Positions 1-33,997 of a DNA stretch of 33,997 nucleotides are shown here, piece by piece. This DNA is from Candidatus Bathyarchaeota archaeon. GTDB taxonomy: Archaea; Thermoproteota; Bathyarchaeia; Bathyarchaeales; Bathyarchaeaceae. Position 1 is the stretch's first letter; each line of letters opens with the position of its first letter. The notes below the pieces were generated by a model. It was not told the origin of the DNA and did no database searches. It was given only the letters and a program-made list of their open reading frames with translations. Position numbers and translations under genes: made by a program. Where the stretch lies: the NCBI GenBank assembly GCA_020348865.1, contig CP070754.1:445311-479307 (forward strand). Reading direction: 5' to 3'.

Positions 1-592
1 AGATTTCTTTCAGGCTTAGTGGTCCCTCGCGCAAGATCATTGGCTCTTCCGAGGTCAGGTTGACTATGGTTGAGGGAGCGCCCAAGAGTGTAGGCCCACC
101 ATCGAGAATCACGTCCACTTCTTCTCCCAGTTGCTCAGCAGCCTCATGAGCAGTTCGGGGTGGTTCCTCTCCGGTTTTGTTAGCGCTGGTTCCTACGAGG
201 AGACCGTCCGACAGACGAATGAGCTGGGCTGCCACGATGTGGCAGGGAATTCTAACACCGACGGAATCCATATTACACGTAATGGCATTTGGGAGGGTGG
301 TTTTCTTGAGGAGAACTAGCGTGAGCGGTCCTGGCCAGAATTCTTCTGCGATTCTCCTAGCTTTTTTTGGCACATGAGCTATTTTTCCAACTTGTTCTAT
401 GTCAGAGGCTAGTATTGGTAGCGGCTTCTTCCTCAGACCCTTCACCTCGAAAACCCGTCTGACAGCCTCTGCATGGAATGGGCTACAACCTAGTCCATAC
501 ACTGTTTCTGTCGGATACACAACCAGACCTCCCTTTTTCACTGTTTGCGAAGCGGTTAGAATGTTACTTGCTGTTGCCTTCAGGATCTGCAT
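1..592 (-). CDS. sua5: Threonylcarbamoyl-AMP synthase (Sua5/YrdC family), 3' end outside window
   Basis: Makes threonylcarbamoyl-AMP from threonine, bicarbonate and ATP, the first step of t6A synthesis at tRNA position 37. Translating the reverse strand from an ATG at 592 gives about 197 residues with no stop before the window edge. The protein opens MQILKAT, followed by the family signatures VYPTETVYGLGC, KGLRKKPLPI, WPGPLTLVL and GTSANKTGEEP, which supply the conserved KxR and SxN residues that bind nucleotide and threonine. Later come VDVILDGG and STIVNLT. The visible part covers the whole YrdC domain. Whether a C-terminal Sua5 domain follows cannot be seen. The next gene is divergent and shares the short intergenic region around 600-730. 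Family assignment is very secure; the long or short form is unknown. Confidence 0.95.
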   Translation of the reverse strand, partial: MQILKATASNILTASQTVKKGGLVVYPTETVYGLGCSPFHAEAVRRVFEVKGLRKKPLPILASDIEQVGKIAHVPKKARRIAEEFWPGPLTLVLLKKTTLPNAITCNMDSVGVRIPCHIVAAQLIRLSDGLLVGTSANKTGEEPPRTAHEAAEQLGEEVDVILDGGPTLLGAPSTIVNLTSEEPMILREGPLSLKEI

Positions 593-694
593 TTTTCCAC
601 GCAGAGTTCTAGATAGGAGAGCGGTTAGTTAAGTTTCTCGTGCGACTGCCATGGTCGGATTCGGCGGGCAGATATCTGCTTATGTGACAGATGC

Positions 695-703
695 TTTAAA
701 TTT
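695..703 (+). promoter_or_regulatory. Putative TATA box for the asparaginase-like gene
   Basis: TTTAAATTT lies 31-39 nt before the TTG at 734. Archaeal initiation about 26 nt downstream of the box centre would fall near 725, giving a very short leader to 734 or a leader with an SD-like AGGTGA (741-746) for the in-frame GTG at 752. Confidence 0.4.
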
Positions 704-733
704 GAAGTTTAGCATTGTAGCCACTGAGTTCGG

Positions 734-1711
734 TTGTACAAGGTGAAGGTTGTGCATAAACCTGTGATTGTTGTTCACGGTGGAGCTGGAGCTTGGCAGA
801 CTGAAAGAATGGATCTTGGACTCGCAGGTGTGAAAGATGCAGCAAGGGCTGGATTCGAGATTTTGAAGAGCGGTCAAGCAGCTCTTGACGCGGTCGAAAT
901 GGCGGTTACACGGATGGAAGACGATGAAGTCTTTAATGCCGGGCGTGGTTCAGCCCTAACCATCAACAAGTGCATAGAGATGGAAGCATCAATTATGGAC
1001 GGAAAAACACTCGACGCTGGAGCTGTCGGTCTCTTAAAGGATGTCAGGAATCCGGTCTGCTTGGCGCGAATTGTGATGGAAAAGACGGATCACGTGTTTC
1101 TTGTGGCAGAAGGGGCTGAGAAGTTGGTTGATCTCTTCGGTTTGGAAAGAAGAGACCCTTTTACAGAGCTTCGAATACAGCAATGGGGGGCTCTCAAGGA
1201 AAATTTGATGCAGGAAAAGCTGAACTACATGCCAAAACTGCATAGACTTGTCGCTTCTCACTCGCAACTTTTCGAACCAAGTACAGTGGGGGCTGTTGCA
1301 CTGGACAAAAACGGAAACGTTGCTGCAGCAACGTCTACGGGAGGCTTCTCCCTCAAACTTCCTGGAAGAATCGGAGACTCACCTCTCATTGGGTGTGGAA
1401 CGTACGCGGACAATGAAGCCGGTGCCTGCTCCGCAACTGGAATCGGGGAGATTGCGGTAAAACTTGTCTTGGCGAAAAGCACTTGCGACTCCATACATGT
1501 TGGAAGATCTGCGCAAGAAGCTACGGAAAAATCAATTGAGCTTGTGAATCGAAGGATGCATGGCGGCTCTATGGGTTTGATTGCGGTAGACATGCTCGGT
1601 AGGATAGGCGCAGCACACAATTCTCCGAATCTCTGTTGGGCATATATGACAATGAAAACACACCAGCCGAAAGCCTCGCTGAAGGCAAAGACGGTTAGAG
1701 ACGCTGGCTAG
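734..1711 (+). CDS. Isoaspartyl peptidase/L-asparaginase, type 2 (Ntn-hydrolase)
   Basis: An N-terminal-nucleophile hydrolase that cleaves itself and then hydrolyses L-asparagine or beta-aspartyl dipeptides, probably cytoplasmic. The N-terminus carries VIVVHGGAGAW, FNAGRGSALT follows at about residues 67-76, and the autocleavage site is ST-VGAVAL with the nucleophile Thr at residue 184. After it come ATSTGGFSLKLPGRIGDSP and CGTYADNEAGACSATG, the substrate-binding loops. At 325 residues the length fits the family. The TTG at 734 is used here, but the in-frame GTG codons at 743 and 752 are alternatives; 752 sits 5 nt after an SD-like AGGTGA. It is monocistronic and divergent from sua5. Asparaginase and isoaspartyl peptidase activity cannot be separated from sequence alone. 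Confidence 0.92.
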   Translation: MYKVKVVHKPVIVVHGGAGAWQTERMDLGLAGVKDAARAGFEILKSGQAALDAVEMAVTRMEDDEVFNAGRGSALTINKCIEMEASIMDGKTLDAGAVGLLKDVRNPVCLARIVMEKTDHVFLVAEGAEKLVDLFGLERRDPFTELRIQQWGALKENLMQEKLNYMPKLHRLVASHSQLFEPSTVGAVALDKNGNVAAATSTGGFSLKLPGRIGDSPLIGCGTYADNEAGACSATGIGEIAVKLVLAKSTCDSIHVGRSAQEATEKSIELVNRRMHGGSMGLIAVDMLGRIGAAHNSPNLCWAYMTMKTHQPKASLKAKTVRDAG

Positions 1712-2008
1712 AACACTTTTTTGTCTTTTCTGTGCAAGTAATCTTGCGGTTCAGCCTATGAAATACCTAAGAATACTTCGTGTCTAGGGCTAGATGGCCA
1801 TGGTTTAGTGTCGAAAAAGGAGGTGAAGACTCGGGGGGGATGAAGATGAGAATAATGAGTTGGAGAATGAAGAGTGGCGGCTTTCGCTGGATAAGTAGCA
1901 AACCTGTTTTGCTTTGTGTGTCTAGGTTTCGGATTCGAGAATCGATGACTTAAGCTTATTATCTGTTGTACTATTCATCTACTTCAAGCATTGTGGACGG
2001 AGAGAAAT
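1712..2008. other. Intergenic region before rli1
   Basis: About 300 nt without a supported gene. It holds the T-rich tract near its start, a purine-rich stretch around 1820-1865, and an AT-rich TTAAGCTTATTATC near 1950-1963 that could be the rli1 promoter. A 37-codon frame from 1840 to 1953 is not supported by any recognisable feature. Confidence 0.4.
1717..1730 (+). terminator. T-rich candidate terminator after the asparaginase-like gene
   Basis: A run of six T followed by GTCTTTTC begins 6 nt after the stop codon. Archaeal RNA polymerase commonly terminates on such U-rich tracts without needing a hairpin. Confidence 0.4.
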
Positions 2009-3802
2009 ATGGTTCGCGTGGCAGTGCTCGATAAAGATCGATGCAAACCGAAGCGTTGTAGCAAACTCTGCTCCCGTTTCTGCCCAAAAGTAAGAAGCAA
2101 GATCGAAGCGATTCGATTTGAGAACGACAGGCCGTTGGTTGTCGAAGCCCTCTGTGTAGGATGCGGCATATGCATAAAAAAGTGTCCGTTCAAAGCACTT
2201 TCTATTGTTAATCTTCCCGATGAACTTGAAAAAGAATGCAGCCACAGGTTCGGTCCAAACGCTTTCAAACTCTTTCGTCTGCCTATGCCTTCTCCGGGGA
2301 TAGTGTTGGGACTACTAGGTCAGAATGGAATTGGAAAAACAACCACCCTGAACGTTCTTTCGGGAGAAACCAAGCCGAATCTTGGAAACTACGAGGAGCC
2401 TCCTGAATGGTCGCAACTTGTCCAGCACTTCCGAGGCTCGACTCTTCAAGGATATTTTCAGAAACTAGGTGATGATGAACTGATAGTGGTGTACAAACCA
2501 CAGTATGTGGATAAGGTTCCACTAGTCGCTTCAGGAGATGTTGGAAGCCTCCTCGAAAAAGTGGATGAACAGGGCAAGTTGAAACTTCTTGCCAGACAAC
2601 TTCAACTCCAAACCGTTTGGGATCGAACTCTTGACGTTTTGAGTGGAGGTGAACTTCAGAGAGTTGCCATTGCTGCAGCAATATGCCGAGAAGCAGAGGT
2701 TTATCTTTTCGATGAACCTTCGAGTTATCTAGACGTGAAACAGCGTCTTGAAGTTGCCAGAGCTATACGTAGGCTCAAGAAAGACGAAAAAACCGTGATA
2801 GTGGCAGAGCATGATCTTGCCGTTCTCGATTACCTGTCTGACCAGATTTGCGTCTTCTACGGAGCGCCAGGAGTCTACGGCATCGTATCTCACGTTCACG
2901 GGGTAAGAGTTGGCATCAACATTCACTTGGAAGGATACATCCCGGACGAAAACGTTCGCTTCCGAGAGCGTGCAATAATCTTTCATGTGAAGCCTCCTAC
3001 AACGGGTTCAGTGGCGGGCGAGACATTGTTGAAATGGGATGCCATGAGGAAGGCTTTTGAGGGATTTGCATTAACCGTTGTGCCGGGAGACGCAAAGCAA
3101 GGCGAGGTTATTGGAGTATTAGGGCCCAACGGCATTGGAAAAACCACCTTCGTTAGACTACTGGCTGGAACTGAAAAAGCAGACGAGGGAGCAACTTCAA
3201 TGCCGTACAAGTTTAATGTTAGTTACAAACCTCAGTACATTTCAGCCAAGTACACGGGAACAGTGGAAACTCTGCTGAGGAGTGTTGCCAAAGATGATTT
3301 CACCTCCAGTTGGTATCGAAGCGAAATTCTGCGACCCTTGAATATGGAGCCTATCCTCGACCGAGACGTTACAGAACTCAGTGGAGGTGAGCTTCAAAAA
3401 GTCGCCATCACCACTTGCCTTTCAAGAAAGGCTCAGTTATACCTACTAGACGAGCCAAGCGCCTATTTGGACGTTGAAGAAAGGTTGTCGATGGCACGAA
3501 CTATAAGACGAGTTGCAGAGAATCGTAGTGTAATCGCCTTTGTCGTCGAACATGACGTGGTGGCTCAAGATTTCATCGCTGATCGCCTCATGATATTCAC
3601 AGGAGATCCAGGAGTCTACGGTGTTGCCAATCCACCTACCAGCCTCCGAAAGGGCATGAACACGTTTCTGAAAGATATGGGAATCACCTTTCGGAGGGAC
3701 CCAGTAACGAAGAGACCAAGGGTGAACAAAGAAGGGTCGAAACTAGACAGGCATCAGAAAAAAATCGGGGAATACTATTATGTGTCCACCAGAGAAAAGT
3801 GA
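2009..3802 (+). CDS. rli1: ABCE1/Rli1 ribosome-recycling ATPase
   Basis: Splits post-termination ribosomes into subunits together with aRF1/Pelota, using ATP and an Fe-S domain. The N-terminus has two ferredoxin-like 4Fe-4S motifs: Cys 12, 17, 21 and 25, then CVGCGICIKKCP with Cys 49, 52, 55 and 59. Two ABC domains follow. Walker A motifs are GQNGIGKTT (about residue 105) and GPNGIGKTT (about 372), signatures are LSGGELQRVAIA and LSGGELQKVAI, and Walker B/D-loops are FDEPSSYLDV and LDEPSAYLDV. The 597 residues match the family length. The ATG at 2009 is preferred over an upstream TTG at 1991 because it has GGAGAG at 1999-2004 and gives the usual short MVRVAVLDKD start. No membrane segments are present, as expected. 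The assignment is essentially certain. Confidence 0.98.
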   Translation: MVRVAVLDKDRCKPKRCSKLCSRFCPKVRSKIEAIRFENDRPLVVEALCVGCGICIKKCPFKALSIVNLPDELEKECSHRFGPNAFKLFRLPMPSPGIVLGLLGQNGIGKTTTLNVLSGETKPNLGNYEEPPEWSQLVQHFRGSTLQGYFQKLGDDELIVVYKPQYVDKVPLVASGDVGSLLEKVDEQGKLKLLARQLQLQTVWDRTLDVLSGGELQRVAIAAAICREAEVYLFDEPSSYLDVKQRLEVARAIRRLKKDEKTVIVAEHDLAVLDYLSDQICVFYGAPGVYGIVSHVHGVRVGINIHLEGYIPDENVRFRERAIIFHVKPPTTGSVAGETLLKWDAMRKAFEGFALTVVPGDAKQGEVIGVLGPNGIGKTTFVRLLAGTEKADEGATSMPYKFNVSYKPQYISAKYTGTVETLLRSVAKDDFTSSWYRSEILRPLNMEPILDRDVTELSGGELQKVAITTCLSRKAQLYLLDEPSAYLDVEERLSMARTIRRVAENRSVIAFVVEHDVVAQDFIADRLMIFTGDPGVYGVANPPTSLRKGMNTFLKDMGITFRRDPVTKRPRVNKEGSKLDRHQKKIGEYYYVSTREK

Positions 3803-3823
3803 TGTGGAAACTCTCTTTCCACA
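3803..3823 (+). terminator. Hairpin immediately after rli1, possible terminator
   Basis: A perfect 8-bp inverted repeat, TGTGGAAA and TTTCCACA with a 5-nt loop, starts right after the rli1 stop. AT-rich sequence follows (AATTATTTTAATC). It may end or stabilise the rli1 mRNA. The tpiA promoter overlaps the sequence just downstream. Confidence 0.45.
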
Positions 3824-3848
3824 ATTCCGAAATTATTTTAATCGTTGA

Positions 3849-4568
<720 letters not shown>

Positions 4569-4909
4569 AAACACTTTTTGGAAGCTGTTTGAAAGAATCG
4601 GATATGCACGTGGTCATGCACTTTTTCAGTGAACAATAACGCAAATCCTGAAATCAAACACAATATCTGACGTTTGAATGATGCATGCATGTGACGTGTT
4701 CATAAGACGTTCACGGCATGGAAGCTATGGATGCATATCTTAATATGCGTTCAGATGCATTATATTAGGACGTAGAATTCTCTTCGAGAATATTGACAAA
4801 GGGCCTGCACTGCGTTTTGTCGCTTTTCTTGACCGTTCTACGGAAAAAAACGTGATGATGACCATAAGATTAGCAGATAAGCATGTATTCATAAGAGGGG
4901 ATTGGTGAT
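4569..4909. other. Intergenic region with several ATGCA-type palindromes
   Basis: A 341-nt stretch without a supported gene. It contains an ATGCAC...TCATGCAC element at 4603-4621, the palindrome ATGCATGCAT at 4681-4690 followed by GTGACG, and ATGCAT at 4731-4736 and 4755-4760. The last is fused to the AT-rich TTATATTA, which could be a TATA box. Together they look like a regulatory region for the small gene at 4910, though no RNA gene could be recognised. Confidence 0.4.
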
Positions 4910-5110
4910 TTGTCTATTTCCGGGATTCAATTCAAAATGCAATACAGGATTGTGCTCAAATTCAAGAAGGCAGGGGCCACTTCAAGAGATAAAGCTGTAA
5001 CAGTTGAAGAGGCTGACTTGGACTTACCGGAACAACTGTGGTTGAACTATTTTACTGGAGAGTTCCTCGGCGGAATAAGGAAGACAAAGAATAAACGATA
5101 TTACATCTAG
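4910..5110 (+). CDS. Small protein of unknown function (66 aa)
   Basis: Not recognised. The predicted product is a small basic protein with a predicted beta-rich start (MQYRIVLKFKKAG) and a Lys/Arg-rich C-terminus ending RKTKNKRYYI. It has no cysteines, signal peptide or membrane segment. The TTG start at 4910 follows GGTGAT directly, which is unusually tight for a ribosome binding site. An in-frame ATG at 4937 would give 57 residues but has no SD sequence. It lies downstream of a 341-nt region rich in palindromes and converges on the phospholipase-D-like gene. Size and basic charge would fit a nucleic-acid-binding or ribosome-associated protein, but nothing specific supports that. Confidence 0.55.
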   Translation: MSISGIQFKMQYRIVLKFKKAGATSRDKAVTVEEADLDLPEQLWLNYFTGEFLGGIRKTKNKRYYI

Positions 5111-5247
5111 AAGCGAATGTATGCAAAACCATAACCAGCAACTAGAGATTTGCTGAAAGCCTTAAGGCGTATAAAGATTTACAGAATAGGGTCAAGTTCA
5201 CAGGAAGTTACAGTTTGCTTGGGTTATATGACTTGATTGCTGGTATT

Positions 5248-6195
5248 CTAGATAGTGGCGAAGTAGGTTGTGAATACCTCTGCGACATCTTCACTGATAA
5301 TCTTGACTGAAGTCTCAGAGTTGTAGTACAGCCCTGATTCACTCCAATTGTGCGACCCAACGTAAACAACGCGGTTATCTATTACTACAAGTTTCATGTG
5401 ATCGGTATCATTCTCATTGTCTACTTTTACAGTGACATTGTTATCTAATAGGTACTGGTATGCCTCCAGGTTTTCACTCATGTACTTCTCTTCGAGATTT
5501 TGGGGCGAATAGGTTCTATTCTCGATGATTACAGTCACATTAACCCCTCTGCCACTAGCATTAACCAGCTCTCTAATCAAATCATTGCCCCAATCATCCG
5601 AGTCGCTTGGATCATATTTCATAGTGTACATCGCAACCAAGATTGTTTCATTAGCATTCCCCAATTCATCCTTCATGGAATGGTAATACTCCTGATTCAA
5701 CAGTTCATAAATCTCATACTCTACGACTTGCTCTAGTTCAGCGATTCTTCCTGTAGCCTCTTCGTAATCCTCTTGGAGTTCGTTGCATCTCAGATTCAGA
5801 GAACTGTAGCTAACATTAAGGAACTCATGCAGTTCTTCAAGTTGCGAGTAGTTTTCTTGGAGTTTATGGTGAGCTGAATCTAGAGAGCTGTAGTTGCCTA
5901 GCAAGATGTTGTAGGCTACGTTAAGAATACTGTAATTGGTTGTCAAGGTCAAGGTCTCTGATTGTAGTAGAGTATGGTTTGATTTCAGTTCGTTGTGTGC
6001 TGAGTTCAAATCGCTGTAATCATCTTCCAACTGTTCGTATGCTACGTTGAGATTGCTAGACTCGGTTGTCAATATTGAAAACTCCGACTCGAGTCTGGAA
6101 ATTCTTTCATAAGAGGAAGCACAACCTACCACAATTCCAGCAGTCAAGAACAAGATTACGAAAGGAACCCATTCTCTATTCATCAGAGACACCAT
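5248..6195 (-). CDS. Membrane-anchored phospholipase-D-like protein with repetitive stalk
   Basis: An extracytoplasmic protein with one PLD/HKD domain, a family that includes phosphodiesterases and nucleases acting on phospholipid or nucleic acid. A hydrophobic stretch at residues 9-24 ends in VVGC, so Cys25 may be lipidated. Residues about 29-165 form a heptad-rich stalk with two clear 30-residue copies beginning LNVAY (YSDLNSAH and YSSLDSAH inside) and a third partial copy beginning LNVSY. The HKD motif is HMKLVVID (His266, Lys268, Asp273), followed by GSHNWSESG. Only one HKD is present, so activity would need a dimer. About a dozen N-X-S/T sequons suggest heavy N-glycosylation. A TATA-like sequence at 6220-6227 implies a leaderless start at 6195; ATG 6183 is the alternative. 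The substrate is unknown. Confidence 0.85.
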   Translation of the reverse strand: MVSLMNREWVPFVILFLTAGIVVGCASSYERISRLESEFSILTTESSNLNVAYEQLEDDYSDLNSAHNELKSNHTLLQSETLTLTTNYSILNVAYNILLGNYSSLDSAHHKLQENYSQLEELHEFLNVSYSSLNLRCNELQEDYEEATGRIAELEQVVEYEIYELLNQEYYHSMKDELGNANETILVAMYTMKYDPSDSDDWGNDLIRELVNASGRGVNVTVIIENRTYSPQNLEEKYMSENLEAYQYLLDNNVTVKVDNENDTDHMKLVVIDNRVVYVGSHNWSESGLYYNSETSVKIISEDVAEVFTTYFATI

Positions 6196-6219
6196 CTCTG
6201 CACTATAGAAGCTACTTTC

Positions 6220-6227
6220 TTAAATTT
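6220..6227 (-). promoter_or_regulatory. Putative TATA box for the PLD-like gene
   Basis: AAATTTAA on the minus strand is centred about 28 nt upstream of the ATG at 6195, so transcription would begin at or next to the start codon (leaderless). Confidence 0.4.
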
Positions 6228-6293
6228 TTAGTAGAAGTTGAAACAGAATGATTATAGACCTCTGCTATCCTTCTAATTTCAGAGTGGCCAGCA

Positions 6294-6563
6294 ATGAAAA
6301 TTGAAGTCTTTGTAGAGAATGAGGAGGTTCCTGTTCAAAAGGTTCAGGTCAAAGGTGTATGCCGTCATTTGTGTGATGCCTACGAGACTTTCAAGACTGA
6401 AAGGATATTGGATGAAGATAGCAAAAGAGCGTTGAAAGAAGCAAGGAAGAAAGCAAAGGATTTCAAGGCTGAGGTCACTATTTATGACTTGGCTACAACC
6501 AAAGGCAGACTTGTTGCTAGACTTAGAGGCGTGAAGTCCCCAAGTTGGAAGATTGTTGAATAA
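6294..6563 (+). CDS. Small protein of unknown function (89 aa)
   Basis: Not recognised. The 89-residue product starts MKIEVFVENEEVPVQKVQVKG, has a Cys-containing segment CRHLCDAYETF, then a strongly charged helix (SKRALKEARKKAKDF), and ends with a beta-like TIYDLATTKGRLVARLRG. There is no signal peptide or membrane segment, so it is probably cytoplasmic. The ATG at 6294 has an SD-like AGAGTGG about 8 nt upstream, and TGATTATAG at 6249-6257 could be the TATA box. It is divergent from the PLD-like gene and followed by a region with ATGCA palindromes. The open frame and promoter features support a real gene. Confidence 0.65.
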   Translation: MKIEVFVENEEVPVQKVQVKGVCRHLCDAYETFKTERILDEDSKRALKEARKKAKDFKAEVTIYDLATTKGRLVARLRGVKSPSWKIVE

Positions 6564-6657
6564 ACACCTAAGCTGAACATCATTATCAAGTAAGATAGGC
6601 AAACACCAAATACCCAGCGTGTCCTTTCGCACTAGCGATGCTAGATTGCAGAATGAC

Positions 6658-6717
6658 GCATGCACGTGATGCAGTCAACGAAGCAAACCAGCTACGTAAT
6701 ATGCATGTGTATGTGAC
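6658..6717 (+). promoter_or_regulatory. Pair of ATGCA-type palindromic elements upstream of the GGT-like gene
   Basis: CGCATGCACGTGATGCAG (6658-6675) and ATGCATGTGTATGTGAC (6701-6717) closely resemble two elements upstream of the gene at 4910 (ATGCACGTGGTCATGCAC and ATGCATGCATGTGAC). They lie 30-90 nt before the start at 6747, as expected for an operator or promoter element. Confidence 0.4.
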
Positions 6718-6746
6718 TCATAATAAACGACTGTTGGTGATGAAAT

Positions 6747-8267
6747 TTGCCTTCATATACTGCTCTTACTACCAAGGGAGGCGTGGCATCACAGTCTCAT
6801 TTAGCCACCTTTGAAGGTCTCAAAGTCTTGGAGAAGGGCGGCAACGCGTTTGACGCAGCTACTACAATAAGTAGCATCCTGACAATCATGTTGCCGAACA
6901 CAAGCAGCATTGGCGGCGACGGCTTTCTTCTTGCACTCGACTGTGGTTCGAAGCTGACAGCCTACAACGGTTCAGGTAAGTCCCCTCAGAATTTCCCCGT
7001 AGATGAGTATCTAGCTGAGAAACCGAGTAGGGGACCATTAACTGTCACAGTGCCAGGTCTAATCGATTTGTGGGATTGGATGAGCAAGAACTACGGATCG
7101 ATGAACTTGAATCAAACGCTCGGTAGAGCCATATCCCTCGCTGGGAACGGCTTCCACGTCCAAGAATCTCTTGCGCGAGCGGTTAAGTTTGCCCAACCTA
7201 CCCTAGCGAAGTACAAGAGTTGGAGCCAGGTTTTCGGTTGGATGAAGTCAGGATCCTGGGCCTGTTTTCCCGCGTTGGCGAGTATATACAAAGCCGTGGC
7301 TAGGAGAGGAGCTGACTCCTTCTACAGGAGCAAGCTGACAGAAGAAATCGTAAAAGGACTCAAGAAGTGCGGGGCACCCCTAACCTACGAAGACTTTGCT
7401 GGGCATAGGGGTGAGAAGGTGACCCCAATCCGGTGCGAGTACGAAAATCACGAGTTGTTCGAGCTGCCTCCAAACACCCAAGGTCTATCAACGCTCCAGC
7501 TCATAAAGGCTATAGAGGTGGCCGAGCTCAGCAAATTGCCCCTAAAGAGCCCAAAGAGAGTAGAAAAGCTCCTCAGACTCGCCGTTAAGGTCTATGAGGA
7601 TAGAGATCGTTACGTTGCAGACCCAAATCACTTCAAGACGCCGGTTGACCGGCTCCTCTCCCCCACATATTTGAAGGAGCGCATGTCTAGAGCGTCCAGC
7701 AGCCGAGCCTTCTTGAACCCAAAAGACACGACTTTCTTCGTTGTGGCTGACAAATACGGGAACCTTGTAGGTTTCATTCAAAGCGTTTTTCATGGCTTCG
7801 GCTCAGGTATCATCGTTCAAGACATACCCTTCCAGAGCAGAGGTGCCGGATTCGCTAAGAGCCAAGGATTGCCCAACAGCCCAGCTCCCGGAAAGAAGCC
7901 ATTGCACACACTCTCGATACTATTAGCTCGCCAAGATAGTCAAAGCATCAATCTAATTGGCTGTGCTGGAGGCGATTTCAGACCGCAGATACACGCTGAA
8001 ATCTTTACAAACATGGTGAACCACAACATGTCTCTCTCAGAAGCTTTGGAGGCGCCAAGGTGTATCCTAACCTCTTGGGAGAAGAAGCATTTGGAGGCGA
8101 TAGTGGAGGAAGATATCTGGGCATCCAACCTGCCTGGTTGGGCTAGAAGGATTGATTACCAGTCGCCAAGTACCGGGATAGTTCAAGCTTTGAAGAGGCG
8201 GCAGGACGGTGTACTCGAGTTTGCAGCTGACCCTCGTGGTGGAGGCGTCGCAGCACCGATCCTTTAA
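6747..8267 (+). CDS. Gamma-glutamyltransferase-like Ntn-hydrolase
   Basis: Family enzymes transfer or hydrolyse gamma-glutamyl groups of glutathione and related peptides after autocleavage. The sequence shows GGVASQSHLATFEGLKVLEK, GGNAFDAATT and GGDGFLLALDC in the large-subunit part, and the processing site KDTTFFVVADKYGN, with Thr328 the likely nucleophile. The usual TTHF/Y motif is TTFF here. The C-terminal part has GGDFRPQIHAEIFTNM where family members have a related glycine motif. There is no signal peptide, unlike typical periplasmic enzymes, so it is probably cytoplasmic. Its 506 residues are near normal. The TTG start has GGTGAT at 6736-6741, 5 nt away. The physiological substrate in an archaeon is not evident. 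Confidence 0.88.
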   Translation: MPSYTALTTKGGVASQSHLATFEGLKVLEKGGNAFDAATTISSILTIMLPNTSSIGGDGFLLALDCGSKLTAYNGSGKSPQNFPVDEYLAEKPSRGPLTVTVPGLIDLWDWMSKNYGSMNLNQTLGRAISLAGNGFHVQESLARAVKFAQPTLAKYKSWSQVFGWMKSGSWACFPALASIYKAVARRGADSFYRSKLTEEIVKGLKKCGAPLTYEDFAGHRGEKVTPIRCEYENHELFELPPNTQGLSTLQLIKAIEVAELSKLPLKSPKRVEKLLRLAVKVYEDRDRYVADPNHFKTPVDRLLSPTYLKERMSRASSSRAFLNPKDTTFFVVADKYGNLVGFIQSVFHGFGSGIIVQDIPFQSRGAGFAKSQGLPNSPAPGKKPLHTLSILLARQDSQSINLIGCAGGDFRPQIHAEIFTNMVNHNMSLSEALEAPRCILTSWEKKHLEAIVEEDIWASNLPGWARRIDYQSPSTGIVQALKRRQDGVLEFAADPRGGGVAAPIL

Positions 8268-8310
8268 GAAATGTTTGCGAAAGCATTTCATACTTAACAA
8301 CCATAATCTG

Positions 8311-8325
8311 ATGCCATGAATGCAT
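8311..8325 (+). promoter_or_regulatory. ATGCA-type element upstream of the DUF89 gene
   Basis: ATGCCATGAATGCAT lies about 105 nt before the DUF89 start and belongs to the same loose family as the palindromes at 4.6-4.8 kb and 6.66-6.72 kb. Function unproven. Confidence 0.3.
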
Positions 8326-8430
8326 CGTCAGGGATTCAATTTGGAACAAGCAAGAGTCACTTAACACAAACTATAACTACAAATTGCTATATTGCTGAGC
8401 CTGTCATCAAAGAACGAAAGAGGTTCAACC

Positions 8431-9312
8431 TTGAAAGTTGAAGTCAAGTGCGCTGCCTGCATATTTCACCGTGGCTGCTTGGAAATCGTGGAGGCAACAA
8501 ATGATCTATCCATTCAGTTCAAAACAGTCTCTGCTCTCACCCGCCTATTGGTCGACCAATTCAATCCTGACACGGTGCCTGCTTTTCTAGGCACGGAAAG
8601 GGACAGGCTGATAAAAAGGCTCACCGGCAATCCGGATCCCTACGCAAAAAGGAAGCAGCTGAGTAATCGACGAGCCCTGGAAACTCTGTCGTTAGCGAGA
8701 AAAATTGTGTCAGACCAATCTCGTACGGAGTCCAGGTTCAGGTGGGCTTGTCTAAGCTCCATAGTTGGCAACATCATAGAATTCGATATCCCTGACCACA
8801 AGTTTGGGTTTCAGGACGTTGAAGACTCAATTCTGCGAGCTGAGGAGGACTTGGTTATTGACGAAATTCCTAAGATCTTTGACGCCGCAAAAAAAGCGAA
8901 ACGAGTCCTATACTTGACTGACAACGCCGGCGAAATCGCATTTGACACGCTGCTTATACAAGAGTTTAAAAAACTGGGAGGGCACGTTACCGTTGCAGTC
9001 AAGGGCAAGCCGATAAGCAACGATGCCACTCTCGAAGATGCTATTTTCGTGGGAATGCGCGAAGTCACAGACAACATAATTACGACTGGCACGGATGTTG
9101 TTGGCTTGATCCCTAGTGAATGTTCGGACGAATTTCTAGCTTCATATAACGTGGCCGATTTAGTGGTGGCAAAAGGGATGGGACATGCTGAAACACTCAC
9201 AGAGCTTAGCCTAACCTCTCCCCACGTGCTTCTGATGAGAACTAAATGCACTCCCGTTGCCAACTTCTTCAACGTAAGCAGAGGAAAAAACGTTGCCAAG
9301 CTGATGTCTTAG
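8431..9312 (+). CDS. DUF89/ARMT1-like metal-dependent phosphatase
   Basis: The DUF89 family contains damage-control phosphatases that hydrolyse harmful or excess sugar phosphates and related metabolites. Recognisable are the N-terminal CAAC pair (Cys7 and Cys10) typical of the prokaryotic subfamily, YLTDNAGEIAFD at about residues 161-172 with the metal-binding Asp/Asn, VTVAVKGKPISNDAT, and VAKGMGHAETL near the C-terminus. The TTG at 8431 is preferred over an in-frame TTG at 8392 because GAGGT lies 6 nt upstream and the product then starts MKVEVKCAAC. It gives 293 residues, normal for the family. The debranching enzyme gene starts 3 nt after its stop, so the two are probably co-transcribed, which fits a role in cleaning up sugar phosphates made during polymer breakdown. 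Confidence 0.87.
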   Translation: MKVEVKCAACIFHRGCLEIVEATNDLSIQFKTVSALTRLLVDQFNPDTVPAFLGTERDRLIKRLTGNPDPYAKRKQLSNRRALETLSLARKIVSDQSRTESRFRWACLSSIVGNIIEFDIPDHKFGFQDVEDSILRAEEDLVIDEIPKIFDAAKKAKRVLYLTDNAGEIAFDTLLIQEFKKLGGHVTVAVKGKPISNDATLEDAIFVGMREVTDNIITTGTDVVGLIPSECSDEFLASYNVADLVVAKGMGHAETLTELSLTSPHVLLMRTKCTPVANFFNVSRGKNVAKLMS

Positions 9313-9315
9313 ACG

Positions 9316-11427
9316 TTGGATGATGAAGAAATGGAAATTGACTTGCCAGAAATCCACATAGGACCAGACGTTCTATCCGATTTCGACAAAGCTATCCAGA
9401 CCGAGTGGATTGTAACCAACGGCCTAGGCGGATACGCCTCCTCAACAGTGCTGGGAATCAACACTCGAAAGTTTCACGGGCTCATGGTTGCTGCTTCTAA
9501 CCCTCCCGTAGACCGCAATGTTATTCTCACCAAACTCGATGAAGAGTTTCAGATCGAAAACAAGGTTTATTTCACAGGGGCAAACGAGCTAAAAAGCGGT
9601 ATTCAGCCCAGCGGGAGCCAGTCTCCGTCTAGCTTCTCTCTCAATCCTCTTCCCACCTATAGGTATGTTGCGCACGGTTTTGAGCTTCAGAAGAGAATTT
9701 TCATGCCTCATGGAAAGAACACCACTGTCGTGATGTATGAATCCTTCAACCCTAACAGGAGCGGGGTGGTTCTTCACATATCACCACTGCTCAGCTTTCG
9801 ACACTTTTATTCGGTGACGAAAAAAGAAAACTTGGGCTGGAGCTTTGTCCAGAAGCCTTTCGAGAAGGGAGTAATCGTCAAACCGTCTGTTCAACCATCA
9901 CCTCTAATCCTCTTTTCGAGCAAAGGACAATATTCCCCCAATGATGGAAAGTGGATTAGAGATGTTCTCTACCGGGTAGACTGTTCTCGTGGCGAAAGTT
10001 GCGTTGACGACAGTTTTCGGCCAGGGAAATTTGAACTCAGAATCGCTCCCAAGGAGAGAAAAGAATTCTTCGTTATTGCAGCTAAGTGCAGAAGCGAGAA
10101 AGAAGCTCAAACCGTTCTTTCGTCAATCTGCAGAGAGTCAAACTATGCAGATGTCCTATACAATCAGGAGTTGATACGTCTGGAAAACCTGTTAGCAACG
10201 TTTCGAAAACAGTACGCTGATGTTAAAATGGAAGATTGGCTGAAATGGCTTGTCCTGGTGGCCGATTCGTTCCTTGTCGAGAGGGCGTCGACCAAGACGA
10301 AATCAGTGATCGCCGGATACCACTGGTTTGAGGACTGGGGACGGGATTCAATGATTTCTCTGCCTGCATTAACGCTTGTCACAGGAAGATTCGAAGTTGC
10401 AGAGAAGATTCTGTTGACTTTCAAGCGTTATTGCAGCAAAGGCCTCATTCCTAATCGATTCCCAGATCAAGCTGGAGATACGCCACTCTACAACACGGTG
10501 GACGCCACTCTCTGGTATTTCAACGCGGTTCTTCAGTATCTCAAATACACAGGAAACTTTGATTTCGTAAGAAAGCAGCAGTGGGAATCGTTGCAGTCCA
10601 TTATTGAACACCACATTCATGGAACCAATTATAATGTACGAATGGATGACGATGGGCTAATCGCACATGGGCCACAGCTAACATGGATGGATGCAATGAC
10701 AGGCGACCAGCCTGTGACTCCCAGAAATGGAAAAGCCGTTGAAATCCAGGCGTTGTGGTACAACGCTTTGAAAGTCATGGAACTCCTTGCTACACGGTTC
10801 AACCAGAAGCTAGGTGCAGAAAAGTACCGAGATCTGGCTGAAAAAACCAGAAATAGCTTAGCAGAAAAGTTTTGGAACTCACGGAAGCATTGCTTGTTTG
10901 ATGTAATCTGTGAAGGCCAGAGAGACAAAGCATTAAGACCAAATCAAGTGATAGCTGTTGCGCTAGATTTTACCATGCTTGATAGAACAAGAGCAAAGGA
11001 AGTTGTTGAAACTGTCCGGAGAGAGCTCTGGGGCAAGTATGGGCTGAGAACCCTATCAAAAGATAATCCACAGTATATAGGAAAATACATAGGAGATTGG
11101 ACATATCGGAACAGGGCGTACCACAACGGGACAGTTTGGGCTTGGCTTCTTGGGCCTTTCACCACTGCGTTTCTCAAAGTCAAAGAATACGAGAAGCGTT
11201 GGCGGAATTTCGCTTTTCAGAATTTTTTGAAGCCGCTCTTTCAGGAGAAGACTTTCAAAGGGGGACTCGGAACAATAAGCGAGATATTTGATGGTGATTC
11301 ACCCCATGCCTCTCGGGGATGCGTATCTCAGGCATGGAGCGTGGCTGAGCCGTTGAGAGCTTTCATTGAGGACGTCTTGCTGAAAAGACCTCCATACGAA
11401 AGACAGATTCTAACTGAGGTTACGTAA
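9316..11427 (+). CDS. Glycogen debranching enzyme (amylo-alpha-1,6-glucosidase, GH133-like)
   Basis: Removes alpha-1,6 branches during breakdown of glycogen-like polymers. The N-terminal domain (about residues 20-220) begins with TEWIVTNGLGGYASSTVLG followed by TRKFHGLMVAA, the hallmark of the GDE N-terminal domain. The C-terminal (alpha/alpha)6 domain, about 290-690, contains WFEDWGRDSMISLPALTL, NTVDATLWYFNAV, LTWMDAMTGDQPVTPR, GKAVEIQALWYNAL and YHNGTVWAWLLGP, with several acidic residues in the expected catalytic region. The 703 residues are the usual archaeal and bacterial length. The TTG at 9316 lies 3 nt after the DUF89 stop; an in-frame ATG at 9331 is an alternative. It is the first of several glucan-related genes in the window. 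Assignment is strong. Confidence 0.95.
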   Translation: MDDEEMEIDLPEIHIGPDVLSDFDKAIQTEWIVTNGLGGYASSTVLGINTRKFHGLMVAASNPPVDRNVILTKLDEEFQIENKVYFTGANELKSGIQPSGSQSPSSFSLNPLPTYRYVAHGFELQKRIFMPHGKNTTVVMYESFNPNRSGVVLHISPLLSFRHFYSVTKKENLGWSFVQKPFEKGVIVKPSVQPSPLILFSSKGQYSPNDGKWIRDVLYRVDCSRGESCVDDSFRPGKFELRIAPKERKEFFVIAAKCRSEKEAQTVLSSICRESNYADVLYNQELIRLENLLATFRKQYADVKMEDWLKWLVLVADSFLVERASTKTKSVIAGYHWFEDWGRDSMISLPALTLVTGRFEVAEKILLTFKRYCSKGLIPNRFPDQAGDTPLYNTVDATLWYFNAVLQYLKYTGNFDFVRKQQWESLQSIIEHHIHGTNYNVRMDDDGLIAHGPQLTWMDAMTGDQPVTPRNGKAVEIQALWYNALKVMELLATRFNQKLGAEKYRDLAEKTRNSLAEKFWNSRKHCLFDVICEGQRDKALRPNQVIAVALDFTMLDRTRAKEVVETVRRELWGKYGLRTLSKDNPQYIGKYIGDWTYRNRAYHNGTVWAWLLGPFTTAFLKVKEYEKRWRNFAFQNFLKPLFQEKTFKGGLGTISEIFDGDSPHASRGCVSQAWSVAEPLRAFIEDVLLKRPPYERQILTEVT

Positions 11428-11622
11428 TTATGTAGGCTTGCGGGAAAACGTTACCGAATTTCCGCACATATAGCCAACTAGTCATTGACTGTCTCCATCT
11501 TGTCAAATCGCGTGTACGGTGTTGACTCATTTGCAAGCATGAAACACCTCATATCGCACATCCAAGTCAATGTTCAAGGAACCAATCAAGCCTTATATTC
11601 CTCAGATTTCAAGGGTTGATTT

Positions 11623-12693
11623 ATGAGATCAGATAATGCAATTGGACCTTCCAGAACTGGGGTGAGAGTGGTTAAGAAACCATCTTATGTTGTTGACCAA
11701 TCTAGGCTTCAACGTTTTGACGTCAGAAACACAGTTTTCGAGAGGATAACATGGGATTCGTCGTGGAAAGGCCACAAACAAATGTACGACGAAAGACTTC
11801 TTGATACAGTGGCTGAAGGGAAATGTGGCTATTCGAGAGTCGACGTTGCCTTAACCTGTGCTTCATGGATAGTGCACGATGCTTTTGAAGGCGGGTTCTC
11901 TTGGAAGAAAATCGAGATACAGAGGACCCCAAGAGGCTCTCTTGGAATTGACTGGACGAAAACGACTTGTGAAGTTAATGATACACGCAAGATGAGCGTT
12001 TGTGTCAAGCGCGCGGCAAGGCTCTTCGGTGCTTCGCTGATAGGAATCTGCAAGCTCAACAGAGACTGGTTGTACACAGGCATTGAAATCCCAGACGAAT
12101 TTCAGAATGTCATCGTTATGGCTATTGAAATGGATTTGGATGGAATTGGAACTTCTCCCACTGCCTTAGCTGCAGCCGCTACTGGAGTAGGATACTCAAA
12201 AATGGCTTTCACGCTCGCAAGCATGGGCGAGTTCATCCGAAACCTTGGATATGAAGCCATCCAATGCGGAAACGACACTGCCTTGAGTGTTCCAATCGCA
12301 ATCGACGCCGGGCTAGGAGAACTAGGGCGCAATGGCCTGCTAATAACTCCTCAATATGGTCCAAGAGTCAGACTCTGCAAGATTTTCACAAATCTCCCAC
12401 TGCAACTCGATAAACCTATAGAGTTCGGTGTAAAAGGATCCTGCAAAAAATGCAAATTGTGTGCCAAACATTGCGAAGCACATGCAATCTCTGTAGAAGA
12501 TGATCCGAGTTTCACGGTGATATGTCAATCGAATAATCCAGGAGCATTAAAATGGTATGTTGACGCTGAAAAATGCTACCTCTATTGGTGCGAGAACGGC
12601 ACAGATTGCTCAACCTGCATCAAAGTCTGTCCATACAACATCGCGTCAGGAAGGAAAACTGACCTTTCTTCAAAAGAGTTTTGGGGCACATAA
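11623..12693 (+). CDS. Reductive-dehalogenase-like Fe-S/cobamide protein lacking a Tat signal
   Basis: Resembles the catalytic subunit RdhA, in which a cobamide and two 4Fe-4S clusters reduce organohalides; the QueG epoxyqueuosine reductases are more distant relatives. Family motifs include SPTALAAAATGVGYSKMAF, CGNDTALSVPIAIDAG, LGELGRNGLLITPQYGPRVR and LCKIFTNLPL. The first cluster is Cys274, 277, 280 and 284; its last Cys is followed by Glu rather than the common Pro. The second uses Cys329, 332 and 336, with Cys318 or Cys323 nearby. At 356 residues it is shorter than respiratory RdhA, has no twin-arginine signal, and no rdhB-like anchor gene is adjacent, so it is probably soluble and cytoplasmic. 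The ATG follows GGGTTGATTT. TATATTCC at 11593-11600 may be its TATA box. The substrate is unknown. Confidence 0.85.
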   Translation: MRSDNAIGPSRTGVRVVKKPSYVVDQSRLQRFDVRNTVFERITWDSSWKGHKQMYDERLLDTVAEGKCGYSRVDVALTCASWIVHDAFEGGFSWKKIEIQRTPRGSLGIDWTKTTCEVNDTRKMSVCVKRAARLFGASLIGICKLNRDWLYTGIEIPDEFQNVIVMAIEMDLDGIGTSPTALAAAATGVGYSKMAFTLASMGEFIRNLGYEAIQCGNDTALSVPIAIDAGLGELGRNGLLITPQYGPRVRLCKIFTNLPLQLDKPIEFGVKGSCKKCKLCAKHCEAHAISVEDDPSFTVICQSNNPGALKWYVDAEKCYLYWCENGTDCSTCIKVCPYNIASGRKTDLSSKEFWGT

Positions 12694-12732
12694 ACCGCCC
12701 TTCCTCCCCAGCAGAATCAACAAGGATGAAGG

Positions 12733-13866
12733 CTATTTTGCCTTCAGACAAGGTCGTCCTCTAGCACTGTTGAAGCTACTCTTTAACCCATTTCCAGTCA
12801 AAATGACTACGGCTTCATCGCACTTTGATGTTTCTCTAGCTTTGAACTGTTTCTGGTACCCAGCATAGGCAACAGCCGAGCTTGGTTCAACAAAAAAGCC
12901 TTTTCTCCCAAGATCTAGGAAAGCGTTGAATATTTCATGTTCTTCAACCAGCACAGTAGATCCGTTTGAGTCCTTCAAACTTTTGGTCATAAGGTCCAGA
13001 AGAGGAGGGTTCACACTCACCAGAGCGTCGGCAATGGAGGTTATCCTTTCAGGAGGAGTGTAGTCCAAGCCTCTAAAGCGATGATGCAAAGGTGAGACCT
13101 GTCTCGTCTGGCAAGCAACAATTCTCGGAAAGGTCCCGACTAGACCGGATTTTTCTAGATGCTTGAGCCCATCTATAATCCCAAGAAGTAAGGTTCCAGC
13201 AGACACTGGCAGATAGATGATGTCTGGGAGTCTCCATTCAAGCTGTTCTGCTAGCTCGTAGGCGAGGCATCGTATGCCATCCCTAAATAGAGGATGTAAT
13301 ATGTGCCCAACATAGAATTTTCTTCGTTCATTTTTCTGTGCTTCCGCCGCAACTTCGCTTCTGCCCCCGGAAACTTTGACAACCTCTGCCCCATAAAAGC
13401 GAATTTGGTTAAGCTTCTGCCCAGAAACGCTTTCCGGAACGTAGATTTTAGCTTTCAATTGTGCACAAGCGGCATAGGCTGCTATGGATGCCCCGGCGTT
13501 GCCTGAAGAATCCTCTGAAACGTATCCTCTAACATCTTTCAGTGGTACATTCAAAGCGGAGATCAGCGCAGTTGACCCTCTATCCTTGAAGGAGCCTGTT
13601 GGATTCAAATAGTCTAGCTTGAAGTGCAGGCCTTTTGAAGGCTTGATCAAGGGTGTCCATCCTTCTCCTAGGCTTATGATTTCTTCATCTTTTACATATG
13701 GGAAAAAGTCCATGTAGCGCAGTAGGCCTCGATTTCGATTGTGAATCTTCTCCTTTTCGAAATGGAAATCTAAACGCGTTTCAAATGGCGAACAGCAGAA
13801 ACATCGAAAATCCAACACGCTGGACGATATGCGACCACATTTTGAGCATCTGATTTCGAATTCCAT
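12733..13866 (-). CDS. thrC: Threonine-synthase-like PLP-dependent enzyme
   Basis: A fold-type II PLP enzyme; threonine synthase converts O-phosphohomoserine to threonine. The N-terminal zinc-ribbon-like segment has Cys7, Cys10, Cys22, Cys24 and Cys25. SLGEGWTPLIKP follows, and LNPTGSFKDRG contains the PLP lysine Lys94. SEDSSGNAGASIAAYAA binds the PLP phosphate or substrate, and ILTGNGLK is near the C-terminus. The ATG at 13866 is preferred over a GTG at 13884 because GGAG lies upstream and the product then starts MEFEIRC. The 377 residues suit the archaeal threonine synthase group, but related paralogues such as threonine dehydratase-like or cysteate synthase-like enzymes cannot be excluded. 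It is convergent with the reductive-dehalogenase-like gene. Confidence 0.85.
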   Translation of the reverse strand: MEFEIRCSKCGRISSSVLDFRCFCCSPFETRLDFHFEKEKIHNRNRGLLRYMDFFPYVKDEEIISLGEGWTPLIKPSKGLHFKLDYLNPTGSFKDRGSTALISALNVPLKDVRGYVSEDSSGNAGASIAAYAACAQLKAKIYVPESVSGQKLNQIRFYGAEVVKVSGGRSEVAAEAQKNERRKFYVGHILHPLFRDGIRCLAYELAEQLEWRLPDIIYLPVSAGTLLLGIIDGLKHLEKSGLVGTFPRIVACQTRQVSPLHHRFRGLDYTPPERITSIADALVSVNPPLLDLMTKSLKDSNGSTVLVEEHEIFNAFLDLGRKGFFVEPSSAVAYAGYQKQFKARETSKCDEAVVILTGNGLKSSFNSARGRPCLKAK

Positions 13867-14000
13867 ACTCCGTGCTCCAATCACATGAGCTTGCTAGTAA
13901 TTGGCTATTGTTCTCACACAAGTTTTAACGGTTTACATTGTTCGATGTGATGCTGTTGAAAGATGCTTCAACAAGAAGAGGGTGAAAAACACCACGCGCG

Positions 14001-14007
14001 TATATAG
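14001..14007 (+). promoter_or_regulatory. Putative TATA box for the winged-helix gene at 14051
   Basis: TATATAG, preceded by a GC-rich ACGCGCG, is centred 47 nt before the ATG, leaving a leader of about 20 nt that carries GTGATGAG. Confidence 0.4.
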
Positions 14008-14050
14008 CTTTATTTGATTGGTAGTCTGAGTTCTACGTGATGAGTGTCAT

Positions 14051-14308
14051 ATGACAGCGCAGACTAGGAGACGTGCACGACACGATATTATCATGAGAGT
14101 CTTGGAAGTTGCGAAGAGCGGTGAGAGAAAGACAAACATGATGCTCAAAGCTCGCTTGAACTTCGACATGGCAGAGCGGTATTTGACAGCTTTGAACCAA
14201 GCTGGACTGATCACTGAAGAGTTGGGTGTTTGGAGGACAACGGAGAAAGGGCTTCATGTCATAGAAGCTTGCAGCATATGTCGTTTTCTGGCAGAGGAAG
14301 CGAAGTGA
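14051..14308 (+). CDS. Archaeal winged-helix protein (HTH_45-like), paralogue 1
   Basis: A small DNA-binding-type protein of 85 residues. The pattern DIIMRVLEVAKSGERKTNMM, then LKARLNFDMAERYLTALNQ, then AGLITEELGVWRTTEKGLHV reads as helix, recognition helix and wing. The same pattern occurs in the genes at 29006 and 30238 (DIxxxVL...KTxIMYxANLSxxxLxRYL), so the three are paralogues. They resemble the archaeal PF14947-type winged helix, usually described as a transcriptional regulator. The C-terminus has a CSIC pair at about residues 75-78. It is divergent from the threonine-synthase-like gene, so it might control either. The regulon is unknown. Confidence 0.8.
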   Translation: MTAQTRRRARHDIIMRVLEVAKSGERKTNMMLKARLNFDMAERYLTALNQAGLITEELGVWRTTEKGLHVIEACSICRFLAEEAK

Positions 14309-14473
14309 GAACCGACTGCATGTGAATGTGGCGGCGTGAAATAGTAGAATTTTAGGCTTGATTCAACCTCAGTTGTTACAGCTCCGCCTAGGGAATCCTG
14401 TGACTGTGCACCATTCTTCTCATCATGTTGCTCGCGCATAGAAAGCTTGTCTGTGTCTGCAATCTTACGGTGT

Positions 14474-15382
14474 TCAACGCGTAGTAACAAGGTAGACTCC
14501 GATGAAAACTAGAAGTCCTCCCACAAGAATGGACCAATTCAGCTTTTCCCCAATAAACGTGACCGAAAACAAGACAGTGACCAGCGGCTCTGCAAACAGG
14601 AATGAACTGGTGACGGCCGCTCCAACTTGTTTCAGTACGTAGAACCAGATATAATATCCAAAAAGAGAACAAGCAAGAGATAGGAAGAGAACTGCCATCC
14701 AGCCTTTCAGGCTCATCGTGAATATCAAATGAAGAGAGTTTTCAGCTAGAGAAAAAGGGATTAGACATAATCCCCCCAGAATTGCCACGTAGGCTACAAC
14801 AAGAAAAGGGCTATACTTCTCCATTATCTTCTTTCCCAAGAGGCTGTATGTAGCCCAGAGAACTGGGGTGGAGAGCAAGATCAAGCTTCCCAGAAAGAAT
14901 TCCATGCTACCTGGAAAGCCCAAAGCACCACGTGTGAGGACAGTTGATGCACCAGCAATGGCAAGTCCAATTCCAACAATCTGCTTTTTCTCAAAACGTT
15001 CCTTGAATATGTGAGCGGAGAGAATAGTGATAAGAATCGGCGAGAGGAGGCACACAAAAATCGCTGCGACGGGTGCGCTCGCCATCTGAATGCCAGTGTA
15101 CTGAGCAGTGAAAAAAAAAGTGACGCCTGTGAGAGCAAGAAACAGCAGTGTCCGAACGTCTTCCTTTCCAACGAGAAGTCTACAGTCTTGTTCTCTACAT
15201 TTCTTGAAGAGAAGCATGACGAGGAAGAATCCACCTGCAACGAGAAATCTGAAAGTGGCTATTGCAACGGGGGTCAATCCGTCTCTTAGCGCAATCTCAA
15301 CGACTACAAACGAGCTTCCCCACAAGACTATCAGAGTTATCATTAGGAATGCGTTGAAGGAACCTATTGTGCTTGCTTGCAT
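14474..15382 (-). CDS. EamA/DMT-superfamily transporter
   Basis: An integral membrane protein of the drug/metabolite transporter superfamily, whose members export or import amino acids, metabolites or nucleotide sugars. The 302 residues contain about ten hydrophobic segments arranged as two EamA repeats: the first from about residue 10 (LWGSSFVVVEIALRDGL) and the second from about residue 160 (PVLWATYSLLGKKIM). LFAEPLVTVLFSVTFIGEKL near residue 270 is the typical end of the second repeat. The ATG at 15382 is about 34 nt from a TATA-like ATTAAATC, so the mRNA is nearly leaderless. It is convergent with the winged-helix gene and divergent from the hydrolase gene. Substrate cannot be told from sequence. 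Confidence 0.9.
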   Translation of the reverse strand: MQASTIGSFNAFLMITLIVLWGSSFVVVEIALRDGLTPVAIATFRFLVAGGFFLVMLLFKKCREQDCRLLVGKEDVRTLLFLALTGVTFFFTAQYTGIQMASAPVAAIFVCLLSPILITILSAHIFKERFEKKQIVGIGLAIAGASTVLTRGALGFPGSMEFFLGSLILLSTPVLWATYSLLGKKIMEKYSPFLVVAYVAILGGLCLIPFSLAENSLHLIFTMSLKGWMAVLFLSLACSLFGYYIWFYVLKQVGAAVTSSFLFAEPLVTVLFSVTFIGEKLNWSILVGGLLVFIGVYLVTTR

Positions 15383-15412
15383 AGTGGGTATCTTCTTGCT
15401 TGGTGCATAAAT

Positions 15413-15420
15413 GATTTAAT
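15413..15420 (-). promoter_or_regulatory. Putative TATA box for the EamA gene
   Basis: ATTAAATC on the minus strand, centred about 34 nt before the ATG at 15382, predicts a leader of only about 8 nt. Confidence 0.35.
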
Positions 15421-15450
15421 CAGAAACTCGAAAACAGAGATACACTCTAG

Positions 15451-15459
15451 CTTTATATG
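15451..15459 (+). promoter_or_regulatory. Putative TATA box for the MBL-fold hydrolase
   Basis: CTTTATATG is placed so that transcription would begin near 15481, just ahead of GGAG (15481-15484) and a short frame starting at 15489. Confidence 0.4.
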
Positions 15460-15488
15460 CGCTCAGAAAGAGACTAGGTAGGAGAAAA

Positions 15489-15545
15489 ATGAACAAGGTT
15501 AAGAAGCCATGGATGGGTGAGTGTCCCAAATGGGTCTTTCAGTGA
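15489..15545 (+). promoter_or_regulatory. Short upstream frame (18 codons) overlapping the hydrolase start
   Basis: An ATG at 15489, 4 nt after GGAG, opens an 18-codon frame (MNKVKKPWMGECPKWVFQ) that ends in TGA after the downstream gene has already begun in another frame. It could be a leader peptide coupling translation, or chance. Nothing proves it is translated. Confidence 0.3.
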
Positions 15546-16174
15546 AATGGTTGGGTCACGCCAGCTTCATCATAGAAGCTGAGGGAAAAGCCATCTATAT
15601 CGATCCCTATGAAGGAGAATACACTGAAAAAGCGGATATCACATTGGTGACTCACTCTCATCACGACCACTGCGACCCCTCAAAGATCAACAAGGTTCGC
15701 AAGGACGAAACCATAATCATTTCACCAGCCGAATGCGTCCCCAAGATAGGCGGAAAAGTGAAGACACTCAAGCCTGGGGAGAGAATTACAATTGGAAACA
15801 TAACCGTGGAAGCCACAGAGGCCTACAACTGCAAGCGCTTCAGGTCACCAGGAAAACCCTTCCACCCTAGAGGTCACGGAGTGGGCTACATCATAACGGT
15901 CAAAGGAAAGACGGTCTACCACGCAGGGGACACGGATTTCATACCAGAAATGGATAACTTAGGAAAAGTCGACCTAGCCCTGCTTCCAAGCGGAGACACC
16001 TACACCATGGATAATTCAGACGCCGCAAAAGCCACCCTCACTATCAAACCACAAGTGGTCATTCCAATGCACCGTTGGGACACCGATCCCACAGAACTCA
16101 AAGAGAGTGTCGAAGCTGCGTCACAAATCAGAGTTGTTACGTTGAAACCAGGACAGCAGTTCACATTGGAATAA
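15530..16174 (+). CDS. Metallo-beta-lactamase-fold metal-dependent hydrolase (UPF0173/UlaG-like)
   Basis: A cytoplasmic metal-dependent hydrolase of the MBL superfamily, similar to the UPF0173 group. The protein opens MGLSVKWLGHASFIIEAEGK, and YIDPY and THSHHDHCD supply the HxHxDH metal ligands. HAGDTDFIPEM and PMHRWDTDP provide the later metal-binding Asp and His. The 214 residues match the family. The ATG at 15530 is chosen over a GTG at 15521: GGGTGAG at 15514-15520 directly abuts the GTG but is about 9 nt from the ATG. The gene is divergent from the EamA transporter. The natural substrate of this group is unknown. Confidence 0.9.
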   Translation: MGLSVKWLGHASFIIEAEGKAIYIDPYEGEYTEKADITLVTHSHHDHCDPSKINKVRKDETIIISPAECVPKIGGKVKTLKPGERITIGNITVEATEAYNCKRFRSPGKPFHPRGHGVGYIITVKGKTVYHAGDTDFIPEMDNLGKVDLALLPSGDTYTMDNSDAAKATLTIKPQVVIPMHRWDTDPTELKESVEAASQIRVVTLKPGQQFTLE

Positions 16175-16296
16175 CCTACCTATGCAACTTCGTTGCCTGA
16201 GAGTAATCTTATCATACAACGAAATCAGTGTTACACTATAGATTGTGAACGCCCTTGTGCAAACTTGAAAACCAAGGCGTGCAATGCAGCATTTTC

Positions 16297-17478
16297 TCAG
16301 TCATCAAAACAGTATTCCACTTTCCTGAAGTCAGCACAAAGCCTAGCAACGTCTTTCTTAATTTTCTCTGGCTGTTCTTCGTCCCTGATTGTTCTCTTTA
16401 CCATTTCGGCGATTTTCAGCATTTCCTCATCCTTCATTCCACGCCTTGTAACCTCGCACGTGCCAATTCTGACACCACAGTCAACAATAATGTTCACGCT
16501 TTGAAGTCTTTCCGCTATGACTCTACCTTGCTCAAAACCTCCGTAATCCAAGATTACTTGATGAGATTCGGTAAACCCCAAATGCTGGCAGACAACAGGG
16601 AATCCGTAATCATATAGGGCTTCAGCCAAGGTTTTCGAATTGCTAATCACCTGCTTGGCGTAAGCTCCACCGAAATTTCTCGTTTCAGCCAAGGCCAAGG
16701 TGAGCGCTGCTATGCGGTTCCAGTGAGCGTTATCCACAAGGGTTGGATAGATTTTCTCTTTCATTATTTCTCCATGTTCTTTGTCGGCCAGAATTATTCC
16801 TCCTTGGGGGCCGAAAAGTGTTTTATGGGTTGAACCAAACATGGTGTGTGCCCCCTCCCTTAGGGGGTGTTGAAACTGGTTGCCAGCAATGAGTCCCATA
16901 ACGTGAGAACCGTCATATCCAATGTGTGCACCATATTCGTTGGCAACTCCGACTAGTTCCTTAATTGGATGTGGGAAAGTGATTAGGCTTGCGCCAAAAA
17001 CTACAAGTCTAGGTTTAATGCTTCTTATGATCTCTTTTGCTTGTTCAATTTCAATGTTCATATTGTGCTTTGAGAAAGGGAAAGGCGATGTCTTGAGGTC
17101 GAAAAGTCCGGCCAAGCCGTTCTTCCACATTCCAGGGTACCCCCCATCCTCTGGAGAAACGCACATAAGCACATCTTCTGGCTTTGCGAAACTAGCTAGG
17201 TAAACCAAATCGGCAACATGTCCTGAGAGAGGGCGCAAATCTGCAGTCTCAGCTCCGAAGACTTCCTTCGCGACTTCTTCGCCATAGCACTCGATTTCGT
17301 CAATGAAGCTGGTGCCCATGTAGAAGTGATTTCTTGCTGTGTATCGATGTCCAAGGTCCGAGGAGAGAAGCTGCAGAACAGCAGAGCTCATGACGTTCTC
17401 GGAGGGAATAAGATTCAAGCATTGTTTTACACGCCACTCTTCATGCTGCTCAACTAGGCTTAAGATATCATCAATCAT
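16297..17478 (-). CDS. glyA: Serine hydroxymethyltransferase, archaeal type
   Basis: PLP enzyme that interconverts serine and glycine while transferring a one-carbon unit to a tetrahydropterin (in many archaea tetrahydromethanopterin). Seen are CLNLIPSENVMS, HRYTARNHFYMG, AETADLRPLSGHVADL, YDGSHVMGLIAG and the PLP site FGSTHKTLFGPQGG with the lysine at residue 219. CGVRIGTCEVTRRGM lies in the C-terminal domain. Length is 393 residues from the ATG at 17478, which has GTGGT about 5 nt upstream; a GTG at 17487 would add three residues. It is tail-to-tail with the MBL-fold hydrolase and divergent from the GH57 gene. Assignment is secure; the folate or pterin cofactor cannot be told. Confidence 0.95.
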   Translation of the reverse strand: MIDDILSLVEQHEEWRVKQCLNLIPSENVMSSAVLQLLSSDLGHRYTARNHFYMGTSFIDEIECYGEEVAKEVFGAETADLRPLSGHVADLVYLASFAKPEDVLMCVSPEDGGYPGMWKNGLAGLFDLKTSPFPFSKHNMNIEIEQAKEIIRSIKPRLVVFGASLITFPHPIKELVGVANEYGAHIGYDGSHVMGLIAGNQFQHPLREGAHTMFGSTHKTLFGPQGGIILADKEHGEIMKEKIYPTLVDNAHWNRIAALTLALAETRNFGGAYAKQVISNSKTLAEALYDYGFPVVCQHLGFTESHQVILDYGGFEQGRVIAERLQSVNIIVDCGVRIGTCEVTRRGMKDEEMLKIAEMVKRTIRDEEQPEKIKKDVARLCADFRKVEYCFDD

Positions 17479-17625
17479 GTCTACCACTCAAGGTCCAAGC
17501 AATATTGCATCTCTAGATTTAAGTCATTTTTCCAACAAGACTTCCAAAAGCTTAACAGTTTCCACATGCTCGCTTACATATCGAGCCTTAGACTGAACAT
17601 GCGGAAGTATTTCAGTGATTCAGAA

Positions 17626-17635
17626 TTTATTTATA
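17626..17635 (+). promoter_or_regulatory. Putative TATA box for the GH57 gene
   Basis: TTTATTTATA is followed by a predicted start of transcription near 17657, next to an ATG at 17659 that opens a 13-codon frame ending immediately before the GH57 GTG. Confidence 0.4.
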
Positions 17636-17658
17636 GGGTCAGTCCATCGATACTAACA

Positions 17659-17700
17659 ATGATTAAAAGCGTACTCAAAATTTCAGGGTGGCTGGTTTAG
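17659..17700 (+). promoter_or_regulatory. 13-codon upstream frame abutting the GH57 start
   Basis: ATG at 17659 reads MIKSVLKISGWLV and stops with TAG at 17698-17700, directly before the GTG of the GH57 gene and in the same frame. It sits where a leaderless mRNA should begin. It may be a leader peptide; the GH57 N-terminus is complete without it. Confidence 0.35.
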
Positions 17701-19272
17701 GTGACTGATGTTTGCTTCATCTTTGAGGTTCATCAGCCCTTTAGGTTAAGCCGGAATTTTCACAAGGACCTACTGGACCATCAATCCGTGACCAAGAAGG
17801 ACCTTTTTGATCTTTATTTTGATCATAGGTTAAACCGTCACATATTTGATAGGGCCGCTAGGAAGTGCTATTTTCCCTCAAACAACGTTATCTTGGAGCA
17901 GATTGACAGGCATAAAAAAGATCGGAAACAATTCAAAGTGGCCTATGGCATTTCAGGTGTCTTCATCGAACAATGTGAACGCTGGAACACTGATCTTCTT
18001 GATTCTTTCAAACAACTGGCCAAATCTGGATGTGTGGAGTTTCTTAGCCAACCATACTATCACTCACTTGCTAGCTTGTACGGAATTGATCGTTCGGAAT
18101 TCGCTGAACAAATCGGCATGCACCGCCAGCTTATGAAAGACCTGTTTGGATGTGAGCCAAGAGTTGTTGAAAACACCGAATGTTTGTACAACAACGCGAT
18201 CGCCAAAACTGTTGAGGGACTCGGCTACGAGGCTACCGTAACGGAGGGGGTCGAGAGAGTTCTCGGTTGGAGAAGCCCAAATCATGTATACAAGGCCAAG
18301 GATTCTACTCTTCGAGTTCTGCTCCGCAACTATCAACTCTCTGATGACATAGGGTTTCGATTTTCTTCTACACAGTGGGAGGAGTGGCCCTTGACCGCAG
18401 ACAAATATGCAAGCTGGCTGGCTTCAACTCCAGGACATGTTGTCACTCTTTTCGTCGACTATGAGACCTTCGGTGAACACCACTGGCCGGAAAGCGGGAT
18501 TCACGAATTCTTGAGGTGGCTGCCTAGTAAGGTGATTGAATGGGAGCATCTTCAGTGGTGTAATCCTTCCGACGTTGTCCGACAACACGCACCAGTTGGA
18601 GAGATTGATGTTTCCGATTATGACACAGTCTCTTGGGCAGACCTTGAGCGGGATCCCAGCGCCTGGATCGATAACCCTATGCAAAAGAGTTGCTATGACT
18701 CCCTGAAAGGGTTGGAGCAACCTGTGAAGGCAACGGGTGACAGAGACCTAAAGACGTTGTGGCGGTATCTCCAGATGAGCGATCACCTATACTATTTGAG
18801 CGTCAAGGGCGGAGGCCCTGGAGATGTGCACAGCTATTTCAATCCGTGCAGTAGTCCCATCGAAGCTTTTGCAGGATATTCAAAAATCATCTCCGACCTT
18901 GAGATCAGGATTATGCGAGAACTGGAGCGACCCGAGCTCGTGGCGAAGAGAGTTCTGCGTCAGTTATCAGTGGCAAAAGGCTTCACCTTTTTCCATGGGT
19001 TCGCACGACGTAGCCAACGTGCAGTTCGTAGCCTGAATGAATTCCATTCCGCTCTTAGGACAGTTGACCTAGAGTCAATTCGTTTTCACATGGAGCGAGG
19101 AGACTTTGAACGATGGATTCGTCAAGTTGTCGGAGATGACCAACTAGCTGGAAGGGTGGCGAAGCTGTCTGATGGAAAATTGATTGGTGAAAAACTACGC
19201 AGAAGAATACTCGGTGTTGTTGAGCGAAGGATAAGAAGACTGCAAGAGACAGCAGCCAAGGGGTTATCATGA
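17701..19272 (+). CDS. GH57 alpha-amylase-type enzyme with C-terminal DUF5752-like domain
   Basis: GH57 enzymes hydrolyse or transfer alpha-glucan chains by a retaining mechanism. The catalytic part, about residues 1-410, shows FIFEVHQPFRLSR (motif 1), CVEFLSQPYYHS, VENTECLYNN with Glu160 the likely nucleophile, and LFVDYETFGEH with Asp253 the likely acid/base. The HQPFRL start resembles the alpha-amylase group more than GH57 branching enzymes. Residues about 425-515 form a separate domain, starting KGFTFFHGFARR and containing RSLNEFHSALRTV and RGDFERW; it is homologous to the C-terminus of the winged-helix gene at 23827. The GTG start directly follows the TAG of an in-frame upstream frame. 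Its stop overlaps an ATG in frame with the nucleotidyltransferase. It probably acts on the glycogen-like polymer. Confidence 0.92.
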   Translation: MTDVCFIFEVHQPFRLSRNFHKDLLDHQSVTKKDLFDLYFDHRLNRHIFDRAARKCYFPSNNVILEQIDRHKKDRKQFKVAYGISGVFIEQCERWNTDLLDSFKQLAKSGCVEFLSQPYYHSLASLYGIDRSEFAEQIGMHRQLMKDLFGCEPRVVENTECLYNNAIAKTVEGLGYEATVTEGVERVLGWRSPNHVYKAKDSTLRVLLRNYQLSDDIGFRFSSTQWEEWPLTADKYASWLASTPGHVVTLFVDYETFGEHHWPESGIHEFLRWLPSKVIEWEHLQWCNPSDVVRQHAPVGEIDVSDYDTVSWADLERDPSAWIDNPMQKSCYDSLKGLEQPVKATGDRDLKTLWRYLQMSDHLYYLSVKGGGPGDVHSYFNPCSSPIEAFAGYSKIISDLEIRIMRELERPELVAKRVLRQLSVAKGFTFFHGFARRSQRAVRSLNEFHSALRTVDLESIRFHMERGDFERWIRQVVGDDQLAGRVAKLSDGKLIGEKLRRRILGVVERRIRRLQETAAKGLS

Positions 19273-19291
19273 AGCAGAACTTAGCACACTG

Positions 19292-19298
19292 TATAAAT
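19292..19298 (+). promoter_or_regulatory. Putative internal promoter of the nucleotidyltransferase gene
   Basis: TATAAAT lies 28 nt (centre) before the ATG at 19323, so transcription would begin almost exactly at that ATG. This argues for a leaderless start at 19323 rather than the overlapping in-frame ATG at 19269. Confidence 0.5.
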
Positions 19299-19322
19299 CG
19301 TGGTTTCAATTCAGGTCATAAT

Positions 19323-20606
19323 ATGAGTGAAAAGAGACTAAGATGCTTTATTCCGGTTGGTGGTCATGCAAAAAGATTGAGACCCCTAACGCATGATGTA
19401 TCGAAGCCTTGTGTTAGATTCTTGAATAGATCGCTGATTGAATTTTCCATGGTTCCACTGGCTGAACAGGGGATAAGGCATTTTATTTTCGGAGAGTGTG
19501 GTTACACCAACTATTCAAACCTCTTTGATCAATATGGAGAAGGCGTTGGTTTTTCAGCGAAGTATAAGATTTCTCCGAGGGTACATATTAAACATCAACC
19601 AAATCTTGATGATTTGGGAAGTGCTGATTCCTACAGGCTAAACATGAGATACTATGATGTCAATGATGCAGTCCTTGTTGTACAAGGAGACAACCTCTTT
19701 GACATTGATCTAGATGATTTGATCAAGAAGCATGAAGAAAACGGAGCCTTGATGACCATTGCCCTGATGAAAGTAAAGAATACAGAAGGATATGGAATAG
19801 CCAAGCTAGATGAAGATATGAGAATTAGAAGGTTTGTTGAAAAGCCTCCAGCAAACGAAGCACCAAGCAATCTTGCCAACGCCGGTATATATCTTCTGTC
19901 CTCTGACGTTAGAAAAGAAGTCGAGAGCGAAGAGGTCAAGGGAATAATGGAAGAAAGGAGAAGGCTTGATTTCGGCTTTGACTTCATCCCCTATTTGGTT
20001 GATAAGGGACTGCCAGTTTATGGTTATGAGTTGAAGGTATGGTATGATGTAGGAGGTCCAGAAAACTATCTGAAAGCCATGCATGACGTTCTTCATGGGA
20101 AGTTGAATATAAGAGTCTCAGAAAGGAGGATTCTACCAGGCAGAAATGTTTGGGTTCAAGGATATAGCGGAGAGTCCATCAAGAGACGGGAAGAAATAAT
20201 CCAAAAGATCAAAGAACACAGGTTATCTATAGATGGTGCTGCTCTGATTGGCAGACATACTCGAATAGGTAATAACTCCACTATTACAGACTCAAACATC
20301 GATAACTTCTGTATCCTAGGTGAACACACAAACGTTGAAAGATCAGCAATTTTGGATGCCGCCAAAATAGGCGATTACACGGACATTTCGGGCAGCGTTC
20401 TTGGCAGAAAGACCGTTGTTGAGTCAACCCGTGAAAAGCCCACCCATATTGAGTCAGCCTCCGTGATCGGAAACGCAGTTCACATCGGGAAGGGTTGCAG
20501 GATCATAAAAACCAGAGTCAACCCCAACCTGACAATTATGCCAGGCACGACGTATATCGACAAGTTTCTAAAGAATCATGAAGATATCGTGCAGTTGGCA
20601 GCTTAG
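19323..20606 (+). CDS. Sugar-1-phosphate nucleotidyltransferase with left-handed beta-helix domain
   Basis: Makes an NDP-sugar from sugar 1-phosphate and NTP, probably the glucosyl donor for the GT4 enzymes nearby, although ADP, UDP or dTDP use cannot be decided. The N-terminal Rossmann-like domain has IPVGGHAKRLRPLTHDVSKP with the catalytic Arg and Lys, VVQGDNLFDIDLDDL with a metal-binding Asp, and FVEKPPAN. WYDVGGPENYLKAM ends this domain. From about residue 300 come hexapeptide repeats (LIGRHTRIGNNSTI, CILGEHTNVERSA, VIGNAVHIGKGCRI) forming a beta-helix. The start at 19323 gives 427 residues and MSEKRLRCFIPVGG; an in-frame ATG at 19269 overlaps the GH57 stop but lies upstream of a TATAAAT. 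Confidence 0.9.
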   Translation: MSEKRLRCFIPVGGHAKRLRPLTHDVSKPCVRFLNRSLIEFSMVPLAEQGIRHFIFGECGYTNYSNLFDQYGEGVGFSAKYKISPRVHIKHQPNLDDLGSADSYRLNMRYYDVNDAVLVVQGDNLFDIDLDDLIKKHEENGALMTIALMKVKNTEGYGIAKLDEDMRIRRFVEKPPANEAPSNLANAGIYLLSSDVRKEVESEEVKGIMEERRRLDFGFDFIPYLVDKGLPVYGYELKVWYDVGGPENYLKAMHDVLHGKLNIRVSERRILPGRNVWVQGYSGESIKRREEIIQKIKEHRLSIDGAALIGRHTRIGNNSTITDSNIDNFCILGEHTNVERSAILDAAKIGDYTDISGSVLGRKTVVESTREKPTHIESASVIGNAVHIGKGCRIIKTRVNPNLTIMPGTTYIDKFLKNHEDIVQLAA

Positions 20607-20692
20607 GAACCGCTCAAATCAACTTAGCCGTGCTTCAAGTCTTCACGGGTTGCTACCATGAATTCTCATATGGAGTTAGCATGTGAATAAAC

Positions 20693-20700
20693 ATATAAAG
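20693..20700 (+). promoter_or_regulatory. Putative TATA box for the GT4 gene at 20767
   Basis: ATATAAAG predicts a start near 20722. An ATGCATACATGTGCAT element (20728-20743) lies just downstream, where a repressor could block transcription. Confidence 0.45.
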
Positions 20701-20766
20701 CCTGAAACTCAGAAAGTCTACCATCAGATGCATACATGTGCATGAGTTATCCACCGGTGTGTCTGG

Positions 20767-21930
20767 ATGAACATCTGCATGGTAACGTGGGAGTTTCCGC
20801 CTCGAATTGTAGGAGGTATAGCTCGTCACTGTGAGGGCTTGGCTGAAGCGCTCGTCAGTGGAGGTCATGAAGTCCACGTAATAACCCTTGATCTTCCAGG
20901 CATACCCTACTATGAAGAAATGGAAGGTGTTAAGGTCTACCGTACTGCAGTGCAGTTGGGGCATCCTAACTTCCTGACATGGGCTCTTTTGTTCAATCAT
21001 TTTATGGAGAAGAAGATGGCGGAGGTGAGCCAAAAAGCTGGGTTTGACCTGATACATGTTCATGATTGGTTGACCGCGTTTGCAGGCATCTCCTTTAAAT
21101 ATTACTTGAAAAAACCGATGATTACTACTATTCACGCTACCGAGATTGGTCGAGCACAGGGCCTTCACAATCCCAGCTCATTGGCTATTGATGGAATAGA
21201 GTGGTGGTCAACATACGAGGCGAGTAAGGTTATTGTGACAAGCGACTCGATGAGAAGGGAGATTTGCGATCACTTCCATCTGCCATGGGAGAAAATCGAG
21301 ATAATTCCCAACGGTATTGATACTACTCCATACAATACATCCGTTGACCGATGGGCAGTTAGAGGACGCTACGGAGTTGGTTCCAATGAGAAACTTGTTC
21401 TCTGTGTAGGTCGCCTAGTTCCTCAGAAAGGAATAGAATATCTGATCCAGGCAATTCCGATGATAAGTCAACGTCGTCCAGAGACGAGGTTCATTGTTGT
21501 GGGTGATGGATGGTTAAGGGGCCACCTTGAAAATTTGGCGCAATCGACGGGATATCGGGCGAAAACGACTTTTACAGGGTTCATTCCAGACTCTGAGGTT
21601 GTGGCACTCATGACCAGCGCTGACGTTCTGGTTGTTCCCTCTATATATGAGCCGTTTGGCATTGTTGCACTGGAGGGAATGGCTGCAGGTGTTCCGGTGG
21701 TGGCAAGTCAGATAGGGGGCTTGGCAGAGGTGATTGAACATGATAGAACTGGGATATTTGCTCATTCTCGAAATCCAGGCTCAATTGCTTGGGGAGTTGA
21801 CCGAGTCTTATCCGACCCAGGTCATTCAAAATGGCTGGCTCAAAACGCCAAAGAACTGGTCCAAAAAACTTATAGTTGGAAGGCAATCGCTACTAAAACT
21901 GTTGAGGTCTATGAAGAAGCGGCAGGATAG
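20767..21930 (+). CDS. GT4 glycosyltransferase, glycogen-synthase-like
   Basis: A GT-B fold retaining glycosyltransferase, probably adding glucosyl units from an NDP-sugar to an alpha-glucan. The N-terminal domain opens NICMVTWEFPPRIVGG with the donor or acceptor-binding glycine pair and contains IHVHDWLTAFAG. The C-terminal domain has LCVGRLVPQKGIEYLI and YEPFGIVALEGMAAGVPVV, which gives the EX7E motif at Glu295 and Glu303. Its 387 residues are typical of GT4. GGTGTG at 20756-20761 is 5 nt from the ATG. A 90-residue winged-helix gene starts 9 nt after its stop and is probably co-transcribed. It shares strong similarity with the convergent gene at 22227. The glycogen role comes mainly from context. 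Confidence 0.9.
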   Translation: MNICMVTWEFPPRIVGGIARHCEGLAEALVSGGHEVHVITLDLPGIPYYEEMEGVKVYRTAVQLGHPNFLTWALLFNHFMEKKMAEVSQKAGFDLIHVHDWLTAFAGISFKYYLKKPMITTIHATEIGRAQGLHNPSSLAIDGIEWWSTYEASKVIVTSDSMRREICDHFHLPWEKIEIIPNGIDTTPYNTSVDRWAVRGRYGVGSNEKLVLCVGRLVPQKGIEYLIQAIPMISQRRPETRFIVVGDGWLRGHLENLAQSTGYRAKTTFTGFIPDSEVVALMTSADVLVVPSIYEPFGIVALEGMAAGVPVVASQIGGLAEVIEHDRTGIFAHSRNPGSIAWGVDRVLSDPGHSKWLAQNAKELVQKTYSWKAIATKTVEVYEEAAG

Positions 21931-21939
21931 GAGACGAAC

Positions 21940-22212
21940 ATGAATTCTTCGTTTGACACATCATATGATTCCACGATGCCTGAAGAGTTTCAGCTTCTCT
22001 GCATGTTGCACAACATCGGTGCAACCACTCAGGAGAAATCTTTGCCAATTGAAAGGATATCCGAGTGGACCAGAATGGAGGGTTCTAAGGTAGAGCTTCA
22101 GCTTCAGAAATTAGTTGAGCTTGGTTTTGTTCAGCTTGTAGAAGCAGAAGGTTCTAACAAGTATCACATTACACTTAATGGAATCAGAAAAGTCCTGAGC
22201 ACGTATTCTTAG
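21940..22212 (+). CDS. Small winged-helix protein
   Basis: A 90-residue predicted DNA-binding protein. After a polar N-terminal tail, residues about 16-88 show FQLLCMLHNIGATTQEKS, PIERISEWTRMEGSKVELQL, QKLVELGFVQLVE and KYHITLNGIRKVLSTYS. This is the helix, recognition-helix and wing order of winged-helix proteins that sort by a two-helix pattern. The ATG has GGAG 6 nt upstream and is 9 nt after the GT4 stop, so it should be made from the same mRNA. It is convergent with the second GT4 gene (14 nt apart). It could regulate the glucan genes or be an adaptor; its exact family is not certain. Confidence 0.75.
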   Translation: MNSSFDTSYDSTMPEEFQLLCMLHNIGATTQEKSLPIERISEWTRMEGSKVELQLQKLVELGFVQLVEAEGSNKYHITLNGIRKVLSTYS

Positions 22213-22226
22213 TGTCAGGGACAAGG

Positions 22227-23492
22227 TTATTCTTGTGGTCTCTCTGTGTTCTTCAATTCTCTGTAGAATTCAATCGTGTTCTTGGCGGATGTGTCCCAAC
22301 TGAATTTTTGAAGAACTATTTTTCTGCCATTTTGGCCTAGTTGCACCTTTCGCTGAGGATCTTGTACAGCATTGACGATTCCCCAAGCGATGTCTGCAGG
22401 ATCATTTGGGTTAATGTGGAAACCGCATTGGTCTGGACCGTTTGGGACCACAATCTCTTTCATTCCGCTTGCGTCTGTGGCTCCTACGACCACAGGTTTT
22501 TGCATACTCATAGCCTCTAACGCGACGATTCCGAACGGTTCGTAAAGGCTTGGGAAGACTGATACGTCGCATGCTGCGTAGTGAGCGATGCGCTCTTCTT
22601 CGGGCACGAATTCAAAGCAGAATTTTACCGAATCATGGAGTTTTGACTGCTCAACCAATGCTTCAAGGTAGCTTTGCATTCCACCGAGACCAACAATTAC
22701 TAGTTTGACGTTCGGATTCTTCTCCAGAACGTAGGGCATTGCTTGAACTAGGTTGTCTACTCCCTTGACTCCTACGAGTCTGCCGATGAAAAGTGCCATC
22801 GATTCGTTGTCTCTAATTCCGTACCTGTTTCGCAGTGCCTTTATCTTTTCTTGGCTCACTTTCTCAGGATTGTACTTCTCTGGGTCTACTCCGTTGTAGC
22901 ACACTCTAATTTTCTCTGCTGGAAAACCTAGTCTTGTTAGTTCGTTTTTCATCATGTACGAGACTGTGATTATCCGATCTGCCAGCTGTCCGCCGCGATG
23001 TTCAATATTGCTGACGACGTCTGACCCGTTGCCTAACGTTCGTCCTTTCTCTGTGGAGTGCACGTGAAAAACCAGGGGTAGTCCGAGTTCTCTTTTGAGT
23101 GCGATACCTGCCATCACAGACAGCCAGTCGTGAGCTACAACAATGTCGTATTTGGATTCCTCTTTTCGAACGAGTTCATTGGCCAGTTTTGAAGCACTCA
23201 AATAATTGTATACGAGAAGTTTGGAGAATAATTTAATACCTCTACCCCATTTTTTGACATCCTCTGCAACTACGTCTGGTAGAGAATCTGACACATCGAT
23301 GTCGATAGGCCTGTGGATTTCGATGCCTCGCCAAAGCTCCCTTGTTGGTAGGCTTCCTGTGTCATCGTTCATGGTGAAAACCGTTACGTCATGTTCCAAC
23401 ATAACGAACTTTCTTGTAATCTCAGCCGCGTATGTTCCAAGACCTCCGACGATTTTTGGAGGATACTCGTAGACTAGGACAGCCATCTTCAT
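22227..23492 (-). CDS. GT4/GT5-type glycosyltransferase, glycogen-synthase-like
   Basis: A second GT-B glycosyltransferase, similar from end to end to the one at 20767. It opens MAVLVYEYPPKIVGGLG, then VVAHDWLSVMAGIALK, CYNGVDPEKYNP, LFIGRLVGVKGVDNLV and YEPFGIVALEAMSMQKPVV, which contains the EX7E motif. Its 421 residues are in the range of archaeal glycogen synthases. ATG at 23492 is used, with ATG 23486 two codons inside as an alternative. The two genes are convergent, with the small winged-helix gene between. Two related enzymes might act on initiation versus elongation or on different polymers; sequence does not decide. Confidence 0.9.
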   Translation of the reverse strand: MKMAVLVYEYPPKIVGGLGTYAAEITRKFVMLEHDVTVFTMNDDTGSLPTRELWRGIEIHRPIDIDVSDSLPDVVAEDVKKWGRGIKLFSKLLVYNYLSASKLANELVRKEESKYDIVVAHDWLSVMAGIALKRELGLPLVFHVHSTEKGRTLGNGSDVVSNIEHRGGQLADRIITVSYMMKNELTRLGFPAEKIRVCYNGVDPEKYNPEKVSQEKIKALRNRYGIRDNESMALFIGRLVGVKGVDNLVQAMPYVLEKNPNVKLVIVGLGGMQSYLEALVEQSKLHDSVKFCFEFVPEEERIAHYAACDVSVFPSLYEPFGIVALEAMSMQKPVVVGATDASGMKEIVVPNGPDQCGFHINPNDPADIAWGIVNAVQDPQRKVQLGQNGRKIVLQKFSWDTSAKNTIEFYRELKNTERPQE

Positions 23493-23826
23493 CTCGGTTC
23501 ATCTCAGGAAGATATGTTGTGTTGCATGTATGAAGAATAAGCTGTAGTAGTCTGCTGCTATTCAAATGTTTCTCTGATTATTCGAATTGACATTGCTTCC
23601 TAGGTGTTCAACGCATGCATTTTTCGTGCAAGATTTCCCATATATAATTGGGGAGATTCGCTTTGGTGTCCTTCAGTCTTGACCTGCAATAGATTTGAGT
23701 GAGTGCTAGGAAGAAACCATCACAATGTGAGGTACTTACGTGGTTGTTTGCGAAGACGTGCCGAAAATCTGAAAAGTGGTGCCCATAATAGTTGATGGGT
23801 GGATTTCTGTGGAAGGTGTGCATCAC
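23493..23826. other. Divergent intergenic region with palindromes and TATA-like sequence
   Basis: A 334-nt region between the divergent GT4 gene and the winged-helix/DUF5752-like gene. It holds TGCATGTATG near 23525, GCATGCAT at 23613-23620 and the near-symmetric CCCATATATAATTGGGG around 23637-23652, which could act as a TATA box for the rightward gene (start near 23670). No gene or RNA was recognised inside it. Confidence 0.35.
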
Positions 23827-24378
23827 GTGAGTGTGAGCGAAATCAAGGAGAGACTTCTAAGAGCTTTGTGGCTTGTTGGAAAACCGGCAAAACTTCAAGA
23901 TATAGCAGAAAAGGTCGAATTAAGCATCTCTTCATCTATGATGCATCTGCTCCAGCTTAGAAAAGGTGGGTATGTTTCCTCTCCTGAGAAGAGCTATTAC
24001 GTTATAACAAGAACCGGTAAAGAAGCAATAGGGTTGCCAAGACTTACCGGAGAGAAGGCCTTAGATATTCTGCGTGAAGTGCCCAAGGAGAAGGCTTTTC
24101 ATTTCTATACAGGAATTAATCAATATACTGGTATCTGTGCAAGGAGCCTTAACGATTTCTGTGACAGAATTAGAACAGTCAACGTTAAATCCATTGAGTT
24201 TCATGCTTCTCGCAGGGACTTTGAGCTTTGGCTTGACAGTCTGGGGGATTTGGAGTTGGCCAAAAGAATGGGTCAGATTCGAAGGGCTACTCTATCTGGC
24301 GAGAATCTTCGCCAGAGAGTCTACGAGTCTGTCAGATCACGCTGTGAAGAGCTGACAGATTTGTCAGGTAAGGTCTGA
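23827..24378 (+). CDS. Winged-helix protein fused to DUF5752-like domain
   Basis: A two-domain protein of 183 residues. Residues about 4-68 are a winged helix (ERLLRALWLVGKPAKLQDIA, then ISSSMMHLLQLRKGGYVSS, then YYVITRTGKEAIG). Residues about 86-177 are homologous to the C-terminal domain of the GH57 enzyme at 17701: FHFYTG versus FTFFHG, ARSLNDF versus VRSLNEF, RTVNVKSIEFH versus RTVDLESIRFH, and DFELW versus DFERW. The GTG at 23827 is preferred because GGAAGGTG at 23811-23818 lies 8 nt upstream; GTG codons further upstream are in frame. It is divergent from a GT4 gene. The arrangement suggests a regulator whose second domain senses a ligand or partner tied to glucan metabolism. That is inference. 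Confidence 0.82.
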   Translation: MSVSEIKERLLRALWLVGKPAKLQDIAEKVELSISSSMMHLLQLRKGGYVSSPEKSYYVITRTGKEAIGLPRLTGEKALDILREVPKEKAFHFYTGINQYTGICARSLNDFCDRIRTVNVKSIEFHASRRDFELWLDSLGDLELAKRMGQIRRATLSGENLRQRVYESVRSRCEELTDLSGKV

Positions 24379-24445
24379 TTATTTCGTGAAAGAGTCACAT
24401 TAAGAGCGGTTTTCGTTGACTCGTTTTCGTATCAAAAAGAGAGAA

Positions 24446-25567
24446 TTAAGCAGGTTTAAATTTGTCCTTCAATCTTTCCAGGAGCTTGGGTAAGGTAGTG
24501 TACTCCATAATATTACTGCCTAGTCGGGCTGGTTCAAACTCCCCCATGCGCCGTAAGGTAACAGCGTACTCCACGGCTTCACGACGGGCCAGGTCAAAAG
24601 CTGGGTCGTCGAACAAATCGCTTATCAAAGGATTGCCATGATCGTCACTTGCAATTTTGCCGTGTGCAATCTGTAGGCCGAGTGCAACCATTCTGGGAGG
24701 GCCGTCAAAGGCGGTGCACTTGCTATCTTTCAACCCAACGGGCATCAATGGTCCCCAATGACTACCGCGCATCCAACCCTCAACAAAGTAGCTGTGCATG
24801 AACGGTACCAATGTTTCTCCAAGCGCAGGTAGGCCGTGTTGAGCTCTTACAATCGCGACGGGGTCATCCTTTCCAACGTATTTGCCTGCAATCAACGACA
24901 GTTTCGTTGTGCTTGTTGAGGCGCATATGAGGTTGTCTCTGGCTCGCCGTACATGTGCGACGATATAGCGACTGGGCGATCCGATTAGTGCAATCAGTTC
25001 ATACATTTCTTCGGGGCATTTCAAAGTTATCTTCTTGTTTTTAATCGAGTCAAGCACTTCGAATTTGAATCCGCCTGCCATGTCTGGGTCGATTATTAAT
25101 CCTGCAGTATTGGTGGGGTCGGCGAATATGCGGAACATGGGATAGTTGAAGGCTCCCGGTTCTGTCTTGTCAGCGGCGAAGATGACTATTGGGTCAGACC
25201 CTCTTTCTTCTATTTCCATTTCAGCGACGCCTGGACCCATTCCACGAACGTTTCCGCTGAATGCGGTCTTCAGGAGGTCTTGCCCTGCACCGTACAGTTT
25301 GAGGTCTCTAGCCTTTTTCGCGGCTTTTTGGAACGTGTCCCAAGCCAGTTTGTGAATCTCACGGTTGCTCTCTCCTCTTTCGTGGATCATTAGGAGTTCA
25401 AGGTCGTCTCCAGCATGGAATACATAGTGACTGTTGATGATTCCTTCTTTTTCTGCTTTCCTAAGGCATTCTTCTCCGATTTCCAGCAGGGGCTTAGGCA
25501 CAGTGTGATGTCCAGCAAGTGAGCCTACGTCACATTTTATCACCGATATCGTCGTTTTTTCAGGCAT
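24446..25567 (-). CDS. fbp: Fructose-1,6-bisphosphate aldolase/phosphatase
   Basis: The bifunctional archaeal enzyme that condenses triose phosphates and dephosphorylates the product to fructose 6-phosphate, driving gluconeogenesis. The N-terminus TTISVIKCDVGSLAGHHTVP gives metal-binding Asp and His. Other family motifs are HAGDDLELLMIHERGE, GNVRGMGPGVAEME, FAADKTEPGAFNYPMFRIFA and GLIIDPDMAGGFKFEVLD. PFMHSYFVEGWMRGSHWGP supplies the region of the Schiff-base lysine loop and substrate contacts. ATG at 25567 gives 373 residues with MPEKTTISV; an in-frame GTG at 25576 is less likely. It is convergent with the winged-helix/DUF5752-like gene. Together with the glucan genes it connects carbon assimilation to polymer storage. 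Confidence 0.96.
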   Translation of the reverse strand: MPEKTTISVIKCDVGSLAGHHTVPKPLLEIGEECLRKAEKEGIINSHYVFHAGDDLELLMIHERGESNREIHKLAWDTFQKAAKKARDLKLYGAGQDLLKTAFSGNVRGMGPGVAEMEIEERGSDPIVIFAADKTEPGAFNYPMFRIFADPTNTAGLIIDPDMAGGFKFEVLDSIKNKKITLKCPEEMYELIALIGSPSRYIVAHVRRARDNLICASTSTTKLSLIAGKYVGKDDPVAIVRAQHGLPALGETLVPFMHSYFVEGWMRGSHWGPLMPVGLKDSKCTAFDGPPRMVALGLQIAHGKIASDDHGNPLISDLFDDPAFDLARREAVEYAVTLRRMGEFEPARLGSNIMEYTTLPKLLERLKDKFKPA

Positions 25568-25951
25568 CCCACACACGCCTCATGACTTTCAATTGCTGAC
25601 GTAGTTCTCTAATCCCTTCTTAAAAGACTTCCCCAGAATGTTCGACTCCAGCCTGGCTGTAAGTTTCTTCTTTGGTTCGTTGCGGATTGGGTAATCAACG
25701 CCTCTTTTGTTGGGATTGCGAGTAGATATTCGGAATGTTATGGGCGAGCTTGCTGCCATCTGCACAAGATACTTGGAAGGTTTGCAGAGAACTTGTCCTT
25801 AGCGTTCCTGATGGAGAAAGAAGCAGTTGGGAAAGCTTAATGCTGGGTATTGTGTTGGAGAAAGATCTGGCGAAAGAAATGTTGGTGCACAAGAGCTTGG
25901 TGAAACATAGCACAACGTTTTTGGCTTGAGACCTCAGTTTCTGATGGATAG
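25568..25951. other. Intergenic region before the tRNA gene
   Basis: About 380 nt with no supported gene. A 64-codon frame at 25735-25929 lacks an SD sequence and any recognisable features. The tRNA promoter and the fbp promoter must lie here; no single convincing TATA box was picked. Confidence 0.35.
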
Positions 25952-25983
25952 GGGCCCGTAGCCCAGACTGGATCAAGGCGCCG

Positions 25984-26010
25984 AACTGCCCAGAAGAGGG
26001 TAGTGCGTAA
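25984..26010 (+). other. tRNA intron 1, non-canonical position 29/30
   Basis: It fits a bulge-helix-bulge splice motif: exon GCGC (25978-25981) pairs with intron GCGT (26005-26008), flanked by 3-nt bulges CGA and AAG that contain the two splice sites. Inside, ACTGCCC and GGGTAGT form a 7-bp hairpin with a 6-nt loop. Confidence 0.75.
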
Positions 26011-26018
26011 GCCTCCGG

Positions 26019-26030
26019 ACCGTGGAAGAA
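26019..26030 (+). other. tRNA intron 2, canonical position 37/38
   Basis: A 12-nt insert after position 37. A relaxed splice motif can form: loop bases CTCC (26013-26016) face GAAG (26025-26028) with one mismatch, and AAA makes the 3' bulge. It is near the lower size limit known for archaeal tRNA introns. Confidence 0.6.
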
Positions 26031-26206
26031 AGCCGGAGATCCGGGGTTCAAATCCCCGCGGGCCCGCCACCTTTCTGGTTTGGAATCAGCGCTTCTGTAT
26101 CCTACGAGGCTCCTGTATGCAAACCTCCGCGAGACGATAGTAGAATAGCTTAAAATGTTGGGCGCAACCACACTAGTCAGAAGACATCAGAGATTGAGGG
26201 GAGTCT

Positions 26207-27208
26207 ATGGAACAACCTGAGAATATCTCCATGTGGGTTGAGAAATATCGTCCGAAAACACTAGATGAAGTTGTCGATTTGAAGAGTGTTGTAGAAAGCT
26301 TGAAGGCTTTCCTGAAAACACCTAAGACGATGCCGCACCTGCTTTTTGCTGGGATGCCAGGCACAGGCAAGACTACCATAGCGTTATGCATCGCTCGGCA
26401 ATTATTTGGGTCGAGTTGGAGGACTTTTACTTTGGAACTTAACGCATCCGATGAACGAGGGATCAAGATAGTTCGGGAAAGGATCAAGGATTTCGCTCGT
26501 TATACTAGAGGAGCATTTGGCAATATCCCATACGTAATAATCATACTTGATGAAAGCGACCAGATGACACGTCAGGCTCAAACAGCTTTAAGGAGGATAA
26601 TGGAGACTAGTTCAAACACATGTCGGTTTATGCTTATATGCAACTACTCGAGCAAGATTATAGAGCCGATTCAGAGCCGATGTGCTGTATTCCGGTTTTC
26701 TATGCTTGACAAAGAGAATATGGTGGAGCATCTCGGTTACATATCTGGAAAGGAGAATGTCAGTTTGCTCCCCGATGCTGCTGAAGCAATTGTTGAATAT
26801 TCTGAGGGCGATTTGAGACGAGCGATAAATGCTCTGCAGACTGCATCCGCTTATACTAAAACAAAAACAGTGGATAAGAAGGCGGTTCTAAGAGTCATTG
26901 GAGAAGCCAGTCCAAAAAAGGTTCAGCTTATGCTGAACAAAGCCCTTGGTAGTGACTTCGTCGAGGCTAGACGTATGATGTACGAGTTGATGGGTCAGTA
27001 CGGGCTTTCTGGTTCAGATATTATACGGCAGGTGCACAGGGAAATATTCAAGGTCTCGCATCTCACAACAGAGGAGAAGGCTGAACTTGCTAACATTATC
27101 GGAGAATACGATTTTCGCCTAGTTGAAGGTGCAAACGACGATATTCAGTTGAGCGCTTTGCTAGCACAATTTTCCAAATTTGGCAAGTTGAGGGAAGCCG
27201 GTAATTGA
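26207..27208 (+). CDS. rfcS: Replication factor C small subunit
   Basis: AAA+ subunit of the clamp loader that opens PCNA and places it on primed DNA. Residues 9-17 are MWVEKYRPK, typical of archaeal RFC. Walker A is GMPGTGKTT at residues 49-57, Walker B is IIILDESDQM, and the SRC motif with the arginine finger is IQSRCAVFRF. GDLRRAINALQT is sensor 2. At 333 residues it matches the family. The ATG is preceded by GAGGGGAG with good spacing, and TTAAAATG around 26150 may be the TATA box. It overlaps rfcL by 4 nt (TTGA), so the two subunits are made from one mRNA. The tRNA-Arg gene lies just upstream. Confidence 0.97.
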   Translation: MEQPENISMWVEKYRPKTLDEVVDLKSVVESLKAFLKTPKTMPHLLFAGMPGTGKTTIALCIARQLFGSSWRTFTLELNASDERGIKIVRERIKDFARYTRGAFGNIPYVIIILDESDQMTRQAQTALRRIMETSSNTCRFMLICNYSSKIIEPIQSRCAVFRFSMLDKENMVEHLGYISGKENVSLLPDAAEAIVEYSEGDLRRAINALQTASAYTKTKTVDKKAVLRVIGEASPKKVQLMLNKALGSDFVEARRMMYELMGQYGLSGSDIIRQVHREIFKVSHLTTEEKAELANIIGEYDFRLVEGANDDIQLSALLAQFSKFGKLREAGN

Positions 27209-28485
27209 AAGATGAATTGATGTGGGTTGAAAAGTACCGCCCAAAGAGAATCGCTGAAATAGTTGGAAACGAAGAAGCCAAAGTTTCTTTTGTTGAATGG
27301 CTAAGAAGCAACCGTTGGCGGAAGAAGGCAGCGTTGCTCTATGGGCCGCCAGGAGTGGGGAAATCGGCTCTGGTGCATGCAGCTGCCAATGAACTGAACT
27401 TCAAGATTATCGAAATGAACGCAAGCGACATCCGAACGGAAAAAGCTATTGGTAAGATCGCTGGTCCTGCTACAACTTTTGTTGCTCTGGACAAGTTTTC
27501 CGCCAACACTGAAGGCAGTCTTCTCTTTCTAGATGAGGTGGATGGGATTTTTGGGGTCCAAGATAGAGGTGGCGTTGGCGCGATATTGAAGATTTTCGCG
27601 CAGAAAAAGGGAAGGAAGGAGAAGAAGACAAAAGAAAGAAAAGAGATTCAAGGATCACAGATACCTGTTGTTTTGGCTGCGAATGATCCTGACCTCAGGA
27701 AACTTCGTCCGTTGAGAAAGGTTTGCCACCTAATCAGATTCCGTAAAGTGCGCATTCCTTTGATAGTGGTTTTGCTGCAGAAGATTTGTTTGATGGAACA
27801 TGTGACCGCGGGGTTTGAAGCTCTTGAGGCTATCGCTCGGAATAGCGGGGGCGACGTACGCTCTGCAATCAATGATTTGCAGACTCTGAGTGAAGGAGGT
27901 GAAGCTCTCCGGGTTCAAGATGTTGCGAGTTTACATCCTAGAAACAGAAGTTTTGACTTCGCCGACACGTTGAAAGGAGTTTTCTCGGCGAAGTCCTCAC
28001 AAGAAGCGATGTCAGTACTGAACAGTACGACTATTGACTTTGATTCATTAGTGTTATCTATTCATGATAATCTTCCTCTTCGATGTAAGGATCCGGTTGA
28101 ACTGGGCGTCGCGTATGATCTCTTGTCAAAAGCAGACGTCTTCAGAGGAAGGATAGGACTAGAGAACTGGCGTCTTCTAAAATATTTCTTTAGCCTGATT
28201 TCTCAGGCAACGACGGTTTCATCACAACCCTTTCAACCTTTTGACTTCATATTTCCTCCTATGAGGATAATTGCTCTGTTTTGGACCAAGGGCAAGCGAG
28301 TGACTTTGGAAGCTCTGTGTGCCAAAATAGGGGCGAGATGTCACGTTTCACGAAGGTCAGCCAAGTTGGATTTCGTTCCTTTCATAAAGGCAATTCTGAA
28401 GGAGGATAAGTCAGCTCCGCTAGGTGCTTGGTTCCAATTGGACGATAAGGAGATGGGACATCTTATGAACATGGGTCGGCTTTAA
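27205..28485 (+). CDS. rfcL: Replication factor C large subunit
   Basis: Large AAA+ subunit of the archaeal clamp loader. It starts with MWVEKYRPKRIAEIVGN, and has Walker A LYGPPGVGKSALVHAAA (about residues 45-61), Walker B LLFLDEVDGIFG and sensor 2 GGDVRSAINDLQTL. A Lys/Glu-rich segment (KGRKEKKTKERKE) follows the Walker B region. The C-terminal collar part is about residues 250-420. It has 426 residues. No QxxLxxFF-like PCNA-interaction peptide, common at the end of archaeal RfcL, is visible: the protein ends DKEMGHLMNMGRL. The TTG start overlaps the rfcS stop (TTGA). An in-frame ATG lies five codons inside. A Cys-rich gene follows 14 nt after its stop. Confidence 0.95.
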   Translation: MKDELMWVEKYRPKRIAEIVGNEEAKVSFVEWLRSNRWRKKAALLYGPPGVGKSALVHAAANELNFKIIEMNASDIRTEKAIGKIAGPATTFVALDKFSANTEGSLLFLDEVDGIFGVQDRGGVGAILKIFAQKKGRKEKKTKERKEIQGSQIPVVLAANDPDLRKLRPLRKVCHLIRFRKVRIPLIVVLLQKICLMEHVTAGFEALEAIARNSGGDVRSAINDLQTLSEGGEALRVQDVASLHPRNRSFDFADTLKGVFSAKSSQEAMSVLNSTTIDFDSLVLSIHDNLPLRCKDPVELGVAYDLLSKADVFRGRIGLENWRLLKYFFSLISQATTVSSQPFQPFDFIFPPMRIIALFWTKGKRVTLEALCAKIGARCHVSRRSAKLDFVPFIKAILKEDKSAPLGAWFQLDDKEMGHLMNMGRL

Positions 28486-28499
28486 TTGAGGGCTGCGAA

Positions 28500-28862
28500 G
28501 TGCAGGTTCTGAACAGAAAGTCTTTCAAGCTTCCCTTTGTTGGCAAAGACAAGTTTGTTCGACTTACGAGAGTGGGTTTAGGCTATGACGGAGGTTCTTT
28601 TCACGTAAGGGACAACAATAACGTTGAGAAAATCGTCGACATCATCTCTGACGTACTCGGTGAGAAGGTTTCTTTCTTTCAAACATGTGTCTTATGTGGG
28701 CAAGATTTTCTTTGCTCGGGTTGTAGACATCAAGATCTGTGCCCTACGAAAGATCTGCCACTTCAATGCATTTGCGAGAATTGTCGGGCAACGCCAAAGT
28801 TGTATGATCAATACGTAAAAAACCTTGGCTCGGGCAAGTTAGCCAGCACAGAGTTACGGTGA
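28500..28862 (+). CDS. Cys-rich protein of unknown function, linked to rfcL
   Basis: Not recognised. Of 120 residues, the N-terminal half (about 1-60) looks like a small alpha/beta domain (FVGKDKFVRLTRVGLGYDGG, then VEKIVDIISDVLGEKVSFF). Residues about 63-96 carry eight cysteines as CVLC, CSGC, C, CIC and C, in the pattern CxxC-x5-CxxC-x5-C-x7-CxC-x2-C, probably two zinc sites. There is no signal peptide or membrane segment. The GTG start lies 14 nt after rfcL with GAGG about 8 nt upstream, so it is probably in the rfcS-rfcL operon. A role with the clamp loader or in DNA processing is suggested by position only. Confidence 0.7.
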   Translation: MQVLNRKSFKLPFVGKDKFVRLTRVGLGYDGGSFHVRDNNNVEKIVDIISDVLGEKVSFFQTCVLCGQDFLCSGCRHQDLCPTKDLPLQCICENCRATPKLYDQYVKNLGSGKLASTELR

Positions 28863-28943
28863 AATGCATGTGTGCATGGGTGCGGGGATTTTCAATGCAG
28901 GAGTATCCCTGTTTCTTTGGGGTTTATGCATGATGCTGGGGAA

Positions 28944-28955
28944 AAATTAAATATG
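28944..28955 (+). promoter_or_regulatory. Putative TATA box for the winged-helix gene at 29006
   Basis: AAATTAAATATG predicts transcription from about 28976, leaving a leader that contains GGGGGGAGAG. ATGCATGTGTGCATG (28864-28878) and ATGCATGATGC (28926-28936) lie upstream and could be operators. Confidence 0.4.
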
Positions 28956-29005
28956 CTTGTATATCTCTATCTATTAGTTGGGCGTTGAGGGGGGAGAGTG
29001 TAGTT

Positions 29006-29275
29006 TTGCAGAGGAGTCAGTGGGATATTATGGCTAGTGTTCTGCGGCTTGCAGAGAACCCTATATCCAAGACGCGTATTATGTATGGGGCTAATCTTAG
29101 TTTCAGGCAGCTTGAGAGGTACTTGGAGTTTCTTCTTGATACCGGTTTTCTAGGTGTGAGAGAAGAGAGGCAGAGTAAGGTGACACAGCTGTTCTTTACA
29201 ACGGATAGTGGTTTTTCTTTTCTTGAGGCTTATCGAAAGTTGGAAGAGATCGTCAAGGGGGAGAAACGTTTCTAA
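29006..29275 (+). CDS. Archaeal winged-helix protein (HTH_45-like), paralogue 2
   Basis: A predicted DNA-binding protein of 89 residues. QWDIMASVLRLAENPISKTR, then IMYGANLSFRQLERYLEFLL, then a wing around REERQSKVTQLFFTTDSG, match the paralogues at 14051 and 30238. The C-terminus is a charged helix (FLEAYRKLEEIVKGEKRF). The TTG at 29006 is preferred over an upstream TTG at 28985 because GGGGGGAGAG is 7 nt away. It overlaps the convergent winged-helix gene at 29272 by 4 nt. Two ATGCAT-type palindromes lie upstream, so self-regulation is possible. Confidence 0.8.
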   Translation: MQRSQWDIMASVLRLAENPISKTRIMYGANLSFRQLERYLEFLLDTGFLGVREERQSKVTQLFFTTDSGFSFLEAYRKLEEIVKGEKRF

Positions 29276-29496
29276 CGCGTTTCTGTTTCTTTGAGGAACT
29301 TCGTTAGTGCGGTGTTGGCTTTCACTTTTTTGCGTTTGCTGTCAAGGTCGATGAAGTCATAGTCAGCTAGAAATTCCAGAATCTTTTTGGTTTTGGGGTT
29401 TGTCAGTTTGGTTTTGTTGACGATGTCTTCTAGCTTGTGCCATTGACCGTCTCTAATCAGGTCTACCACTTCATCGATTTCCTGCAGTGGTTCCAA
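29272..29496 (-). CDS. Small winged-helix-like protein
   Basis: A 74-residue protein with a helix-turn-helix-like pattern: IDEVVDLIRDGQWHKLEDIV, then NKTKLTNPKTKKILEFLADY, then a basic wing or tail (LDSKRKKVKANTALTKFLKE). It is rich in charged residues and has no cysteines, membrane segment or signal. The start is TTG at 29496, where a TATA-like TTTATA near 29528-29533 on the minus strand predicts a very short leader. Ends of this gene and the winged-helix gene at 29006 overlap by 4 nt. It belongs to a different subgroup from the three HTH_45-like paralogues. Its target is unknown. Confidence 0.7.
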   Translation of the reverse strand: MEPLQEIDEVVDLIRDGQWHKLEDIVNKTKLTNPKTKKILEFLADYDFIDLDSKRKKVKANTALTKFLKETETR

Positions 29497-29723
29497 CTCC
29501 TGGAGAAACCGTATTTTGAGTATAGGTATAAACGATTTGTGAAACCTCGTTTCGTATTAAGGCTGGATGTTTTCTAGAACAATGAGAGTTTTGTATAGAG
29601 TTTAATGCTAGAAGATGTGGGTAGAACGTGGTTCCATGGGTGTTTAAGTAGAAGTTTTCGACCTATGTTATAGAACATTTGGCGTTTGTTCCTGTCCGCT
29701 TCCAATCAGGGAGGGATCAACTA

Positions 29724-30119
29724 GTGGATAATGGAGAATGGAGAGAGTTCCTGGAAAAGCTGAGGAAACGTTGGAGATCATTGTGGGAGGACAGGATAGA
29801 TGACAAAGTGCGGGCTGAAGGCATATCCAGCGAAGATTATGATATGTTGTTTGTTGATCAAGGAACTGTCATCGTAGCCACTAGGAATTACAAGCCTCCA
29901 GACTTCAGGGACATTCTAGACAGACATGTGAAGGATAAGAAGCCTGGTACAGTTGTGGTTCCAAGCCCTGTGGTAGGTGGGTGGGGAAAATTCATTCGCG
30001 ATGTTGTGAGTAGACAGAAGTTTACGAAGCGTGGAAGACCTGTTCCTTCTGAATCTGAGAAGAAGAGGCAACAGTTGAAGAAGGGCGGGCGGGGCTGGCT
30101 TCACGCAGGAACGAGATAA
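29724..30119 (+). CDS. Unknown basic protein
   Basis: Not recognised. From a GTG at 29724, which has GGGAGGG about 8 nt upstream, the product is 131 residues; a TTG at 29679 would add 15. The N-terminal half is a charged helix (EFLEKLRKRWRSLWEDRIDD). The middle looks like an alpha/beta segment (YDMLFVDQGTVIVATRNYK and GTVVVPSPVVGGWGKF). The C-terminal 40 residues are strongly basic (SEKKRQQLKKGG), as in nucleic-acid-binding tails. There is no membrane segment. Upstream, ATGTTATAGAA at 29665-29675 resembles a repeated 12-mer found at 32.9 kb. Confidence 0.6.
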   Translation: MDNGEWREFLEKLRKRWRSLWEDRIDDKVRAEGISSEDYDMLFVDQGTVIVATRNYKPPDFRDILDRHVKDKKPGTVVVPSPVVGGWGKFIRDVVSRQKFTKRGRPVPSESEKKRQQLKKGGRGWLHAGTR

Positions 30120-30237
30120 ACAGCCATTTTACGTGCGCAGATCTCTGTTGAATAGTCGTTATGCAGATGCAGATTAGTGTTTTCTAGTCTTTTCCAGTTG
30201 TTTTGTGCCTTTGCTGAATGGTTTGGTGTAGCTGCAG

Positions 30238-30612
30238 ATGGCCAGGTATAGAAGTAGGTTAGATATCATTGCAGATATTCTCGGTGTGGTCAGTGATGGT
30301 GCTAGAAAGACCCAGATTATGTATCAGGCCAACTTGAGCTACAAGCTCTTGACTCGTTATTTGCAGGATGTTATCGACATGGGCTTGGTGAAGACAGAAG
30401 ATGGAACCATTTATGAGCTTACTAGCAAAGGCTCTGCTTTCCTTCGTCAGTTCAAGGGTTATAATGAGCGTCGAGTAGAGGCTGAAGCGCAGTTGAATGG
30501 TGTTCAGAATGAAAAGATGATTCTGGAGACCAAGTTTCTTAATTCAAAGAAGGCGGATGCAAGGTCGGAGAATCATGCCAACACGGAAGAAGAAGAGGAG
30601 ACGGAAGGGTGA
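30238..30612 (+). CDS. Archaeal winged-helix protein (HTH_45-like), paralogue 3
   Basis: A 124-residue winged-helix protein. SRLDIIADILGVVSDGARKT, IMYQANLSYKLLTRYLQDVI and KTEDGTIYELTSKGSAFL match the paralogues at 14051 and 29006. Unlike them it has a C-terminal extension: a helix (ERRVEAEAQLNGVQNEKMIL) and an acidic tail ending EEEEETEG. The next gene, a two-TM protein, starts inside its last 40 nt, so the two are translationally coupled and the regulator is tied to the membrane/DUF1616 genes that follow. It may control the surface locus or sense its state. The regulatory target is not known. Confidence 0.82.
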   Translation: MARYRSRLDIIADILGVVSDGARKTQIMYQANLSYKLLTRYLQDVIDMGLVKTEDGTIYELTSKGSAFLRQFKGYNERRVEAEAQLNGVQNEKMILETKFLNSKKADARSENHANTEEEEETEG

Positions 30613-31135
30613 GGTGGACATTGCAGTGTCTAGGCTGAGAACTGTTATTGTTCTACTTGTGCTATTTTCTCTTGGATTCTCTATTTTCGTGTCAGCTGTT
30701 CATGGGTCTGGTGTTATGGATGTGGCGTTGCCCCTTATTGAGAGAGCTGAATCGGCTGTAGATGCGGCTTACCAGGCGGTTTTGGAGGCTGAAAAGGCAG
30801 GAGCAGACGTTTCAAGCTTGCTGGACACGTTGAATGCGGGGGCTGAAGCGTTATCTGAAGCGTATATGGCTGATAGAGCTGGAGAATTCGATGATGTAGT
30901 CCACTACGCTGATTTGTGTTATGATTTGGTTGGGGGAGTAGAGACAGAGGCAAATGTGCTACGGGATGAGGCTGCTGCAGAGCAGACCCAACGCATATTC
31001 CTTGCTTCTTTGGGCTCGGCGATTGCTGTTGGCTGCATCTTCTTTGCCGGGTTTTATGGTTGGCGTTTCTTTAAGAGTTGGTATTATCGACGGTTTTCAC
31101 AGATGAAACCAGAGGTTGTAGATCATGAGTCCTGA
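30575..31135 (+). CDS. Two-TM membrane protein with extracytoplasmic helical domain
   Basis: Not recognised by family. The 186-residue product has a very basic N-terminus (PTRKKKRRRKGE), a membrane segment at about residues 22-46 (VIVLLVLFSLGFSIFVSAV), an Ala/Glu-rich helical region of about 95 residues that should lie outside the cell (IERAESAVDAAYQAVLEAEK and later repeats), and a second membrane segment at about 142-165 followed by RFFKSWYYRR. ATG 30575 has GGAG 4 nt upstream. It overlaps the winged-helix gene by 38 nt and the DUF1616-like gene by 11 nt, so the three form a tight operon. Both ends would be in the cytoplasm. Confidence 0.78.
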   Translation: MPTRKKKRRRKGEVDIAVSRLRTVIVLLVLFSLGFSIFVSAVHGSGVMDVALPLIERAESAVDAAYQAVLEAEKAGADVSSLLDTLNAGAEALSEAYMADRAGEFDDVVHYADLCYDLVGGVETEANVLRDEAAAEQTQRIFLASLGSAIAVGCIFFAGFYGWRFFKSWYYRRFSQMKPEVVDHES

Positions 31136-31727
31136 AGAGTACAAGGCTGCCTTTGCAGTGGCCGTTTTGAGTCTGGCTTTGGTTGCGGCTTTTCCCACGG
31201 CTAGTATGATCTGGCCCTTTCCTAGAAGTACCCAGAGGTTTTCTGAGCTTTGGCTTCTAGGTCCTAACCATATGGCGGAGAACTATCCTTTCAATGTGAG
31301 GGCAGGTGATGTGCAAGGACCGGTTTATGTTGGTGTAAGTAATCATTTGGGTCGTTCAGGTTACTACCTGGTTTATGTGAAGTTTCGTAATCACACGCAA
31401 CAGTTGCCTAACGCTACTGCTTCTGAGCCTAGCCCTTTGTCTCCGCTGTATGAGTTCCAGTTTTTCTTGGAAGATGGGGAAACATGGGAGGCGCCTGTGA
31501 GTTTCACTGTTGAAGATGTGAGTTTTGATGGTAATCGTAGTTTTGTGACTGCGATTTCGATTGAAGACCATGTTTTTCCGGTCAACCTCTTTTCAAGCTG
31601 GGATTCAGAGTACAGGGGATTCTTCTATCAGTTGTTCTTTGAGCTTTGGCTGTACAATACGGATCTGCAGGTTTTTCAGGTTCATGACCGTTTTGTTGGG
31701 CTCTGGATTGACATAATGCGTACATGA
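31125..31727 (+). CDS. DUF1616-like membrane-anchored protein
   Basis: A 200-residue protein with an N-terminal hydrophobic segment (about residues 8-30) and an extracytoplasmic domain. FSELWLLGPNHMAENYPFNV, then VYVGVSNHLGRSGYYLVYVK, match the DUF1616 pattern of a LLGP...NYP start and a VGVxNH motif in a beta-sandwich domain. FFLEDGETWEAPVSF is also typical. It has a few N-X-S/T sequons (NHT, NAT, NRS). The ATG lies 11 nt before the previous stop, so translation is coupled. DUF1616 has no known biochemical function; members occur in archaeal cell-surface and polysaccharide loci. Confidence 0.8.
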   Translation: MSPEEYKAAFAVAVLSLALVAAFPTASMIWPFPRSTQRFSELWLLGPNHMAENYPFNVRAGDVQGPVYVGVSNHLGRSGYYLVYVKFRNHTQQLPNATASEPSPLSPLYEFQFFLEDGETWEAPVSFTVEDVSFDGNRSFVTAISIEDHVFPVNLFSSWDSEYRGFFYQLFFELWLYNTDLQVFQVHDRFVGLWIDIMRT

Positions 31728-31909
31728 AGCCGAAGAGTTGTTTGTGGTGGAAAGATGATAGTATTTTGTGCATGCGGATGTGAGAAATGTTCTAGAAAAT
31801 TTGTTGTGTTGTTACAGAATCTTGTACCTTATCCATTTAAGTGTGACATGAGCCACACGTTTATTGATTATAACTCGTTTGCTTCGATTTCAGAAGAAGG
31901 AGAATAGAA

Positions 31910-32821
31910 ATGAGAGTTAAAGCGAAGGCGAGGATTTCGATTCTGACGTTACTGGTAGTGCTGTTCGTCGGATCGATTCTTCTAAATGTTGCTTTTGCTA
32001 TTCCTGAGTCTATAATGGGTACTCCAGACGACACAGCTGGAGTCTGGTTGTTCAGTGCAGGCACTTTGCTGCCAGCAGATGAACCTACAGATGACATAAT
32101 AGGAACTGCAATCTTCTACGGCATACTTGATTTTATAGGTGACACGCCAGTAGAGGTCTTCGATTTTGGTTGGGGTCTAACTGAACCACCACCCCCTGGA
32201 CAAGAAGATACGACGATGGCAGAGGTCAACACAGGTCTTACGACCGTAGACGACTTCGGCTATCTTGTTAACGGAGGCGACGATGACGCGAATCATGACA
32301 CAGGAGACGCCGGATATTTCGAAGGAGGTTACGATCCAACTGGTCCAAACATGATTGTGGCGGATGGCGTGGTGACGACTGGCGTGTTAGGGCCTTCGGA
32401 GGCTGCCAGTGCAGTGGCGGCGCAAGCTGCGCTTGGCGGTTTTGAGATGTTCATCTTTGACGACGCTGAACTCAGCGGTATGAACATAACTTTGAGCAAC
32501 GAGTTAGGCCTGAGCATAAATATCATAATTGATGACCTTCAGATCAACCCGCCGACGTTCTTCCATGCCGACGACACTCTGGTTGCAATCGACTTGGATA
32601 GTCTGGTGGGCTTCGATCCCAAAGTGGACTTCATTGATACGATTCGGGTAGAAGATGATGGCATCCCTCAAGCAATCACCGATGCAGGTGACACAACCCT
32701 AGAGATAGATGCGATAGCAACTTTGCACGCTATTCCAGAAGTGTCTCTTGGAACAATAATGGTCTTAGTCAGTATGTTTGGCAGTCTCGGCGTCTACGCT
32801 GTCCGAAGGAAGAGAAACTAA
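31910..32821 (+). CDS. Secreted acidic protein with PEF-CTERM-like sorting tail
   Basis: An exported protein of 303 residues. It has a signal peptide (MRVKAKARISILTLLVVLFVG, cleavage likely after NVAFA at about residue 30), a mature region very rich in Asp and Gly (for example NGGDDDANHDTGDAG), and a C-terminal tail of 29 residues: IPEVSLG, then a hydrophobic helix TIMVLVSMFGSLGVYAV, then RRKRN. This PE, helix and basic order is what archaeosortase-type tails (PEF-CTERM and relatives) show, so it is probably cut and attached at the cell surface. GAAGGAGAA precedes the ATG at 5 nt. No archaeosortase gene is seen in the window. The central domain is not recognised. Confidence 0.8.
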   Translation: MRVKAKARISILTLLVVLFVGSILLNVAFAIPESIMGTPDDTAGVWLFSAGTLLPADEPTDDIIGTAIFYGILDFIGDTPVEVFDFGWGLTEPPPPGQEDTTMAEVNTGLTTVDDFGYLVNGGDDDANHDTGDAGYFEGGYDPTGPNMIVADGVVTTGVLGPSEAASAVAAQAALGGFEMFIFDDAELSGMNITLSNELGLSINIIIDDLQINPPTFFHADDTLVAIDLDSLVGFDPKVDFIDTIRVEDDGIPQAITDAGDTTLEIDAIATLHAIPEVSLGTIMVLVSMFGSLGVYAVRRKRN

Positions 32822-33051
32822 GACCCTGAGTAGACGCCACTTTTCTGTAAACATCACTTCTCCCTGTAAATCTGTAGTTATGTGCACAATGCCCTTTAGT
32901 TGGATCTTCTTGCCCAGATTTATGTTATAGAAGACGTGGGCTGATGTTATAGAAGCTCTTTCCTTATGTCTTTAATTGAAGCGAAGAAAATCGGTTTATG
33001 TGTACTGAATTCAGCTGCGACTTCAGTGTTCAGGGGAGAGCGTGAGAGAAA
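32822..33051. other. Intergenic region with tandem 12-mer
   Basis: ATGTTATAGAAG occurs at 32922-32933 and again at 32944-32955, 22 nt apart, and ATGTTATAGAA also at 29665-29675. CTTTAATTG near 32970 may be a TATA box for the downstream glycosyltransferase. Nothing else was recognised. Confidence 0.35.
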
Positions 33052-33161
33052 GTGGAGAAGAATAGCAGTGCTACTTCAGTCACGGCAATTTTCCCCGCTT
33101 TGAACGAGGAAGAAGCATCAAACATGCATGGCAGAGCTAAGAGAGTTTCTGGGGATTAGAA
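33052..33161 (+). pseudogene. Frameshifted 5' remnant of a GT2 glycosyltransferase
   Basis: A GTG at 33052 reads MEKNSSATSVTAIFPALNEE, the N-terminal signature of GT2 enzymes, then stops at 33157-33159. After about 33127 the homologous reading continues in the next frame as MAELREFLGIRN, lining up with VIRELGQMGCRN of the intact gene downstream. The nucleotide similarity to that gene is only moderate, so it is the decayed start of a different GT2 paralogue rather than a fresh duplication. Confidence 0.6.
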
Positions 33162-33881
33162 ATGAAGACAATTATGAACTCAGAAGTGACGGTGTTGATT
33201 CCAACCTTGAATGAGGAGGCGAACATCGCAGGCGTGATTCGAGAACTAGGCCAGATGGGTTGCCGGAACATACTGATTATAGATGGAAACTCTAGGGATA
33301 GGACAGTCGAGGTTGCGAAAGAATTCGGAGTTGATGTGATCTTTCAGAATGGAAGAGGGAAGGGTGATGCTTTGCGCCAGGCGTTCAATCACGATGGGCT
33401 CAATGGTGGTGCGGTTGTGATTATGGATGCCGATGGGTCGATGAATCCTAAGGAAATAATGTTATTCATTGAGGCCTTGAATTCTGGTGCAGACTTGGTC
33501 AAGGGTTCACGTTTCTTACGTTATGGATATTCTGAAGATATGAGTGTGACTCGTAGGGTTGGAAATCGGTTTTTCGTATTCTTGGTTAACAGATTTTGGT
33601 CTGCTGACTATACCGATCTATGCTACGGCTTCGCGGCGTTTAGTAATGACGCTATCAAGAAGTTAAGCCCGTACTTGAAGTCAAAGAACTTCGAGATTGA
33701 GACAGAAGTTTTCATCAAGGCTAAGAAACTAGGATTGAATGTGGTAGAGACGCCAAGTATAGAGTCTCGAAGGAGACATGGCAGCTCAAATCTAAGTGCT
33801 TTTAAGGACGGAATTCGTATTCTGAAAACGATTATTGATGAATTCTTTGATGGTCCCCTGACAAAGTTACGTAGTCTCTAG
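33162..33881 (+). CDS. GT2 glycosyltransferase (dolichol-phosphate-sugar-synthase-like)
   Basis: Transfers a sugar from an NDP-sugar, in this subfamily often to dolichyl or polyprenyl phosphate, feeding N-glycosylation or surface polymers. It shows VTVLIPTLNEEANIAGVIRE, IIDGNSRDRTVEVAKE, GRGKGDALRQAF, and VIMDADGS with the DxD residues Asp89 and Asp91. The 239 residues give a catalytic domain only; the C-terminus ends DEFFDGPLTKLRSL without a membrane helix. ATG 33162 follows GGGGATTAG; ATG 33174 is four codons inside. The gene sits at the end of the surface locus and is followed by a run of eight T. The sugar and acceptor are unknown. Confidence 0.92.
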   Translation: MKTIMNSEVTVLIPTLNEEANIAGVIRELGQMGCRNILIIDGNSRDRTVEVAKEFGVDVIFQNGRGKGDALRQAFNHDGLNGGAVVIMDADGSMNPKEIMLFIEALNSGADLVKGSRFLRYGYSEDMSVTRRVGNRFFVFLVNRFWSADYTDLCYGFAAFSNDAIKKLSPYLKSKNFEIETEVFIKAKKLGLNVVETPSIESRRRHGSSNLSAFKDGIRILKTIIDEFFDGPLTKLRSL

Positions 33882-33895
33882 ACTGGGCCGAATCC

Positions 33896-33903
33896 TTTTT
33901 TTT
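33896..33903 (+). terminator. Poly-T terminator after the GT2 gene
   Basis: Eight consecutive T begin 15 nt after the stop codon, a strong intrinsic signal for archaeal RNA polymerase. Confidence 0.5.
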
Positions 33904-33997
33904 GGAACAATCATATGGTCACGCAACCCGGACTTTTAGGCACTCAACGCGCGTGCACGAGCTACGAAAAGAGTTGAGGAAGCTTTCATCTGATATC

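Follow-up and report, generated by a model that had tools for sequence, protein, structure and literature searches.

A tRNA-Arg(CCG) gene with two predicted introns in a Bathyarchaeia genome, and the conservation of its 29/30 intron across the order

An archaeal tRNA-Arg(CCG) locus whose anticodon region is 39 nt too long raises the question of whether it contains two introns, one of them at the non-canonical position 29/30, a single longer intron, or the insertions of a decaying pseudogene. The locus lies in a stretch of 33,997 nucleotides (here called the window) of a Bathyarchaeia genome that was assembled as a single contig of 1,497,384 bases, is 92.1% complete and contains runs of N (L104, L179-L181). 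Its closest named relatives are metagenome-assembled genomes of Candidatus Bathyarchaeota, with 77% identity to the replication factor C small subunit of CP070679.1; the replication factor C large-subunit protein had no match among named genomes. The tRNA gene adjoins the genes for fructose-1,6-bisphosphatase and two replication factor C subunits. Elsewhere in the window, positions 9316-20606 hold a group of genes for carbohydrate storage (a glycogen debranching enzyme, a protein of the GH57 family and a sugar nucleotidyltransferase), one member of which carries a DUF5752 domain.

Structure of the interrupted gene

The Rfam tRNA model matched positions 25952-26066 of the plus strand with 38.2 bits (gathering threshold, 29) and placed an insert in the anticodon region; no other part of the window matched Rfam. 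ARAGORN called no tRNA at 25952-26069, and its silence supports the initial annotation, which expected simple gene finders to probably miss or mislabel the locus. We analyzed the locus with a splicing search that was blind to that annotation and combined a cloverleaf score with a bulge-helix-bulge score after the removal of zero to two introns. The top-ranked solution (score, 60.5) removed a 27-nt segment following position 29 and a 12-nt segment following position 37, leaving a complete cloverleaf with the stem CCGGC/GCCGG, the loop CTCCGGA and the anticodon CCG, which is the product that had been proposed from the letters alone. The next distinct product scored 45.0. After 400 shuffles of the interior, the best score was 54.5 and none of the 400 reached 60.5; the intronless class I tRNAs of the genome score 55-61. 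Because the score is simple and we chose its thresholds ourselves, the evidence lies in this ranking rather than in the absolute value.

Archaeal introns are mostly single and located at 37/38, and one 39-nt deletion would leave a plausible length; both points fit one longer 37/38 intron, or a different anticodon, in place of two introns. However, the best single-intron solution scored 41.5 and the best motif-free single deletion 49, compared with 60.5 for two introns, so the search offered no competitive alternative of the kind that the initial annotation had named as grounds for its refutation. Moreover, relatives that do not carry the 37/38 intron retain the 29/30 intron and have an unbroken exon GCCTCCGGAGCCGG. 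We therefore assign this reading a negligible probability. The two-intron structure, which is further supported by about 70 homologous genes (see below), is given in Table 1.

Table 1. Coordinates of the tRNA-Arg(CCG) gene (window numbering) and of the leader element
Feature	Position	Strand	Content and basis
Whole tRNA-Arg(CCG) gene	25952-26069	+	Two introns, CCA encoded
Exon 1 (tRNA positions 1-29)	25952..25983	+	Acceptor GGGCCCG, D arm and CCG (first three anticodon-stem bases); Rfam tRNA match, splicing search, same boundary in 70 relatives' genes
Intron 1 (position 29/30), 27 nt	25984..26010	+	Top splicing solution, motif score 15
Intron 1 splice motif, 5' side	25978..25984	+	Core strand GCGC 25978-25981; bulge CGA (exon CG, intron A) 25982-25984
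Intron 1 inner hairpin	25985..26004	+	ACTGCCC 25985-25991 with GGGTAGT 25998-26004; 7 bp, one G-U
Intron 1 splice motif, 3' side	26005..26011	+	Core strand GCGT 26005-26008; bulge AAG (intron AA, exon G) 26009-26011
Exon 2 (positions 30-37)	26011..26018	+	GC CTCCGG, anticodon CCG 26015-26017; splicing search
Intron 2 (position 37/38), 12 nt	26019..26030	+	ACCGTGGAAGAA; splicing search
Exon 3 (positions 38-73)	26031..26066	+	Anticodon stem GCCGG, variable region, T arm, acceptor, G73; Rfam match, splicing search
Encoded CCA end	26067..26069	+	Read from sequence
Probable promoter region	25905..25922	+	ACATAGCACAACGTTTTT; 30-47 nt upstream of the tRNA gene, putative function
Leader site (L170)	G000:C1:21802-21853
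Leader site (L172)	G000:C1:726193-726253	-
Leader site (L072)	G000:C1:1052477-1052528
Further leader sites	L183-L202
Leader in viral contig IMGVR_UViG_3300035688_000062	L205:772-789		Just after an integrase gene, with portal and capsid-like genes nearby

The body of the tRNA is that of an arginine isoacceptor: over positions 1-77, the mature sequence is an 88% match to the Arg(GCG) gene of the genome, and Arg genes of relatives align with it as well. Upstream of the gene, ACATAGCACAAC is shared with the orthologues of two members of the same genus (G002 and G003) at about the same distance. The initial annotation had also named an intact second tRNA-Arg(CCG) as grounds for its refutation, and none was found: no site in the genome matched the intronless anticodon arm within 3 mismatches, and the 29/30 intron pattern had a single match. 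CGG codons occur 36 times in 17 open reading frames of the window. Arg(TCG) was absent from our targeted tRNA census of the genome; since Arg(TCG), if present, could read CGG, we make no claim that tRNA-Arg(CCG) is essential.

Conservation and covariation of the introns

Each of the 41 genomes searched with the mature sequence yielded Arg-like tRNAs. In the loci that we read, the 29/30 intron occurred in Arg(CCG) genes across the family and the order, with or without an accompanying 37/38 intron; some Arg(TCG) genes have it too. A strict 29/30 pattern (AAGGCRYCG, a gap of 4-34, GCCTCCGG, a gap and the T loop, where GCCTCCGG is a segment of exon 2) was found in 70 of the 257 genomes of the class, namely 70 of the 163 in the same order and none of the 94 in other orders; because the pattern fixes some bases, the count is a lower bound and the absence outside the order is provisional. 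We aligned 70 of the 71 matches (from 69 genomes; one identical copy was omitted). In these homologous genes, the introns vary in length and sequence, while the exons, splice sites and helices are kept. Intron 1 measures 16-32 nt (median, 25) and always occupies the same site. All four core pairs are present in 69 of the 70 genes, and the mean length of the inner helix is 4.5 bp, compared with 0.5 for shuffled introns (maximum, 0.97 over 1000 shuffles), about nine times the length expected by chance. Exon base 26 and its intron partner form G-C in 51 genes and A-U in 19, with zero exceptions among the 70, and thus covary perfectly; given the kinship among the genes, we attach no weight to the Fisher value itself. 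The A form of base 26 was found in families f1, f6 and f9 and therefore probably arose more than once.

The 37/38 intron was present in 37 of the 70 genes at 11-24 nt, with 12-nt copies in G002, G003 and G004. Intronless Arg(CCG) genes exist both in the same order (e.g., G131-G133, G136 and G140-G144) and outside it (G065-G068). Sequence comparison shows the 29/30 intron to be widespread in this bathyarchaeial order and the 37/38 intron to come and go among its members. As a separate observation, an Arg(CCG) gene and an Arg(TCG) gene that lie 2.7 kb apart in one genome (L108 and L114 in G009) carry 27-nt introns at 29/30 that are identical and share an odd mismatch in the T stem but differ in their D loops, a combination that points to gene conversion or to transfer of the intron between isoacceptors.

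These data also bear on the alternative that the locus is a tRNA pseudogene in decay whose anticodon arm took up random insertions, the CGG codons being read by another gene. Two insertions in one arm would fit such decay. So would the surrounding gene order, which is not kept in the nearest relatives: the DNA upstream of their replication factor C small-subunit gene holds no tRNA, and the position of the locus is therefore not conserved. Nevertheless, the acceptor and T arm are perfectly paired, removal of the insertions restores an exact cloverleaf, insertions with covarying motifs occupy the same sites in about 70 genomes, and we found no intact copy in the genome. Decay is thus a very improbable explanation. 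Overall, we observed the gene structure, its conservation, its covariation and the presence of a catalytic alpha subunit of the splicing endonuclease (see below), and we regard the locus as a tRNA-Arg(CCG) gene that is present in a single copy, is very probably functional and has two predicted protein-spliced archaeal introns.

Splice motifs and the splicing endonuclease

Intron 1 has two 3-nt bulges around a 4-bp core (4/4 pairs). Its exonic helix consists of a single pair, G23-C31, with A22 and C32 unpaired. A strict bulge-helix-bulge has at least two pairs in both outer helices (PMC7714728); therefore, intron 1 is of the HBh' type and not strict hBHBh'. The initial annotation was thus right about the core GCGC/GCGT, the two bulges and the 7-bp inner helix but not about strictness. 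In intron 2, the exonic helix is the 5-bp anticodon stem, the inner helix is 1 bp and the core CTCC/GAAG has 3/4 pairs owing to a C34-A mismatch; 3/4 pairs are usual in relatives too. Both introns are relaxed motifs, a class accepted by the (alpha-beta)2 endonuclease (PMC4090602, PMC4033280). The size of intron 2, earlier described as close to the smallest known, proved ordinary, as archaeal tRNA introns have a median length of 15 nt and a range of 11-129 nt (PMC3218864) and the splicing search placed 10-14-nt introns in other tRNA genes of the same genome.

We propose the following putative pathway. The transcript would fold intron 1 into an HBh' motif and intron 2 into an hBH-type motif on the anticodon stem, and the tRNA splicing endonuclease would cut each bulge after its second base. 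Intron 1 would presumably leave first; its removal would complete the anticodon stem, which forms the exonic helix when intron 2 is cut. The RNA ligase (the archaeal tRNA exon ligase is RtcB) would then join the exons into a standard tRNA for CGG codons. The weak points of this explanation are the mismatched core and 1-bp inner helix of intron 2 and the beta subunit missing from the assembly.

A single endonuclease gene was found in the genome (domain, G000:C1:388395-388649; protein of 185 aa, L104:1228-1782). Its best solved relatives are the catalytic subunits from Sulfolobus and Aeropyrum (E values of 1.5e-41 and 6e-40), it keeps the catalytic His and a DHAPYMV motif, and its loop YGKPIGIPKP aligns to the Aeropyrum extra loop YGQPLDVEKP. 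Judged by these features, it is a catalytic alpha subunit with the crenarchaeal extra loop; the lysine of this KP loop has a role in enzymes of the crenarchaeal type. Most relatives encode a second paralog with T, P or S at the His position (13 of the 13 copies translated), which is the predicted structural beta subunit; alpha and beta occur together in 30 of the 41 genomes searched. The close alpha match with its aligned loop and beta paralogs without the catalytic His resemble the crenarchaeal alpha2beta2 endonuclease (PDB 2cv8, 3p1z, 3ajv and 2zyz), from which this genome differs in that beta went undetected.

Searches for beta in the window's genome with PF01974, PF02778 and a profile of the relatives' beta proteins (A1) found none, nor did a PF01974 search of the single-contig congener G001. 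These results would fit a loss of beta, with an alpha-only endonuclease splicing tRNA-Arg(CCG) here. We consider this improbable, however: alpha-only and beta-only relatives both occur, as is the pattern of incomplete assemblies, the present assembly has runs of N, and the congeners G002 and G003 (98-99% complete) have both subunits. Because of these N runs and the two congeners, we attribute the missing beta gene to an assembly gap. Likewise improbable is the loss of beta from an entire lineage, whose alpha-only enzyme with the crenarchaeal loop would remove many relaxed non-canonical tRNA introns. If true, this lineage-wide reading would break the accepted tie of endonuclease architecture to intron type.

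tRNA introns of Bathyarchaeia among those of other archaea

Our genome-wide census used targeted searches and is incomplete, with approximate gene counts (tRNA loci L008-L027, L062, L067, L068, L070, L073 and L171). About 20 of the approximately 35 tRNA genes identified (~57%) carry introns, up to three each. The splicing search gave three introns in Glu(TTC) and Trp(CCA) and two in Tyr(GTA), the splits of the most-broken genes being provisional; Thr(GGT) has an intron of 11 nt, and Gly(TCC) is another gene with an intron at 29/30. The targeted searches found no gene for Ile-GAT, Asn, Phe, Arg-TCG, Arg-CCT or Gly-GCC; these isoacceptors may be broken beyond the reach of the search.

The census also turned up tRNA fragments. 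One is a 3'-half copy of tRNA-Gln(CTG) with the anticodon CTA (G000:C1:911096, minus strand; L173), whose match runs into the 3' flank and which sits 3.2 kb from the full tRNA-Gln(CTG) gene (914332, minus strand; L024); it is likely an integration remnant or a partial duplication. In addition, a leader of approximately aaaaaaggggttTGCGGGAGAYATCTCCACT lies directly 5' of the 3' ends of various tRNAs, with 42 copies in 28 of the 257 genomes of the class and 0 copies in a reversed-pattern control. We rejected three orphan tRNA 3' ends as halves of split genes, since the leader precedes the 3' ends of various tRNAs and adjoins a viral integrase. Because the leader recurs in 28 genomes of the class and has a viral copy beside the integrase gene, these ends are probably attachment sites, and the leader reads as a candidate signature of the attachment sites of viruses that use tRNA genes of Bathyarchaeia for integration.

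Multi-intron tRNA genes are known from Thermoproteales (Pyrobaculum and Thermofilum; Sugahara 2008, Fujishima 2010; reviewed in PMC4090602 and PMC8450103), with 71 introns over 46 genes in Pyrobaculum calidifontis (PMC8450103). As here, these tRNAs have several short bulge-helix-bulge introns each at canonical and non-canonical sites, of which 29/30 is listed. They belong to another class, and the bathyarchaeial case differs in that one isoacceptor has both of its intron sites conserved order-wide. The Caldivirga maquilingensis tRNA-Ala genes are split at the same 29/30 junction, as separate transcripts in contrast to the cis intron here (PMC4090602). The earlier statement that such tRNAs come mainly from some Thermoproteota was too narrow, as high intron loads with multiple non-canonical introns also occur in Atabeyarchaeia and Freyarchaeia of the Asgard archaea (PMC11291895); that is another phylum, in which 92-95% of the tRNA genes of three genomes have introns, compared with ~57% of the genes identified here.

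In the non-subscription literature that we searched, we found no survey of Bathyarchaeia tRNA introns. A two-intron tRNA gene is of a kind already known; the new part is order-wide conservation in Bathyarchaeia. Simple gene finders under-count tRNAs in such genomes, which serves as a warning for their annotation. With these findings, the Bathyarchaeia, which are abundant and uncultured archaea, join the intron-rich tRNA lineages. Within one order, a single isoacceptor occurs without introns, with the 29/30 intron alone or with both the 29/30 and the 37/38 intron, and compensatory changes are seen across the splice helix. This amounts to a clean natural experiment, so that a species tree can be used to date how introns were gained, lost and spread.
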